This document shows positions 1 through 64,000 of a stretch of 64,000 nt of DNA, one piece after another. The notes under the pieces are model-generated. The model worked only from the letters and a program-made list of their open reading frames with translations, ran no database searches and was not told the origin of the DNA. Positions within the stretch are counted from its first letter, which is position 1, and each line of letters starts with the position of its first letter. The stretch is from Planctomycetaceae bacterium (GTDB lineage: Bacteria; Planctomycetota; Planctomycetia; Planctomycetales; Planctomycetaceae), in contig JANSXP010000009.1 in NCBI GenBank assembly GCA_024742875.1, positions 62,001 to 126,000 of the forward strand, in the 5' to 3' direction. Both the position numbers and the translations under genes were made by a program.

Positions 1-1284
1 GGGCACCTGCGGCTGAAGAACGCTCCGCTGCTGATCCGGGATGTCGTGGACCAGTGTGTGCGCAGATTCGCAAAGGCGGCGGACGCAGCGGGCATCAGGA
101 TTGATGCGATCATTGATGAGTCGGTCCCCGAAAGCGTGCAGGGGGATGCCGAACGCCTGATTCAGGTTTTGACAAACCTGCTTTCCAATTCCCTGAAGTT
201 CACCACCCAGGGAAGCGTTTCTCTGGCTGTCCGACTGGAACACAGATCCAGGGATCGATGTCGACTGTGTTTTGAAGTCATCGACACCGGAGTGGGCATT
301 CATCCCGACCACAAAGATCGCATCTTCCGGATATTTCAGCAGGCGGACAATTCCATGCATCGCCCCGCCGGTGGGCTGGGGCTGGGGCTGTGGATCAGCC
401 GTCGCATCGTCGAATCGATGAAAGGCACAATCGACGTCGAGAGTCAGCCGGACAGAGGCACGCATTTTCGGGTGGAACTGCCGTTTCGCATCATCGCTCC
501 GCCGCATCCGGATCTGTCACCGGACAGCGATCACGCCGCGAGAAGAAGGCTGCGCATTCTGCTGGCAGACGATGACCGCGTGGGCGCGCGCATCACACGT
601 GCGATGCTCGAATACCGTCACCACACCGTCGACTATTTCCCTGACGGCCGGTCTGTCTTGACAGCGATGTCGCAGAATGACGCGCATTATGATCTGATCC
701 TGATGGACCTGATGATGCCTGAAATCGACGGCATACAGACGACTCAGCAGATTCGCCGTGGCGTTGAAAAATTTCGCAGCATTCCCATTTTGGCGGTGAG
801 CGCTCATGCGATGCCGGATGCCGCCGGACTGTGCCGGCGGGCCGGCATCAACGGCTATCTGGCCAAACCATTCTCGCGCAGGCAGCTTGAAGACGCCATG
901 GGAGCCGTCCTGAGCATCGGGACCACCACCGAACAGCCGGCTGTCGACCGACAGGAACTGCTCCAAAGGTGCAACGGAGACATCGCACTGATCAATTCAC
1001 TAACGGACATTTTTGAGCAGGCCGCATCCGGAGACGTCACGACCATCCGTCAGGCCCTTGAAGACAGAGACCATGAACAGATTCGCGCGGTCTCACATCG
1101 GCTGAAGGGAACACTGCAGCACCTGTGCGCCCACCAGGCGGCACTTGTAATCGTGCAGATTTCAGAGCTGAGCCTCAGCGACCGTGCGAAATCCGAACAG
1201 CTGCTTCAGGATCTGGAACTTCAGATCGCACGCATTGGCGAGGAGTTGCGGTCTGTCAGCAGTGTGCCGACAGACTGTCCCTAA
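1..1284 (+). CDS. Hybrid sensor histidine kinase, C-terminal part (partial at window edge)
   Basis: The reading frame is open to the first base of the window, so the N-terminal sensor and most of the dimerisation domain are missing. Counting from the GTG at position 46, the ATPase domain shows an N-box (NLLSNSLKF, about residue 44), G1 (DTGVGI, 80) and G2 (GLGLGLWI, 110). A receiver domain follows at about 168-290, with the phosphoacceptor Asp in LILMDLMMP (D221) and the conserved Lys in LAKPF. A C-terminal Hpt domain has its His in SHRLKGT (H351). This is the usual HK-REC-Hpt phosphorelay order, so phosphate would move His to Asp to His and then to a separate regulator that is not in the window. 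The stop overlaps the end of the convergent nuclease-like gene by 4 bp. The signal sensed is unknown. Confidence 0.9.
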   Translation, partial: GHLRLKNAPLLIRDVVDQCVRRFAKAADAAGIRIDAIIDESVPESVQGDAERLIQVLTNLLSNSLKFTTQGSVSLAVRLEHRSRDRCRLCFEVIDTGVGIHPDHKDRIFRIFQQADNSMHRPAGGLGLGLWISRRIVESMKGTIDVESQPDRGTHFRVELPFRIIAPPHPDLSPDSDHAARRRLRILLADDDRVGARITRAMLEYRHHTVDYFPDGRSVLTAMSQNDAHYDLILMDLMMPEIDGIQTTQQIRRGVEKFRSIPILAVSAHAMPDAAGLCRRAGINGYLAKPFSRRQLEDAMGAVLSIGTTTEQPAVDRQELLQRCNGDIALINSLTDIFEQAASGDVTTIRQALEDRDHEQIRAVSHRLKGTLQHLCAHQAALVIVQISELSLSDRAKSEQLLQDLELQIARIGEELRSVSSVPTDCP

Positions 1285-2228
1285 CGGCTGCCGGACAACG
1301 GGACTGGCAACGGCGCAATAACGGCAGCCAGTGGCCGATGATCGCTCTTCTTTGGTCCGTCCGGGAAGTCGCCAGCACGCACAATGACCGTTGCCGTGGC
1401 GTCCCAGGAACGCGCAGCAGCGCCGAGGAAGACGAAATCCAGAAATGAATCCGGGTAGTCATCTTCTCCATCACGATCGCCGTCGTACCAGTTCGTGTCC
1501 TGCAGTTCTCCCACAATCTCGACGTGTCGGGCACCGCCTCGACCCACAACAGTGACTTCCGTATCCGGAATCACCCAATTCCAGGCAAACCGACCGCCTT
1601 CGCTGGCCGGGTCACGAAGGAAGATGGACATGGCCTGATTGCCCGTCAGGTGCTGAAAGTCAAAGTCAAAGTTGTAATCGCCCGCAGCAATCACTGGCAG
1701 CGTCTGGACCTTAACCCACTCTCGCAGCAGGCGGGCCTGCGTCTGACGCGTGCGATTCGTGCCGCGATTCAGATGGTTGCCCATAAACAGAAACTCCAGA
1801 TCATCGTTTCGCACGTCCTTCAGTTTCACCAGACACGGCCGGCGATTTCCACCAGCCGGAAACGTCTCGCCCGCGTGCGAGGTGAGTTCGGCTGGACGAC
1901 CGTTCCCGGTTCCGGAATCAATCCGACGAAAACGATCCCTGCGGTAGAGCAGGGCAATGCGATCATCATTCCCTGTGGACGACAGGAGCAGTTCATAGTC
2001 TGCTTCACCGACCCGCAGCGCCCGCCGGTAACGCTCGGCATTTATGCTTTTGACCTCCGTCAGACAGATCAGATCATACCTGGCTCGGCCCTGCTGGGTG
2101 TTCAGTTCGGTCAGTTCACGAGAGATGACGGCTGGGTCGTTGCGACCGGATTCCACGTTCCACGACAGCACGGTAAGATCAGTCGCGGCGGCAAGACTGG
2201 CTGCCGCAGCGGCAAGCAGGATATGCAT
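1281..2228 (-). CDS. Secreted endonuclease/exonuclease/phosphatase-family protein
   Basis: The EEP (DNase I-like) fold is recognised from its motifs in order: LSWNVESG near the N-terminus, LICLTEVK with the metal-binding Glu, MGNHLNRG, AAGDYNFDFD and the C-terminal SDHRPL that holds the catalytic His. The start was placed at the ATG at 2228 because it begins a short Ala-rich signal peptide (MHILLAAAAASLAAAT) and has AGGGG six bases upstream; an in-frame ATG 39 bp further upstream gives a poor leader. About 315 residues, normal for the family. The protein is probably exported and cleaves a phosphodiester or phosphomonoester. Whether the substrate is nucleic acid, phospholipid or inositol phosphate cannot be told from the sequence. 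Confidence 0.85.
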   Translation of the reverse strand: MHILLAAAAASLAAATDLTVLSWNVESGRNDPAVISRELTELNTQQGRARYDLICLTEVKSINAERYRRALRVGEADYELLLSSTGNDDRIALLYRRDRFRRIDSGTGNGRPAELTSHAGETFPAGGNRRPCLVKLKDVRNDDLEFLFMGNHLNRGTNRTRQTQARLLREWVKVQTLPVIAAGDYNFDFDFQHLTGNQAMSIFLRDPASEGGRFAWNWVIPDTEVTVVGRGGARHVEIVGELQDTNWYDGDRDGEDDYPDSFLDFVFLGAAARSWDATATVIVRAGDFPDGPKKSDHRPLAAVIAPLPVPLSGSR

Positions 2229-2371
2229 GGTAGGCCCCTGTGAGTTTCTGGTTGCAGGTTCGAGCATCTGGAGTTTAGCGATTTTCCTGTGAAGACCAGC
2301 ACAGTCACTCCCGGATTTGCCGCCTGTTTTCCGTTCGCCGTCAAACTCGCACGCGTGTCACCGGAAAGACG

Positions 2372-2788
2372 ATGGTTCGACTGACTGCCCTGGCGTTAAG
2401 GATCTGCCAGCAGACCGGCCTGCTGGTCGCCCTGATCTGCGCCATTGTGGCCCAATACTGGTCGCTGGAAATGAGTTGTCCATTGGGGCATCTGCACCTG
2501 GAAGCTCCAGGCTGGGTCCTGCAGATGGGTGTGCGCAGACCACTGCGATGGACGGTCGATGCCCGTGACACAGACATTGAACAATGCATCCTGAATCCCT
2601 TCTTCGAACGCCGCCAGTTTCGCGTCCTGAATGTCCCCAGCGGAGTGGCGCACGAGTTGAGACAGTCCACTCTCAGCACATCCAGGATGATTGGCATACG
2701 TCATCACACGCTCCTGTTCCTGTTGACGGCCGCCAATGCGATCTGGCTCATGAAGTGCCTTCGATCACAGCGGAAGCTGAAAGTATAA
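2372..2788 (+). CDS. Small hypothetical membrane protein
   Basis: A 138-residue protein with one hydrophobic helix near the N-terminus (about residues 15-30) and a second near the C-terminus (about 112-128) followed by a basic tail (KCLRSQRKLKV). The 80 residues between would lie outside the membrane. GGAAAG lies a few bases upstream of the ATG. I do not recognise a family. A minus-strand frame over the same DNA is open but lacks comparable membrane-segment logic, so this strand was preferred. Confidence 0.5.
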   Translation: MVRLTALALRICQQTGLLVALICAIVAQYWSLEMSCPLGHLHLEAPGWVLQMGVRRPLRWTVDARDTDIEQCILNPFFERRQFRVLNVPSGVAHELRQSTLSTSRMIGIRHHTLLFLLTAANAIWLMKCLRSQRKLKV

Positions 2789-3031
2789 AGCTGAACACGA
2801 CCAGCTTTCGGCAACGGTCAACACACCTGTAATGATATGGTCTGACTTACAGCGCAAAGGCCTGCAGGAACCTGCCGACAACCTCCGGCCAGACAGCTTG
2901 TCGCGTGAAGGGCCGCATCGACTTAACTGGCCATCCTCGCTTTACACCCGCCTCTCATCAGGCACACTGTGGCCTTTAGCCGTTGTGGCGGACCGTGTCA
3001 TCCCCTGCCAGAATCTTCAGGATCCCCGATC

Positions 3032-3400
3032 ATGTACGACGACAGCATTAAGCTTATTGAAATGCCAGAACATGATTCCATCTCCGTCTGCGTCTATAAC
3101 GAACATGACGGACTGTTTGCACTGGGAGAGCGCATCAACGCCAGGCACGAACAGGCATATATGAATGGATACAACTGGGATGCGCTCATCCGGTTTTACG
3201 TCGGGCGGAAAGATGCGGCTCTGATGGAGAACGTTGAGACCGATCCGGAAGCAGGGATGTTCTCGGCCTATATGAGCCACTCCTCTGAGAATCTGACTGC
3301 CATGAAGCAATTCGAAGCATACGTAAGAGAGATGGTTTCGAACGATGAACGCCTGATCGCATCTGTCGACGCACACGTCGCAGAAATTGAGTGGGACTAA
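3032..3400 (+). CDS. Imm51-like immunity protein (orphan)
   Basis: The 122-residue product resembles the Imm51 family of polymorphic-toxin immunity proteins. It has the family-type core NGYNWDALIRFYV followed by ETDPEAGMFSAYMS, and an acidic C-terminal helix ending VAEIEWD. The start was put at the ATG at 3032 (MYDDSIKL), with AGGA about nine bases upstream; a longer frame opening at 2969 adds 21 residues of unlikely composition. Immunity proteins of this kind normally sit beside a toxin or in an immunity array. No toxin, Rhs/YD repeat or secretion gene is found near it here. It may protect against a neighbour's toxin or be a domesticated member. Confidence 0.65.
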   Translation: MYDDSIKLIEMPEHDSISVCVYNEHDGLFALGERINARHEQAYMNGYNWDALIRFYVGRKDAALMENVETDPEAGMFSAYMSHSSENLTAMKQFEAYVREMVSNDERLIASVDAHVAEIEWD

Positions 3401-4018
3401 ACGCGCTCTGTCGAGCGCCTCAGCCCTCAAAGTGCCGTTCACCATCCCTCTCACATCAGGAAGAGCGAATCGCGGCCAAAGCCCGCCACACGACACGAAA
3501 CGGGGGTCGAAAAATCAGCCAGCCTGCTGTCGATCTTCACCAGCGCCGATCAGACGGCGCTGTCCGGGCCGTGCTTCTGACACACACGCCACGTCGATGC
3601 TGTTGTTTGCCCGCCATTGCGGCGACATAACGGGGGCGAAGTGCGGAGGACCTGTGGCCGTGGCGATCATGCTGCTCACCACACACGCACTCAAAGGCCT
3701 CTGCCAGATCTCGCAGAGCAGGCAGCCTGCGAGAGATCTATCGCGATGCCGCGACTGTCTTCAGTTTTGATTCAGAGACGTTTCGCCCAGGCATCTGCGA
3801 GCAGCGCACAATCAAATAAGGGACGCACACGGTGCGCGCCTGACGAGCCTCAGCCGCCTGAGCCAACGATTCAGGCACATGCGAAAAGGCAAGGCAATTC
3901 AGCCGGGAGCCCTCACTGAGGCAATTGCGGATTGCATGCAGGAGGCGTGCCTGCCTGGCCCCAGTCCTTTCGCGGACCGGGGCATGAATCAGGTCAGCCA
4001 GCTGGCGAACAGGAATTG
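3401..4018. other. Intergenic region with hairpins
   Basis: No convincing gene lies between the Imm51-like gene and the lysine-rich protein gene; they end toward each other. It holds a perfect 8-bp hairpin with 6-nt loop at 3541-3562, an imperfect hairpin at 3706-3739 with arms AGATCTCGCAG and CTGCGAGAGATCT, and a strong hairpin at 3958-3983 (listed separately). Short open frames here lack ribosome sites and protein-like composition. Confidence 0.5.
3958..3983 (-). terminator. Hairpin downstream of the lysine-rich protein gene
   Basis: Arms GCCCCAGTCC and GGACCGGGGC pair at 9 of 10 positions around a 6-nt loop, 35 bp past the stop codon of the minus-strand gene ending at 4019. No T-run follows, so if it terminates transcription it is not a classical intrinsic terminator. 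Confidence 0.4.
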
Positions 4019-4351
4019 TTAATTCACCTGAAACTGACGCAGAGCGGTAATCGCTGCACTCAGCTTATCGAGACCACCAAACCGGGCGGCAAACTCGGCG
4101 GCAGTCTGCAGTTCCTCGACACTGACCTCTACAGCACTGCCAATTTTGCGACGCACGACCTTCTTTTTGGCGGCCTTCTTTTTGACACGCTTTTTGGCGG
4201 GCTTCTTCCCTTTGGAAAGATTGCTCTTAATGACATAGAAGTACTGAGCAGTGATGCCGTGCTTTTTGAGGGCCGCTGCTGCGTCTTTGCCTTTGGCCTC
4301 GGGGTTTGCTGCCAGATACTCTTTAATAATGTCGGTCTTGGACTTCGCCAC
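4019..4351 (-). CDS. Lysine-rich DNA-binding-type protein
   Basis: A 110-residue basic protein in three parts. Residues 1-45 look helical and resemble a small helix-turn-helix (DIIKEYLAANPEAKGKDA, then KKHGITAQYFYVIKS). Residues 46-70 are a Lys/Arg-rich linker of the histone-H1-tail type (KKPAKKRVKKKAAKKK). Residues 71-110 form an acidic helical tail. The start is a GTG with a good AGGAG eight bases upstream. The make-up suggests nucleoid association or transcription control, by composition rather than by a named family. It may be co-regulated with nothing nearby; the next gene upstream on this strand starts 140 bp away. Confidence 0.75.
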   Translation of the reverse strand: MAKSKTDIIKEYLAANPEAKGKDAAAALKKHGITAQYFYVIKSNLSKGKKPAKKRVKKKAAKKKVVRRKIGSAVEVSVEELQTAAEFAARFGGLDKLSAAITALRQFQVN

Positions 4352-4490
4352 TTGATCGCTCCTGTTAAGAAAGTTAAGCGACGTAGAGTATCGATGAAAT
4401 CCTGAATTCCAACCTTACGGAATGACTCAGCATACACCTGGGAGTCGTTAGCGACTCTCTTGCGGGAGCAACATGGGTTCAGTGAACCTA

Positions 4491-4955
4491 TCAGTCCAGG
4501 GGGTCGACCAGCCTGCGGAACACAACCCTGTCGCCCCCCTTCTCATAAAAGTCTCGAATCGTGGCCTCCTGCTCAAATCCTTCCCGCGCATAGAAGGTGC
4601 GGACATAGCTGAACGCCGGGTCACCGGCCGTCTCAATAATCAGCATTCGTCCGCCATTTGTGGCAATCCAGGACTGAACGTAATCGAACATCGATTTCCC
4701 CACACCCTTTCTCTGGTGGCTGGGGGGAACGGCGATCATGAGTAGGTTCCAGGTACCTGAAGTCATCTTTTCGGGCGTCAGGCAGGCGACTCCGACAGGC
4801 TGTTCCTCAACCTCCGCGGTGAGCCAGATCTCAGTTGCTGACTGACTCCGAAGCATCTGTGAAATCAGTTCGCTCTGTTCAGCCTCGAACAGAGCAGAGG
4901 CAATGGCGACCTCTACAAGACGATCAAAATCACGTGGTTCTGCAGCACGAATCAT
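4491..4955 (-). CDS. GNAT-family N-acetyltransferase
   Basis: 154 residues with the GNAT layout: N-terminal MIRAAEPRDFDRLVEVA, a central strand (TWNLLMIAVPPSHQ) leading into the acetyl-CoA loop QRKGVGKSMFDYV (motif A, Q/RxxGxG/A), and a late FYAREGFEQEA segment typical of motif B. It should transfer an acetyl group from acetyl-CoA to an amine. The substrate cannot be read from the sequence and no neighbour suggests one. Confidence 0.85.
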   Translation of the reverse strand: MIRAAEPRDFDRLVEVAIASALFEAEQSELISQMLRSQSATEIWLTAEVEEQPVGVACLTPEKMTSGTWNLLMIAVPPSHQRKGVGKSMFDYVQSWIATNGGRMLIIETAGDPAFSYVRTFYAREGFEQEATIRDFYEKGGDRVVFRRLVDPLD

Positions 4956-5233
4956 AAGGCACCCGATTTCTGGTGGTCAATTTCCCATGCGGCACAGTGG
5001 CAGGAAAAATGTTCGCACCCCCAAAATTGAGGTCGGGAGAAGCGGGGGCCTCTTAGAGTTTGCTTCACGACACAGAGCGGACTTCACAGCACCCATTGAA
5101 ATGCTGTAACAGGAACGCCCGAACACCTGAACGGCCAAACGACTGAGACGGATTCGACTCGTTCCGGCATCCTGACGTCACGTTGCGACCTGACCAGAGC
5201 ATCCAGCGCGGGGCGGCGGGGCCTGACAGACAT

Positions 5234-6367
5234 TCAGGGCGTATCGGATTGCTGCGCCGCGTCCGTCTTCCTGACTTCGACGGAGCACAACGTCACGTCG
5301 GAGTGATGAACCACAAACACGATGGCACCGCCGGGGACAGTCTCTGCCGCGTCAGTTCCTACCATCTGCCATTGCGCTGGTTCCGGCTCACCGTCCTTCC
5401 AGAGCCTGGCACTATAGCGTGCGTTCCCGTCGGCAACGGTCTCCACGCGCATGCGATAGTGGTAGCGTCTTTCCAGTTCGATCTGAAAACGCCGGTCACG
5501 CATCATTTCGGATCGTTTCGCCTTTGTGCCTCTCCTTGCGTAACCGTAGTGCATCCACCAGTAGCCGCCCTTTTTCGCCTGGGCGAGATCGGAGCGAAGG
5601 GCGACCAGGCAGCCGAGGTCCTGCCACGCTCGTCGCGGAACTGTGCCGTCCTCAGGAAAACCGGCCCATCGCATGTTGAAGCTGGCATGTGCGTGCGAAA
5701 GATACGGCGGACCGGAATGCAGTCGATCTTTGAAATCGACGAAGTGGCGATGAAAAATCAGCTCAGCGTGCAACTCCATGTCCTTCCAGCCGCTGTCCCC
5801 GAACGCAAAGGTGCGATCGTAGTACGGCTCGGCAGTCCGCACGCCGTCTTCCGTTAACTCCCATTTCCCGTCGATCACGTCGACAACAGACTGGAGGTTG
5901 TCGACTTCCGCAAAATCCACGTGAAAGGGAAGCGGCCAGGGCCTGCCCGGCACAAAGTTAATCTGCATTTCGGAAACCCGTTTTCGTCCCCAAAGATCGT
6001 GCAGCATGATCTGGAATGTATTCCTGCCAGGCCGCAGGCGACTCCGCTCAATCTCCACATTGAAATCGCCCTGACGAGCCAGCCGATGCAGGTCGGGGCC
6101 GAGGACAAGCTGCCGAGCCTTCTCGTTATTCAGTCGGTACCAGACATTGGCAGCGCAGGAAGCAGGACGGATTGTCCCAAGGACGTTGATGAGCGGATTG
6201 GAATTCCCAGCAGCCCCAAAAGTCTGCTCATTCCCGTACCAGTAACTGACAGTCGGCGGCTCGTCGGGCTTCGGCGGAAGCACCACATCGTCAGCACGAC
6301 ACAGGGGAGCCTGGTTCAGGTTTAACAGTGTCAGACAGAACACCGTGATCGCAGTCGTTCGCCTCAT
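5234..6367 (-). CDS. Secreted hypothetical protein, probable beta-sandwich
   Basis: 377 residues with a clear Sec signal peptide (AITVFCLTLLNLNQAPLCRA, cleavage near residue 25). The first half reads like an Ig/fibronectin-type segment (NVLGTIRPA...LRPGRNTFQIMLHDLWG). The second half resembles laminin-G/3-keto-disaccharide-hydrolase-like folds: FADVDNLQ-type strand, GDSGWKDMELHAEL, then RRYHYRMRVETVADGN and a final value-bearing strand with VHHSDVTLCSVEVR. Such domains are common in planctomycete secreted carbohydrate-active proteins. No catalytic motif is recognised. It sits between the acetyltransferase and the AraC regulator, all on the minus strand but well spaced. Confidence 0.7.
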   Translation of the reverse strand: MRRTTAITVFCLTLLNLNQAPLCRADDVVLPPKPDEPPTVSYWYGNEQTFGAAGNSNPLINVLGTIRPASCAANVWYRLNNEKARQLVLGPDLHRLARQGDFNVEIERSRLRPGRNTFQIMLHDLWGRKRVSEMQINFVPGRPWPLPFHVDFAEVDNLQSVVDVIDGKWELTEDGVRTAEPYYDRTFAFGDSGWKDMELHAELIFHRHFVDFKDRLHSGPPYLSHAHASFNMRWAGFPEDGTVPRRAWQDLGCLVALRSDLAQAKKGGYWWMHYGYARRGTKAKRSEMMRDRRFQIELERRYHYRMRVETVADGNARYSARLWKDGEPEPAQWQMVGTDAAETVPGGAIVFVVHHSDVTLCSVEVRKTDAAQQSDTP

Positions 6368-6411
6368 GTTTTTTCTCTGCGTTGTTCGCAGCGAGACACA
6401 ATCGCGGTGAT

Positions 6412-7302
6412 TCAGTCTTTCGACAACTGGGCCACCATTGATCGGTAGCTGGTCGGGGTCGTGTCTCGAAACTTGCGGAAGGTTCGGTTAAAGGTTGTCA
6501 TCTCATGAAATCCGCACTCCAGCGCTATCTCTGTGACGGACCGACTCGTGCTGCCCAGCAGTTCGCACGCACGACTGATGCGCACATCGGAAACGAACTC
6601 CTGAAATGTCATTCCCGTATGCGACTTGAAAAAGCGACTGAAACCACTGCCACTCATGTGCACAACGTCAGCAACGGTGTCACGGCTGATCTGTTCGTGA
6701 GCGTGTTCCGTAATGAAATCACAGGCACGGCGGAGACGTTCGACATCCAGTTGAGCGGCCACCGGCTGAAATCCGGCACCGCAGATTGTCTGCATCTCTC
6801 GAGACTCTGACATCTGATGCAGCAGTTCCAGCAATCCAATGATTCGCCTCAGACCGGTTGAAGCGGCAAGCTGAACAATCCTCTGAGCGAGTCGCTCTCG
6901 AAGAAGGCCAGTCGCCTGAAGGCCCTGGGATGCTCGCGAAAGCAGTAACCGAACATCGCGCAGTTCCGGCCGGTTGAGCCAGTCGTTCCCGAGGACGGAA
7001 GCGTCGAAGTGAATCACAGTGGCTTCGATGTGACCCAAATCGCATTTGTCATAGCGCCACACGTGAGGCAGGTTTGAGCCCAGCAGCACGATTTCACCGG
7101 GCTCAATTTCGCAAAGGCGATCACCGACCAGACGCTCACCGCGCCCCCGCGCCACGTGACACAACTGGAGTTCCGGATGAAAGTGCCAGGAACATCCCGT
7201 GTAACGTTCGTCGATCCTGATGACTCTGACCGATTCATCGGCTCGTTGCGGTGCGGCAAAAAGGCGGGGAGTTTTCTGCATGGCCATATCGTAGCATGGC
7301 AA
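6412..7302 (-). CDS. AraC-family transcriptional regulator with cupin sensor
   Basis: The N-terminal half is a cupin-type sensor (CSWHFHPELQLCHVARGRG, EIEPGEIVLLGSNLPHVW). The C-terminal ~100 residues are two helix-turn-helix units of the AraC type: ISRDTVADVVHMSGSGFSRF and SVTEIALECGFHEMTTF, ending FRKFRDTTPTSYR. Total 296 residues, standard for the family. Three in-frame ATGs occur in the first eight codons (7302, 7287, 7281) and none has a clear ribosome site. It lies back to back with the heme/sugar-dehydrogenase gene that starts at 7493, so that gene is the natural candidate target. A sugar or sugar derivative would fit the cupin sensor; this is inference. Confidence 0.88.
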   Translation of the reverse strand: MPCYDMAMQKTPRLFAAPQRADESVRVIRIDERYTGCSWHFHPELQLCHVARGRGERLVGDRLCEIEPGEIVLLGSNLPHVWRYDKCDLGHIEATVIHFDASVLGNDWLNRPELRDVRLLLSRASQGLQATGLLRERLAQRIVQLAASTGLRRIIGLLELLHQMSESREMQTICGAGFQPVAAQLDVERLRRACDFITEHAHEQISRDTVADVVHMSGSGFSRFFKSHTGMTFQEFVSDVRISRACELLGSTSRSVTEIALECGFHEMTTFNRTFRKFRDTTPTSYRSMVAQLSKD

Positions 7303-7492
7303 CTCAAACGACCACCGTGTGAATCACGACTTGTCGCTGCGGATTCCTTCACATTCTTCGTCCCGTTCACCCATCGCCCAGGTGCTGCAACCAAACGCCC
7401 GGCCTGCGTCTTACCGGCCGGTATACTGCGATGGAGACAGCCATCGCTGCCTTATTTTTCATCACCATCAAGCGTCAGATCAGGAATCGACA

Positions 7493-9418
7493 ATGACAGG
7501 TACGACAGCAACACTGCTGCTCCTGCTGCCAATCATCAATGCTGCAGCAGAGCAGGATGACGGCCTGCCAGCAGAACGTGTTGTCAGCGGGAGGCCGCTC
7601 TCTGAAGACGCGACCATTCCGGCACTCGATAATACAACAGTCAGGATGCAGAACGCGAAAGCCACCTTCGACATGGGGCAGGCGGGGGCGAACAGAGGAC
7701 ACAGCTGGGCACCTCAAAGGTTCAGGCATTGGGAATCCCCCCGGCGGTCTGTGAGTCGATCTTCGGCAGATCAGAACGGCAGCCACATTTCACCGCGCGA
7801 GTATGTCACTGTTGGCTCTCGGACTGGATCGCACCAGGATGAGAATCTCCCCGACGCCAGGAACCTTGAGGAACTGGAAGCATTCGCCCTGACCCACAAA
7901 GGGGACGCGAAGTCCGGTGCGACCCTGTTTGCGGACAAACGCACGAAGTGCTCAGTCTGTCATCGGATTGGAAAAACGGGCGGCGCGGTCGGGCCTGACC
8001 TGACGAATATCGGCAACAAATATGATCGTCCGCATCTGATCGATGCGCTGCTGTACCCGTCGCGTCAGATCGGATACGGCTACGAAACCACCACCATCCT
8101 GACACGATCCGGCAGGACAATCAGTGGTATCGCCAAAGGGGGCGACGAATCTCATGTCAAATTGCTCGACGCAGAAAACAGAATCACTCGTGTCGCGAAG
8201 GCAGACATCGAGGAGTCCATCGTCTCCCGAACGTCACTTATGCCGACGGGGCTGGCCAGTTCGCTCAGTCGCAGCGAATTCGTGGATCTGATCACTTATC
8301 TGGAATCGCTGGGCCGGGGTGCAGGCAGGCTGGGAAGCGGAGTGTCCGGACCGCTGCAGCTGGCAGACGGTTTTCGACTGACGACCGTGGCCACCGGCCT
8401 CTCCGGTGCCGTCGCGCTGGATGTGGCCACTGACGGTCGTGTATTTATCTGCGAGCAGGATGGCAGGCTGAGAGTCGTGCAGGATGACAAACTGCTGCCT
8501 GCCCCCTTTGTGTCCCTTCCCGTCGAATGCAACTGGGAACGCGGACTGATCGGCGTCACCCTGGCACCGGACTTCCCGACGAACCCGTATGTCTATGTTG
8601 TCTACGTCGCAGACAAGCCATACACCCACCACCGCATCAGTCGCTTCCGCGCGATGCATAATGCTGCCGTGCCTGGCAGCGAGGAAATTCTTTTCCGAGG
8701 CGATGATCAAAGTCGTTTTGGCGGCAGCAGGCCGGCCGGTCATCAGGGCGGAGGCATTCACTTCGGTCCGGACGGCAAGTTGTACATCGGCCTGGGAGAG
8801 CAAACCGCAAAGCCGATCGCTCAACGCATGGATGCATTGCAGGGAAAGATACTGCGACTGAACGCGGACGGTACGATCCCCGCTGACAACCCCCTGCTGC
8901 ACGAGACCACGGGGAAGTATCAGGCGATCTGGGCGGTGGGGTGTCGCAACCCGTTTACGTTTGCCTTCAGTGAATCGGGCGAACTGCTGATTAACGACGT
9001 GGGTGGTCGGTTTGAAGAAATCAATCGCGGCAGCCCCGGGGCCAATTACGGATGGCCGACAGTTGACCATGGCCCCACAGATCACGACGGCATTACGGGC
9101 CCGGTTCACACGTACCCACAAAGCTCGATCAACGGCGGTGACTTCTGTCGTGCTGACAGCAACTGGCCCACGAGACTGCACGGAAAGTATTTTTTCGCAG
9201 ACTTTGTCAAAGGCTGGGTCAAATACATCGACCCGAATTCACCGGGAAAAGCGCACGATTTTCTGGCCGGCATTCGACGACCAGTTGACTTGCGATTCGC
9301 GCCTGACGGAAGCCTTTATGTGCTGCAAAGAAACGCGTGGGTCGTGGACAACAGATTCCAGGGCGGCACGGGAGCCCTGGTCAGGATCTCGCGACAGACA
9401 CGAAAACCGAACGAGTAG
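7493..9418 (+). CDS. Heme-binding domain fused to PQQ-type sugar dehydrogenase
   Basis: A secreted 641-residue fusion. The start is the ATG at 7493 (AGGA seven bases upstream), which opens a signal peptide (MTGTTATLLLLLPIINAAAEQ); the frame is open further upstream but without a start of equal quality. Residues about 130-275 are a Pirellula/Verrucomicrobium-type heme domain with the c-type motif CSVCH (about residue 152), GPDLTNIG, and TSLMPTGL carrying the likely axial Met. Residues about 285-641 are a glucose/sorbosone dehydrogenase propeller (ALDVATDGRVFICEQDG, GGIHFGPDGKLYIGLGE, GCRNPFTFAF, GANYGWPTV, PVDLRFAPDGSLYV). The propeller would oxidise an aldose with PQQ and hand electrons to its own heme. 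Its 3' end overlaps the convergent lipoprotein gene by 38 bp. Confidence 0.88.
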   Translation: MTGTTATLLLLLPIINAAAEQDDGLPAERVVSGRPLSEDATIPALDNTTVRMQNAKATFDMGQAGANRGHSWAPQRFRHWESPRRSVSRSSADQNGSHISPREYVTVGSRTGSHQDENLPDARNLEELEAFALTHKGDAKSGATLFADKRTKCSVCHRIGKTGGAVGPDLTNIGNKYDRPHLIDALLYPSRQIGYGYETTTILTRSGRTISGIAKGGDESHVKLLDAENRITRVAKADIEESIVSRTSLMPTGLASSLSRSEFVDLITYLESLGRGAGRLGSGVSGPLQLADGFRLTTVATGLSGAVALDVATDGRVFICEQDGRLRVVQDDKLLPAPFVSLPVECNWERGLIGVTLAPDFPTNPYVYVVYVADKPYTHHRISRFRAMHNAAVPGSEEILFRGDDQSRFGGSRPAGHQGGGIHFGPDGKLYIGLGEQTAKPIAQRMDALQGKILRLNADGTIPADNPLLHETTGKYQAIWAVGCRNPFTFAFSESGELLINDVGGRFEEINRGSPGANYGWPTVDHGPTDHDGITGPVHTYPQSSINGGDFCRADSNWPTRLHGKYFFADFVKGWVKYIDPNSPGKAHDFLAGIRRPVDLRFAPDGSLYVLQRNAWVVDNRFQGGTGALVRISRQTRKPNE

Positions 9419-9968
9419 CCATGCGTTGTTGAGGATGGACACCGCGCGGCTTTGGCGGGGCAACGATCGGTACCGCCTGGTCCGCAGCGATTTTGGCAAT
9501 CCACTGTTGCACGCCCATCCTGCGATTTTCACTGGCGTTGAAAACGTCGTTCAGGACAAGGTCTGGTGATGTGGGCCACGAGCGAATACTCACGATCTCC
9601 CCACCAGAGTAGACGGCGTAGCTGGGACAGACTGTCGCGCCCGCCTCGCGGACCAGCCGGGGGCTCGTGTTGTAATTCACCCGGATCATATCCGCGTAAC
9701 GCAGGATTTCCGGAGTCTTCTGACGCATCGGCGAATTCATTTCGTCACACCGAAAGCACCCGGATGTCACGCTAAACTCGACCAGCAGCGGCCGAGCGTC
9801 CTGGCTCACCAGATTCTGCAGTTCTGACGCAGTGACTTCACGAATCGCTTCCGCCGACGTCACGCTGGCAGGAACCGGCACACCCGCCATCTCTTGTGTC
9901 TCAGGCTGTTGTGAGCACCCCAGCCCCCACAGGGTCATCAACAGACAGATCAGGGCTGATTTTATCAT
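9381..9968 (-). CDS. Thioredoxin-like lipoprotein
   Basis: Starting from the ATG at 9968, the product begins with a lipoprotein signal (MIKSALICLLMTLWGLGC, lipobox LWGLGC). A thioredoxin-like domain follows: LLVEFSVTSGCFRCDEMN contains a CxxC (CFRC), and ATVCPSYAVYSGG holds the expected cis-Pro position. About 195 residues. A lipid-anchored thioredoxin could reduce or isomerise disulfides, or help in cytochrome c maturation, and it lies tail to tail with a heme protein. It overlaps that gene by 38 bp. There is also an unusual extra Cys just before the cis-Pro. Confidence 0.75.
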   Translation of the reverse strand: MIKSALICLLMTLWGLGCSQQPETQEMAGVPVPASVTSAEAIREVTASELQNLVSQDARPLLVEFSVTSGCFRCDEMNSPMRQKTPEILRYADMIRVNYNTSPRLVREAGATVCPSYAVYSGGEIVSIRSWPTSPDLVLNDVFNASENRRMGVQQWIAKIAADQAVPIVAPPKPRGVHPQQRMATRSVFVSVARS

Positions 9969-10297
9969 CCGGATCACACCAGGTCTCCGTGGTCGCAACG
10001 GCCGTTTATCTGTTGATAGTCACGTCAGGAACGGTGTCGAAAGAAATGGAGACAAAATCACGATCCCGACGCAAGTTTCAGCAATCCGCTTCGATGCGCC
10101 GAAGGCCGGGCGGAGAGGCCTCCTTAGCCGTCCTGAAAGACAGCCCAATAATGCAAAGCTGTGCAGTTCTCATCCGTCGGTCGTTTCCCTGTTCGTGTTC
10201 CAGCCGGCATCGCCACTGCACACGCAGCCCAGAGGTGGGATCCAGGGTCTCACACCAATGAAGGATATCAGTGTCCGCGGCAAGCCCGGAGAAGACA
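9969..10297. other. Intergenic, no feature recognised
   Basis: Divergent spacer between the thioredoxin-like lipoprotein and a small membrane ORF. Overlapping short frames on both strands look like chance reading frames. The last bases carry the ribosome site of the small ORF. Confidence 0.4.
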
Positions 10298-10504
10298 ATG
10301 CGTAAGTTGACTGACAGACACCTCGCCGCCCTTTCCATTGTTGCCATGTCTCTGGTTGTCGGGTTTTCAACTCGCAGACAGATACCAGTCACGACGGCCC
10401 CGCAGAAACAGGGGGCCACAGCGGCACGTGCCGATGCGGGTCAGCCAAAGCTGACGGTCGCCGCAAAGCAGTTGAACGACCGGGAACGCCCCACGATCTA
10501 CTAG
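10298..10504 (+). CDS. Small hypothetical protein with membrane or signal segment
   Basis: 68 residues beginning MRKLTDRHLAALSIVAMSLVVGF, a basic N-terminus followed by a hydrophobic helix, then a polar tail of about 45 residues rich in Ala, Gln and Thr. GGAG lies seven bases before the ATG, which is the main reason for calling it real. No family recognised. It could be a secreted peptide or a single-pass membrane protein. Confidence 0.45.
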   Translation: MRKLTDRHLAALSIVAMSLVVGFSTRRQIPVTTAPQKQGATAARADAGQPKLTVAAKQLNDRERPTIY

Positions 10505-10817
10505 GAACGGATCGATCAACGGCTCACACGGTCCCACCCGGCCGACCGCATGCCGTGCTGCGCCCGACGGTTCGATGAGTTGCACATCACGCAACTTGTG
10601 TGTTGATTTCGGGGTTGCAGGCTCGAACCAGCCTGTAAACGTCGATGGACTGCAGCATTTCTGAACTTCGTGGTGCGATGGCTGCGGTGGCGTCAAAAAC
10701 GCAGGGAAAGCCCCGGTGACGAGCCTTGTCCGCGCGGCCTGCCCCCCCAGGAAGAGCGAGGCCAATATGGTGAGCATTCGCAAAGAGAGGAAGCTCGTAA
10801 CGCCAAAAAAAGAGCAG
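10505..10817. other. Intergenic upstream of nothing, downstream of tRNA
   Basis: Lies at the 3' side of the minus-strand tRNA. A T-arm-like hairpin around 10622-10639 (CAGGC/GCCTG around TTCGA on the minus strand) is present but has no acceptor or anticodon arm. Nothing else seen. Confidence 0.35.
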
Positions 10818-10891
10818 TGGGGGTAGAGGGACTTGAACCCCCAACCAACGAATTATGAGTTCGCTGCTCTAACCGATTGAGCTATACCCCC
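10818..10891 (-). tRNA. tRNA with anticodon CAU (Met, or Ile2 if modified)
   Basis: A full cloverleaf can be drawn on the minus strand. The acceptor stem is GGGGGTA/TACCCCC, perfectly paired, with discriminator A at 10818. The D-arm is GCTCAATCGGTTAGAGC. The anticodon stem GCGAA/TTCGT (one G-T) closes loop CTCATAA, giving anticodon CAT. The T-arm is GGGGGTTCAAGTCCCTC-type. CCA is not encoded. The same anticodon serves elongator Met and lysidine-modified Ile2; the sequence alone does not settle which, and the first base pair G-C argues against initiator Met. Confidence 0.95.
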
Positions 10892-11239
10892 GTGGGCTGC
10901 GTCATCGCAAATGATAACGCATGGTTCCGCACGCAGATTACTACCTGAATTCACATCTGCAAGCATCCTGTCCCCGGAACATCCGCGAGATGATTCAAAC
11001 AGCGGCCGTCCGCCGAATTCTCGCTGCCGTCGAATTCCGTGTGGCCAACAGAATCCTCCGGCGGCATCATTCAACGCCTCACGCTGGGATTTTCCCGCCG
11101 GCTGACACTTTCAGGATTTGGTGAGATGATCGTCTGAGGTTGTCCATGCGGACAGCGCCAGGGACTGCGGAGTTCGCACCTGAATGGGCAAACAAAGCGG
11201 GCACCGCATGACAATCACCGAAGCACCAGGCCAGCCCGA
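10892..11239. other. Intergenic, no feature recognised
   Basis: Between the 5' end of the tRNA and the 3' end of the metal-transport operon, both on the minus strand. It should contain the tRNA promoter, but no confident -35/-10 pair was picked out. Confidence 0.35.
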
Positions 11240-12334
11240 TCACAACTGGAATTGGGCTTCCAACTGCGAGATGACGACCAGGCCCGGCTCAGTGAGCTCA
11301 AATCGACCGTCTGACGTGCGAGACAGGAGCCCCGCCTGGTCACACCGCACCAAAGAGCGTTCCAATGAACTTCTCTCTCCCGGATCCTCCACGCTGTCCA
11401 GCTCAAACGGGCCCTCACAGCGACGGATGCGGCTCAGCGTCAAACAGGTGCGAAGGTCGCCCATCTGGCGACGCCGCCGTATGGCCGTGGTCAGCAGCCC
11501 CACACCCGGGGCGAACAGCAAAGCCAGCAGGAACGCGAATCCTGACGCCGCAGCGATGGGCCCGGTGGGTGCGATATTCATTCGCCGACTTGCGTAAAAC
11601 CCGGTCACTGAACTGAGGACCGCGACAGCAACCGCCAGAGTCAGAAACTGACTGAAATGTCGTGACAGAAACCACGCCGCGGCTGGCGGGGCAATCATCA
11701 TGGCGACGATCAGCACTGATCCGGCAATTCGAAACGAGACGACGACCGTCAGGCAAATCAGTGTCAGGCTGACAAACAGCAGCAGCCTGGGTTTCAGTCG
11801 AAATCGCTCCGCCAGATGACGGTCGAGAAGGCTGAGTTTGAGTTCCTTGTACGGGACGATCAGCCACAGCAACAGGGCAAGCAGACAGGCCAGCATGCTG
11901 TAAAAGGCGGACGGTCCCAGATCAATCCCGCCCAGTCTGAGCTGGCGGACAGAGGCAAGTGCCAGATTGCCGTCGATAATGCAGTCCGCATGAAAATGCG
12001 TGTTGCGCAGCATCAGTGAGACGAACACGACACCGGCGCTGAACATCGTGGAGAACACAATTCCCAAAGCAGCATCCGGCTGGACGCGGCCGGACTGGCT
12101 CAGCCAGGAACTCAGCCAGACAAGCACCAGACCGCAGACAACCGCTGCAGAAATCAGCCACACGGATTCATAGTCACGCCAGAAATAGAAGGCAATGGCC
12201 ATCCCGGGCAGAACGGCATGACTAATGCCTTCACTGACCATCGCGTGACGATTCACCAGCAGCAGACAACCGCTCAGTGCACAGGCCACGGCCGTGACGA
12301 TGGAGATCACCAGACTCCACTGCTCATACGTCAT
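11240..12334 (-). CDS. Zn/Mn-type ABC transporter permease with C-terminal winged-helix-like tail
   Basis: Residues 1-285 are an ABC-3 family permease with about eight to nine membrane helices; the family-typical segments GISHAVLPGMAIAF, PDAALGIVFSTMFSAG and FRIAGSVLIVAMMIAPPAAA are present. About 75 extra cytoplasmic residues follow. They read like a winged helix of the DtxR/MarR kind (CLTLSRIRRCEGPFELDSV, SSLERSLVRCDQAGLLSRT, GRFELTEPGLVVIS). Standard ABC-3 permeases end near residue 280. It is the last gene of the operon and its start overlaps the stop of the other permease by 4 bp. The tail could bind DNA, the ATPase or metal; no function is shown by the sequence. Confidence 0.88.
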   Translation of the reverse strand: MTYEQWSLVISIVTAVACALSGCLLLVNRHAMVSEGISHAVLPGMAIAFYFWRDYESVWLISAAVVCGLVLVWLSSWLSQSGRVQPDAALGIVFSTMFSAGVVFVSLMLRNTHFHADCIIDGNLALASVRQLRLGGIDLGPSAFYSMLACLLALLLWLIVPYKELKLSLLDRHLAERFRLKPRLLLFVSLTLICLTVVVSFRIAGSVLIVAMMIAPPAAAWFLSRHFSQFLTLAVAVAVLSSVTGFYASRRMNIAPTGPIAAASGFAFLLALLFAPGVGLLTTAIRRRRQMGDLRTCLTLSRIRRCEGPFELDSVEDPGERSSLERSLVRCDQAGLLSRTSDGRFELTEPGLVVISQLEAQFQL

Positions 12335-13212
12335 GCGTCACTCCCGAAAGTCAGCAGGCCACGTCGCGGAGCAAACAGAACGGACGCCAGAAAAACGGCT
12401 GCCAGCAACAGGACGATGACCGGGCCAGTGGGCAGGTGCACGCCCAGAGAACTAATGACCGCGCCCAGCACAGCGCACGAACCTCCGATGGCGGCAGCCA
12501 GCACGGTCATTGGCCCCATATGTTTTGTCCACTGTCGCGCGGCCGCCGCGGGTGTGATCAACAGGGCAATCATCAGGATCACGCCGACAATCTGCAGGCC
12601 AATGACGATGCTGACGACCAGCACAATCTGGATCACGACTTCCCAGACGGCAACCCGCACGCCGAGACCGGACGCAAAGCCTGCATCCAGCGTGACAATC
12701 TTCAGTCGATTCCAGGCGAAAACCGCCAGAATCACCATAGGCAGTCCCAAAGCGGCGGTGATCAGCACGTCACGCGACGTTGTGGCGGCCGCCATTCCAA
12801 ACAGATAGTCGTCCAGACCGGCCACACCCGGCAAAGGGGGAGAGCGGCGCTGCAGCCACCGCAGCAGCGTCAGCCCGGATCCAAAAAAAATGGCAAGCAT
12901 CACGCCCAGAGCTGCGTCTTTGGGCAGTCGTGTTCGATGGGTGACAAACTGCGTCAGAAGGGCCGCCAGTAAACCTGCCACAGCCGCACCGATCATCAAC
13001 AGCCACAGTGACAAACCATCGGGCAGGCCGAACGTGCCACCAGCCAGAAACGCCACAACAATTCCAAGCAGAGAGGAATGGGCGATCACGTCTCCCACAA
13101 GACTCTGGCGATTCAGGTAGGCGAAGCAGCCCAGACCGCCGCTGATGCCACCAACGAGCGCGCTTCCCAGCATGACAGTGCGAATCGTATGATCTTCGAA
13201 CAGCCAGATCAC
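12331..13212 (-). CDS. Zn/Mn-type ABC transporter permease
   Basis: A 293-residue ABC-3 permease, normal length with no tail. It shows the family segments GDVIAHSSLLGIVVAFL, PKDAALGVMLAIFFGSG and LQIVGVILMIALLITPAAAA, with about eight membrane helices. Its start overlaps the ATPase stop by 4 bp and its stop overlaps the next permease start by 4 bp, so the two permeases are translationally coupled and probably form a heterodimer. Confidence 0.92.
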   Translation of the reverse strand: MIWLFEDHTIRTVMLGSALVGGISGGLGCFAYLNRQSLVGDVIAHSSLLGIVVAFLAGGTFGLPDGLSLWLLMIGAAVAGLLAALLTQFVTHRTRLPKDAALGVMLAIFFGSGLTLLRWLQRRSPPLPGVAGLDDYLFGMAAATTSRDVLITAALGLPMVILAVFAWNRLKIVTLDAGFASGLGVRVAVWEVVIQIVLVVSIVIGLQIVGVILMIALLITPAAAARQWTKHMGPMTVLAAAIGGSCAVLGAVISSLGVHLPTGPVIVLLLAAVFLASVLFAPRRGLLTFGSDA

Positions 13213-13943
13213 GACGACTGTCCCCCCAGCATTCGCACGGCATCACCAAACGCGGACTGCACGTTTTCGGAAGTGAACGTTGAGGCCGTCGGTCCACTGG
13301 CGACCAGCTGACGATTCAACAGGACGACATGATCGAAATAGGTGGGAACAGTCGACAGGTCGTGATGCACCATCACAATCGTTTTGCCGACCTCACGCTG
13401 CTCGGTAAGAATGTCGAAGATGGCACGTTCAGTGCTGACATCGATCCCGGCGAAGGGCTCATCCATCAGGTAAACAGAAGCCTGCTGCACGAAGGCGCGT
13501 GCGAGGAAGACCCGCTGCTGCTGCCCGCCCGACAGTTCATTGATCTGCCGGCCCCCATATTGCTGCATGCCGACACGCTCAAGCGCTTCCGCAGTCAGGT
13601 CTCGTTCAGCCGAGCCGGGACGCTGGAACCACTTCAGCCGGCCGTAGGTGCCCATCAGCACAAGGTCAAACACGGTTGTGGGAAAGTCCCAATCGATGGT
13701 CGCCCGCTGGGGAACGTAGGCGATGGAATCCCGACGGGCAGCATGTTTTGCGCTGACCGTCACATGGCCTTCCAGCGGCTTGACGACGCCGAGGATGGCT
13801 TTAAACAGTGTGGTCTTGCCGGCGCCATTCGGTCCCAGAATGCCGGTGATTGTGCGATCCGGTATCTCCAGATTTACATCCCAAAGCACAGGCTTTGAGG
13901 CGTAGGCCACCGTCAGTTGGGAAGTTCGAATCGCAGCAGTCAT
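13209..13943 (-). CDS. Zn/Mn-type ABC transporter ATP-binding protein
   Basis: 244 residues with every ABC ATPase motif: Walker A GPNGAGKTT (about residue 37), Q-loop YVPQRATIDWDFP, signature LSGGQQQR, Walker B VYLMDEPFAG and switch His in MVHHDLS. The Q-loop sequence with DWDFP is typical of the MntB/ZnuC/TroB group. It powers import of a divalent metal through the two downstream permeases. It starts 4 bp after the binding-protein gene. Confidence 0.95.
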   Translation of the reverse strand: MTAAIRTSQLTVAYASKPVLWDVNLEIPDRTITGILGPNGAGKTTLFKAILGVVKPLEGHVTVSAKHAARRDSIAYVPQRATIDWDFPTTVFDLVLMGTYGRLKWFQRPGSAERDLTAEALERVGMQQYGGRQINELSGGQQQRVFLARAFVQQASVYLMDEPFAGIDVSTERAIFDILTEQREVGKTIVMVHHDLSTVPTYFDHVVLLNRQLVASGPTASTFTSENVQSAFGDAVRMLGGQSS

Positions 13944-13947
13944 ATTG

Positions 13948-14907
13948 TCAGGGATTCAGCGATTCGGTAATCAGATCCACATTGGACTGAAACGCGCCCA
14001 GGTACGTGTTCGCTGGTGGCTCTGCACCGAGGTCGTCGGAATACAGTGGGCGTTCGGCAATCCGAACAGACCAGTCCCGAACGGAGCAGGCTTCGCGGAG
14101 GGCCTGCGTGACCTTCGGATTCGTGATGTTTTCCACGAAGATCACCGGTACCCTGCGATCGCACACAATCTCAGCCACTTCCCGCATGGTCCGGATGTCG
14201 GCCTCCGCGTCATTGCCTACGCCCAGCACAGCAACCGTCTCAAACCCGTAAACCGATGCAAAATAATTGAAAGCGTCATGGGCACTGACCAGGACGCGTT
14301 GCTCCGGGGGAATCGAGGCGAACCGACTTTCCGCCTGTTCGTGGGCCTTTTCGATGCGGTCAAGATAGGCCTGCCCATTGCTCTGATAACGTTCTGAGTT
14401 TGCGGGCCGCTCCTGCTGCAGTCGAGCGACAAGGCCCGCCACACATTCGGACCAGCCCGGCAGGTGATTCCAGATGTGTGGATCGAACGGAGCGGCGGAA
14501 TCAATCTCACCGTCCTCAACCCAATCCAGTCGGGCCTCGCTGGGAAAGCTGTTCGCCATCGAAAACGCATGACCGGCGAATTCGTGTTCCAGCAGATCGT
14601 GCAGCCGCGCCTCCAGGTGGAAGCCGTTGAAGACGATCAGGTCCGCTTCGGCCATGGCGGCTACATCTGACGTGCTGGCCGAGTAGGAGTGCGGATCGAC
14701 GCCCGGTCCGCACAGCAGGGTCAGCTCGACGTCCGTCCCCTCCGTGATGGCTCTTACGGCATCTGCGATGTGACCTGTGGTGGCGACAATTTTGAGCGTG
14801 CCACCTGGTGACGAAGATGTTGCGTCAGTTGGCGCTCCCTGCAGTCCACAGCCCACACAGGCGAGCATTGGCAAAAGCAGCAGGACAAGGGATTTGGGGA
14901 CCGTCAT
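13948..14907 (-). CDS. Metal ABC transporter substrate-binding lipoprotein (ZnuA/TroA type)
   Basis: 319 residues with a lipoprotein signal (SLVLLLLPMLACVGC). The cluster A-I fold is recognised from the ordered metal-ligand regions: VATTGHIADAVRAI, GPGVDPHSYSAS (His), FNGFHLEARL (His), FDPHIWNHL, LVSAHDAFNYFASVYGF (His) and FVENITNPKVTQAL. There is no His-rich loop, so Mn/Fe-type transport is as likely as Zn. It is the first gene of a four-gene operon. No ribosome site is obvious. A long palindrome lies 28 bp upstream of the ATG (see 14935-14963), and a DtxR/MntR-type regulator exists elsewhere in the window (58404). Confidence 0.92.
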   Translation of the reverse strand: MTVPKSLVLLLLPMLACVGCGLQGAPTDATSSSPGGTLKIVATTGHIADAVRAITEGTDVELTLLCGPGVDPHSYSASTSDVAAMAEADLIVFNGFHLEARLHDLLEHEFAGHAFSMANSFPSEARLDWVEDGEIDSAAPFDPHIWNHLPGWSECVAGLVARLQQERPANSERYQSNGQAYLDRIEKAHEQAESRFASIPPEQRVLVSAHDAFNYFASVYGFETVAVLGVGNDAEADIRTMREVAEIVCDRRVPVIFVENITNPKVTQALREACSVRDWSVRIAERPLYSDDLGAEPPANTYLGAFQSNVDLITESLNP

Positions 14908-15547
14908 GGCTGTGGGCTTTGGCGTCAGGCGGGGCAGTTGTCAGCACTCGGTGCGGTCAACTGAGATTCGGGAAAGGGTGGGGGCAGCAGATTGAAGGCA
15001 GATGCAGGATGACGGCCAGATTCGAACCGAAATTCACTTCGTGACGCGGCAGACACGGCCACAACACAGCACATAACCGCTCCTGAGACTGAGTATCAAC
15101 AACAGGAGGTTAAACGGGCGCAGCAAGTTGTCAAGGAGCACTCTGCGGATAGCCGATCGCCTGGTTCACTCCCCTCTGTCGACAACGTACCGTCAGGTCT
15201 CAGCCAATGCCGTTCAGAAAACGTAAGTCAATACGTCAAAACACTTTGCGAACGAACGGCTCATCAGCCTCCCAGACCGTCACGAATTCCAGGAAAATCA
15301 CTTCCAGTCGCCGTTGAACAGCGTCGTTTCTGGCACCCCCAGAGGCGTCTGAGATCGCGTCTCAAGCCGTCGTCCGGTGGTGTTGTCTACAGTGAGGTCA
15401 ACGACGGTTTTGCCGTAGCCCCGTCGGGTGGGCAAGATTTTGTGAAGTGGACAACACTGCAAAGGGGCTCTCACGGCCGGAGACATCGCAGGGTGCCCGC
15501 GACAGGATCAGCACAGGCACCTGCGACACCCGGGGCCCTGGCCAAAT
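14908..15547. other. Intergenic: leader of the metal-transport operon
   Basis: Separates the start of the metal-binding lipoprotein gene from the 3' end of the haloperoxidase gene, both on the minus strand. Contains the palindrome at 14935-14963. A looser repeat pairs CTCCTG near 15086 with CAGGAG near 15104. A 62-codon minus-strand frame at 15298-15486 was judged too weak to call. Confidence 0.45.
14935..14963. promoter_or_regulatory. Long imperfect palindrome in front of the metal ABC operon
   Basis: Two 13-base arms (CAGTTGTCAGCAC and GTGCGGTCAACTG) are inverted repeats at 11 of 13 positions around TCG. It begins 28 bp before the ATG of the binding-protein gene. That place suits an operator for a dimeric metal-sensing repressor or a leader hairpin that hides the start. 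It does not match the usual MntR, Zur or IdeR box by eye. Confidence 0.45.
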
Positions 15548-17500
15548 TCATCGTCTGCGAGTGCTGAACAGGCCTGGAATCCCCTGGGCGAACAGACGAT
15601 CGACGGCCTGCAGCAGCGATTCGTCGCTACTTCCCGAAGTGAGTTCCGTATCGACGTCTGTCGTTTGGACCGCAGTCTGCTCCCGACGTTCCCCCTGGAA
15701 TCGGCGCCGCACTTCGCCCTCAGATGGGGACCGCGTAACGGCTGGGGTCCGCTGTGGTGGAGCGTCGCGGCGGCCGAGCACTCGCATCCTGCGAGGCTGT
15801 TGCTGCTGCGGTTCCACCTCCGTTTGCCTCTGGTCAGCCACCGACTGCATGTTGGTGCGAACATCGTCTGCTGCCGGTCCTCGAACTGAAGGCTCCGTTT
15901 GCGGACCGCGATCTGACAGCCCGCGATCGCGCGAGCGCAACAGACTTTCATCTCGCCGCTCCAGGTCATCCGCCGCATCACGTCGAGGTCCCATCAGCCC
16001 GTGGTCCGAGCGACCAGGTGGCGTCATCCGCATGTCGCCGCTGGTGGCGACGACAAACTCAGAGGAGACAGCGGACGCCACATCCTGTCCCACTTCCTGA
16101 CCGACCGTGTCGTCAAAATCGAAATGGATCCCCAGGTAAACACGACTGCGGCCATTTTCCTCCATCGCCTCACTCAGGGTATCGAACGAGCGTACGGCAT
16201 CATCAAGGTCCAGGCCATAAGCTGCTTCCAGTTCAGGATTGTCCATGATGATCGACAACTCATTGGACGCGAGATCAAACGCGATGTCGTCCGTCCCGTA
16301 AAACTCCTGCAGCGATCCGAACAGAGCACCGCCGAATGTCGCGTGGCCGGAGATGTAGGTCGGAAACTGAGGCGTGAAGCCAATGATGTCGTCTCCGCCA
16401 TCCGGCGCTCCCAGAGCCGTCCAGTTGTCGTCGTCCTCCGTAAGCGGATTTCCATCGAGTTCACCATCATGAATGGCGGTCACCGGACGCCAGAACTCTT
16501 CGTCAAACTTAGTATGCCAGGCGACAATCGCGGCGTCGGCCATGGCCACGGACGTCTGTGCGAACAGCGCGGCGTTCTCTTCCAGCGAGTTGCCTTCCTG
16601 ACGAGCGATCACTTCAATCACGTCGTTGTAAAGTGACAGTGGCGTTCCCAGTCCTTCTCGGTCATAGGCCCAGTAGATGCCCGCTTCTGTTTCATCCGCG
16701 GTGCGAGTCGTGCTGTCAACGGCGCCCAGTTCCTTCACCTCGTTGTAAGAATCTGCATAGTCCTCACTGGTCAGAGCCGGGGTGGTTTCCGGAGCGAAGT
16801 CTTCCGCCGCGTCGATGGCGAATGTCTGTACGTCTCCCCAGCCGGGCCCCCAGACGGGAACATCCGGATTGAGGGGATCCGCGTGAAACGCTCCTACCTC
16901 GTCAGAGTATGTGTAACTGACCACCGCGTCTGAGCCGTCATCCGCTCGCTCGGCGAGCACCTGGTTGCCAATGGCCGCCCCCAGACTGCGACCGGCAGAC
17001 TGATTTGCGCCCGCCGGCAGATCGGCGAGAATCGCATGAAGCGAAGCATCCAGAATCGCCTGCTGCTCCGGGTAAAGCGAACTGAGCACCGTGTAGGCAG
17101 CCTGCGAGGCGGCCACTTCCGCCGAGACACTTCCAGCAGCCTGCAGGCTGCCGCTGTAATCGTAAAACGTGTCATTGGACCGGCCACTTGCGATGGCCAC
17201 CGCGTCGTAAATGGCAATATTCATCATCGCCATCGAACGCGACGCATAACCGGGATTCTGCGAGTCGGTGTCCGCCACAATCACGTCATTGAACACATTG
17301 TTCCAGTCAATGACAGCATCGGTACCCTCTTCGTTAATCGACGCCGGAACCAGTTCACTGGATGTTTGCGTCTGCGCGGCGTCCAGCGTCGTCCCGTTGA
17401 CAGCGGACAGCAGCGTGCGGGATTCGCACACCTCGGCAGCTGGAAGCTGGTTGAGATTGTGATGGCGATTTCTGCGAGACTGGCGGTGACGTTTCGACAT
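15548..17500 (-). CDS. Vanadium-dependent haloperoxidase-family secreted protein
   Basis: Start at the ATG at 17500 with GGAGG about nine bases upstream; a longer frame has no such site. The N-terminus (RRNRHHN...VCESRTLLSA) matches the LE.R.LLSA-type leader often seen on planctomycete exported proteins. The core (about residues 60-480) has the PAP2/haloperoxidase vanadate site: KFDEEFWRPVTAI, FPTYISGHATFGG (about 385) and SRVYLGIHFDFD (about 458). The family uses peroxide to oxidise halides. The last 150 or so residues are charged and low in complexity, rich in Arg, Gln, Asp and Ser (EVEPQQQQPRRMRV), and end in DRLFAQGIPGLFSTRRR. No function is known for that tail. Confidence 0.87.
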   Translation of the reverse strand: MSKRHRQSRRNRHHNLNQLPAAEVCESRTLLSAVNGTTLDAAQTQTSSELVPASINEEGTDAVIDWNNVFNDVIVADTDSQNPGYASRSMAMMNIAIYDAVAIASGRSNDTFYDYSGSLQAAGSVSAEVAASQAAYTVLSSLYPEQQAILDASLHAILADLPAGANQSAGRSLGAAIGNQVLAERADDGSDAVVSYTYSDEVGAFHADPLNPDVPVWGPGWGDVQTFAIDAAEDFAPETTPALTSEDYADSYNEVKELGAVDSTTRTADETEAGIYWAYDREGLGTPLSLYNDVIEVIARQEGNSLEENAALFAQTSVAMADAAIVAWHTKFDEEFWRPVTAIHDGELDGNPLTEDDDNWTALGAPDGGDDIIGFTPQFPTYISGHATFGGALFGSLQEFYGTDDIAFDLASNELSIIMDNPELEAAYGLDLDDAVRSFDTLSEAMEENGRSRVYLGIHFDFDDTVGQEVGQDVASAVSSEFVVATSGDMRMTPPGRSDHGLMGPRRDAADDLERRDESLLRSRDRGLSDRGPQTEPSVRGPAADDVRTNMQSVADQRQTEVEPQQQQPRRMRVLGRRDAPPQRTPAVTRSPSEGEVRRRFQGERREQTAVQTTDVDTELTSGSSDESLLQAVDRLFAQGIPGLFSTRRR

Positions 17501-18012
17501 GGGTGTGCCCTCCAAAAGGTGGCAGGTACGGGAAGGAAAATGACAGGATTCAGCGCGCACCTTCTCCGCATTTCGAACACGGAAAACCAAACAGCGGCAA
17601 CTGCTGATGGCAGGAGAGCCAAATCAGATGGACTCAGTTCGACGTGTGCCAACCGACTTCATCCGGGCACGTGACCAAAGCCGTATGCCGGACGCTGCCG
17701 GCAGTCGAAGAACGGACTGCAGGGATAGTGAGATCGTCTGAGGGTTCAGACTGTTGTCAGCGAGTGTCATGCACTCGCTCTACAGTGTGAAACGCAAACG
17801 CCGTGAGAATTACGCACGGTGTTCGTCGCAACCTGCAAAAAATCCCGACATGTCGTGTAAGATGGCGATCAGAGCGATCCCAGGTCGTGTCGTCACCAGG
17901 CGAGCAGTGCGGGACGAAACAAGTGTGAACCTTCCGGCCGCGCAAACTGTCACCGCTGTCGGACAGGGGCAGCCCCATGGCGGGACCGAAAGGCAGGCAC
18001 CAAAGGCGGGCC
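17501..18012. other. Divergent intergenic region with two hairpins
   Basis: Lies between the minus-strand haloperoxidase gene and a plus-strand hypothetical gene. A perfect 6-bp inverted repeat (GCAGTC/GACTGC, loop 8) is at 17701-17720 and a perfect 8-bp one (AGCGAGTG/CACTCGCT, loop 5) at 17759-17779. They could be a terminator or operators; nothing else stands out. Confidence 0.4.
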
Positions 18013-18498
18013 ATGAACAGTGACAGCACCAACTCCATCGAAATACCCGAAGTGGCTCTGATCGCATTCGATGCGCTGCAAAGCGGAGACGCACGCACGG
18101 TGGCGGTGGTTGTTCCGTTTCAGCAGCGAAGACAGAAGATCAAGGTGTCTCTCAGGCAGTTGCTGCCCACCTGGAAGGTGCGTGTCGGCATGCCTCCCCG
18201 CTGCACCTACAGAGCCGCGCCTGCAGGCGACAGCACGAGTTGGTATTCGGTCACACCCCGCAAAAGCATGCGTGCCGATCTTGTGCTGCGAGATGACGCC
18301 CCGCCCACCTGGCAACAGGAGGCCCTCGTCTATGTGGCCGATTGTGAGCCCGACGGATCTGGTCCCTGTCGTGAAACACGTAACACGCCGCATCCGTGGA
18401 CGCAGTGCGAATTTCAGGAGTGGTTCAACACCATTGCCCACACCACAGCATGGCCCGCCACCGACTCACTGCCACCCGGTATTCCCTCGGCCGACTAA
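18013..18498 (+). CDS. Hypothetical protein
   Basis: 161 residues from the ATG at 18013, with GGCGGG just upstream. Third codon positions are mostly G or C, as in the neighbours, which supports this frame over the competing ones on both strands. The product is soluble with no signal peptide: MNSDSTNSIEIPEVALIAF, then a basic strand region (QQRRQKIKVSLRQLLPTW), Trp- and Pro-rich segments, and a C-terminus with several Cys. I do not recognise a family. The stop codon lies inside a tandem repeat (18491-18520). Confidence 0.45.
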   Translation: MNSDSTNSIEIPEVALIAFDALQSGDARTVAVVVPFQQRRQKIKVSLRQLLPTWKVRVGMPPRCTYRAAPAGDSTSWYSVTPRKSMRADLVLRDDAPPTWQQEALVYVADCEPDGSGPCRETRNTPHPWTQCEFQEWFNTIAHTTAWPATDSLPPGIPSAD

Positions 18499-18520
18499 CC
18501 GACTAACCGACTAACCGACT
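18491..18520. repeat. 8-bp tandem repeat across a stop codon
   Basis: Three perfect copies of CCGACTAA at 18491, 18499 and 18507, then a partial copy CCGACT at 18515. The first TAA is the stop of the upstream ORF. Short repeats of this type can change copy number by slippage; a whole-unit change would not alter the protein. Confidence 0.9.
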
Positions 18521-18673
18521 GCCGGTCACCGCCTGCCAGTTGCTGTGAACCTCCCCACACTTCTCCGGACTCTGCCGCCGTTTCTTCAAATTGCGGCGAT
18601 GGTCATCTATTCTGCAAGGATTGCAGGCAGGGCCGACCAGCTCTGCGTTTTCCTGTTCTGACCAGAAAAGAAA

Positions 18674-19714
18674 ATGATGGAACGTCGAAGACTTGGGACC
18701 AGTGGTGTCACGGTTACTGATATCTGCATGGGAACCATGACGTTTGGATGTCAGTGTGATGAGAAACTCTCATTCGAAATCATGGACCGCGCCTACGATG
18801 CCGGAATCGACTTTTTCGATGCGGCGGAAATCTATCCGGTGCCACCTTCCGTGGACACTTATGGCGTGACGGAAGAAATCGTCGGTCGCTGGATGAGAAC
18901 CAAACCCCGCGAGTCGGTCATCATCGCCACCAAAGTCACGGGCCCGGGTCACGGATGGTTCGTTCCGCCCGTGCGACATGGCCGGACCACGCTGGACCGG
19001 TTTCAGATCATGCGCGCGGTGGAAGGCAGTCTGCAGCGTCTGCAAACTGACTATATTGACCTCTACCAAACTCACTGGCCCGATCACCACGCTCGGTATG
19101 AGGACATTCTGGAAGCGTTGACGGTCCTCATCAAACAGGGCAAGGTGCGTGTGGCCGGCTGCAGCAACGAAACCAGCTGGGGCGTCATGAAAAGTCTGTG
19201 GACGGCCGAACAGCAGGGGCTGTCACGTTACGACTCCATCCAGAACAACTTCAGCATCATCAATCGTCGGTGCGAAAGCGAACTGGCGCAGGTGTGTCGT
19301 CGCGAAAACGTCAGCCTGCTGCCGTATTCGCCTCTGGGTGGTGGAGTACTGACCGGCAAATACGCCAACGAAACCTTCCCCGAGGGCGCTCGCTTCACGC
19401 ACTATCGGAATGCGGGAGAGCGTCAGCAGCGGATGATGAAGCGATTCCTGAACGATCGTACGTGTGAAACGGTGGAACGCCTGCGTCCCATCGCTGACGA
19501 TCTGGGAATTACGCTGACCGCGCTGGCAGTCGCATGGAGCCGTCAGCATGATTTTGTCGCGTCCACCATCATTGGCGCAACGACCGTGGCCCAGCTTGAC
19601 GAAAGCCTGGCAGCCAAAGATCTGATTCTTGATGCAGAAACGATGGCGCGAATTGATGCCATCGACGCGGAGATTCCGAACCCGCTGGGGGAAGACGGCC
19701 TGCGACGACTGTAG
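18674..19714 (+). CDS. Aldo/keto reductase
   Basis: 346 residues with the AKR barrel and tetrad: Asp and Tyr in [11 protein letters not shown], Lys in [10 protein letters not shown] and His in [13 protein letters not shown]-binding features follow ([31 protein letters not shown]). The [15 protein letters not shown] segment and the N-terminal [16 protein letters not shown] place it near the Tas/voltage-channel-beta-like AKRs. It reduces aldehydes or ketones with NADPH; substrate unknown. Either of two adjacent ATGs could be the start. It is convergent with the fumarylacetoacetase-like gene. Confidence 0.93.
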
Positions 19715-19777
19715 TCGACGAGCGGCAAATCAGGGCGGAGATGCCGTCAAAGCGATCGCGCTGTCTGCCGTTCGAGA

Positions 19778-20575
19778 TCACGGTTCGTCAATGACCGGGT
19801 TGGTCAGTGTGCCGATGCCTTCAATTTCGATACTCACCGAATCCCCGTCCTTCAGAAACACGGGAGGATCCTGGGCGAAGCCCACCCCATGAGGCGTACC
19901 GGTCAGAATGACAGTGCCAGGCAGCAGACGTGTGCTGGCGCTGAGAAATGAGATCAGGGTGGGCACGTCAAAGATCATGTCGTCGGTATTCCAGTCCTGC
20001 ATCACGCTGCCGTTGAGAATCGTCCGGATGGACAGAGCGTTGGGATTGGGGATCTCATCGGCAGTGACGAGGACCGGCCCCAGCGGACAAAACGTGTTGA
20101 ACGTCTTGCCGCGGCACCACTGACCGCCGCCGCCGTTCTTTTGCCAGTCGCGTGCACTCACGTCATTCGCACACGTGTACCCCAGAACATAATCCAGCGC
20201 GGACTCTTTGGTGACGTTGTAACACTCCCTGCCAATCACGACCGCCAGTTCGCATTCGTAGTCCACCTTCTCGCTCTTCAAATGCGTGGGCAGCTGAATC
20301 GGGTCCTGGGGGTTCTGAAGTGTGCTGACTGTCTTCATGAACAGAATGGGATTTTCCGGTGGAGGGGAACCGCCTTCTGCCGCATGTTTGCGATAATTCA
20401 GGCCTATGCAGAGGATGTCGACCGGCTGCAGTGGAGCCAGCAGTTTGCCCTCAACCGGCTTTCCGGTATCCGACAGACCGGAGAACAGGTCGCCGTCCAG
20501 GCGAGTGAATCCGTCGGCATGCTGTGCGGCAAATACGGGGGAACCAGCGGCAGGCTGCAGGCGGGCGATTTTCAT
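19778..20575 (-). CDS. Fumarylacetoacetate hydrolase-family protein
   Basis: 265 residues from the ATG at 20575 (MKIARLQPAAG). Characteristic blocks: CIGLNYRKHAAEGG, PENPILFMK, VDYECELAVVIGRE with the metal-binding Glu pair, GYTCANDVSARDWQ, QWCRGKTFNTFCPLGPV and PGTVILTGTPHGVGF. This is the short FAHD1/HpaG-like type. It hydrolyses, decarboxylates or isomerises a beta-keto acid with Mg2+; oxaloacetate and acylpyruvates are usual substrates. A further in-frame ATG at 20623 adds 16 residues but is less family-like. Confidence 0.93.
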   Translation of the reverse strand: MKIARLQPAAGSPVFAAQHADGFTRLDGDLFSGLSDTGKPVEGKLLAPLQPVDILCIGLNYRKHAAEGGSPPPENPILFMKTVSTLQNPQDPIQLPTHLKSEKVDYECELAVVIGRECYNVTKESALDYVLGYTCANDVSARDWQKNGGGGQWCRGKTFNTFCPLGPVLVTADEIPNPNALSIRTILNGSVMQDWNTDDMIFDVPTLISFLSASTRLLPGTVILTGTPHGVGFAQDPPVFLKDGDSVSIEIEGIGTLTNPVIDEP

Positions 20576-20937
20576 ACGGATCTCTGACGGCTTGGGGGAA
20601 AAGAGCAGTGAGCAGTTGTGCACAAAGGCACAGGGAGAAGACCACCATCAACGACGAATCGGCTTCAGTCTGAAGATAGCAAATGACGGACCGTCTGGCC
20701 ATTTGACACACAATCGTGCTGCAAAGACGTATTCGCAGCAGGAATCCGGCGACCTGCGCCGGCAATTCGATTGATCCGTTTGCGGTCTTCGTGCGTTTCG
20801 AGATACTGTCACGAGCTGCCGCATGTCGTTTGCGGAGGCTGCGTCGTTTCCCGTTTCCCGTCGGACTAATTTCTGACCGACCAGAGACGCGTCGATGACG
20901 TTCTCATTTCATGAAGTCAACACAGGAGACACTAAGA
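20576..20937. other. Divergent intergenic region
   Basis: Separates the minus-strand FAH-family gene from the plus-strand binding-protein/OmpA gene. It must hold both promoters. A direct repeat of TTTCCCG occurs near 20847. No palindrome or confident promoter was identified. Confidence 0.35.
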
Positions 20938-22707
20938 ATGTCAGGCGGACGTCCTACATTTGCGTTCTACCTTGCACTGGTGGTCGTGATCGGCGGTCTG
21001 GTGTACTTTGCCGGCTCCAAAGCCGGATTGTTTGGAGAAGCCGATCCGAAGCCGGAAGACGTAGCACAGCAGGGAGGCGGTGATGATATCGACCCCGACC
21101 AGATCAGCCTGGGTCAGACGGCAGAAGCGGCCTCCTCTGATGACCTGGTCACCACCTCCAAAAGTTACGAATTTGTTCCGGCTGAACGTCTGCCGGCCGT
21201 TAAGGGTACAGCCGCCTACAAGCCGCTGGAAGACAACACGGTACGCTTCGCACTGAATGTTTGGGCCGGATGGGCGCCCATCATTCACGCCAATGAAGGC
21301 TTCAAGCCAGGCAAGATTTGGAAGACTCCGGATGGCAAAGAATTCAAAGTCCACCTCATTCTGGCAGACAACCCGGTCGTGATGCGTGACGCCTACGCCG
21401 GCGGCGATTACCACATCGGCTGGGCCACCGTGGACATGCTGCCGCTGTTTATGGAGGGCTTTCTGGACAAGTCAGGCGCGCCGCGCGACAGTCGCGTGAT
21501 GCCGCGAATCTTTCAGCAGATCGACTGGTCCAACGGTGGTGACGGCATTGTGGTGCGAGACACCATCAAGCGTGTGGCCGACCTCCGCGGCAAAGAGATT
21601 GTTCTCGCTCAGAACTCACCGTCCCAGTACTTTGCCGTCAGTATGCTGGTGGCCGGCGGCGTGCAGCCGAGTGAAGTAAAGTTTCGCTACGTCAATGACG
21701 CTTTCGAAGCGGCCGCCGCATACAACGCCAACAAAGAGATCGCCGCGTGCGTGTCCTGGGCGCCGGACATCTACACGCTGTCCGAAGCGAGTGGCAGCCG
21801 CATGCTGGTGGACACCACAACAGCCAACAAACTGATCGCTGACGTGTGGTACGCCCGCGCAGACTTTGCTCAGGATCATCCCGAGATGATTGAAGGCATC
21901 GTGCGGGGGATCTTTGATTCCATCGAAGCTTTGAAAGATCAGGGCGAAAAGCAGAAAGTGTCTGAGTGGATGGCTCAGGGCTATGCCATCCCCAAAGACG
22001 AATGTCTGGCGATGCTGGGCGACGCTCACTGGACGAACTTCGCGGAGAACGTCGACTTCTTCATGAACCAGAACAATCCCGCTCGCTTTGAGGTGGTCTG
22101 GAACCAGGCGTATTACATCTACCGCAAGATTCGCTCGGTCACGCACCAGCCAGCCACATTTGACCAGGTGGTGGACTTCAGCATCCTGCAGAAACTGCAA
22201 AAAGAAGAAAAGTACGCCTCACAGAAGAATGAGTACCAGGTGCAGTTCACGCCAAAGACTGCCAGTGAAGTGGCGGAAATGGACGAGGTGCTCACCAACA
22301 CGGTCATCATTCATTTCGCCCCCAACAAGCACGATCTCTACCACAAAGTCACCCGTACCAAAGACGACGGCAGCTCTGTGGAAGAAATGTACGACCCCAA
22401 CGTTAAGTTTGTGCTGGAGGAAATCTCCAAACTGGTCGGGCAGTTCGGGGCGGCTCGTGTGCTGATTGAAGGGCACACGGACTCGTCGATGAAGAACAGC
22501 CTTCCGGATGATTCTCTGGTGAAAGAGCTGTCCGGGAACCGCGCTAACGCGGTGAAAGAGGCGCTGGTCAACGAATTCCAGCTCGATCCCAATCAGTTCA
22601 ACTCTGTGGGGATGGGCTGGGATCGGCCGGCAGACCCGAATGATGTGCTGAATAACGCGAAGAATCGACGCGTTGAGATCCGCGTTTTCAGTGCTGAAGC
22701 CGAGTAG
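20938..22707 (+). CDS. Substrate-binding protein fused to OmpA-type peptidoglycan-binding domain
   Basis: 589 residues from the ATG at 20938, chosen for AGGAGA about eight bases upstream. A signal-anchor helix (TFAFYLALVVVIGGLVYFAG) comes first. Residues about 75-400 form a periplasmic binding domain of the NMT1/SsuA/phosphonate kind: VRFALNVWAGWAPIIHANEG, HLILADNPVVMRDAYAGGD, GIVVRDTIKRVADLRGKEI, ACVSWAPDIYTLSEASGSR. Residues about 450-589 are an OmpA C-terminal domain: NTVIIHFAPNKHDL, RVLIEGHTDSS, LSGNRANAVKEAL and NRRVEIRVF. The design would hold a ligand-binding domain to the inner membrane at one end and to peptidoglycan at the other. No transporter permease or ATPase is adjacent. The next gene, 147 bp on, is a coiled-coil membrane protein. 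Confidence 0.88.
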   Translation: MSGGRPTFAFYLALVVVIGGLVYFAGSKAGLFGEADPKPEDVAQQGGGDDIDPDQISLGQTAEAASSDDLVTTSKSYEFVPAERLPAVKGTAAYKPLEDNTVRFALNVWAGWAPIIHANEGFKPGKIWKTPDGKEFKVHLILADNPVVMRDAYAGGDYHIGWATVDMLPLFMEGFLDKSGAPRDSRVMPRIFQQIDWSNGGDGIVVRDTIKRVADLRGKEIVLAQNSPSQYFAVSMLVAGGVQPSEVKFRYVNDAFEAAAAYNANKEIAACVSWAPDIYTLSEASGSRMLVDTTTANKLIADVWYARADFAQDHPEMIEGIVRGIFDSIEALKDQGEKQKVSEWMAQGYAIPKDECLAMLGDAHWTNFAENVDFFMNQNNPARFEVVWNQAYYIYRKIRSVTHQPATFDQVVDFSILQKLQKEEKYASQKNEYQVQFTPKTASEVAEMDEVLTNTVIIHFAPNKHDLYHKVTRTKDDGSSVEEMYDPNVKFVLEEISKLVGQFGAARVLIEGHTDSSMKNSLPDDSLVKELSGNRANAVKEALVNEFQLDPNQFNSVGMGWDRPADPNDVLNNAKNRRVEIRVFSAEAE

Positions 22708-22854
22708 CCGCAGCACTACAGGTCAATAATCGACAGCCTGGACTGCTCAGCAGCCCAGGCTGTTTTTCTTTCCGTTTGACGACCGCTGCACCGCAGCGAT
22801 ATGGTGCACGGCAGACGCAAGGCCTGTTGCCCCTGACCAGTCCCCCGCCCCATC

Positions 22855-24378
22855 ATGTCCACTGTTCCAGACAGCATTCAGCAAATCACCAGCGGCGTCT
22901 CCAAACGCTGGCGGATTCAGTACGCGCTGGCGGCCGGCGTGGTGGGTGTCCTGGTGGTGGCTGTTGTGCTGGCGCTGCTGAATGTTGTCCGTGCGCTGAC
23001 GGGAGTCATACCGCCGCAAAGCTATCAGCTCACATTCGGTTTCACGATAACATTCGGGATGCTGGCCTGGGGATACTCACACAAACCTTCGCAGCTGATG
23101 AGTGCTCAACTGGTCGATCGCCATTTTCAGTTGAAAGGACGCACGGCTTCTGCCCTTCAGTTTGCCAGCGCCCCCGCACCGGACGCCATTCGACAGCTGC
23201 AGATCGACGAAGCCGCGCAGAAAGTGACCGACCTGAAAGCGGCAGACGTGATCCCCGTCACGATCCCCGCGGCCACTCGCTGGGCCGCTGCAGCACTGCT
23301 GGGCAGCATTGCCGCAGCCTTCCTGCCTAATCCGGCGACGGCCGTGGAGCCGGCCCCGCCCGAGGTTGCTGATGTCAGCGACGCCGCAGCGACACTCTCT
23401 GAACAGCTGCGACAGATGGAAGAAATCGCGGCAGCCGCCGAAATGGACGATCTGAAAGAGATGGTGATTGATCTGCAGGGTGACCTGACCCTGCTGCAGC
23501 AATCCGATCAGGATGTCCGGCAGGCGTTTGCGAAGGTGTCGCAGATGCAGCAGAAAATGAAGGCGATGGCCTCCTCGCTGAACACCACCAGCATGGATCA
23601 GCAGTTGCAGGAAGTTTCCGAGGCCCTCTCCGGAGCGGAAGATTTCCGCACGGCCGCCGATGCCATCAGCAGAGATGATCTGGCAGCAGCAGCCGACGCA
23701 CTTGATCGCATCGACAATCCGGAACTGTCACGACAGGAAATCGAACCGACCAGTGAAAAACTCAACGCTGCAGCCGAAGCGGCGCGGAAAAAGGATCTGG
23801 ATGATCTGGCACAGACGCTGGAGGATCTGGCCGACAGCGTCGAAGCCAATGACGCTGAGGGTATGCAGGAAAGCAGCCAGAAACTTGCGGACGATGTTCG
23901 TCAGCAGGACACGCGTCGAAAAGTGTCGCAGATGCTCACGAACAAAGCCGAGGCCTTCGGTCAGGCGAAGCAGATGATACGCGCCAAAGGCAATCGCAGT
24001 GGCAACGGCGGGGCATCAGGAAAGGGCCTGAATCTGGAGAAGGGCAAAACAAAGCGGGAGGCCACCAGTTCCAGTCAGAAGGCGGGAAGCAAGTCTGCCG
24101 GCAACATCGATGGCGAGAAGACTCGACTCAGCGGACAGTTGCAGATGGCCCGGCTGAAAGGACAGCTAAGCGACCAGGGAGCCACAGAAAAGGAAACAGA
24201 AACCCGTGGCGAATCTGACGAGACGGCCACACGCGCGGCGCGGGACGTGTTTGCCGAATATGAAAAGCTGTCGGATGCTGTCCTCGATACCGAACAGATG
24301 CCGCTGGGACATCGCGAGACCATTCGCCGCTATTTCGAACTGATCCGCCCCCGCGATGACGCTGGCCCGCCACAGTAG
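22855..24378 (+). CDS. Membrane-anchored coiled-coil protein (DUF4175-like N-terminus)
   Basis: 507 residues. Two N-terminal helices (about 23-45 and 60-77) and a third hydrophobic stretch (about 140-157) are followed by a long Ala/Gln/Glu-rich helical region (about 170-340). The tail is disordered (GNRSGNGGASGKGLNLEKGK) and ends in MPLGHRETIRRYFELIRP. The DRHFQLKGRTASALQFA segment and that ending are familiar from membrane proteins found with MoxR/vWA (Bat) gene sets in planctomycetes, which are not present here. Probably a periplasmic or membrane scaffold. It follows the OmpA fusion in the same direction, so a joint role in the envelope is plausible but unproven. Confidence 0.72.
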   Translation: MSTVPDSIQQITSGVSKRWRIQYALAAGVVGVLVVAVVLALLNVVRALTGVIPPQSYQLTFGFTITFGMLAWGYSHKPSQLMSAQLVDRHFQLKGRTASALQFASAPAPDAIRQLQIDEAAQKVTDLKAADVIPVTIPAATRWAAAALLGSIAAAFLPNPATAVEPAPPEVADVSDAAATLSEQLRQMEEIAAAAEMDDLKEMVIDLQGDLTLLQQSDQDVRQAFAKVSQMQQKMKAMASSLNTTSMDQQLQEVSEALSGAEDFRTAADAISRDDLAAAADALDRIDNPELSRQEIEPTSEKLNAAAEAARKKDLDDLAQTLEDLADSVEANDAEGMQESSQKLADDVRQQDTRRKVSQMLTNKAEAFGQAKQMIRAKGNRSGNGGASGKGLNLEKGKTKREATSSSQKAGSKSAGNIDGEKTRLSGQLQMARLKGQLSDQGATEKETETRGESDETATRAARDVFAEYEKLSDAVLDTEQMPLGHRETIRRYFELIRPRDDAGPPQ

Positions 24379-24411
24379 CTCCAATGGCCTTCGGCACGCA
24401 GCGCGTTGATG

Positions 24412-25596
24412 TTACGGCCAGATGAAGCTCGCTTTGGCCGTGATGAGATTCCTGTCGTCGTTGGCGTACAACTGAATCACCCCATCTTTGACGCTGGCTG
24501 GCGGCAGGTCTTCCAGAGTGACGTCCACATAGATCAGCTTCTCGTCGGCTGAGATTTCCGGGCCCGTCTGGTAGCGAACACTGAGCACTTCCGGCCATGT
24601 CTGCGCATTTGAGATTTCCCAGTGTTTGGGCACCATGATCTCAATTCGCTTCGTGCGGACCGCCTGGGGGTGGAGACTCGCGTGCAGGCGAAATTGTTCA
24701 GGATTCACCACTGGTGCCTGGCCCACCGGATACTCGGGGCCGCGAACGATCATCGGAATACACACGGTCGGAAAGTCTTCGTCATCCGTGCTGGCCGTGA
24801 TCATCGCATGATGGCGACCGGGAGGAATACTGCCCGCCACTTCGCCTTCCAGGATGGTTGTGGCCGCCTGGCCGGATTCATGAGAGACCTGCTGAACCGT
24901 GGACAGCGTGTTTTTGGCCAGACGCACGTCAATAAAACCGGCGGTACTGGACAGTTCCAGAACCGTCAGGGGTTCGTCGCGGAAGTCCCTGACTTCCAGC
25001 ATCGGCAGCGGAAAACTGCGATCCGACTTCTGGGACAGATACAGGGCCGGTGGTGTGACGGTTACCATCTTCTCAGGAAAAACGGCTTTAATCAGCAGCG
25101 TGGTCTCACGTTCTTTGCCGTCATTGTAATGCACGTTCAATGTGTATTCGTGAGGTCCGGGGCTTTGGTTGACGGTTGCAATCGGGACACGGATAGAACC
25201 AATTCCGCCTGGCTCAACAACCCGCGGCAGCACGGAAGGACTCATGCAGCCGCAACTGCGTTCGACCGACGTAATTTCCACCGGCACATCAGACTCATTG
25301 CGAAATCGGAATTCCGACTCCAGCGTGGTCTGCAGCGGCACCGGCTCGTCTCCGTGGTGGTACAGGTACGTAGCAAACAGCAGAGCAGGGCGGTCGGCAG
25401 TCGCAGTCAGTTCGGGCAGGTCGCTGCCGACTGATGAGAAGGCGGCCGCAGCCACCACGGGCGCCACAGCAATCAATGCCAGCGTCCGCATTCCCCCAGG
25501 CAGACCAGAGGCAGAAGTGGATTGAGAGAACGGAGCACCGCCGTCGCTGGCCTCGCTGGATTCTGATTCGCGCAGTTTGCTGGTCGTTTTACTCAT
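24412..25596 (-). CDS. DUF1573-domain envelope protein
   Basis: 394 residues from the ATG at 25596. A membrane helix (MRTLALIAVAPVVAAAAF) lies near residue 36. The DUF1573 module follows: ESEFRFRNESDVPVEITSVE, then RSCGCMSPSVLP and PGGIGSIRVPI. DUF1573 is an Ig-like fold typical of exported proteins in Bacteroidetes and planctomycetes. At least two further beta-sandwich repeats make up the remainder (FPLPMLEVRDFRDEPLTVLE, GPEYPVGQAPVVNPEQF). Function unknown. It ends toward the coiled-coil gene and lies just downstream of the MscS-like gene on the same strand, 122 bp after its stop. Confidence 0.85.
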   Translation of the reverse strand: MSKTTSKLRESESSEASDGGAPFSQSTSASGLPGGMRTLALIAVAPVVAAAAFSSVGSDLPELTATADRPALLFATYLYHHGDEPVPLQTTLESEFRFRNESDVPVEITSVERSCGCMSPSVLPRVVEPGGIGSIRVPIATVNQSPGPHEYTLNVHYNDGKERETTLLIKAVFPEKMVTVTPPALYLSQKSDRSFPLPMLEVRDFRDEPLTVLELSSTAGFIDVRLAKNTLSTVQQVSHESGQAATTILEGEVAGSIPPGRHHAMITASTDDEDFPTVCIPMIVRGPEYPVGQAPVVNPEQFRLHASLHPQAVRTKRIEIMVPKHWEISNAQTWPEVLSVRYQTGPEISADEKLIYVDVTLEDLPPASVKDGVIQLYANDDRNLITAKASFIWP

Positions 25597-25718
25597 GGCA
25601 TTAACCGTCCGTGGTGTCAGAGAGACCGGCAGTTTAACGGGCCACGGTTCAGCCGGATAGATGAGCTCCGGCCTGAAAAAACGCAAGCTTCTGCAGCGAT
25701 TGCCGCCCTGGCGGGCGT

Positions 25719-28700
25719 CTAAGCGGCCGATTCCGGGTCACCGGGTAAGGCACGAATGTAGATGTCCTGCTGCGGAAAGCTGATTTCGATCTGTGCCTTT
25801 TTGAACAGATCATCGATCGACTCGTGCAGCTCAGTGATGACGGAAAGACGGTTGTCCAGGTCGGGCAGGTAACACCGCAGCAGCAAATCCAGCGTGCTGT
25901 CACCGAACGATTCAAACGTGGCCACCGGGCCAGGGTCTTCGAGTACGAGAGGATGATCTGACGCCGCCTGCAGCAGCAGTGATCTCGCCAGACTGGTATC
26001 GGAGCCGTAAGCAACGCCCACCTGAATCACAACGCGATTCGTCTGATCAGTCAGCGTCCAGTTGAGCAGCCGACCAGTCACGAACTCTTTGTTGGGAACG
26101 ATGTATTCCTTGCGGTCCCAGTCAGTGATCGTAGTGGCACGAATCTGGATGCGGGACACAATTCCTGTGACATCACCGATTGTCACCACGTCGCCGATGC
26201 GGACAGGACGCTCAAACAGAATGATCATGCCCGACACAAAGTTGGCAAAAATCTCCTGCAGTCCGAAGCCAAGTCCCACCGTCAGGGCGGCCGCGAGCCA
26301 CTGTACCTTGGCCCAGCCGATGCCGATTTGCGCAAACGTAACAATGACGCCCACCACCACAATGAGATAGCGTCCCACCATGCGGATCGCGTAACGACTG
26401 GCCGGGTGCAGGGGCAGCTTTTGCAGCAGGATCATCTGCAACAGCCCCGGGACATTGCGGGCAGCCGTGTACGTGATGCAGCCAAACAAAATGGCGAACA
26501 GCAGATTGGTGATCGTCACCGGACGCAGCTGCGGCTCGGTCTTGATGGTCACCATGCCATCCGCGTCTTTCTGTTCCACGGAGACTTCCACCATTGTGGA
26601 CCACAGTCGGAACTCACTGAGCACGTCCAGCGCCTGGACAACATCAGCACAGACGAAACTGATCAGCAGAAAGCCAGTGATGACAAGACCAGAGTCAATA
26701 AAGCGTTCTGTCTGATCGCTGACCTCATCGAGTTCCTCTGATTCTTCCTGCGCTCGGGCCAGCGGCGAAGCGGTGGCCCCAGCGGCTTCTGAACCGGCCT
26801 CGGCGGCCGCGGCTTCTGCCTGAGCACGCAGTCGCTGACGCGTTTGTTCCATCCGCAGCCGACGGTGACTGACGATGAACCAGCGAAAGCAGAAACCGCG
26901 AACAACCAGCAGGCCGATCACAATCCAGGAAGTCGCCAGAAGACGCCAGGACAGCTCGTAGGCGGTGTAGTAGTAGCCCAGGGCGGTCAGCAGAATAAGA
27001 ATCGGCGGAGCGCCCACGGCAAACACGTGCCACAGCCACTGCAGCTTTTTCACCCAGCCGGCAGGATTGGCGGCGATGTAACTGCGGAAGGCACCACGAC
27101 CGGGATGCAGCACCCGATACAGGAAGCGGGTCAAGATCATCATGCCGAGGATGAACAGACAGCGTTCCAGAGCATCGCGCCCCGCCGGATACTCAAAATG
27201 GTGCAGCGTCGTAATACAAAAAATCACGGGCAGCATCAGCAGGATCAAACCGTAAAGACGGCTGCGCAGTTTGGGAACAGCAACATCCGACCAGCCAAAA
27301 TGTGCCCGTGCCAGTCCCCTGGGCTTACAGATTTGCCGCAGCAGATTGAGCGCCAGAAACCAGATCGACGCCGCCAGAAGTCCGCGTCCGACGGCTGCCG
27401 CGAAGGAGGCCACAGGAGCGGTGGCGTAAACTCGCCAGCCAAAAAATCCCATGACGAATGGCCACGGAAAAGAAATCACAAGCGTCAACACGGCCGCCCG
27501 GGCGGTGGGCTGAAACTCCCGACACGAGCGGCGGGACGCCACGTCCCCCACTTCGCCCAGCGTACGACGAAAACGGGTCTGCACGAACAGCAACAGCACG
27601 AGCAGGGCAGTCAGCAATACGTACAGCCCAAGCTGATTCTGCAGATCATCCTGAACCGCCTGACGCAATTGCTGCCAGTTGGCGGCCGAAACCAGTTCAC
27701 GGAGACTGCCGCCCGCCTCTTTCACGTCTGCCAGGCTGGGCGCGCGGTTACTGCGGATCCACAGGACGCGCGTCCGGATATAGGAACGAAAATCTTCGAT
27801 TTCCCGGACCAGCTCCTGCTCGTAGGCATCCAGGTCGGCCAGCCGATTGAAGTATTCACTGTATGTTTTTTCAGCCGCTCGAGCCGTCATCAGGCTTTCA
27901 AACAGCAGGCGAAAGCGAATCGTGCCTGTCGACGCTGCCCCGGGGCTGCGCGCATCCATCGCGGCCTGCTGCTCGCGAATCCCATCGTCCAGCTCGATGC
28001 GAGTGAATTCCAGTTCCTGCATCGTCTCCTGACGGTCGCGGCAACGCTGATCCAGTTCCCGAGTATTACTAAGTGAACTCAGTTCCTTGCGCAACTGCAG
28101 TCCGATCGCCCCCGTTTCTCCCACGCGGGCAACCTTCTCCAGCAGTCGGGCACGCGTTTCCTGCAGATCTTCCAGCTGTTTCTTTGCGGCGGCGACATCA
28201 CGTATTGTTGCCGACAGATCGTTGGTCTTGCGAACATTCTCCTGGGCCAGGGCCGCTGTCTCCGCTGCCGCAGCTTTGTCATCGACCGACGTCAAAACGC
28301 CGGCATAGAGCGTGCCTTCGCCCGTGTAGGTGTAGGGAGATTCAGCCTCCTGTCCGTTTGCAAATTTTTGCAGCTGCCGCTGCGCATAGCGGGCGTCGTT
28401 GCGACGTTTGGCGGCCACAAGCTGGCTGAGCCGTTCATCTTCAGCGACCAGCTGCTTCAGTTTCCGGTTGGTCAACTGTGTCTGCAGGGCAATCAGGTCG
28501 ACCGCCTTCTCAGCGTCGTAGCGTCCCAGTTCGGCCTGAAAGGCGGTGGATTCTGTTTCCAGTGTCTGCAGCTGTGCCTGCTTCAGAGCGCGACGCGCGT
28601 TGGTCAGGATCTCGGCTTCCTCCGCCGGCGGAGGCAGGGCCAGCTTCTCACGCAGGGCGTTCTCTCGGCTGTTTCGCGTCGACTGTGATTCGACAATCTC

Positions 28701-29462
28701 TTTGCGGCGTTTGGACCGCTGCGATGGCTCCGCTTCCAGACGCCCCAGTTCCTCTTTGAGCGTCTGGATGGCCGGCTGCAGACGCGCCTGTTCAGACAGC
28801 AGGACATCCAGGGGATCATCCGACGTCAGTGCGGCCGAAGCAGGTTCCTCAGCGGGCGAAGCCAGTTGGGCCTTCAGCTCGCTGGCCGTTTCCGGAGCCA
28901 GCAGAATTTTCTGAGAGTTTCGCGCTGTCTCTTCACGCCGTCGGCTGGCCGTTTCCAGTTCGGTTTGTGCCTGTTCCAGGACATCGATGGCTGTGCCTTT
29001 GAGTTCGTCAGTCGCGGAGGCATCCGCACCAGAGGCCTCCATCATACGGGTGACGTCTTCCTCGCTAAGCACGGGCACTTTTGCCGGCTCATCTGGTGGC
29101 TCAGTTTTCTCCGGTGGCGGGGCAGACGATTCGTCCGCTTTGGCGGGAGAGTCGGCAGATGTCGGCTGTTCGCCCGCCTTTGAATCGGCCGGACGTTCCC
29201 TGTCATCCCGAGCCTGCGAGGGTGAGTCATTGCCTCGCGCCGTTGCCCGAGGCTCAATCCGGAGCGTCTCCTGCCCGGGAACCAGCGGCGCCGCACAGCC
29301 GATCGCTCCGAGGACCAGCAACAGGGAGATCAGGGAAGACGCACCACGACTTTGATCGATTCTGAACACAGGAACACCGGCCGCGCAATTGATGTCGACA
29401 GAACAGGGCAGGAACGCCAATCCCCCCACGACCGCGCTTGTACCACATTGCGTCCCGGACAA
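25719..29462 (-). CDS. Giant MscS-family mechanosensitive channel (MscK/MscM type)
   Basis: Up to 1247 residues. After a possible lipoprotein-like leader (SLLLVLGAIGC), residues about 60-160 are Pro/Glu/Ala-rich and disordered. A long periplasmic coiled coil follows to about 640. About ten membrane helices lie in 645-1050. The MscS pore and beta domain are clear: VQWLAAALTVGLGFGLQEIF, NFVSGMIILFERPVRIGDVV, IRATTITDWDRKEYIVPNK, and a C-terminal domain ending FPQQDIYIRALPGD. The layout matches the large E. coli channels that open under hypo-osmotic stress. The start is uncertain: the ATG at 29462 gives an odd leader, and a GTG at 29369 would place the lipobox about 26 residues in. Confidence 0.9.
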   Translation of the reverse strand: MSGTQCGTSAVVGGLAFLPCSVDINCAAGVPVFRIDQSRGASSLISLLLVLGAIGCAAPLVPGQETLRIEPRATARGNDSPSQARDDRERPADSKAGEQPTSADSPAKADESSAPPPEKTEPPDEPAKVPVLSEEDVTRMMEASGADASATDELKGTAIDVLEQAQTELETASRRREETARNSQKILLAPETASELKAQLASPAEEPASAALTSDDPLDVLLSEQARLQPAIQTLKEELGRLEAEPSQRSKRRKEIVESQSTRNSRENALREKLALPPPAEEAEILTNARRALKQAQLQTLETESTAFQAELGRYDAEKAVDLIALQTQLTNRKLKQLVAEDERLSQLVAAKRRNDARYAQRQLQKFANGQEAESPYTYTGEGTLYAGVLTSVDDKAAAAETAALAQENVRKTNDLSATIRDVAAAKKQLEDLQETRARLLEKVARVGETGAIGLQLRKELSSLSNTRELDQRCRDRQETMQELEFTRIELDDGIREQQAAMDARSPGAASTGTIRFRLLFESLMTARAAEKTYSEYFNRLADLDAYEQELVREIEDFRSYIRTRVLWIRSNRAPSLADVKEAGGSLRELVSAANWQQLRQAVQDDLQNQLGLYVLLTALLVLLLFVQTRFRRTLGEVGDVASRRSCREFQPTARAAVLTLVISFPWPFVMGFFGWRVYATAPVASFAAAVGRGLLAASIWFLALNLLRQICKPRGLARAHFGWSDVAVPKLRSRLYGLILLMLPVIFCITTLHHFEYPAGRDALERCLFILGMMILTRFLYRVLHPGRGAFRSYIAANPAGWVKKLQWLWHVFAVGAPPILILLTALGYYYTAYELSWRLLATSWIVIGLLVVRGFCFRWFIVSHRRLRMEQTRQRLRAQAEAAAAEAGSEAAGATASPLARAQEESEELDEVSDQTERFIDSGLVITGFLLISFVCADVVQALDVLSEFRLWSTMVEVSVEQKDADGMVTIKTEPQLRPVTITNLLFAILFGCITYTAARNVPGLLQMILLQKLPLHPASRYAIRMVGRYLIVVVGVIVTFAQIGIGWAKVQWLAAALTVGLGFGLQEIFANFVSGMIILFERPVRIGDVVTIGDVTGIVSRIQIRATTITDWDRKEYIVPNKEFVTGRLLNWTLTDQTNRVVIQVGVAYGSDTSLARSLLLQAASDHPLVLEDPGPVATFESFGDSTLDLLLRCYLPDLDNRLSVITELHESIDDLFKKAQIEISFPQQDIYIRALPGDPESAA

Positions 29463-29672
29463 CTATGGCGGGTTGGCGTGGTGGAAATTCACACAATTGA
29501 CTCCGTTCACCGCCATTCGGCCTCCGATGACCAATTTGGAGCAGTGCTGGCGGCAGAATTCTTAGCAGCAGCAGCCAGCGCTGCTAAAATCTGACAATTG
29601 TGATCCAAAAACTGTGTGGCCGCGTTTGCGGGCCGTTGTCCTGTTTCTCCCGATGCTGGATTTGTTCTGAGC

Positions 29673-30230
29673 GTGTTCGGTCGTTTCCTGCTGTTTCTGA
29701 TCCTGGTCCCTCTGGTCGAGCTCGCCCTGCTTCACCAGCTTTACCAGAAGACTGATTTGCTCACCACAGTGGTAGTGGTGCTGGCGACGGGAATCATTGG
29801 GCTGAATCTTGCGCGACGCCAGGGCATGCACGCCTGGAAGGCCATTCACCTGGCGACGGCCGCCGGAAAAACGCCGTCACGTGAGATTTTGGAAGGCGTG
29901 ATGATCCTGCTGGCCGGTGCGTTTCTCATCACGCCCGGCCTGCTGACTGACGGCGTGGGCTTTGCGTTTCTAATCCCGCAGGTGCGATCTTCGCTGGGAG
30001 TGCGACTCACGGCGTGGTTCAAAGCCAAAACCGTGTCCACATTTCAGGCACGCGTGTGGCCCGATTCAGCGGATGGCAGCGCCGGCAGTGGGCCGTTTGG
30101 TGATGCGGCGCATCCCTTCGCCGACGCCCCCCCGACAGATGCAGCAGACGAAGGCCCAAGCGTCCGCGTGGTGCCACCCACCGAAGTTGAACATCGCGAT
30201 CGCAGCAGTGACGAGCCCGGATCCGATTAA
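29673..30230 (+). CDS. FxsA-family membrane protein
   Basis: 185 residues when started at the GTG at 29673 (MFGRFLLFLILVPLVELALL), which gives the usual FxsA beginning; an ATG at 29616 would add 19 atypical residues. The conserved FxsA blocks are present: VVVLATGIIGLNLARRQG, then ILLAGAFLITPGLLTDGVGF. About three to four membrane helices are followed by a polar cytoplasmic tail of 65 residues rich in Asp, Pro and Ala, longer than in E. coli. FxsA is a cytoplasmic-membrane protein known for overcoming phage T7 exclusion by F plasmid PifA; its normal role is unclear. Confidence 0.85.
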   Translation: MFGRFLLFLILVPLVELALLHQLYQKTDLLTTVVVVLATGIIGLNLARRQGMHAWKAIHLATAAGKTPSREILEGVMILLAGAFLITPGLLTDGVGFAFLIPQVRSSLGVRLTAWFKAKTVSTFQARVWPDSADGSAGSGPFGDAAHPFADAPPTDAADEGPSVRVVPPTEVEHRDRSSDEPGSD

Positions 30231-30637
30231 CCTGACAACACGGTCGCCGCGGCGGCGTGGGAAGCATTGGGTATCCCGCCTTTCAGCCTCTGCGATATTC
30301 TGAGCGAAGCCACAGAACGACTTGACGTATCATGCACGTTTCCTTACCGTCTTGCCGGTGCAAACGTCCACTACCAGAGCAGGGCAAGCATCCGCCCTAT
30401 CGCGGTGTGACGGCAGGTCCAAAGGCCTGTAACAATCAGAGTCTCAGCGAAGATTCCCCATCGGCGAGAGCTGCACTGTCGGCTCAGCCCAGAATAAAAA
30501 CGCCGCCCGACCGATCCCCGGCCAGGAGCGGCCACTGGAAGCACCAGAACAGAGGAAGCTCACTTCAGCAATGGAGTGGGCTTCTTCGCTTTGCCCCACG
30601 GATAGCCACCACGCCGAACGAGCCCAGGCAAACTGCA
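30231..30637. other. Convergent intergenic region
   Basis: Lies between the ends of the FxsA-like gene and the SUMF1-like gene. A perfect 10-bp palindrome CGCCGCGGCG occurs near 30245, where it could form part of a terminator stem. No gene was recognised. Confidence 0.4.
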
Positions 30638-31717
30638 CTATTCGGCAATCACCGGCCCTTCGACCAACACACGGAAACCGTTAGTCGTGCTCGCCGCGGT
30701 GGGAATGCCGTCGTGCCGTCCCGAACAGCGACAACTGAAGGCCGCATTAAACCAGCTGCCCCCCCGAACGGAATGCCATGCGGTGGCCTGGCGTGGTCCG
30801 GTCGGGTCCACGCGCGCCGTCGAACTGTAGTAGTTCGCATCAAACCAGTCGGAACACCATTCGCCCACATTGCCGTGCATATCATGCAGCCCCCAGGCGT
30901 TCGCACGGTAACTGCCCACCGCAGCGGTCCGCTGCGCGCCGTCGGTCCAGGGCGCTGCTGCTGTGGCTTCAGGCTGCAGAGTCAGAAAGGCGGAATCGCG
31001 CACGTTAGCATACCCCTGGAGCGAAGCTGGCGCATCGCCGGTGCTGTATCGCGCAGCGTTTCCACCGCGGCAGGCATACTCCCATTCGGCCTCGGTCGGC
31101 AGTCGGCAGATCTGCCCTGTCTGAGCGGTCATCCACTCACAAAAGGCCGTGGCATCGCCCCACGAAACACAGACCACCGGGTGGTTGTCCGTCTGGGCGA
31201 ATCCCGGTGAATGCCAACTCGTCGCTGGCTGCTGTTGAATGCCGCCTGTTTGCAGGTTGAGGCTGTTCGCGCCGGTGCCCGTGCGTTCCACCTGTGTCCG
31301 GTACCCGGTGGCCTCCACAAAACGTCGAAACTGTCCAACCGTGACCTCATATCGCCCGAGCAGAAACCCGCGCGACAGACTCACCGAATGCGGCGGAAAC
31401 TCACTGGCCGTCTGTTTGTCGGACACGGCATTTGGCTGCGCGCCCATCCGAAATGTGCCGGCTTCCAGAGGAACAAACTCCATGCCCCCGATTGTCTGAA
31501 TGTCCGATGGACGACCGAGACGGCTCCCAGAATCCGCCTGGGATGCCGCACCAGATGGCCGTTCGCCCGTTGGCACGTTGTCTTCGCGACGGGTCGAACT
31601 GTTGACCTCAGGACGCAGCAGTCCACAGCCGGTCAGTTGCGCGGCTATCAGCGCGGCAACCAAAAGGCGGCCGCAGTGCAGCGGACGGCAAGCGGCATTG
31701 GAAACAGGGTCGGGCAT
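30638..31717 (-). CDS. SUMF1/formylglycine-generating-enzyme-like lipoprotein
   Basis: 359 residues from the ATG at 31717, which begins a lipoprotein signal ending AALIAAQLTGC. Residues about 75-355 form a complete SUMF1 fold: FVPLEAGTFRMG, RGFLLGRYEVTVGQFRRFV, HPVVCVSWGDATAFCEWM, CRLPTEAEWEYACRGG, NAWGLHDMHGNVGEWCSDW, and GGSWFNAAFSCRCSGR near the end. The two Cys in FSCRC do not match the CxxxxC of true formylglycine generators, so it more likely belongs to the large group with other or unknown substrates. It is the last gene of the minus-strand block that starts with the exopolysaccharide kinase. Confidence 0.85.
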   Translation of the reverse strand: MPDPVSNAACRPLHCGRLLVAALIAAQLTGCGLLRPEVNSSTRREDNVPTGERPSGAASQADSGSRLGRPSDIQTIGGMEFVPLEAGTFRMGAQPNAVSDKQTASEFPPHSVSLSRGFLLGRYEVTVGQFRRFVEATGYRTQVERTGTGANSLNLQTGGIQQQPATSWHSPGFAQTDNHPVVCVSWGDATAFCEWMTAQTGQICRLPTEAEWEYACRGGNAARYSTGDAPASLQGYANVRDSAFLTLQPEATAAAPWTDGAQRTAAVGSYRANAWGLHDMHGNVGEWCSDWFDANYYSSTARVDPTGPRQATAWHSVRGGSWFNAAFSCRCSGRHDGIPTAASTTNGFRVLVEGPVIAE

Positions 31718-31796
31718 GATCCAGCCGGTACAGGAAGAGGGGGGGCTGGATGCTACTCGTAGCAGCGGAGCACGGAAACAGGAATCCGTGCGGTCG

Positions 31797-33401
31797 TTAT
31801 TCAACCAGCTTCAGCACATGAATCACAGGCAGCTCTTCATAATCGTTGACGGCCGCTTTGGCCGCATCCACCTCGCTGAGGTACAGCAGATTTCGTTCAC
31901 GATCGTAGGCCATGCCGCCGATTTCCTTGCCGCAGTCCTGATACATGAACCGATTCAGGCTGCCGCCGGGAGTCTGCCCGTTCCAGCGATACCACGGATC
32001 TTTGTTGGGCACAGCCCGTTTGGCCCCCGCGAGGATCTGCCGGGGATCGTAAAACAGCATCTGCACTTCATACGCGGAAGCGTGATAACCTTTGTAGTCG
32101 TAGCACTCTCCGGGGCGCGGCATTCCGTAGTGCACCGGCCCCAGGCCTTTGCGTCCCACAACGACCACCGCCTGTTTTTTGCCCAGCGTGAGCCAGGCGG
32201 CTCCCTGCCAGCTGTCCGCCGGATGATGGCCGGTCATCGGCGCGTCCATCGGATACCACAGCAAAGGAACCGCATCGAGACTGGCTCCGGGCGACAGATT
32301 CTCCTGCGTCACTCGGTATGCATACAGGGCGGGCCCCTGGCTGGATGTCTGTCGGCCCGTGCTGATCTGCAGACCGGACATCAGGTTCCTGCCATCCAGA
32401 TAACCGTCCGCGATCCCCGCGGGAATCTCCGCGATGTAACCCGCGTTCTTATAACTGTGCCAGCGGCTGCCGCCGTTTTGTGGCCCCAGATGCCACAGGC
32501 CGCGAACCGCGTCGCTCGACAGATCTGTCGATGTCAGACCGTGCGACAGGTAGTCTACGCGGGAAACGTTGTAATACTTGTAGATGGTCCAGTGGAGCCG
32601 GTTGCCCACCACCTGCATGCCGCCGATCTTGAATGGTTCCGATGAGCCAGCCGTCATCCGCCCTCGAATGCCTTTGGTAATGTCGGCAAACGGCTGCAGG
32701 ATTTTCGCTTCCGGAATCCGGTTGATGTCCCTGTGTGGTGAGACCACCGGCCGGGGAATGTTGATCTCCGCAATCAGCTGTTGATGCTCGTGCCCCATCA
32801 GAAACAGTGACCCGGGATGTCCATCGTCGGGACCACTGGGATCTCCGTCGGCCCGATAGGCAATCGCCCAGCCACCCAGGCCAAACCGACTGCCGTTGCC
32901 ATCGCCGAATTCCGGGCGAAAACCGCCCAGGTATTCGAAGTTACCGGGCGTGATGAGCTGTGGATGCAGAGGCGTCTGCTGCCGCACAGGAGCTGATGTG
33001 GTCAGCGAGTGGGAAGGCGCAGCCGCTTCAGTCGCCGTTCCATCGTCCGCCCGAATTTCTTCCTCCGACTGCGTGATCGGATCTGTGTCATGGAAGTCCT
33101 CAACCGCAAACTGCTCATCAAGCCGCTGGCTTTGTTCCTGAGCCTGCTGCCGCAGGTCACGGATACGCTGTAGTTCGTCCTGGACGACGTCCGGCTTCCC
33201 TGCGGTCTCCGATCTGTTTACGTCGCCACTGGCGGCATCCGTGGATGCCACTTCGGTGACAGGGGCTGCGGGCTCGACATCCACCGTCGTCCGGGCACTG
33301 GCGTCCGGCGTGTGCCCAAGGTCCGCGACAATGTCCCGCGCCATAAACACGGCCAGAGCAGCAGCAGCCACAACCATAGACAGGTACGCAATCGTTTTCA
33401 T
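31797..33401 (-). CDS. Secreted hypothetical protein, likely beta-propeller
   Basis: 534 residues with a signal peptide or anchor (MKTIAYLSMVVAAAALAVFMA), a disordered Ala/Thr/Glu linker with a short Gln/Arg helix (about 75-100), and a C-terminal 380-residue domain. That domain repeats strand motifs such as FEYLGGFRPEF, GHPGSLFLMGHEHQQLIAEI, GGMQVVGNRLHWTIY, AAWLTLGKKQAVVVVGRK and IGGMAYDRERNLLYLSEVD, which suggests a propeller. I do not recognise a named family. It lies 61 bp after the ligase-like gene on the same strand, so it may be part of the exopolysaccharide transcription unit. Confidence 0.7.
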   Translation of the reverse strand: MKTIAYLSMVVAAAALAVFMARDIVADLGHTPDASARTTVDVEPAAPVTEVASTDAASGDVNRSETAGKPDVVQDELQRIRDLRQQAQEQSQRLDEQFAVEDFHDTDPITQSEEEIRADDGTATEAAAPSHSLTTSAPVRQQTPLHPQLITPGNFEYLGGFRPEFGDGNGSRFGLGGWAIAYRADGDPSGPDDGHPGSLFLMGHEHQQLIAEINIPRPVVSPHRDINRIPEAKILQPFADITKGIRGRMTAGSSEPFKIGGMQVVGNRLHWTIYKYYNVSRVDYLSHGLTSTDLSSDAVRGLWHLGPQNGGSRWHSYKNAGYIAEIPAGIADGYLDGRNLMSGLQISTGRQTSSQGPALYAYRVTQENLSPGASLDAVPLLWYPMDAPMTGHHPADSWQGAAWLTLGKKQAVVVVGRKGLGPVHYGMPRPGECYDYKGYHASAYEVQMLFYDPRQILAGAKRAVPNKDPWYRWNGQTPGGSLNRFMYQDCGKEIGGMAYDRERNLLYLSEVDAAKAAVNDYEELPVIHVLKLVE

Positions 33402-33461
33402 GGTTGCGATGCTCGCAGTGCGGGTTGGACTGGCTGGGCGAACGCAGTGTGTGCGTCAACT

Positions 33462-34974
33462 CTAGTTCATGATCACGGGCGGATCATTGGGATCGAAGCC
33501 GGCGTTCCATGCCGTTGTTCTCACGGGCGCGGTGGCCACAGGTGCTGCCAGTCCCGGCGATGCATCGGCTGCAGATTTGCCGTCACCGTATGAACCCGCG
33601 CTCACCGAAGCGGGCGGATAAGTCGCGTTTGCTGCGGCCTGACTCAGGGCAGATTCTGTCGTCACCGTTTCACGCCAGTCGACCGCAGGCACACCGACAC
33701 CAGCCAGCGCTGGTTCAGCAAGAGGCTGAATCTCGCCGTTTTCCAGCATGCGGTTGTAAACCAGAATGCCACCCGCTCCCAGCAGAGCCACATAGTAGGG
33801 CACTTCCAGCGCTTCCAGACTGACAAACTGCGCCGACACTCCGAAACCGACCAATGCGGCAATCGTCATGCGACACGAATCGCCAAACCATGGCGGCGCG
33901 TTGGGGCCAATCGTCATCAGCAGCATGGCGCATCGCCAGATGCACACCAGATAAAAGCCCGAGAACATAATGATGCCCGGCAGCCCGGTTTCAGTTGCCG
34001 TCTGCACCCACAGGCTGTGGGCTTCCTTGTTCTTTTCCCAGCCAAACTCTTCCGCGTGCAGCGGCCAGTGGTCAGGGCCGCAGCCAAAAATCGGATCCCG
34101 CTTAAACAGCGTCCAGCAGTCTTTCCACAGGTCAAGTCGACTCTGAGCCGACGCTTCGTGCTTACCGGCTTTCTTTTCAAACGTTCGCATAAAGCGAGCG
34201 CGAACTTCCGGGCCAGCCATCAGCAGCCCGGCAAGGATTCCGACAGCGAACATCGTGTAATGAAACGACGTCTTCTTAATCAGAAAGAAGGAAATCATCA
34301 CGCCGATGCCTGTCGCCAGCATCGCCCCCCCGCGAAAACGAAAACAGAATCGCATGCAGAATCAGGGCCATACACAGGCCAATGACGCCCTTTTGAGGTA
34401 TGGAATCAGTGTTCAGAAACAGAAAGAAGGCCACACCGAGTGACGTCACAAACCCAATGGCGGCCGAGTTATTGTCCACGCCGCCAAAGCCGTTGAAGTA
34501 CAGGAAGTTGTATCCCTGGAAATAACGGATATTCAGGTCAAAGCACACGTATCCCTGACACAGCACAATCACCCACGCGAGAGACTTCAGGTCTTTGATG
34601 TCCCGACACGTGGTGATGCCGACCAGAAACGGCAGCAGAATTTTTCCGATCTGCTCCACGAAGTACCACGCATGCGGCGGACTGTCGGCGCCAAATGCCA
34701 GCAGCACACTCCACATCCAGAAGCCCACAAACAGGAACAGAACCAGTCGGGCTTTGCCAAGCTTCCAGTTGCCGAACCCGCGACACGCCCAGCTGAGCAG
34801 CATGGCACCGGCCACGATCAGACTGAATCGCCCGCCGGAAATGGAATGGGCCCACATGAAGTCAGGACGCAGCAAAGCGAGGGCCACGTAAGCCAGAAAT
34901 CCGTAGAACGGGGAGAACAGCGATGAGCTGACGCCCATGGCAGTCAGCAGCCATGTAAAGACCAGACCTTTCAC
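33462..34974 (-). pseudogene. O-antigen-ligase-like membrane protein, split by a frameshift
   Basis: Two frames together make one Wzy_C-type protein of about 500 residues. The first (34974 to about 34325) has eight or so membrane helices and reads through AILFSFSRG. The second continues with AMLATGIGVMISFFL, the large loop and the ligase signature EAHSLWVQTATETGLPG, then a disordered Ala-rich tail. The join is in a run of seven G (C on the plus strand, 34325-34331). Removing one G restores SRGAMLATG, matching the SRGA element of this family. The first part resembles the ligase-like proteins found with exosortase-type loci. The gene overlaps the glycosyltransferase stop by 4 bp. It may be a pseudogene, a phase-variable gene or a sequencing error. 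Confidence 0.85.
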
Positions 34975-36197
34975 TGCCCCACCTCAATTTCGCGTTCGGG
35001 CTCTGAATATGTTGTGTCCACCATTTCATTCAGTGGTTCCAGACAGCTTTCCCAGCGGTGGTTCAGCTGTACCCACGCACTGGCAGCCATGCCCAGTTCT
35101 TCCGCGCGGCAGCGGTCTTCAAACACACGGCCAATCTGAGACACCCAGTCGTCGATGGAGTCTGCATTGAGCAACTGCAGCCCGGGTTCAATGTCCAGGC
35201 CTTTCAGAGGCTCTGTGGAACAGACAATCGGACGGCCACACGCCATCGCCTCCAGGACCTTGTTCTGCACGCCTCGGGCGATGCGCAGAGGTACCACGAC
35301 ACACTCGGATTCGTGCAAATGAGGCCGCACATCAGGAACCGGCCCCACCACGTTCACGCCGGGCAGCTCATCGAGGGCCTGCACTTCGCGTGTGGGGCTC
35401 TTGCCAACAATGCGAAACTCGGCGTCCGGATAGCGAGCGCGAACTCGCGGCCAGACTTCGCGACTGAACCACGTGACAGCATCGCTGTTCGGCAGGTAGT
35501 TGAGGACGCCCACAAACACACAGGAGTGTTTTTTCGGCTCCACGTGCATCGGGGCAAAGTACTCGGTATCAACACCGTTGCCGATGGCCTGAATGGGGGC
35601 TTCCGGACAGAACTGAGTGAACAGACTGCGTTCCGCATCGCTGACAACGAGCAGACGTTCCGAAGACTGCGCCAGTCGGATTTCCAGTTCGCGCAAACGC
35701 TCACCTTCCGTCTGGTAAACGCGGGACATGGGAAACCGAGCGGCCTGGGCATAGTCCAGCCACTTCTGACTGTCGACGTCAATCAGATCCACCCAGGCGT
35801 GCTGAATATGGCCCAGCTCCGGCGTCCTCAGGTATTCGGCAATCCCCGAAGACGAAGACAGCGTGGCCGTATACCTGGTTCGCATCGCCCACTGCCGAAT
35901 CACAGAACTGAGCACGCGGTTATCGAACAGCCCTTCGGTGACCGTGCGTCCCCGCAGCAGCGACACGGCCCCACGGACGTACCGCATTTTTCCGCTGTGC
36001 GGCACGACGGCCAGACGTGTGGTGACACCTTCCAGAGCGGTTCGCGTGGCATGCGAAACGGGCTCATCGGCCAGGCAGATCAGATCCACTTCTGAGCGCG
36101 CCGCCAGATACTTCAGGATGTTCCATGTGCGAATCCGGTCTCCGCGATCCGGCGGCCAGGGCACACGATGCGTGATATACAGAACGCGGGGCTTCAT
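34971..36197 (-). CDS. Glycosyltransferase, PEP-CTERM/EpsH1-associated type
   Basis: 408 residues of GT-B fold. The N-terminus RVLYITHRVPWPPDRGDRIR is the hallmark of the sugar transferases found in exosortase/EpsH exopolysaccharide loci (TIGR03087 type). The donor-binding half has VGVLNYLPNSDAVTWF, FRIVGKSPT, VGPVPDVRPHL, and the nucleotide-sugar motif VPLRIARGVQNKVLEAMACG with its conserved Glu. It should add a sugar to a lipid-linked chain in the cytoplasm. Start and stop overlap the neighbouring genes by 4 bp each, so translation is coupled across deacetylase, transferase and ligase. Confidence 0.92.
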   Translation of the reverse strand: MKPRVLYITHRVPWPPDRGDRIRTWNILKYLAARSEVDLICLADEPVSHATRTALEGVTTRLAVVPHSGKMRYVRGAVSLLRGRTVTEGLFDNRVLSSVIRQWAMRTRYTATLSSSSGIAEYLRTPELGHIQHAWVDLIDVDSQKWLDYAQAARFPMSRVYQTEGERLRELEIRLAQSSERLLVVSDAERSLFTQFCPEAPIQAIGNGVDTEYFAPMHVEPKKHSCVFVGVLNYLPNSDAVTWFSREVWPRVRARYPDAEFRIVGKSPTREVQALDELPGVNVVGPVPDVRPHLHESECVVVPLRIARGVQNKVLEAMACGRPIVCSTEPLKGLDIEPGLQLLNADSIDDWVSQIGRVFEDRCRAEELGMAASAWVQLNHRWESCLEPLNEMVDTTYSEPEREIEVGQ

Positions 36198-37150
36198 ACG
36201 GACACCTCCGGTGATGTCTCTGATAAGACCGACGGATCGACGGCAGATTCTGTTGCGGCTGCCCGGCTCGTTGCTGACTCATTTCCTGCCAAACGCATCC
36301 CTGCCAGCACATCCGACATGGTGCCCAGCCGAAATGTCTGCAGCAGGGCACGCATTTTGGGCGTCGTGGTTTTCAGGTTTTGATAGTGGCGGAACCGTGA
36401 CTTCCAGGAGCAGGCCACCCGTGGCTGATCGGGATCGAACTCCCACGGATGGATGTAGACATTGAGTGGACGCTGCTGAGCTCGCACGCGATGGAGCAGT
36501 CGTTTCGTCAGCCACCAGGGAAACAGTCGCAGATATCCACCGCCACCGACGGGCACACGCGTGCCCCATTCGCACACCATCCCCGGGAATTCGGTGATGG
36601 GGCCTGATGGCGTGGTAATCACGTGCGGCTCCAGACGAGCCGTGGGAATGCCGTAGCGATCATGACGAATCGGATAGATGCTCGAATCCGTCGTGAATCC
36701 CTCTTCGATCAGGATTTCCAGAGCCCACAGCGAATCATTGGTGATCGAAAAACTGGGCGAGCGATACAGCCGCACGGCGTAGCCCACAGTGTCCTGGAGG
36801 ATGTCACGCGACTCGATCAGGTCCGCCCGAAAGCGGTCTGGTCCCAGCTCATACACCAACTGGTGATTCTGGCTGTGGCAGCCGATCTCGTGCCCCGCTG
36901 ACGCAATCTCGCGAATCAGCTGCGGATAACGCTCGGCCACCCAGCCAAGAACAAAAAACGTGCCGCGAGTATTTGTCTGTGCCGCAATTTCCAAAGCCGC
37001 GTGTGTGTTCCGCTCGACACGACATTCAAACGCCGACCAGTCGGCGGGATCAATGACAGAGGTGAACGCTCCGACGTGAAAATAGTCTTCCACATCGACC
37101 GTAAACGCGCCGTCCAGTCCTGTCCGCTGACCGCTCATCTGCTGCCCCAC
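36194..37150 (-). CDS. Polysaccharide deacetylase, exosortase-locus subfamily
   Basis: 318 residues of NodB/carbohydrate-esterase-4 type. The catalytic beginning FTVDVEDYFHV carries the Asp pair, HEIGCHSQNHQLV gives the metal-binding His pair, and YRSPSFSITNDSLWAL is the third motif. The C-terminal third (GGGYLRLFPWWLTKRLL, NVYIHPWEFDPDQPRV) is the extension typical of the subfamily in PEP-CTERM/exosortase loci (TIGR03006 type). It probably removes N-acetyl groups from the exopolysaccharide made by this locus. There is no signal peptide, as is common in this subfamily. It overlaps the glycosyltransferase start by 4 bp. Confidence 0.93.
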   Translation of the reverse strand: MGQQMSGQRTGLDGAFTVDVEDYFHVGAFTSVIDPADWSAFECRVERNTHAALEIAAQTNTRGTFFVLGWVAERYPQLIREIASAGHEIGCHSQNHQLVYELGPDRFRADLIESRDILQDTVGYAVRLYRSPSFSITNDSLWALEILIEEGFTTDSSIYPIRHDRYGIPTARLEPHVITTPSGPITEFPGMVCEWGTRVPVGGGGYLRLFPWWLTKRLLHRVRAQQRPLNVYIHPWEFDPDQPRVACSWKSRFRHYQNLKTTTPKMRALLQTFRLGTMSDVLAGMRLAGNESATSRAAATESAVDPSVLSETSPEVSV

Positions 37151-37201
37151 CTTTTCCGAACAACGACAGCCGATGCTGCCGGCTGCTCACTTTGCACGCG
37201 A

Positions 37202-39460
37202 TCAGCTGTTCACAGTTTCGCGTTTGACCTGGCGCTGAACTTCCTGTCGATAGCCGTAGCTGGATCGCTGGAAGTCTGAGTCTGAGCCCACCATGACAGC
37301 ACCCAGCAGTGGTACCTGCAGGCTTCGCAGTGAGTCGCGACTTTGAGCGACGTATGGAATGCGGCTGTAGTCTTTGCGTGTGGACAGCAGCACGATGTCT
37401 GCGTTCTGGGCCAGCATTGAAGGCTCAGCCACGAACAGCAGCGGTGACGTATCAATGATCACGAAATCAAACTGAGACTTCAGCGTATCGATCATGGCGC
37501 GACCGCCATCGACGGTTAGCTTCTGCAGTACCTCCTGATCCACCTGGCCGGCCGGAATGAATGTCAGCCCGCTGGCCTGCGTTTCCTGACAGATATCAGG
37601 CAGGGACACTTCACCGCGGAGGTATTCACAGATGCCGGGGCCTTCGCGACCATCCATCATCAGGTGAGCCGACGGTCGGCGGAAATCACAGTCAACGATG
37701 GCAATGCGTTTGCCGGATCGGGCCAGACTGGCGGCCAGCTGACAGGAGACGGTGGTCTTGCCTTCGTTGGCCGAGGCACTGGTGATCAGAATGGAGGCCG
37801 GTCGGCTGGGATCGATATGCCGCATCAGATAGGTGCGAACCACATCCATGGATTCGATCACGGCACGATTCCATTCGTCATAGTCCACCTTGCCGGCCAG
37901 AATGCCCATCCCCAGCAGGCCCCCCTTGTCGGGTGACGGGATGGTGCCGATCAGACGCAGGTTGACAGCGTTGGCAATGTCTGACGTGCTGCCCACGCGA
38001 TGGGAGAACCATTCAAACATCGTGAACCCGGCCAGCACCATAAACAGGGTGCCCAGTCCGCCGACGCTTGCCAGCTGCACACGTTTCTTGATGTTTCGTT
38101 TTTCGGGAACATTGGCTTCCTGAACCACACGCACACGCTGCGGGCGAGCCAGGTCAATTTTCTTACTGGTGATCTGCTTCGCCAGATCTTCGCGGGCCTT
38201 CACCAGATGCGAGATTCTGTTCTTTTCCCGCTCCAGTTCCACCAGACGCTGGCCCAGCAGGTCGTAGTTGTCTTCAGCCGCCCGGATATCCTTCTGCAGC
38301 GTGTCTTTCTGATTTTGTGCCAGCGAGTACTTATCAAGCACAATGTTCGTACCGGTGGGAGCTTCGGGCAGATCGCCTCCGATTCCGGCAACCTGTCTTG
38401 CCAGTTCTTTCTCCTGTCGCTTCAGCCTGACCAGATCAGGGTGATTCTTGTTCCGGACCGCTCGTTCAAACCTGGCAATCTTGGAACGCAGGGCGGACAG
38501 CTGAGCCCGCGCCTGTTTGCTGCCGTCATCGGTGACACCTGTGTCGTCCGAGGTGGTTGATACAGGAATGCGACCGGCAACGCGCCGTCGCGCTTCTGCC
38601 CGCGTCACGCCACGTCCAACAAGGTAATCGATCTGCGAGTCCATGAGCCGGATATCGCCTTCGATCTTTTCCAGGTCGCGCTGCAAACGCTGAATTTTTG
38701 CCGTCTCCAGCTGCTGTTTGGCAACAGCCGCCTCAGAATCCCCGGTACCCAACTCGCTCGCCAGGCGATCAATCCGCTCGTTGTTCTGCGTGACGTCCCG
38801 ATCCAGCTCGCTGAATTCCTTTTCCATGGACTGCAGGTAATCGAGCTGCTCCTTCCGTTCATGATACACGTGGTCATTCAGATACACGTCTTTGACAGCA
38901 TTCACAACGGCCGCGATGTCTTCCGGGTATTCGCCGGCCAGCGAGATGCGGATGTACTCTTCGCTGAAGTCTGAATCGACCGACAGTTCTTTTTCCAAAA
39001 ACTCAACCGGATACTTCATGTCTTTCATCATCCGCGTCTCTTTGATGCCGTCGACACGCATGGCAGAAGTCAGATTGGTGCGGCTGGTGATGTAGTTAAT
39101 CTGTGAATTGCGGTAGTGGATGAACTCCGCACGACTGTCATCTTCGCCCGTAAGCGAAAGTTGAAACTGATCGATCTTCAGCAGTGCGGCGGTTTCAAAC
39201 TGCGCGGGAATCATCTGCCACAACAGTCCGGCGACCAGCAGGGCAGCGGGAATGGCCACAGCCACGGCCGGCACCCAGCGACGACGAAATGCATCCAGAA
39301 TGCTCCAGAATGTGACTGGTCGCTCAGACCCGTTTCCGATGGGAGCGGCGCCGGGAGTCGTGTTCACGCGGCTGCTGATGGATCCTCTGCTCGGCGCTCC
39401 GCTGGGCACGCTGTTTTCGGAGTTTTGGGCACCTGGCCAGCCTGGATTGGTCGGATTCAT
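37202..39460 (-). CDS. Wzz-type chain-length protein fused to tyrosine autokinase
   Basis: 752 residues from the ATG at 39460 (a TTG five codons earlier is possible). After a Pro/Ser-rich N-terminus, helix one (WVPAVAVAIPAALLVAGLLW) and helix two (LASVGGLGTLFMVLAGFTMF) flank a periplasmic Wzz region with coiled coils (about 170-420). The cytoplasmic BY-kinase domain has Walker A SASANEGKTT (about 560), Walker A' IVDCDFRRP and Walker B FVIIDTSPLL. The C-terminus has only two Tyr (SSYGYRQ) in place of the usual Tyr cluster, so autophosphorylation may be limited. It controls polymer length and export. It opens the exopolysaccharide block, 51 bp before the deacetylase gene. Confidence 0.93.
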   Translation of the reverse strand: MNPTNPGWPGAQNSENSVPSGAPSRGSISSRVNTTPGAAPIGNGSERPVTFWSILDAFRRRWVPAVAVAIPAALLVAGLLWQMIPAQFETAALLKIDQFQLSLTGEDDSRAEFIHYRNSQINYITSRTNLTSAMRVDGIKETRMMKDMKYPVEFLEKELSVDSDFSEEYIRISLAGEYPEDIAAVVNAVKDVYLNDHVYHERKEQLDYLQSMEKEFSELDRDVTQNNERIDRLASELGTGDSEAAVAKQQLETAKIQRLQRDLEKIEGDIRLMDSQIDYLVGRGVTRAEARRRVAGRIPVSTTSDDTGVTDDGSKQARAQLSALRSKIARFERAVRNKNHPDLVRLKRQEKELARQVAGIGGDLPEAPTGTNIVLDKYSLAQNQKDTLQKDIRAAEDNYDLLGQRLVELEREKNRISHLVKAREDLAKQITSKKIDLARPQRVRVVQEANVPEKRNIKKRVQLASVGGLGTLFMVLAGFTMFEWFSHRVGSTSDIANAVNLRLIGTIPSPDKGGLLGMGILAGKVDYDEWNRAVIESMDVVRTYLMRHIDPSRPASILITSASANEGKTTVSCQLAASLARSGKRIAIVDCDFRRPSAHLMMDGREGPGICEYLRGEVSLPDICQETQASGLTFIPAGQVDQEVLQKLTVDGGRAMIDTLKSQFDFVIIDTSPLLFVAEPSMLAQNADIVLLSTRKDYSRIPYVAQSRDSLRSLQVPLLGAVMVGSDSDFQRSSYGYRQEVQRQVKRETVNS

Positions 39461-40338
39461 AGGACAGTTCTGCAAAGGATGAATCAGTTCGGAGCAACAA
39501 GGCGTCCGTGAAGACGCCGGAACCTTCCCTGTGGGTACTTAGCTCATCGAACCTCAACAGGAGGAAAAAAGGCAACGAATGACGACCGAGCCCAACAAAA
39601 AGGCACCGCGGGCCCGCCTGAGCGCAACACACCGGCCAGCGTCGTCGTTCTGCTGGGACACTACGCGACGAAACAGGGGCTGCCGGCCGTTTGTGAAGGA
39701 GAGAGACGACTTTGACACAGCGACTCATCAACTGCTCGCACCGTGTCGCCATGTTGCGAATCGTCAACAGCCCCTGTTGCCGCGTCACCACACAGCAGCA
39801 GAGCGAAGGCTTGACGGAAATCCCCCGTCCGTACGAACGGTAGACTCGATGCAATCTCAACAGTCGTTATGCACAGCAGATCTGTACGACAGTGTATTGC
39901 CCAGTTCCCCTCCCCCCGGGTCACCTTTCCACTGCACTGACCACCGCGACACCCAAGCGTGACAAAATATCTCATACACAGAACAGCCCGACACACAACC
40001 GTTGAAAATCCCTGACGGCAGATTGAGACAATTCTCGCCGCCGCCCGAACGGCAAGACCGAGCATGTCGACGGCCGGCCGACCTGTTTGCTGCCCCGCAG
40101 GTGACGGCACTCGCCCCCAAAACGCTCACATTACAGTCAGTTAATCGGCCCATCACCGACCGGTCCGGTTGGCAGTGGCAGGCGTTTGCCACGCCACCAG
40201 CGGCATCGGGAGATGACGATGATCGGTCTGGCAATTAGAGCAACCGTCAACCAACCCACTTGACGCCTGAGCTTAGCAGCGTTATTTTTGACGTGCCCTC
40301 CTGATCGTCTCCCCCACCTGCAGACAGATTTCTGAGTT
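39461..40338. other. Divergent intergenic region, about 860 bp
   Basis: Lies between the tyrosine kinase gene (minus) and the DUF1549/DUF1553 gene (plus). Besides the hairpin at 39488-39523, it has a perfect 6-bp hairpin CAACAG/CTGTTG with a 3-nt loop at 39765-39779. A possible promoter, TTGACG at 40260 with TTATTT 16 bp later, precedes the plus-strand gene by about 55 bp but is weak. A 127-codon frame at 39579-39962 has no protein-like features. For its size it is the emptiest stretch in the window. Confidence 0.4.
39488..39523 (-). promoter_or_regulatory. Leader hairpin of the exopolysaccharide operon
   Basis: A perfect 6-bp stem GGCGTC/GACGCC with a 6-nt loop (39501-39518) is extended by an outer GTTC/GAAC pairing. 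It lies 28-63 bp before the kinase start. It may affect translation or stop transcription; no T-run follows on the minus strand. Confidence 0.3.
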
Positions 40339-42933
40339 ATGAGTCGCACACCTGCATTCCCTCCGGCATTCCAAACGGCCCCCCCAAAGGCAAGCCCCAG
40401 GGCATCCCTGTCCTTAGCCGTGGTCGCGGTGCCTGCTCTGCTTGCCGTGACGGCTATGCTGCCAGCCTGCTCCGCTGACGAGTCCGCCAGGCATGACTTC
40501 ACGAAGCAACAGATCACCATGTTTCGGGAGCAGGTGCTGCCGATCCTGGAAGACAACTGCCTGAAGTGTCATTCCGGAGAGCATCCCAAAGGCGAACTCA
40601 ACATGACAACGCGGGAGGGCTTTCTGAAGGGAGGCGAGTCAGGCCCAGCCGTCGACCTTGAGAATCACGAAGACAGCTACGTCATCAATGCGGTCCGCTA
40701 CGAAGGTCTGGACATGCCTCCTTCCGGCCCGCTGTCTCCGCAAAACGTGAAGATCATTGAAAGCTGGGTCCAACAGGGACTGCCGTGGCCGGCGGACCTG
40801 CATGAAATTGAATTCGAGGCGGAAGCCGGTCCACCGCAGGTCACGGCAGAGAACAGGCAATTCTGGTCCTTTCAACCAGTCAGAGACGTTGCCGTACCTG
40901 ATGTCGAAAACGCAGGCCATAACGCCATCGACGCCTTCATCCGCCACAGGCTGAGCGATCGCGGACTCACGGTGTCCCCTCCGGCCGCGCCCGAGGAACT
41001 TGTCCGCCGCATGCATTACGACCTGCTGGGGCTGCCACCGTCTCCCGAATTTGTGGCAGCGTGGTCGAAGAAAATCGACGCGGGAGGAACGCTCGATCAA
41101 CAGGCTGTCGCCGCTCTCACAGACGAATTACTCGCGTCACCTCACTATGGAGAGCAGTGGGGCCGGCACTGGCTGGACCTGGTCCGGTATGCTGAAACGA
41201 ACAGCTATGAACGAGACGGCGCCAAACCGCACGTGTGGCGGTATCGCGATTATGTCATTGACGCCTTCAACTCCGACAAGCCTTATTCGCAGTTCATTAT
41301 CGAGCAGCTGGCCGGAGACGAGCTGGATGAGGTCACAGCCGATTCCATGGTCGCGACAGGTTTCTACCGACTGGGACGCTGGGATGATGAACCCGCGGAC
41401 CCCGCGCTGGCCTTTTACGACGACATTGATGACATCGTCACCACGACCTCACAGACATTTCTGGGACTGACGGTCAACTGCGCCCGCTGCCATGACCATA
41501 AAATCGACCCCATTCCACAGCGCGACTATTACCGCATGGTGGCCTTCTTCCGCAATGTGCGACGGTACGGCGTCCGCGGACATGATTCCGTGCTCGACGC
41601 ATCGGTGGCAGAAATCGATCGCCCGGCCGACGCGAAAGTCTATGAAGCCGCCATGACCCGCTACAACAATGACACGCGGGATGCCAAAGACCGAATGGCG
41701 AAGATCGAAAAGCTCGTCTGGGACGACCTGCAGGAAGTCGAAAAAGAAGACTTCCAGTATGACATGAACAAACTGCCAATTCTGCAAAAGCGAGTGGGCA
41801 CTTTGCTGAACGACCGGCAGTTCAACAACTTCCGCAACCAGTTTAATCGCCTGAAGCAGCTGCAATCGAAAAAGCCCACCGGTCTGGCCTCAGCACTTTG
41901 CGTGAAGGAGGACATCCGAGGCAACAAGCCAACTCACATCCTGACTCGCGGCAACCCTCACGCGGCCGCTGAAGAGGTCACTCCCGGATTCCCAGCGATT
42001 CTCTCGCCCCCGAAGCCGGTGATTCCCCAACCAGCCGATGGCGCGAAGACTTCCGGGCGGCGACGGGTTCTGGCCGAATGGATCGCCAGTGGCGACAATC
42101 CGCTGACGGCAAGAGTGATGGTGAATCGAATCTGGCAATTTCACTTCGGCCGCGGGATCGTCCGAACCTCCAGCGACTTCGGCTTTCAGGGCACAAAGCC
42201 CACTCATCCGAAACTGCTCGACTGGCTGGCGGCAGAATTTGTGAAAAGCGGATGGTCTGTGAAAGCCATGCATCGTCTGATCATGTCCTCAGCCGCATAC
42301 CAGATGTCATCCCGGCCCAGCGAACAGGCATGGGCCGTCGACCCGACCAATAACCTGTTCTGGCGTTTTGATATGCGACGGCTGTCTGCTGAAGAGGTCC
42401 GCGACACCATTCTGTGGGTCAACAACACGCTGAACAGCGAAAAAATGTACGGTCCCAGCATCTACACGGACATCCCCGACGCGGTGAAGGCCGGGCAGTC
42501 GCGACCTGGGTCCGGCTGGGGGCGATCTTCGCCTGAGGACGAAACGCGACGCAGCATTTACATCCACGTCAAGCGTTCGCTGCTGGACCCGCTGATCGAG
42601 AGCTTCGACTTCGCAGATACCGACCAGACATGTCCCGTGCGGTTCGTCACGACGCAGCCTACGCAGGCGCTGAGCATGATGAACAGTGAATTCATCCTGC
42701 AGCAGGCGGAGAAATTTGCAGCGTATGTGGCGACCGAACAAACGGACGGTGCCGCTCAGGTGCAGTTCGCCCTCGCGCGAGCCATGCAGCGGCAGCCAAC
42801 GAATACGGAGATCCAGCGTGGACTCGACCTGATTGCGTCGCTGAAAGAAAACGATGGCATGAACCATCAGGACGCCCTGAAGTATCTCTGTCTGGTCGCG
42901 TTGAATCTGAACGAACTGATGTACCTCGACTAA
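40339..42933 (+). CDS. Planctomycete cytochrome C / DUF1549 / DUF1553 protein
   Basis: 864 residues, exported as a probable lipoprotein (VPALLAVTAMLPAC). Residues about 55-160 are a PSCyt1 domain with heme motif CLKCH and its GELNMTTREGFLKGGESGPA loop. Residues about 185-400 are PSCyt2/DUF1549 (HYDLLGLPPSPEF, HYGEQWGRHWLDLVRYAET), with a second heme-type motif CARCHDHKIDPIPQRDYY. Residues about 570-820 are PSD1/DUF1553 (RRVLAEWIASGDNPLTARVM, NRIWQFHFGRG, FGFQGTKPTHPKLLDWLA). The family is nearly confined to Planctomycetota and Verrucomicrobiota and is usually next to a DUF1501 gene, as here. The biochemical role is not established; polysaccharide breakdown is often proposed. Confidence 0.95.
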   Translation: MSRTPAFPPAFQTAPPKASPRASLSLAVVAVPALLAVTAMLPACSADESARHDFTKQQITMFREQVLPILEDNCLKCHSGEHPKGELNMTTREGFLKGGESGPAVDLENHEDSYVINAVRYEGLDMPPSGPLSPQNVKIIESWVQQGLPWPADLHEIEFEAEAGPPQVTAENRQFWSFQPVRDVAVPDVENAGHNAIDAFIRHRLSDRGLTVSPPAAPEELVRRMHYDLLGLPPSPEFVAAWSKKIDAGGTLDQQAVAALTDELLASPHYGEQWGRHWLDLVRYAETNSYERDGAKPHVWRYRDYVIDAFNSDKPYSQFIIEQLAGDELDEVTADSMVATGFYRLGRWDDEPADPALAFYDDIDDIVTTTSQTFLGLTVNCARCHDHKIDPIPQRDYYRMVAFFRNVRRYGVRGHDSVLDASVAEIDRPADAKVYEAAMTRYNNDTRDAKDRMAKIEKLVWDDLQEVEKEDFQYDMNKLPILQKRVGTLLNDRQFNNFRNQFNRLKQLQSKKPTGLASALCVKEDIRGNKPTHILTRGNPHAAAEEVTPGFPAILSPPKPVIPQPADGAKTSGRRRVLAEWIASGDNPLTARVMVNRIWQFHFGRGIVRTSSDFGFQGTKPTHPKLLDWLAAEFVKSGWSVKAMHRLIMSSAAYQMSSRPSEQAWAVDPTNNLFWRFDMRRLSAEEVRDTILWVNNTLNSEKMYGPSIYTDIPDAVKAGQSRPGSGWGRSSPEDETRRSIYIHVKRSLLDPLIESFDFADTDQTCPVRFVTTQPTQALSMMNSEFILQQAEKFAAYVATEQTDGAAQVQFALARAMQRQPTNTEIQRGLDLIASLKENDGMNHQDALKYLCLVALNLNELMYLD

Positions 42934-43017
42934 TCCCGCCCGTGATGTAACTCCACTCATCCGCCCCACACACCCGTCCCCGCACTAACACGCTGACCGT
43001 GTATCAGGAACTGACAT

Positions 43018-44481
43018 ATGACAACTCCCCGAAACTTCTGCGGCCGCACCCGACGCGAAATGCTCTGGCAGGCCGGCGCTGGATTCACCGGCCTTGGCCT
43101 GACGGCTTTGCTGGATCAGGACGGATTTCTTAACGGCCAGACGGTCGCAGCCGACGGCCAGACGGAATGGTCGAACCCGCTCGCGCCAAAGCAGCCGCAT
43201 TTCCCCGCCAAAGCAAAGAACATCATTTTCTTTTATTGCTACGGGGGCCCCAGCCATATCGACACGTTCGATTACAAGCCGGACATGTACGGCATGGATG
43301 GCAAGACCGTGGAGGTCAAAACATTCGGTCGCGGCGGACACAAGAACGTGGGCCGCATCGTAGAACCGCGATGGAAATTCAATCAGTACGGTGAGTGCGG
43401 CAAATGGGTCAGCGATCTGTTTCCCAACCTGGCCACATGTGTGGATGACATCGCCTTCCTGCATTCGATGACAGCCGATTCGCCCATTCACGGGTCGGCC
43501 ATGCTGATGATGAATTCCGGCCGCGTGCTGAGCGGTCACCCGTGCCTGGGTTCCTGGGTGAACTACGGGCTGGGCAGTGTCAATCAGGACCTGCCGGGCT
43601 TTGTGGTGATGCTGGACCCTCGTGGGGGTCCCATCAGTGGATCCAAAAACTGGAGCAGCGGTTACATGCCGGCCACCTACCAGGCCACCGTGATGCGATC
43701 GAAGGGAGATCCAATTCTGGACCTGTCACCGCCCGCAGCACTTGCAGGTGGTGGACAGCGTCGGCTACTCGACACTCTGCGTGACTACAACAGGGACCAC
43801 CAGCAATTGCGGTCCGACAATTCCAATCTGGCCGCTCGAATTGCGTCCTACGAACTGGCATACCGCATGCAGTCCGAGGCGCCGGAAGCGGTCGACATCA
43901 GCCAGGAGACTCAGGCCACACAGGATCTGTACGGCCTGAATGACCCGAAGTGTTCAAGTGTGGGGCGACAGTGCCTGCTGGCCAGACGACTGGTGGAACG
44001 TGGTGTCCGGATGGTGCAAATCTACTCCGGCGGTGCTCACAACGATGACAACTGGGACGCCCATGGCGATCTGGAGAACAACCACAACCTGCACGCGGGC
44101 GAAACCGACAAGCCGCTGGCCGGACTGCTCAAAGACCTGAAGCAGCGCAACATGCTGGATGACACACTGATCGTCTGGGGCGGTGAGTTTGGCCGACAGC
44201 CCACCGCGGAGTACGCCAAAGGCAGCGGTCGCGACCACAACAGCTACGGATTCACGATGTGGATGGCGGGAGGCGGCATCAAGGGTGGCACAAGTGTGGG
44301 GACAACCGACGAACTGGGCAGCCGCGCGGTGGACGACACGTTCCACGTCAAACACCTGCATGCCACCATCCTTCACCAGATGGGCATGGATCCCAATAAG
44401 CTGAGCTATTTCTTTGGCGGGCTGGACAATCGGCTGGTGGGAGTGGAAGGTGCCAGTCCAATCTGGTCTGTCATTTCCTGA
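43018..44481 (+). CDS. DUF1501-family exported protein (sulfatase-like fold)
   Basis: 487 residues beginning with a Tat signal (TRREMLWQAGAGFTGLGL). The DUF1501 blocks are clear: KNIIFFYCYGGPSHIDTFDY, GRIVEPRWKFNQYGECGKWV, FLHSMTADSPIHGSAMLMMN, GLNDPKCSSVGRQCLLARRL, VQIYSGGAHNDDNWDAH, TLIVWGGEFGRQP and GRDHNSYGFTMWMAGGG. The family shares the alkaline-phosphatase/sulfatase fold and metal site. AGGA lies eight bases before the ATG. It follows the DUF1549/DUF1553 gene by 84 bp, the standard pairing, so the two probably act on one exported substrate. Confidence 0.95.
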   Translation: MTTPRNFCGRTRREMLWQAGAGFTGLGLTALLDQDGFLNGQTVAADGQTEWSNPLAPKQPHFPAKAKNIIFFYCYGGPSHIDTFDYKPDMYGMDGKTVEVKTFGRGGHKNVGRIVEPRWKFNQYGECGKWVSDLFPNLATCVDDIAFLHSMTADSPIHGSAMLMMNSGRVLSGHPCLGSWVNYGLGSVNQDLPGFVVMLDPRGGPISGSKNWSSGYMPATYQATVMRSKGDPILDLSPPAALAGGGQRRLLDTLRDYNRDHQQLRSDNSNLAARIASYELAYRMQSEAPEAVDISQETQATQDLYGLNDPKCSSVGRQCLLARRLVERGVRMVQIYSGGAHNDDNWDAHGDLENNHNLHAGETDKPLAGLLKDLKQRNMLDDTLIVWGGEFGRQPTAEYAKGSGRDHNSYGFTMWMAGGGIKGGTSVGTTDELGSRAVDDTFHVKHLHATILHQMGMDPNKLSYFFGGLDNRLVGVEGASPIWSVIS

Positions 44482-44498
44482 ATTCGTGCAGCAAACCC

Positions 44499-45020
44499 AT
44501 GAGTGAAGACTCATCGCCCCCAACCCCTGGGGCCGAGCACAACGCCCTGGAGCCATTTGAGGGCGTTTTTCGCGCGACGGTCAGTATCTATACGGGCGAT
44601 CCGGCCCCCTCCGTCACGGGCGGGCGTATGACCAACGTGTTTACTCTGGGCGGGCTGTTTCTGCAGCAGAGTTTTGTGGGGGACGTGGGCCCCGATGGCG
44701 TCTCCCGTTTTGAGGGGCGCGGCTACTGGGGCTTCAATCAGTCAACGGGACTTTATGAAGGCTTCTGGATCGATACCGCATCGTCCATCATGCAGACCGA
44801 AACCGGCAGCGTGGACGAAAGCGGAAAAATCTGGACGATGTCCGCCTCACTGCCACACCCCAATGGCGGACGCATCGACAAACGCGCCATCATCACGCTG
44901 ATTGATGAGCATCATCACACGATGGAGTCACTGATGTCGTTTGATGGCGGACCGGAACAGCGAACCATGTTTCTGGACTACCAGCGGGAACTCGAGTCCG
45001 GCGGTGGTGAGCCAGACTGA
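44499..45020 (+). CDS. DUF1579-family protein
   Basis: 173 residues. The family pattern is a lipocalin-like beta barrel: ALEPFEGVFRATVSIYTG, VFTLGGLFLQQSFVGDVG, FEGRGYWGFNQSTGLYEGFW, MQTETGSVDESGKIWTMSA and TMESLMSFDGGPEQRTMFLD. It has no signal peptide. It starts 17 bp after the DUF1501 stop and is probably co-transcribed with it. Function unknown. Confidence 0.88.
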   Translation: MSEDSSPPTPGAEHNALEPFEGVFRATVSIYTGDPAPSVTGGRMTNVFTLGGLFLQQSFVGDVGPDGVSRFEGRGYWGFNQSTGLYEGFWIDTASSIMQTETGSVDESGKIWTMSASLPHPNGGRIDKRAIITLIDEHHHTMESLMSFDGGPEQRTMFLDYQRELESGGGEPD

Positions 45021-45144
45021 TCGCGAGCCGGATCAGATCGTGGGGAGTGTAACGCTCGGTGTGTGCAATCGTCAGCCAGCCGTGATCGTTAGGCGGCCTA
45101 ATGGGCACAAAATGACAGGTGAGTGGACGGCCGCCCTGACAAAA

Positions 45145-46083
45145 TCATTGCCGCGCGCTGGTGCCCCGTTCTTCGGCCAGCAGGCTGCGAGTCGTTCCCT
45201 GCCAGCCACGCACATCAATCAGAAACGGGGCCGGGGCGTCATCAAAGCCGTTGTAGCTGCGATGGTACTCGGCCATGCGTTCCAGTTTCTGAGCGACTGT
45301 CAATTCTGCCGGATAGTCCGTGCTGGGCGCTCGGCCCCAGACAATCTGCGACCCGCCGGATGTCTCCAGACGATACTGCAGCTCCGCAACCTCGGTGTTC
45401 ACTCCAGAGGGCGCGATAATGGCCTTGAGCCCAAGCGCCTTCCACCAGGAAGCCTGCTCGCCGTCTGACATGGTCAGCACGCCCGCCAGTTCAGCGGCCC
45501 CTGCAACCGCCGGGTCGCCCCAGGGTTCGCCCCGACGAATGGGAATACTGGTCACGTTGGTCACGTGCGGATACCGATCGATATCGGCGCGATTGAAGTC
45601 GCTTGTGGGCAGAAGAACACCATGGCGATCAACCGGCAGATAGCCGCCGCTCACCAGCTTCACCATGGCGACCGGTTCCCGATAAACGACTTCCACGCTG
45701 ACGCGCGCCGGGTAGGACTTGGTGACTTTCACCAGCCGTTCAATCCAGGGGTACGTGTGAAAGGCAAGGGCCACCTTTTCACTCAGACGGGGATCCTGCA
45801 GTGAGAGTGTGTCTCCAAACTCGGCGCGCTGAAACACGCGTTCCACCAGATCTTCCGGCACCCAGCGAGGCGGTGGGGTGATGGAGATTTGCTCCACACC
45901 AACCGCGTATTCCGGTCGGACTTCCAGAGACGGCAGTTGTTCCCTGAAGGTAGGCCAGCACAGCCAGACGGTCGCCACGGCAGCCGCAAGGCACAGCGGC
46001 AGCGGCTGGAACAGCACAGATTTGACGCGCTGTGCCCAGGACCGCTTCCTGGTCGACTTTCGGCGTGTTGTGGATTTGGCCAT
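45145..46083 (-). CDS. FtsQ/DivIB-like POTRA-domain protein
   Basis: 312 residues with the FtsQ topology: a basic cytoplasmic N-terminus (MAKSTTRRKSTRKRSWAQR), one membrane helix (about 27-46), then a periplasmic part. A POTRA-like segment is seen at about 60-140 (VEQISITPPPRWVPEDLVER, LSEKVALAFHTYPWIERLVK). The FtsQ beta-domain follows with its typical wording: YPARVSVEVVYREPVAMVKL and GGYLPVDRHGVLLP. It ends in an Arg/Glu tail. In most bacteria FtsQ links FtsL/FtsB to the divisome. Planctomycetes lack FtsZ, so the partner here is unclear. No other division or murein gene is next to it. The call rests on topology and motif wording, not on a search. Confidence 0.6.
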   Translation of the reverse strand: MAKSTTRRKSTRKRSWAQRVKSVLFQPLPLCLAAAVATVWLCWPTFREQLPSLEVRPEYAVGVEQISITPPPRWVPEDLVERVFQRAEFGDTLSLQDPRLSEKVALAFHTYPWIERLVKVTKSYPARVSVEVVYREPVAMVKLVSGGYLPVDRHGVLLPTSDFNRADIDRYPHVTNVTSIPIRRGEPWGDPAVAGAAELAGVLTMSDGEQASWWKALGLKAIIAPSGVNTEVAELQYRLETSGGSQIVWGRAPSTDYPAELTVAQKLERMAEYHRSYNGFDDAPAPFLIDVRGWQGTTRSLLAEERGTSARQ

Positions 46084-46478
46084 GGGATCAGGATTGCTGC
46101 GAACCGCGCAAGGTCAATACTCTAAATTTCGGCATCCGGGCCACGTCACTGAGTCAAATGCGGCCGTTGCGGATCGAATTGCAAATGCCGCTCGAACCCG
46201 TTTTACGGCAACGGGATCCGACGTTGTAAATTTGACATACCACTGGAACATTGGCGGCAAAATCAACCGCGAAGCCGGGTCCCAGGTCCGCAAAGGGGCA
46301 GCCCCCAATGGTCGTGCGGGTTAGGTAAACCTGAAGGTCATCATGCGACGATCGACAGGCAGGTCCCACTCGACACTCGCAGAGCGACAGCAAACAGACG
46401 TGTGGGCGCTGGAATGGCCTGTCCCCCGCGTTCAGTGGCGGTCCACCAAACAAAATCGGAACGGGCGATAGCTGCGCG
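46084..46478. other. Intergenic between trpS and the FtsQ-like gene
   Basis: Both neighbours are on the minus strand. A GGGG/CCCC mini-hairpin near 46296-46306 is the only structure noticed. A 196-codon frame reaching into trpS (46154-46744) was judged a chance frame. The promoter of the FtsQ-like gene should be here. Confidence 0.35.
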
Positions 46479-47462
<984 letters not shown>

Positions 47463-47531
47463 GGTGTTGTCTTCTGTCAGAGTCGTTGGAGGGGGATCTA
47501 CGGCGGCAGCAGTCCGCATCCACCTGGGTTT

Positions 47532-48455
47532 TCAGTTGCCGCGATCGGGTAGCGTAAGAGTGCCGACCAGCTCGCTGATCTGCGAAACCCCTTCCTGCTG
47601 CAGCACGTCAGTGAGTTCTGTCACCAGTTGAGATGACAACTGCGGGTTGTAGAAGTTCGCCGTCCCAATTTGCACGGCCGAAGCGCCCGCCACAAGAAAC
47701 TCCATCACGTCGTCCAGACACTGGATTCCACCGATGCCGATGATCGGGATATCCACCGCCTGCGCCACCTGCCACACGATTCGCAGTGCCAGCGGCTTGA
47801 TGGCCGGTCCACTCAGTCCGCCCAGAACGTTTCCCAGGACAGGCTGACGCTTTTTCCAGTCGATGGCCATTCCCTGAAACGTATTAATCAAAGAGACCGC
47901 ATCGGCGCCGGCATCCGCGACTGCCTGAGCAATAGGAATCACACTTGTGACGTTGGGGGTCAACTTGGCAATCACGGGCAGCGGTCCCGCACTGCAGACC
48001 GTTCGCACCACATCAGCGGCAAGTTCCGGATTGGTTCCAAAGTCGACACCCCCGGAAACGTTGGGGCACGAAATATTCAGTTCCACCGCAGCGACCCCCT
48101 CGGCCGCATTGAGGACCTGAGCCATACGGAGAAATTCGTCATTGGTCTTCGCAGCGATGTTGACGATCACCGCGGTGCCCAGACTGGCCAGGTAAGGCAG
48201 TTTCTCCGCGACAAACTGATCAAACCCATCGTTGTCCAGGCCGATGGAATTTAACATTCCGCTGGCCGTTTCCACGGTTCTCGGCGGCGGATTGCCCGCA
48301 CGGGGAGCGGGCGTCACGGTCTTGGGAATGATTCCGCCAAGTGCGGGGAAGTCGACATACGCCGTCATTTCCCGCGCATAACCAAACGTGCCGGAGGCCA
48401 CGAGAATCGGGTTGTTCAGCGACAGTCGCCGGAGCTTGACGGACAGTGGATTCAT
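47532..48455 (-). CDS. pyrD: Dihydroorotate dehydrogenase, class 1B type
   Basis: 307 residues from the ATG at 48455 ([20 protein letters not shown]); the longer open frame upstream is not family-like. FMN and substrate elements: [42 protein letters not shown] with the catalytic Cys that marks class 1, IAKLTPNV, and [19 protein letters not shown] for the phosphate site. The Cys and length point to class 1B, which works with a PyrK subunit and NAD+; pyrK is not in the window. It makes orotate in pyrimidine synthesis. Confidence 0.95.
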
Positions 48456-48601
48456 GAAAGCGATCAGGGAGCGGTGCCAAAAAACGTTCGCCGCAGCATA
48501 GCAGCAATCCGCCGGACAATCACGGCGGCGCACCGCTGCATCAGTTTTTTCCCTCGGGCCAGCGTGACGAATGTGTCGGCTCGCGATTGTCGCTGCCAAC
48601 G

Positions 48602-48651
48602 CAAAACCCGAAGTGTCCAGCGGTCGTTGAACGACCGCCCGACACTTCGGG
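48602..48651 (-). terminator. Terminator of the sigma-factor gene
   Basis: A perfect 11-bp stem (CCCGAAGTGTC/GACACTTCGGG) encloses a second perfect 7-bp stem (CGGTCGT/ACGACCG), 30 bp past the stop of the minus-strand sigma gene. TTTT follows the stem on the minus strand. It separates the sigma gene from pyrD. Confidence 0.8.
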
Positions 48652-48680
48652 CTCGCGGTGGGTCATGGACACTGAAACGA

Positions 48681-49460
48681 TCAGTCGCTGAATTCCGGGC
48701 GACGGCCGTTCAGCTGTTCCTTCAGGCGATTGACAATGCTGGAGTGCATCTGGCTGACCCGTGACTCGGACAGTCCCAGTGTGGTGCCGATTTCCTTCAT
48801 CGTCAGCTCTTCGTAGTAATACAGGATGATGATCAGACGCTCGTTGCGATTCAGGCCTTTGGTGACCACCTTCATCACATCCAGCTTCTGAATGCCGTTG
48901 GTGGGATCTTCGCCCTTGGCATCCTGCAGCACGTCGACTTCACGGACATCCTTATAGCTGTCTGTCTCGTACCATTTCTTATTCAGGCTGACCAGGCCGA
49001 TGGCAGAGGCTTCGGATTTGTGCTTCTCAAATTCCTGGACCGACAGCCCCATTTCCAGGGCCAGTTCGCCGTCGGTGGGCGGCCGTCCGGTCTTGGCCAG
49101 AACGGCCTTCTTGGCCGCCTCCAGTTTGCTGGCCTTGCTCCGCACAAGACGCGGAACCCAGTCCATTGTCCGCAGTTCGTCCAGCATGGCCCCACGAATT
49201 CGCGGAACACAGTACGTTTCGAACTTCACGCCGCGATCCATATCGAACGCCTCGATGGCGTCCATCAGACCGAATACTCCTGCGGACATCAGATCGTTAA
49301 GATCCACACCTTCCGGGAGCTTAGCCCAGACGCGCTCTGCGTTGTATTTCACAAGCGGCAGATATCGTTCCATCAGGCGATTACGCAGCATCTGGTCGGA
49401 CTGGTCCTTCTTGAACGCAATCCATGTATCCAGAATGTCCTCGCTGATCTTGCTAGCCAT
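48681..49460 (-). CDS. RNA polymerase sigma factor, FliA/WhiG type (sigma-28)
   Basis: 259 residues, full length for this group. Region 2 (YLPLVKYNAERVWAKLP, DLNDLMSAGVFGLMDAIEAF, GVKFETYCVPRIRGAMLDEL), region 3 (DWVPRLVRSK, GRPPTDGELALEMGLSVQEF) and region 4 (NERLIIILYYYEELTMKEIG, LGLSESRVSQMHSSIV) are all intact. FliA directs flagellar genes and WhiG sporulation genes; which regulon applies here cannot be told, as no flagellar or chemotaxis gene is in the window. It is followed by a strong terminator and preceded by a 636-bp gap with structured DNA. Confidence 0.95.
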   Translation of the reverse strand: MASKISEDILDTWIAFKKDQSDQMLRNRLMERYLPLVKYNAERVWAKLPEGVDLNDLMSAGVFGLMDAIEAFDMDRGVKFETYCVPRIRGAMLDELRTMDWVPRLVRSKASKLEAAKKAVLAKTGRPPTDGELALEMGLSVQEFEKHKSEASAIGLVSLNKKWYETDSYKDVREVDVLQDAKGEDPTNGIQKLDVMKVVTKGLNRNERLIIILYYYEELTMKEIGTTLGLSESRVSQMHSSIVNRLKEQLNGRRPEFSD

Positions 49461-50096
49461 TCAATCCTCCATGACGAACAGCGACGACTGCGAGGCCGCA
49501 ACGCGCTGTAACGCACGTCATCGGTCTTTGCAGTCAGGTCGATCCAGTAAAACCACTACAAACAGCATTCGGACTTGCAGAAATCCGAAGTCAGCACACT
49601 TCCCGCAAAACATGCTGGAGGAGCGTTTGCCTGTGGGCGCGAATCGTCCCGTTCGTGTCCGAAATTTCCTCAGTATCTTTGTTCCAGACAGCCTCACGAA
49701 TCCCGGTTGCCCAAGGGCCGCTGCGATCCCGCATGTGAGGTTTGCCGTCTCTCGAATGCTTCCTGGCGTTCGATCCATTCAGGCTGACCCAAGGTCGTCC
49801 TGGCGAGCAACACTTACCTTCAATCGCTTCCTGCGTTGAACACAACTGTTGCTCGCGGGGGTTTGATACCGGTTCAAAAAAGTGGTCGCAAGACGGATGG
49901 AACCAACAAATTCCACCTTTTCTGCGACGCCGAATGGGTTCGGCACATTTAACCGGACACATGGGAGTGTGTCGGCAGAAAAGGGGGCAACACGTGTTTT
50001 CAGGCGTTCCAAACCGCCCTGCAAGATGCACAAATTGCAGGTAGAACCCCCGAGAGCCGCAGACAGCCGCGGGCTCCGTGTCCCCATCAGCGGTGA
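49461..50096. other. Long intergenic region rich in inverted repeats
   Basis: Lies between a sugar isomerase gene and the sigma-factor gene, both minus. The part at 49803-50041 folds well (listed as a candidate RNA). A separate perfect 6-bp hairpin TTCGGA/TCCGAA with a 10-nt loop is at 49568-49589. At 50054-50078 an imperfect stem follows the isomerase stop and may end its transcript. Frames of up to 146 codons on either strand lack protein-like features. Confidence 0.5.
49803..50041. ncRNA. Candidate structured RNA
   Basis: A set of pairings seen by eye. P1: GCGAGCAACA (49803-49812) with TGTTGCTCGC (49847-49856), perfect 10 bp, enclosing CAAtCGC/GCGTTG (49821-49838, one bulge). P2: GGTTC (49871-49875) with GAACC (49900-49904), enclosing GTC-GCAA-GAC, a GNRA-type loop. 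P3: CCTTTTCTGC (49916-49925) with GCAGAAAAGG (49975-49984), perfect 10 bp. P3 encloses P4, GCCGAA/TTCGGC (49929-49944), and P5, GACACA/TGTGTC (49956-49973), as a three-way junction; both loops start TGGG. P6: CCTGCAA/TTGCAGG (50018-50041), perfect 7 bp. The GNRA loop favours the plus strand, opposite to both neighbours. It does not match RNase P, tmRNA or SRP RNA by their best-known motifs. Confidence 0.45.
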
Positions 50097-51017
50097 TCAG
50101 ACATCGCAGACCATCGCCGCGTGTCGCAGCGCGAGCACGGGATCGTCCCAGGTCGGAATGAACTCCTGCGCCACGTACAGATCAAACCCGGTTGCCAGAA
50201 TGGCCTTCATGACAGCCGGATAGTTAATCTCCTGCGTGTCATCCAGCTCTTTGCGGCCCGGGTTTCCTGCGGTGTGGTAATGTCCAATCCAGGGGTGAAA
50301 CTCGCGAATACGGCGGATGACGTCGCCGTTCATAATCTGCACATGATAGACGTCAAACAGCAGCTTAAAGCGGGGACTGTCCATGCGACGCACCAGATCA
50401 ACGCATCGTTCGACGTCGTCGCCAAAATAGCCCGGGTGCCCTTTCATCGGGTGAGAGTCGTCCCGGGAATTCAAATGCTCCAGCACAATGGTCACGCCTT
50501 TTTCCTCAGCGTAGCCAATGACCTGCTTCCAGCAGTCCAGACAGTTTTGCTCGGCAACCGCCTGGGCCATGCCCGCCACGCTCATGCCCGTGAATGTAAT
50601 CACGCTGGGCGCCTTGAATTTGACGGCGGTATCGATGGACTGACGCAGTTTGGCGATGCACTCGGCGTGATTCGCCCGATCAGCCGGCCCTTTGGCGAAG
50701 CCGTGGCTGCTCACCAGAGAAATCTTCAGGCCGGCCTTCACCGCCTCGGGGTAAAACTTCGGATCAATTCCCTCAATGGCCTCCAGGCCAATATCAGCAC
50801 AGTGCCGGATCAACTCGGGGACTGGCATGGGCTTAAAGCACCAGCCCATGACCGACTGGCGGATTCTGCCGTTTTTGATCTTAAAGTCGGCAGGCGTGCG
50901 AGACTGTTCAATCTGAGCGGCGTTGGCCGCGGAGCCACCGAGGCTGCCTGTGGCGGCGGCACTGGCCGCCAGTCCGGCGGAGAGAAGCTGGCGGCGGGAA
51001 AGGGAAGGTGAAGACAT
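50097..51017 (-). CDS. Sugar phosphate isomerase/epimerase-type TIM-barrel protein
   Basis: 306 residues from the ATG at 51017, which begins a Tat-like signal (LSRRQLLSAGLAASAAATGS). The xylose-isomerase-like barrel resembles hydroxypyruvate isomerase: RQSVMGWCFKPMPVPELIRH, IGLEAIEGID, VTIVLEHLNSRDD with the metal Glu, FKLLFDVYHVQIMNGDV with Asp and His, GHYHTAGNPGRKEL and LYVAQEFIPTWDD with the last Glu. All four expected metal ligands are present, so it should be active. An exported sugar isomerase is typical for planctomycetes. The reading frame is open further upstream but across the rpsD terminator, so the longer start is not credible. Confidence 0.9.
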   Translation of the reverse strand: MSSPSLSRRQLLSAGLAASAAATGSLGGSAANAAQIEQSRTPADFKIKNGRIRQSVMGWCFKPMPVPELIRHCADIGLEAIEGIDPKFYPEAVKAGLKISLVSSHGFAKGPADRANHAECIAKLRQSIDTAVKFKAPSVITFTGMSVAGMAQAVAEQNCLDCWKQVIGYAEEKGVTIVLEHLNSRDDSHPMKGHPGYFGDDVERCVDLVRRMDSPRFKLLFDVYHVQIMNGDVIRRIREFHPWIGHYHTAGNPGRKELDDTQEINYPAVMKAILATGFDLYVAQEFIPTWDDPVLALRHAAMVCDV

Positions 51018-51154
51018 AGCGGACCCCCAGTGCAGTCGCGAAAAAAACGGCCAATGAAGCGTGGAGCCGGTGGAAGCCGCACCAGCGCGGACGCCATTTG
51101 TAGGCACTTCGTTCGGCAGAAAAAAGCGACCGGCACGCGAGCACGGCAGGGCGC

Positions 51155-51186
51155 ATAAAAAACCGTCGACCGGAAGGCCGACGGTT
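51155..51186 (-). terminator. Rho-independent terminator of rpsD
   Basis: On the minus strand AACCGTCG and CGACGGTT form a stem, with GG/CC added around a one-base mismatch and a 4-nt loop, followed by a run of six T. It starts 45 bp after the rpsD stop. This is the cleanest intrinsic terminator in the window. Confidence 0.9.
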
Positions 51187-51230
51187 GATCGCAATTGGAC
51201 GGACTGCCGTGGCAATCCGGCACCCACGGT

Positions 51231-51839
51231 TTAGCGAGACAGGAACGCCACAACCATGTTGGCATCAACGTGAACGCTGACGTCGTCGTAAGTTGGCTTC
51301 GTGGTCACGATGGCAGAAAAATTGCTGTCATCGAAGTTGATCCACTCGGTGGGAACAACCGTCATGGACTCACGAATCGCCGTGTACAGTTTTTGAATGT
51401 TGGGACGCTTTCGCAGCGTGATGACATCGCCGGGGCGAACCATGATACCCGGCTTGTCGACCGTGATACCGTTCAGCTGGAAGTGGCGATGAACGATTCC
51501 CTGACGAGCCTGTGGGCGGGTCAGGGTGTAGCCAGCGCGACGAACCACGTTGTCCAGGCGACATTCGCAGATCACGAGCAGCTGCTCACCGGTGTTGCCT
51601 TTGGTGCGGCGGGCTTTGTTGAAGTACCGGTTCAGCTGACGGTCACGCAGACCGTAATGGAATTTGATCTTCTGTTTTTCTGCCAGACCCAGACCGTAGT
51701 TGGTGGGTTTTTTGCGGCGTTTGTGCATGCCGGGCGGGAACTCTTTGCGTTCCAGCGCCTTGATGGCTCCGGCAGATTCGTAAACATTGACGCCCAGGCG
51801 TCGGTTGATGCGGCCTTTTGGCCCTGTGTAACGTCCCAT
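51231..51839 (-). CDS. rpsD: 30S ribosomal protein S4
   Basis: 202 residues from the ATG at 51839 (MGRYTGPKGRINRRLG); an in-frame GTG six codons earlier is possible. S4 features are complete: RKEFPPGMHKRRKKPTNYGL, LAEKQKIKFHYGLRDRQL, and the S4 RNA-binding fold RLDNVVRRAGYTLTRPQARQ, IVHRHFQLNGITVDKPGIMV. It lacks the N-terminal zinc-binding Cys residues, so it is the zinc-free form. S4 nucleates 30S assembly. It stands alone with its own terminator, not in an alpha operon. A perfect 8-bp inverted repeat about 100 bp upstream (51940-51960) might serve autoregulation. Confidence 0.97.
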   Translation of the reverse strand: MGRYTGPKGRINRRLGVNVYESAGAIKALERKEFPPGMHKRRKKPTNYGLGLAEKQKIKFHYGLRDRQLNRYFNKARRTKGNTGEQLLVICECRLDNVVRRAGYTLTRPQARQGIVHRHFQLNGITVDKPGIMVRPGDVITLRKRPNIQKLYTAIRESMTVVPTEWINFDDSNFSAIVTTKPTYDDVSVHVDANMVVAFLSR

Positions 51840-52479
51840 TCGAGTGATGAACTCCACAACGTGTGTTTGACTCTATACCACCACAGTACAACACATACCG
51901 GGCCGTCGTCCCTTGCGGCAGTTGGCCGCGCCGACAGGCAATTTGTCTGAGCGACAAATTACGTACAGAGAAGAGTGTGAACCGGGGGAGGCAGCTTTCC
52001 GAGATCGCTCACAGGTGTCGCCTGTGGGCGATGCCCAATCAGCTCCGAATTTGCCGTCACGTCTGATGCCAGCTTGATGGCGTCAGATTTCGGCGGTTCC
52101 TCGCCCTAAGTCACAAGCGTGCAAAGGTTATCGACGAACCTTCACACCTTCAACAGCACGATCGCCGGCCCGACCAGAATTCCGATAATCCGGGGCCGGA
52201 TCACGCCACGACCTGCCATTGGCCGACCATCAGCGAGCGAGTCACGGGCCACCACTCCCTCACATCGACGCAGAAAAGGAGGGCGAATCAGGCAGCAAAA
52301 CAGGGAGAATTGCCGCGATATCCGAAAGACACAGCCCCCAAGACGCCCGATTTTGCAGTTCAGGGGGAATTCTCGCGTGTTGCTGTGGCCCATGGTTGTT
52401 GTCATTCGTACAGAATTTCAGAATAGAAGTCGGGCCGGCGTCGATGGACTTTGAATCGTCAACATCAGGAATAATGAGT
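51840..52479. other. Divergent intergenic region rich in hairpins
   Basis: Lies between rpsD (minus) and the LRR lipoprotein gene (plus). It contains AATTTGTC/GACAAATT with a 5-nt loop (51940-51960), the 12-bp stem at 52004-52032, AAGGTT/AACCTT with a 7-nt loop (52124-52142) and CCGGCCC/GGGCCGG with a 21-nt loop (52165-52199). The end carries AGGA at 52467, the ribosome site of the LRR gene. No gene was recognised. Confidence 0.5.
52004..52032 (+). other. Strong 12-bp hairpin
   Basis: ATCGCTCACAGG pairs with CCTGTGGGCGAT over 12 bp with one T-G wobble around loop TGTCG. In RNA the wobble pairs only when the plus strand is transcribed; the minus-strand RNA would have an A-C mismatch. No T-run follows. 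Confidence 0.5.
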
Positions 52480-53697
52480 ATGCGAGATTTCCGCTTCCGC
52501 GCAGGCCAGATGGCCCTCGCCGGGTTGTTGTCCGCTTTCGGTGTCTTCGCGATTGCTGGATGTGAGCAACTGGAAGATGCGGTCGACGACGTCACGTCCA
52601 GCGACGACACGCCGCCTGCCACCGATTCAGTCGAATCTGGACCGCCGGTCGCAGAGCCCGCCCCCGTCACGCCGGAACCGCCCCGACTGGTGGCCGCAGA
52701 TCTGATCGCGGCTTTCGAATCGCTCAGCCCGGAGCAGATTGATGATTCTGCACTGGCCGCTGTAGCCCAAACGCCGGAATCCGCAGCCGCCGTCACGGTA
52801 GTTGATTCCGCCAATCCGACGGCAGTCACCGGGGCAGGGCTGCAGACTCTGACAAAACTGCCCAATTTGCACACGTTGATCCTGAACGGGAATACGATGG
52901 CGGCCTCAGACTGGAACACGGTGGGACAGCTGAGTGGCCTGCGATATCTGGAGGTACGAGGGACCGCAGTGGATGACAATGTGGTTGCCGCATGGAAGGA
53001 TCTGAACGAACTGCAGTCTGCTAACCTGTCGGGCACGCAGATTACGGCGGCTGCGGGACCAGCGCTGGCGGCGCTCACTGCAGTGACAGATCTGGAACTG
53101 GCGAGCACTCGCATCGACGATTCCACCATTGCGGCGATTGCCTCGTTACCAATTCGCTCGCTCAATCTCTCCCGGTGTCGCATCACCGGTGCGAGCATGT
53201 CAAAAATCGGGTCATTTGAAGGGCTGGAGGAGCTGGATCTGTCGTTCACTCAAATGCTGGGCGGAGACTTCAAGGGCATCAACCGATCGAAAATCCGCAG
53301 GTTGAACGTTGGCGAGACGAATTTTGGGATCGACGGTTTTGTGGCCATCAAGGGCATGAGGGAGCTGGAGGAACTCAACGTCTATCGCGCGGGGCTGGTC
53401 GATCACACCAAATGCAATGTTTTCAAGACGATGCCCCGACTCCGCGTGCTGAACGCGGGAGGCAATCAGCTGACCAACGCGGGCCTGAAAGTCTTCTTCA
53501 AGGGCCATCGCTCTCTGGAAGAGTTGCAACTGCTCAACTGCAAAGCGATTTCCGACGCCGGCCTGGCGGAACTGGTGGGTGTGAAGACCCTGAAAGTCCT
53601 CAACCTGTCCAACACCTCCTGCACGCAGGCGGGCGCGACAGCGCTGAAACAGCGACTTCCGGAATGCCGGATCGTGACGAACGACGGCACTTTCTAA
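52480..53697 (+). CDS. Leucine-rich-repeat lipoprotein
   Basis: 405 residues. The start was set at the ATG at 52480 because AGGA lies nine bases upstream; an ATG at 52474 is only three bases from it. A lipoprotein signal ends FGVFAIAGC. A Pro/Glu/Asp-rich linker (about 35-75) is followed by about ten irregular LRRs: LPNLHTLILNGNTM, LSGLRYLEVRGTAV, LNELQSANLSGTQI, LTAVTDLELASTRI, LPIRSLNLSRCRI, FEGLEELDLSFTQM, and so on to VKTLKVLNLSNTSC. The repeats are of the cysteine-containing/RI-like sort common in planctomycetes. It probably binds a protein or glycan at the cell surface; the partner is unknown. Confidence 0.87.
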   Translation: MRDFRFRAGQMALAGLLSAFGVFAIAGCEQLEDAVDDVTSSDDTPPATDSVESGPPVAEPAPVTPEPPRLVAADLIAAFESLSPEQIDDSALAAVAQTPESAAAVTVVDSANPTAVTGAGLQTLTKLPNLHTLILNGNTMAASDWNTVGQLSGLRYLEVRGTAVDDNVVAAWKDLNELQSANLSGTQITAAAGPALAALTAVTDLELASTRIDDSTIAAIASLPIRSLNLSRCRITGASMSKIGSFEGLEELDLSFTQMLGGDFKGINRSKIRRLNVGETNFGIDGFVAIKGMRELEELNVYRAGLVDHTKCNVFKTMPRLRVLNAGGNQLTNAGLKVFFKGHRSLEELQLLNCKAISDAGLAELVGVKTLKVLNLSNTSCTQAGATALKQRLPECRIVTNDGTF

Positions 53698-53950
53698 CGG
53701 GTGCCTGCCCGGCGCTTAGTGGTGGCTGTCCGGTGGCCGGATCATGCGGCAGCCGGGGCTGAACGTTTTCCGGCCAGAAGTCCCGTCAGAAGAGACTCCT
53801 GACCTCGCTGACTCCCGGAAGTCGATTTCGCGGGTCGCAATGCGACTTTGGGAATCGCTGCTGATTGACAGACGCCGTTGCGGGGCAATAATCCCGGTTC
53901 GCATATTTTTGACGAATCGAGCCGGGATAACGGCCGATCGGAGTAAGACC

Positions 53951-54754
53951 GTGTCGCCGCTGAAGAAGAAAATCCCACTCTACACGACCCCCGAAGAAAT
54001 CGAGGGGTTGAAAGCGGCATCACGCTTCAACGCCGGATTGCTGGACGTGATTCGCCCCCACGTGAAGGCAGGGGTCACAACCAACGAACTGGACAGGATC
54101 GCCGACGAGTATACGCGCGATCATGGTCACACCCCCGCTTGCCTGGGATACCACGGATATCCCAAATCCATCTGCACCAGCATCAATGAGGTCGTTTGCC
54201 ACGGGATTCCGGACGACACGCAGCTGCAGGATGGCGACATCGTCAATGTCGATCTGACCACCATTGTGGACGGCTGGTACGGCGACCAGTCGGAGACGTT
54301 TCTCATTGGTGAAGTCAGCACAGAGGCTCGCAAGCTCGTTCAGACGACCTTCGAAGCACTGTTTGTTGGAATTCACGCGGCCCTGCCGGGACGCCCTGTC
54401 AGCCTGATCGGCCGCGCTATTCAGGCGTTTGCTCAGGAGGCCGGCTACTCCGTCGTTCGTGAATATCAGGGACATGGGATCGGCCAGCAGTTTCATCAGG
54501 ATCCTGGGATCCCTCACTTCCCCACGTTAACATCGAATCGTGATCTGCTGAATCCGGGCACCTGTTTTACAGTCGAACCCATGTTGAACATTGGTGGCTG
54601 GAAGACCAAGCTCGACAAGTCCGACGGCTGGACCGTTCGCACAATGGATCGGGCTCTTTCCGCGCAGTTTGAGCACACGATTCTGATGACCGAGGACGGC
54701 CCGGAAATCCTCACAGGAACGCAGGACGGACCTCAGGAAGGTCATCGATTCTGA
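53951..54754 (+). CDS. map: Methionine aminopeptidase, type I
   Basis: 267 residues from the GTG at 53951 ([20 protein letters not shown]), which has GGAG nine bases upstream. The pita-bread fold ligands are all visible: [16 protein letters not shown] (two Asp), [11 protein letters not shown] (His), FTVEPML (Glu) and FEHTILM (Glu), plus [12 protein letters not shown]. It removes the initiator Met from new proteins. Unlike in many bacteria it is not next to secY or adk. A longer frame from 53744 adds 69 unrelated residues. Confidence 0.96.
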
Positions 54755-55061
54755 AGCCCGACGCTGTGGACCTCACCACGGCAACGTCAGGGCAACGTCA
54801 GGGCGATGTTGAGGCGGCGGATTCGCGGCGGATTTGCAGCGAATCCTCGCAGACGGGCAACGGATTCGCCCGGGCAGTTTGGCATTGGCGGCCATGAAAC
54901 TGCGACCAGATGATGGAAAAACGACTTCCGGATCATGGAATTCGAGTGCCAATATGGCGTGGATTCGCCGTTGCCCTGGAACCCCTCGCGGCATGCATTA
55001 GACTGCGGGGTCTGGATTTTCGGGGCCACGCCGATTTCTTCGGCCAACAAATCATCGATCC
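54755..55061. other. Intergenic with a short tandem repeat
   Basis: Two perfect 11-bp copies of GCAACGTCAGG lie at 54781-54802, followed by a diverged third start. A GGCGGATT repeat pair follows near 54816-54836. Nothing else was recognised between map and the PQQ-repeat gene. Confidence 0.45.
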
Positions 55062-56306
55062 ATGCGCACACGACTCACAGCTGTTTTGGTGTTCACCAGT
55101 TCTCTGACCGCCACGGCCGGTGACTGGACGGAGTTCCGGGGCCCCCAGGGCGACGGACACTCCACGGCGATCAATTTGCCGCGTCAATGGAGCGAAACCG
55201 AAAACGTGACGTGGAAGTCCGCCATCGAAGGCACTGGGTGGTCTTCACCGGTGACGGCCGGGGATCAGATATTCCTGACCACAGCCGTCCCGGTCGCCGA
55301 AGAGGATCGGCACGACCTGAAAGTCGTGTGTCTGTCAGCAGCGGACGGCCAGCGTATCTGGACAACCACCGTTTTCCAGCAGGACGATGGTGCGGTCGAA
55401 ATGCACCGTAAGAACAGCCCGGCGAGTGCCACGCCCATTGTGGAAGGCGATTTTCTCTATGTGCATTTCGGCTCACAGGGAACCGCCTGCCTGGATTTGT
55501 CGGGCAAAGTCATCTGGAAAAACGACACACTGAAGTACAAGTCCCAGCACGGCAACGGAGGCTGTCCGGCCATCGCTCAGCAGACAATGATCATCTGCTG
55601 CGACGGACGCGACGCGAGATTTGTCGTGGGACTGGACAAGACCACGGGCAGGCAGATCTGGCGGACCGAACGCGAGTTATCGCCATCACGCGGATTCAGC
55701 TTTTGCACGCCCACACTGATCAAAGTCGATGGCCAGTGGCAGGCCGTCTGCCCGGGCAGCGGTGGCGTGTGGGCCTATGATCCAGCCACCGGTCGGCAGA
55801 TCTGGCGTGTGGCCTATGGAGAAGGCTACTCTGTGGTTCCACGGCCCATCTTTGCTCATGGCCTGATCTATGTCTGCAGTGGCTTCGGTGACAGTCAGGT
55901 GTTCGCGATTGACCCCAGTGGCACGGGCGACATCACCCAGACCCACGTGAAGTGGCAGTCCAAAAAGGGCATCCCCAAGTCCCCGTCCCTGCTGATTGTG
56001 GGACAGGAACTGTACATGGTGGATGATCGGGGCATTGCCAGTTGCCGGGACGCATTGAGCGGTGAAATTCACTGGCAGGAACGATTCCCCGGAGCTTTCT
56101 CTGCTTCACCGTCTTTTGCTGATGGAGTGATTTACTTCCAGAACGAAACGGGCGAGACCACGGTGATCAAGCCGGGCCAGACGTTTCAGCTCGTCGGCCG
56201 CAACAGTCTGGGTGACGGCAAACTGCGGACGTTCGCCTCGTTTGCCTTCATCGACAACAGCATTCTGCTGCGAAACGAAACCTACGTGTATCGACTAACC
56301 AAATAA
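55062..56306 (+). CDS. Secreted PQQ-repeat beta-propeller protein (BamB-like fold)
   Basis: 414 residues with a short signal peptide (MRTRLTAVLVFTSSLTATAG). Repeated propeller blades carry the quinoprotein-like pattern: WTEFRGPQGDGHST, ENVTWKSAIEGTGWSSPVTA, VVCLSAADGQRIWTTTVF, ACLDLSGKVIWKNDTLKY, VVGLDKTTGRQIWRTEREL, VWAYDPATGRQIWRVAYGEG and ASCRDALSGEIHWQERFPGA. Such proteins are widespread in planctomycetes next to many different genes. The blades lack clear PQQ-binding residues, so it may be a binding or scaffold protein, not an enzyme. Confidence 0.9.
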   Translation: MRTRLTAVLVFTSSLTATAGDWTEFRGPQGDGHSTAINLPRQWSETENVTWKSAIEGTGWSSPVTAGDQIFLTTAVPVAEEDRHDLKVVCLSAADGQRIWTTTVFQQDDGAVEMHRKNSPASATPIVEGDFLYVHFGSQGTACLDLSGKVIWKNDTLKYKSQHGNGGCPAIAQQTMIICCDGRDARFVVGLDKTTGRQIWRTERELSPSRGFSFCTPTLIKVDGQWQAVCPGSGGVWAYDPATGRQIWRVAYGEGYSVVPRPIFAHGLIYVCSGFGDSQVFAIDPSGTGDITQTHVKWQSKKGIPKSPSLLIVGQELYMVDDRGIASCRDALSGEIHWQERFPGAFSASPSFADGVIYFQNETGETTVIKPGQTFQLVGRNSLGDGKLRTFASFAFIDNSILLRNETYVYRLTK

Positions 56307-56608
56307 ACCAGACGGCTGCGGGAAGGTCGGCGGTTTGATGTCGGCGGAAATCGGCCCATCAAATGGGTTGTCCCCTGCGACGGAAACGGTCGATACGTCA
56401 ACGAAGTCCGGCACCGATCCTTTTCCGACAGGTGGTGTCTGACAACACGTTTCCGGGACCGGGCCAGACAAGTCCGGCAGCAATGACAGGTCCATGGACA
56501 TCGTTGCAGCACTGTGCCGGAGATTTACAATTCGCCACGCCAAAGACGGGGCGACAACACCGGGTCGCTGCCCCCAGCAGGGACCGCCATTTAGAAAGTG
56601 AAGTTTCG
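56307..56608. other. Intergenic upstream of glyS
   Basis: Contains a perfect 5-bp hairpin CCCAT/ATGGG near 56356-56368, perhaps ending the upstream transcript. No T-box elements were seen in front of the synthetase gene. Confidence 0.35.
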
Positions 56609-58270
56609 ATGAGCCGTTCGATGGAGAAGATCGTCGCGTTGTGCAAACGACGCGGGTTTATATTTCAGAACTCGGAGATCTACGGAGGTCAGAACGGTTT
56701 CTGGGATTACGGTCCCCTCGGTACAGAATTGAAACGCAACGTTCGTGACAGCTGGTACCACGACATGGTGGCCGCGCACAACGAACTGGTGGCCCCCGAA
56801 TCTGCGCCCTCAAAATATCAGATGGTGGGCGTGGAAACGTCTCTGATTATGCACCCGCAGGTCTGGAAGTGTTCGGGACACTACGATCTGTTCCACGACA
56901 TGATGGTCGACTGCCGGGAAACCAAATCTCGTTTTCGTCTGGATCAGATTCGCTGCCGCACGGTCCGCTTTGAAGGCGAGACGGTGAAGCAGGACGGCAC
57001 AGAAGCCACGCTGGACAGGGTCATGGTCACTTCGACCGCCGAAGACTTCGAACAGGATCTGACCGACCAGGCGCTAAAAGCCTTCGGCAAGAAAAAGAAA
57101 TACGCCGATCGCCTGCAGTGGGAAGGCGACGTGTCGACGCTGGACAAAGTGGATGTGGAGCAGTTCGCGAACGTAGTCGCGCCCGGAGCCACTAAAGCGG
57201 GGACACTCACTGCGCCCCGCGAATTCAATCTCATGATGAAGACCATCATTGGTGCCCTGGGCACAGACGATGACGCGGCCTTCCTGCGACCGGAAACCGC
57301 GCAGGGGATCTTCGTCAACTTTAAGAACGTGGTCGACAGCAGCCGCGTCAAGCTGCCGTTTGGAATCTGCCAGGTGGGCAAGAGTTTCCGCAACGAAATT
57401 ACGCCGCGAAACTTTACGTTCCGTTCGCGCGAGTTTGAGCAGATGGAGATCGAGTTCTTCTGCCGACCGGACGAATCCGCCGGCTGGTACAAATACTGGC
57501 GTGACCGTCGCTACCAGTGGTATCTGGATCTGGGCGTCAGTCAGGATCGTCTGATTCTTCGCGATCATCATGCCGAAGAACTGGCACACTACTCTGTGGG
57601 CACCGCTGACATCGAATACGCGTTTCCATTTCTGGACGAAGGCGAATTCGGCGAGCTGGAAGGCGTGGCGCATCGCGGTGATTTTGACCTGCGTTCGCAC
57701 ATGGAAGGCAAGCTGGCCCGCAATGCGGATGGCGACCTGGCCGTGGAACTGAACGACGACGGCAAGCCGAAGCACCGCGGCAGCGGCAAAGACCTGACCT
57801 ATTTTGACGACCAGGCCAAAGAGCGTTTTTTGCCGCACGTGATCGAACCCTCGGCGGGCGCAGATCGGGCCACGCTGGCGTTTATCTGCGAAGCCTATCA
57901 CGAAGATCAGCAGCCGGACGAAAAGGGCAAGATGCAGGAGCGCGTGGTCATGCAGTTCCACCCGCGGCTGGCGCCCGTGAAAGCGGCCGTGTTCCCGCTG
58001 ATCAAGAAAGAGGGCATGCCGGAAAAGGCGGCCGAAGTGTTCGGCGCGCTGAAAGCGGCTGGCCTGAGCTGCCAGTATGATCAGCAGGGGGCGATCGGCC
58101 GGCGATATCGTCGACAGGATGAGATCGGTACGCCGTACTGCATCACCATTGATGGGGACACGATGCAGGATGACACAGTCACCATCCGTGATCGTGATTC
58201 GCTGGAACAGACGCGAATCTCGGTGCAGGATGTTGTTGCTGAAGTGACCGGACGCCTGGGCAGCGTGTAG
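56609..58270 (+). CDS. glyS: Glycyl-tRNA synthetase, single-chain (alpha2) type
   Basis: 553 residues from the ATG at 56609 (MSRSMEKIVALCKRRGFIFQ); the frame is open 82 codons further upstream but with unlikely composition. Class II motifs: GPLGTELKRNVRDSW (motif 1 area), FRNEITPRNFTFRSREFEQM (motif 2) and PSAGADRATLAFICEAY (motif 3). A C-terminal anticodon-binding domain ends the protein (HPRLAPVKAAVFPLI, LSCQYDQQGAIGRRYRRQDE). This is the eukaryote/Gram-positive-like dimer form, not the alpha2beta2 form of Proteobacteria. A zinc-binding segment around residues 120-200 is degenerate and has few Cys. Confidence 0.97.
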   Translation: MSRSMEKIVALCKRRGFIFQNSEIYGGQNGFWDYGPLGTELKRNVRDSWYHDMVAAHNELVAPESAPSKYQMVGVETSLIMHPQVWKCSGHYDLFHDMMVDCRETKSRFRLDQIRCRTVRFEGETVKQDGTEATLDRVMVTSTAEDFEQDLTDQALKAFGKKKKYADRLQWEGDVSTLDKVDVEQFANVVAPGATKAGTLTAPREFNLMMKTIIGALGTDDDAAFLRPETAQGIFVNFKNVVDSSRVKLPFGICQVGKSFRNEITPRNFTFRSREFEQMEIEFFCRPDESAGWYKYWRDRRYQWYLDLGVSQDRLILRDHHAEELAHYSVGTADIEYAFPFLDEGEFGELEGVAHRGDFDLRSHMEGKLARNADGDLAVELNDDGKPKHRGSGKDLTYFDDQAKERFLPHVIEPSAGADRATLAFICEAYHEDQQPDEKGKMQERVVMQFHPRLAPVKAAVFPLIKKEGMPEKAAEVFGALKAAGLSCQYDQQGAIGRRYRRQDEIGTPYCITIDGDTMQDDTVTIRDRDSLEQTRISVQDVVAEVTGRLGSV

Positions 58271-58348
58271 CGACCAGCGCCCCGGGTGACTGGGGAGCGA
58301 AAGCCGCGAGCGATGGTTCACAGAGGATCTGCAATTCCCCCGTGGTGG

Positions 58349-58386
58349 CAAAAAACGAGCTCAGTCGATAGCCAGACTGAGCTCGT
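58349..58386 (-). terminator. Perfect 11-bp hairpin between glyS and the metal regulator
   Basis: ACGAGCTCAGT and ACTGAGCTCGT pair perfectly around a 10-nt loop. A run of six A precedes it, so the intrinsic-terminator T-run appears only on the minus strand. It ends 17 bp before the regulator start. It could stop antisense transcription into glyS, act as a weak plus-strand terminator, or be an operator of the regulator gene. Confidence 0.5.
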
Positions 58387-58403
58387 CCTGCCAACATAAG
58401 TGG

Positions 58404-59075
58404 ATGGCGAGTCTGACCGTCGAAAACTACGTCAAAGCCATCCTGCAGGTCGGAAAAAAGTCCGGAGCAGACCTGGTGTCTCCCGGTGCGCTGGCCACTC
58501 GTCTGGGTGTTTCTCCAGGCAGTGTGACCAGCATGCTCAAAACGCTGGCGGAGTCCGGGCTGGTCAGTTACGTGCCGTATGAAGGTGTTCGCCTGACCGC
58601 AGCCGGCCACAAACTGGCCACACGAATGGTTCGTCGTCACCGATTGATTGAACTGTTTCTGCACAACACGCTGAATCTCACGTGGGATCAGGTGCACCAG
58701 GAAGCGGAAGAACTGGAGCACGCGGTCAGCGAGTTTCTGGTCGATCGTATAGACGAATACCTCGGCCATCCAGGCGCTGATCCGCACGGCGCTCCGATTC
58801 CAGCAGCCGACGGACAGATGCGGGGAGACACCGCCAGCACCGTCACGCTGGCGGTTTGTGAAATCGGCGAGCGAGTGCGATTCGTGCGTGTCGTCAATCA
58901 GGAGCCCGATTTTCTCCGCTATCTCTCAGATTCCGGATTTCAGCTCGGCAAGGTTGGAGCCATCGTGGAAAACAGCCATGATGCCGGCGTCATTCGCACG
59001 GAAATTGAGGGCCAGCAGTTTACCGTGGGTTTGCGGGCTGCACAGTCCATCCTGGTGGAACGCGCGATTTCGTAG
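58404..59075 (+). CDS. DtxR/MntR-family metal-dependent regulator
   Basis: 223 residues in the classic three parts. The winged helix ([34 protein letters not shown]) is followed by a dimer/metal domain ([53 protein letters not shown]), which holds the His and Glu metal ligands. A C-terminal FeoA/SH3-like domain ([34 protein letters not shown]) completes it. Family members bind DNA with Mn2+ or Fe2+ and repress uptake genes. The Zn/Mn-type ABC operon at 11.2-14.9 kb is an obvious possible target, though 44 kb away. The start is an ATG 17 bp after the hairpin. Confidence 0.93.
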
Positions 59076-59239
59076 TTCGCCAGGTATCGCTCACCTCGCA
59101 GCCGCTTTGCAGACTTCACCAGGCACTGGCCGAGTTGCCAGGCGGTGGCCGCATTTGCGGTCTGTGCGAACGACGGTATCAACGCCGCAGGCCCCTGCAT
59201 CACGATTCTCTCCCCAGGGCTCGAACAGAAGCATCGCTC

Positions 59240-60670
59240 GTGACCAAAGACATCTACGAAAACCCGCTGATCTCTCGATATGCCTCACAGGAAATGGGGG
59301 CCATCTGGTCCGCACAGACCAAGCATTCCACGTGGCGTCGCCTGTGGCTGGCGCTGGCAGAATCCCAGCAGCAACTGGGACTGGACATCAGCGACGCGCA
59401 GCTGGCAGAAATGCGGGCCACGCTTGATGACATCGACTTCGATCTGGCTGCAAAGTTTGAACTGGAACGACGACACGATGTGATGGCGCACGTGGAAACA
59501 TGGGGTGAGCAGTGCCCGGCCGCCAAGCCGATCATCCACCTTGGCGCCACCAGTTGTTACGTGACCGACAATTCCGAACTGCTGCAGATTCGAGACAGCC
59601 TGCTGGTCACTCAACGTCGTCTGGTGCAGGTGATCGATCAACTCGCGCGATTCGCCGCTGAGTACCGCGACATTCCCTGTCTGGGGTTCACACACCTGCA
59701 GGCCGCTCAACCGACCACGGTGGGCAAGCGCGCGACTTTGTGGTGCTGGGACCTGCTGCTGGACCTGGAAGAGATTGAACATCGCCTGGCAACGATTCGC
59801 TTTCGCGGCGTGAAGGGCACCACGGGGACACAGGCGACGTTCCTGAGCCTGTTCAACGGCGATCACAGCATGGTCGAAAAACTTGACCAGCTGGTCACGC
59901 AGAAGATGGGCTTTGACAAACGGCACGCGGTGACGGGGCAAACGTATTCCCGCAAGTTTGATTCTCAGGTGATGGCATCCCTGAACGGTCTGGCCCAGTC
60001 GTGTCACAAAGCGGGCAGCGACATTCGCATTTTGCAGCACAGGAAAGAGCTCGAAGAGCCCTTCGGCAAAAAGCAGATTGGTTCGTCCGCCATGGCCTAC
60101 AAACGCAATCCGATGCGGAGCGAACGCATGTGTGCGCTGGCTCGGTTTGCGATGAGTCAGCAGGCTGGAACGGACGCCACCATGGCAACGCAGTGGATGG
60201 AACGCACGCTGGACGACAGCGCGATTCGTCGCCTGGCCGTGCCTCAGGCGTTTCTGGCGGTGGACGCGTGCCTGATTCTTTATCGCAACATCACCGATGG
60301 GATGGTTGTCTATCCGAAGACGATTGAAAAACACCTGAACGAAGAACTGCCATTCATGGCCACCGAAGAGATTCTGATGGCTGGCGTTCAGGCTGGTGGC
60401 GATCGCCAGGACCTGCACGAAGTGATTCGGGTGCACAGTCAGGCGGCGGCCGCCGAGGTGAAACAGAACGCCATGCCGAACGATCTGATCAGCCGACTGC
60501 AGCAGGACCCCGCGTTTGCGGGAATCGATCTGACCAGCACACTGGATGCGAAAAAGTACATCGGGCGCGCGCCCGAGCAGGTGGATGCCTTTGTTGCTGA
60601 CTGCGTGGAACCGATCCGCAGTCGCTACGCCGATGTGCTGAACGCCGCCACCGAAGATCTGCGGGTTTGA
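59240..60670 (+). CDS. purB: Adenylosuccinate lyase
   Basis: 476 residues from the GTG at 59240 ([20 protein letters not shown]); the longer frame from 59135 has a Cys/Arg-rich leader that does not fit. The fumarase/aspartase signature [17 protein letters not shown] is intact. Catalytic His regions are [15 protein letters not shown] and [15 protein letters not shown]. The N-terminal [10 protein letters not shown] wording resembles the eukaryotic-type enzyme more than B. subtilis PurB. It acts twice in purine synthesis, releasing fumarate from SAICAR and from adenylosuccinate. Confidence 0.95.
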
Positions 60671-60790
60671 TGCAGCAGCGGCCGCGGTCCCCCCGCCTGG
60701 GACCGCTTCGGGAGGGTCGCGGCAATCGGGAAATCTGCTATCGTTCGGCCGCCGCAACACGCTTTCAAAAACCAAGATGGGAATGACGCG

Positions 60791-61633
60791 ATGGTGAATG
60801 CGAACGTCAGGGTGGGCGATTACACCGTGGGCAGCGAGCACCCGCTGCTGCTGATTGCCGGGCCCTGCGTGATGGAGTCAGAATCCATGGTGCTGCAGGT
60901 GGCCGAGCATCTGGCAGGATTGAAACAGCAGCACGGCTGGCAGATCGTTTTCAAGAGCAGCTTTGACAAAGCCAATCGGACCAGTGTGGACAGCTATCGA
61001 GGTCCCGGGCTGGAAGACGGGCTGAAGCTGCTGGACAAGGTCAAATCGGCGACCGGCCTGCCCACCACGACCGACATCCATGAAGCCGCCCACGCGGCCC
61101 CCTGTGCGGAAGTCTGTTCAATCCTGCAAATCCCTGCATTTTTGGCCCGGCAGACCGATTTGCTGGTCGCGGCCGCCGATGCTGCGGTCGCCAGAAATAT
61201 CTGTGTGAATGTGAAGAAACCGCAGTTTGTGGCCCCCGAAGACACCGTTCACGCCGTACGGAAGTGTGAGGCCCGCGGTCTGCGCGACGTGCTGCTGACA
61301 GAACGCGGCACAACCTTTGGCTACGGGCGTCTGGTCAATGATTTCCGCTGCATTCCCATAATGAAATCGTTCGGAGTGCCGGTCGTGTTTGATGCCACAC
61401 ACAGTGTGCAAACGCCCGGTGGAGCAACGACGGGAGGACAGCGGGACATGGTGGAACCTCTCGCCCGAGGGGCGGTCGCCATCGGCTGCGATGCGGTGTT
61501 TTTCGAAACCCATCCCGATCCGGATGCTGCCCGCAGTGATGGCCCCAACATGGTGCCACTGGCCCGTTTTGAAACCATCGTTCAGAAACTCACCACACTC
61601 CGCGACACCGTCCGCCGGATGGACGCTGACTGA
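60791..61633 (+). CDS. kdsA: 3-deoxy-D-manno-octulosonate 8-phosphate synthase, Cys (metal) type
   Basis: 280 residues. Family blocks: [106 protein letters not shown] and [19 protein letters not shown]. Cys26 in GPCVMES stands where E. coli has Asn, which marks the metal-dependent class. It condenses PEP with arabinose 5-phosphate for the KDO of lipopolysaccharide, which supports an LPS-bearing outer membrane. It begins 120 bp after purB. Confidence 0.96.
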
Positions 61634-61698
61634 GTGTGGTCCCGACACTCAAAAGCCGATCCATGAACGTCGCATCGCCCCGACTGGTCCCTGAAGAC

Positions 61699-63432
61699 AT
61701 GAGTGATTTCTGCTGCCGTCCGCTCTGTGGAATTCTGCTGGGCATCAGCCTGCTGCTGCCGTCCGGCTGCTCAAGCGAGAAACCAGCTGAAGACCAGCCG
61801 AACACGACTGAGAAGACAGGAGAAACGGACGGAGAACGCTGCCGCAAGAAACTGGCAGCCGCCATCCAGCGTGTCCAACCTGGCAACCTGATGCTGCAGG
61901 ATAAACCGGAGCGCGCGATCAATGGCCTGAATGCCTGGATCGCGTCGTGTGCCAAACAGGAGCTGGAAGAACTGACGGTGCCGGCCGAAGTGATCACACT
62001 GACGGGCGAATCGGCTCGCGTCTCGGCACGCCGATTCACAGTGAACGACGCGGCCTATATACGCGACTGCCTGCTGCTGCGTGACCTGACGGATGCCATC
62101 TGCCGACGTGTCGAATCAGAAAAAATGGGGACGGCCGCCGCCAGTGACGAAGACCGTGTCCTGGGAATTTATCAGTGGCTGGTTCGCAATGTCAGTTTAC
62201 TCAATGACAGCAGTCAACGACTTCCGCTGAGTCTGTTTGATGTCGCAATGACGGGACGGGGGACGGCCGAAGATCGTGCGTGGATTTTTGCCGAATGTCT
62301 GCGGCAGCAGCAAATCGACGCCGTCCTGCTGCAGACGGATGCTGCTCCGGGAGAATCCGGCAGCCTTGAGCAGTCGCGCTGGCTGATTGCCGTGCTGCTG
62401 GACGACCGCAGTTTGGTCTTCGATCCGGCACTTGGCGTGCCCGTGCGGGCAGAGATGACATCTGAGAATTCGCCCATTCTTGATCTGGTCACCGTCACAC
62501 AGCACGAACGCTGGAAGTCGGCAACGGTCAGTGTGATCGCGCAGCTGGCAGCTTTCGCCCCACGCATGCTCGTGCTGCAGGAACAACTGGCCGCCGAGGA
62601 TTCGGCCGTGCTGTACGAGGAACTGACGGGCGGACTGTCGGAAATCCTGCCGCTCACAGAACGCATCGCCACCGGCTCGGGCAAAGTTTTCTCTGTGGAT
62701 CAGGTGGCCATCTGGGACTACCCGGAAGCGCAGGTTGTGGCCGCCAATTCCCTGAGCGAATCGGACCGTCTGGAGTATTCTTTGATGATGCGGCCATTTG
62801 GCGGTCCCTACGAACGCGAAGAATTCGAACCGGAAAGCATGGAGGAATTGACGACGGTTCCGGAGGAACTGACAAAAGAAGAACGCGACGCGCTGGTCCA
62901 GAATCGCCTGATGAAGAATTTCGAACAGGTCTTTCGGACCAGTGACGACCGCTTCGGCAAACCATCTCAGGGGCTGAGAAAAGCAAGGCTGCGGCAGCTG
63001 CGGGGCGAAGACGACACCACCGTCATCCAGGGATTCCAGCAGGTTCGCATTGCCAGTATGGAGACGGAACTGCGAATCCGCGTGCCGGAGCAGGTGCAGC
63101 GGGAATTCGGCTATCCTCCCGTGATCACGATTCCGTTCCCCGACATTGTGAAGGAAGTCAACCAGAGTACCACGGGCGATTCGCTGTATTGGAGTGCGAT
63201 GTGCCAGATGGACCGCGGCGAATTCGGCACGGCGAATATCACCTTCATGAATTATCGCCGCCAGTACCCGGATAACGCCAAATGGACATATGCGTCGCTA
63301 ATCAATCAGGGTCGCTGCCTGATTCAGCAGGGGCGCACGGAAGATGCCGTGAAGTACCTGAAAATGGCGGACGTGGAAAAAAATCCGGAACGCGGACTGG
63401 TGACCCTGCTGCTGTCGATCGTCAGCCAGTGA
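61699..63432 (+). CDS. Lipoprotein with degenerate transglutaminase-like domain
   Basis: 577 residues from the ATG at 61699, which gives a lipoprotein signal (LCGILLGISLLLPSGC); an ATG at 61663 is the alternative. Residues about 125-260 follow the transglutaminase-like pattern: DRVLGIYQWLVRNVSL, then GRGTAEDRAWIFAECLRQQQ, then SLVFDPALGVPV. In active enzymes the second block holds the catalytic Cys before the helix; here that position is Ala/Glu, so activity is doubtful. The C-terminal part is helical and TPR-like (YWSAMCQMDRGEFGTANITF, LINQGRCLIQQGRTEDAVKY). It starts 65 bp after kdsA and may share its transcript. Confidence 0.78.
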   Translation: MSDFCCRPLCGILLGISLLLPSGCSSEKPAEDQPNTTEKTGETDGERCRKKLAAAIQRVQPGNLMLQDKPERAINGLNAWIASCAKQELEELTVPAEVITLTGESARVSARRFTVNDAAYIRDCLLLRDLTDAICRRVESEKMGTAAASDEDRVLGIYQWLVRNVSLLNDSSQRLPLSLFDVAMTGRGTAEDRAWIFAECLRQQQIDAVLLQTDAAPGESGSLEQSRWLIAVLLDDRSLVFDPALGVPVRAEMTSENSPILDLVTVTQHERWKSATVSVIAQLAAFAPRMLVLQEQLAAEDSAVLYEELTGGLSEILPLTERIATGSGKVFSVDQVAIWDYPEAQVVAANSLSESDRLEYSLMMRPFGGPYEREEFEPESMEELTTVPEELTKEERDALVQNRLMKNFEQVFRTSDDRFGKPSQGLRKARLRQLRGEDDTTVIQGFQQVRIASMETELRIRVPEQVQREFGYPPVITIPFPDIVKEVNQSTTGDSLYWSAMCQMDRGEFGTANITFMNYRRQYPDNAKWTYASLINQGRCLIQQGRTEDAVKYLKMADVEKNPERGLVTLLLSIVSQ

Positions 63433-63665
63433 ATGGCCGCCGCCGCACCAATCCCACTGCTGGAATTGCGGAAAGCCGTAGCGACTGACGGATCCGTTGC
63501 CAGCTGGACTGGCAAAGCAGATGGCCTTTGCTGATTTGCGATGTTAGCCCCGCGGCAGGCCCTGCGGCAGCCTCATCAGTGACGTGTGACGGCGGTCCGG
63601 TTGTGTCGGAACAGGCGTTTCGCTTTACTATTGGGTATATCCCTCAATCCGTACCGGAGTCACAC

Positions 63666-64000
63666 ATGTCCGAAAGTCGTCGTTCGTTTCTGGGCAAAGC
63701 CGCATCTGGCGCTGCCATCGTTTCTGCACCGCTGTACTTCAAAAAGCGGGCGCACGCTGTGCAAAGTGCGAATGACCGCAAGACCGTCGCGTCTGTGGGT
63801 GTCGGTGGCAGCCGTGGTCGCTACAGCCGAGGTGGCAGTATCGCCATGCAGGCTTCCAAACTGGGGCAGACGATCGCAGTCTGTGACGTCGACACTCGCC
63901 ACAATGAGGAATTTGACAACAAGTTTGACAACAAACTGAAGATGTTCACGGACTACCGTGAGATGCTGGAGAAATCCTCTCCCGACATCGTGACGATTGG
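63666..64000 (+). CDS. Gfo/Idh/MocA-family oxidoreductase, N-terminal part (partial)
   Basis: The gene starts at the ATG at 63666 and runs off the window, giving 111 residues. A Tat signal (ESRRSFLGKAASGAAIVSA) is followed by a Rossmann fold: KTVASVGVGGSRGRYSRGGS, QTIAVCDVDTRHNEEF, then YREMLEKSSPDIVTIG. Exported members of this NAD(P)-dependent family are numerous in planctomycetes and act on sugars or inositols. A 12-bp tandem duplication within the gene (63912-63935) doubles FDNK. Confidence 0.88.
   Translation, partial: MSESRRSFLGKAASGAAIVSAPLYFKKRAHAVQSANDRKTVASVGVGGSRGRYSRGGSIAMQASKLGQTIAVCDVDTRHNEEFDNKFDNKLKMFTDYREMLEKSSPDIVTI

Follow-up and report, generated by a model that had tools for sequence, protein, structure and literature searches.

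The intergenic stretch at positions 49461–50096 of the window (the whole 64-kb stretch of DNA analyzed here, from a genome of 8.18 Mb) contains perfect inverted repeats, and the question is whether they form an independent RNA or belong to the control region of a neighboring gene. Both neighbors are encoded on the minus strand: a sigma factor gene (48681–49460; 259 aa) and a gene for a xylose isomerase-like TIM-barrel protein (about 50097–51018). The sigma factor gene product scored 255.6 bits against NCBIfam TIGR02479, whose curated cut-off is 189.6, and matched Pfam sigma-70 regions 2, 3, and 4; with the cut-off passed, it is a member of the FliA/WhiG sigma factor family. At another locus (L242), the sigma factor gene encodes about 60 additional N-terminal residues, which follow an ACCACGGAGGGT start region.

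Stems of the intergenic region

The initial annotation had described two perfect 10-bp stems in this non-coding DNA, and both were found: P1, with arms at 49803–49812 and 49847–49856, and P3, with arms at 49916–49925 and 49975–49984. The two 6-bp hairpins that it placed inside one of these stems were present within P3, at 49929–49934/49939–49944 (loop TGGG) and 49956–49961/49968–49973 (loop TGGGAG), as was the flanking perfect 7-bp hairpin at 50018–50024/50035–50041. Its view that such stems seldom arise by chance was borne out by dinucleotide shuffling of the 636-nt intergenic region: of 1000 shuffles, 3.9% contained at least one and 0.1% at least two perfect 10-bp stems with loops of up to 60 nt. 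The predicted fold of 49780–50060 was more stable than that of all 200 shuffles on both strands, with z-scores of −4.68 (plus) and −5.60 (minus), so the folding energy of this region is strand-blind. The search with Rfam covariance models that had been recommended was carried out with 4227 families on 49300–50500 and gave no match at E-values up to 5; a known Rfam RNA was thus dropped as a candidate. Within the whole window, the sole match at the Rfam gathering threshold was a tRNA gene at 10818–10891 on the minus strand.

A conserved block upstream of the sigma factor gene

A DNA search of 39 genomes yielded one clear match from the same genus (E = 2.9e-15, 81% over 84 nt), covering 49878–49961 of the window, and a weaker match at the same place in a second genome of the genus (E = 7.4e-4); the remaining matches were weak or lay elsewhere. 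On the strand of the sigma factor gene, a −35/−10-like pair was located about 430–515 nt before the ATG in all eight genomes of the genus. Using the box 2 motif described below with up to three mismatches, 18 homologues were picked from 34 regions upstream of sigma factor genes (L021–L037 and L046). Their alignment over this block had 125 columns, one of which was gapped, and TGCCG, CGGTT, TGCCG, AAA, and TATCA were invariant.

In the window, all elements of the block are on the minus strand. Box 1, TTTTCTGCCGAC, is at 49971–49982, and its TGCCG begins 32 nt upstream of the TGCCG in box 2, CCGGTTAAATGTGCCGAAC (49938–49956), in which CGGTT and TGCCG are the invariant parts. Another conserved element, TTCCATCCGTC (49892–49902), adjoins the −35-like element TTGCGA (49886–49891; TGGACA in other genera), which is separated by a 17-nt spacer from the −10-like element TATCAA (49863–49868), including the invariant TATCA. 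The distance between box 2 and the −10-like element was fixed at 88–89 nt in the 18 homologues. Judged from this alignment, the even spacing of the boxes with variable letters between them is what protein-binding DNA, rather than an RNA fold, shows. In the block, RNAalifold predicted four pairs within box 2, all of them invariant, and found no covariation.

To survey the distribution of the block, we used a sequence-only model (R1) built on the 18 homologues and counted matches with E-values below 1e-12 as strong. Strong matches were obtained in 31 of the 170 genomes of the family, from the genera g1 (8), g43 (3), g60 (3), and g66 (17), and the 13 genomes added beyond the 18 used for training were all from g66. 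Seven weak matches (E = 2.5e-4 to 8e-3), including three at an additional place in genomes that already had a strong one, were not counted. Among 198 genomes drawn from the class, seven had an R1 match with an E-value of 0.001 or less, and these belonged to g1, g43, and g66; the block was not found outside the four genera named above. It preceded the sigma factor gene in all 30 loci, the −10-like element lying 300–568 nt ahead of the ATG, whereas the isomerase gene was upstream in three of the 30, the window included (within at most about 1.6 kb of upstream DNA). The block therefore belongs to the sigma factor gene.

These results bear on the strand and on the three-way junction that the initial annotation had proposed for P3 and its inner hairpins, P3a and P3b. 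P3 (49916–49984, minus strand) is present in the window but not conserved; it lies upstream of the predicted transcript start and overlaps boxes 1 and 2. Over the 18 homologues, 48.2% of the cells in P3, P3a, and P3b were paired, compared with a shuffled mean of 47.5% (136 of 500 shuffles reached the observed value), and seven pairs were altered on both sides, compared with 5.1 in shuffles (49 of 500 reached seven). When the structure was slid along the alignment, 35.6–42.2% were paired, a comparison that favors the unslid version, as the structure came from one row. The compensatory changes in P3 that had been suggested as a check were thus not borne out in these homologues, and we read P3, P3a, and P3b as a probable peculiarity of the window sequence alone. 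The GNRA loop cited in favor of the plus strand is a GCAA tetraloop, the reverse complement of TTGC in the −35-like element at 49886–49891 of the minus strand. As this element is conserved, its complementary loop is no argument for the plus strand. With pairing and double changes near shuffled levels, the plus-strand three-way junction was rejected, while the option that the initial annotation had left as an alternative, a minus-strand leader of the sigma factor gene, gained support from the promoter-like block preceding that gene.

We infer a promoter role for this block from its conservation together with the hairpin locked to the predicted transcript start. A consensus sigma-70 promoter was rejected, as a scan for TTGACA/TATAAT at a spacing of 16–18 nt found none and the pair in the window matches this consensus poorly; visual inspection of the spacing also led us to reject boxes 1 and 2 as sigma-54 or FliA-type elements. 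An operator repeated throughout the genome was also rejected. The box 2 pattern had one exact copy in its own genome and, with up to two mismatches, 23 places compared with 17 for the reversed control; the operator model gave one strong match in each of the eight genomes of the genus, and the best remaining match had an E-value of 0.066. The sequence pattern adjoining the −35-like element also had one exact copy, with 140 places at up to two mismatches compared with 57 for the reversed control, and is no clean singleton. Present as one strong copy in each genome, the tandem-box block offers a handle for finding the cognate regulator.

Closer to the ATG lies another conserved stretch, in which 10 of the 18 leaders have RCCGAT[AG] at positions −61 to −67 (49519–49525 of the window, minus strand). 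It resembles the −10 element of sigma-28 promoters and might serve as a self-driven promoter proximal to the gene. In this genome, RCCGATA was absent from two loci with flagellin domains, and the sigma-28-like reading stays marginal.

The predicted leader and its hairpins

Judging from the distance between the −10-like element and the ATG, the predicted 5′ leader in the window is about 396 nt long (49461–49856, minus strand), and the homologous leaders are about 290–560 nt. The P1 hairpin (49803–49856, minus strand; apex CGC-AGGAA-GCG) would form its 5′ end, as the 5′ arm of P1 begins 12 nt past the T of TATCA, at the predicted transcript start. The leaders were compared in a set of 25, obtained from the 30 loci by removing five near-duplicates (shared 8-mers over 140 nt, a loose filter, so that the leaders are not fully independent); one strong match (in genome G166) had no locus and was excluded. 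For the 60-nt segment beginning at the predicted start, the mean folding z-score was −2.70 (standard error 0.48), with 12 of the 25 leaders below −2, and for those starting 20 and 40 nt upstream it was +0.13 and +0.48, respectively. Dips were also seen at other positions, with mean z-scores of −1.3 (+40), −1.4 (+60), and −1.0 (−120). A single 5′-terminal hairpin starting from base 1–8, with a length of 51–70 nt and 15–26 pairs, was predicted in 22 of the 25 leaders, the exceptions being L099, L105, and L115; in 200 shuffles the count averaged 9.6 and did not exceed 17, and at other offsets it was 3–14. The sense fold was lower in energy than the antisense fold in just 15 leaders, and the energy is strand-blind in this respect. 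These counts show that the predicted 5′ hairpin is retained by shape and place while its sequence drifts. The conservation that had been proposed as a check for P1 thus holds in a looser form, with the hairpin staying in position and its sequence drifting beyond alignment. Of the earlier interpretation as a whole, P1 and the minus-strand leader stood and the plus-strand junction did not. A terminator-like hairpin inside the leader of the window (49589–49568, minus strand) could be an attenuator; the 900-nt region contained two terminator-like hairpins, compared with 0.9 in shuffles.

Hairpins of at least four pairs with an ANGGAN hexaloop were found in 15 of the 25 leaders and in none of their antisense strands; shuffled leaders gave a mean of 0.59 and a maximum of 3 (300 shuffles). 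Among the 64 loop types A-N-xyz-N on stems of at least four pairs, GGA ranked at the top with these 15 leaders, and the runner-up was found in three. The stems vary, as in GAACGC-AUGGAU-GCGUUC, GAGUC-AUGGAU-GACUC, and AAGGC-AAGGAU-GCCUU. When one stem mismatch was allowed, the closing pair was C-G in 17 of 17 hairpins, for which only a Watson-Crick pair had been demanded. These 17 were preselected for the loop and a stem of at least four pairs with one mismatch, so that their pairing percentage follows in part from the selection; the hexaloop is tested fairly by the loop comparison in the 25 leaders with shuffles and antisense strands. Even with one stem mismatch permitted, eight leaders had no hexaloop. 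The exact loop was located within the 5′ hairpin in just three of the 25 (L105, L111, and L113). Plain GGA and ANGGA were not raised in the 18 leaders (149 and 35 occurrences, compared with 157.6 and 38.8, respectively), and CANGGA was mildly raised (17 compared with 11.3; 10 of 200 shuffles reached 17).

In the leader of the window itself, no exact ANGGAN hexaloop was found. Its nearest forms are a pentaloop, AGGAA, at the apex of P1 and a tetraloop, GGAU, in UGCG-GGAU-CGCA (49722–49733, minus strand), at about +126 of the leader. In five other leaders of the genus the hexaloop is at +126 to +138, and in a sixth (L105) at +22. The window is thus a weak case for an upstream CsrA-type site.

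The Shine-Dalgarno region of the window, CATGGAGGATTGA (49461–49473, minus strand), contains a CsrA-type ANGGAG at 49467–49472. This site reads ATGGAG, its closing stem has only two pairs, and it was predicted to be paired in the full-length fold. Among the best 80 of 582 sigma factor gene loci, which are related to each other and include some titled Blastopirellula, Singulisphaera, and Isosphaeraceae, four had no GGAG Shine-Dalgarno, and ANGGAG was present in all 76 that were scored, with at least two closing pairs in 73. The corresponding counts for 45 other ORFs were 8 and 1 (one of the original 46, a sigma factor gene with a longer N-terminus, was removed). Of the 76 other upstream regions of the family, about 15 have the Shine-Dalgarno site in a hairpin of at least four pairs, for example AACC-ACGGAG-GGUU. 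Two loci (L257 and L261; Isosphaeraceae/Planctomycetales) had a perfect ANGGAN hairpin 20–27 nt before the Shine-Dalgarno region, a layout of two sites like that of glgC. Upstream of a flagellin gene in the same genome as the window (L268), two hairpins of the leader are possible CsrA sites: ACUCC-AUGGAC-GGAGU, located about 110 nt ahead of the matched start, and the three-pair CAC-AGGGAC-GUG.

CsrA genes are numerous in these genomes, with eight in that of the window, 12 in another (G004), and 7–12 across the eight genomes of the genus. All eight CsrA proteins of the genome contain L4, R6, and R44, the last of which is part of the RNA-binding surface of CsrA (PMC7652899). FliW was sought in this genome and not found; a survey lists Planctomycetes among the groups possibly using FliW and describes the flagellin mRNA of Bacillus subtilis as a CsrA target (PMC4682653). 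The predicted sigma-54 regulon of Planctomycetia is enriched in csrA genes (PMC12316311). The CsrA homologue RsmE contacts ANGGAN hexaloops, and CsrA ligands selected by SELEX mostly have six-base loops with AC pairing with GU around them and four or fewer pairs (PMC7652899). In the leaders, some hexaloop hairpins have 8–15 pairs, and most sites, at about 290–470 nt from the Shine-Dalgarno sequence, lie outside the 10–63 nt over which two CsrA sites can be bridged (PMC7652899).

A proposed CsrA-controlled leader and its alternatives

Taken together, these features point, with a probability of roughly 0.7, to a promoter and CsrA-controlled leader of the sigma factor gene on the minus strand, with a transcript that starts with a hairpin kept by shape. 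The region would then comprise a distal promoter together with the 5′-terminal 54 nt of the leader. The two TGCCG boxes, whose 32-nt distance corresponds to about three helix turns, would probably bind a regulator that aids RNA polymerase, and transcription would start near 49856, as suggested by the conservation. The 5′ hairpin, P1 in the window, most likely shields the transcript 5′ end from decay, and the hexaloop hairpins and the ANGGAG Shine-Dalgarno are most likely CsrA sites. By binding the leader and the ribosome site, CsrA would set the amount of sigma factor made. Repression at the Shine-Dalgarno seems likelier than stabilization at the 5′ end, because that site is the most widely kept. 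It is about an even bet that planctomycetes gate FliA/WhiG sigma factor synthesis via CsrA in this manner, through a leader defined by geometry and not by sequence: a 5′ hairpin, a C-ANGGAN-G hairpin, and an ANGGAG Shine-Dalgarno.

Other explanations were weighed against this reading. The hairpins may act independently of CsrA, as mRNA stabilizers or as a site for another RNA-binding protein, with promoter and leader as proposed. The retention of the 5′ hairpin without its sequence and the lack of an exact hexaloop in the window would fit, but ANGGAN stands out from the set of 64 loop types and does so on the sense strand alone, its closure is C-G throughout, and the Shine-Dalgarno context is unlike that of the 45 other ORFs; we regard this alternative as unlikely. 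It is also unlikely that the same promoter drives a short minus-strand regulatory RNA that ends before the sigma factor gene and acts in trans, for example by holding CsrA. A strong start-locked hairpin, GGA hairpins, the length of the leader, and the terminator-like hairpin in the window are what such an RNA could have, whereas most hexaloop-bearing leaders contain one hexaloop (two in L089 and L098), which is few for a sponge, and the Shine-Dalgarno site fits control in cis. A strict terminator scan found none in the 25 leaders, a weak argument, since shuffles also gave just 0–2 of 25.

A structured non-coding RNA transcribed independently from the plus strand would account for the rarity of the two 10-bp stems and for the fold z-score of that strand. 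Since P3 and its inner hairpins are unconserved, the conserved letters form evenly spaced boxes, the GNRA loop complements the −35-like element, and hexaloop hairpins are found on the strand of the sigma factor gene and not on the other, we consider it highly improbable.

The CsrA-controlled leader would have parallels among leaders bound by CsrA or RsmA. As in E. coli glgC (PMC7652899), a GGA hairpin in the leader is combined with a GGA site over the Shine-Dalgarno; in contrast to glgC, the hairpin sites are about 290–470 nt away from it, the window has no exact hexaloop, and binding is predicted. The E. coli flhDC leader, which CsrA stabilizes by binding close to the 5′ end (PMC7652899), is likewise that of a flagellar regulator and has a 5′-end structure, and GGA sites are located there in relatives of the window; the gene here is the sigma factor itself, and stabilization would be a prediction. 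The E. coli fliA mRNA, from the same sigma factor family, was bound by CsrA in gel shifts (PMC5694010); the piece used there covered −30 to +165 around the start codon, and the account of that experiment describes no long hairpin leader. Among the literature titles and abstract openings searched, a scope largely outside subscription papers, no paper described this leader or a planctomycete sigma factor as a CsrA target.

The 5′ hairpin would also provide a worked case of an RNA structure missed by alignment-based searches, because its sequence drifts while its place and shape stay. If the proposed reading is true, CsrA would control the flagellar-type sigma factor of many planctomycetes, whose genomes carry many copies of CsrA.
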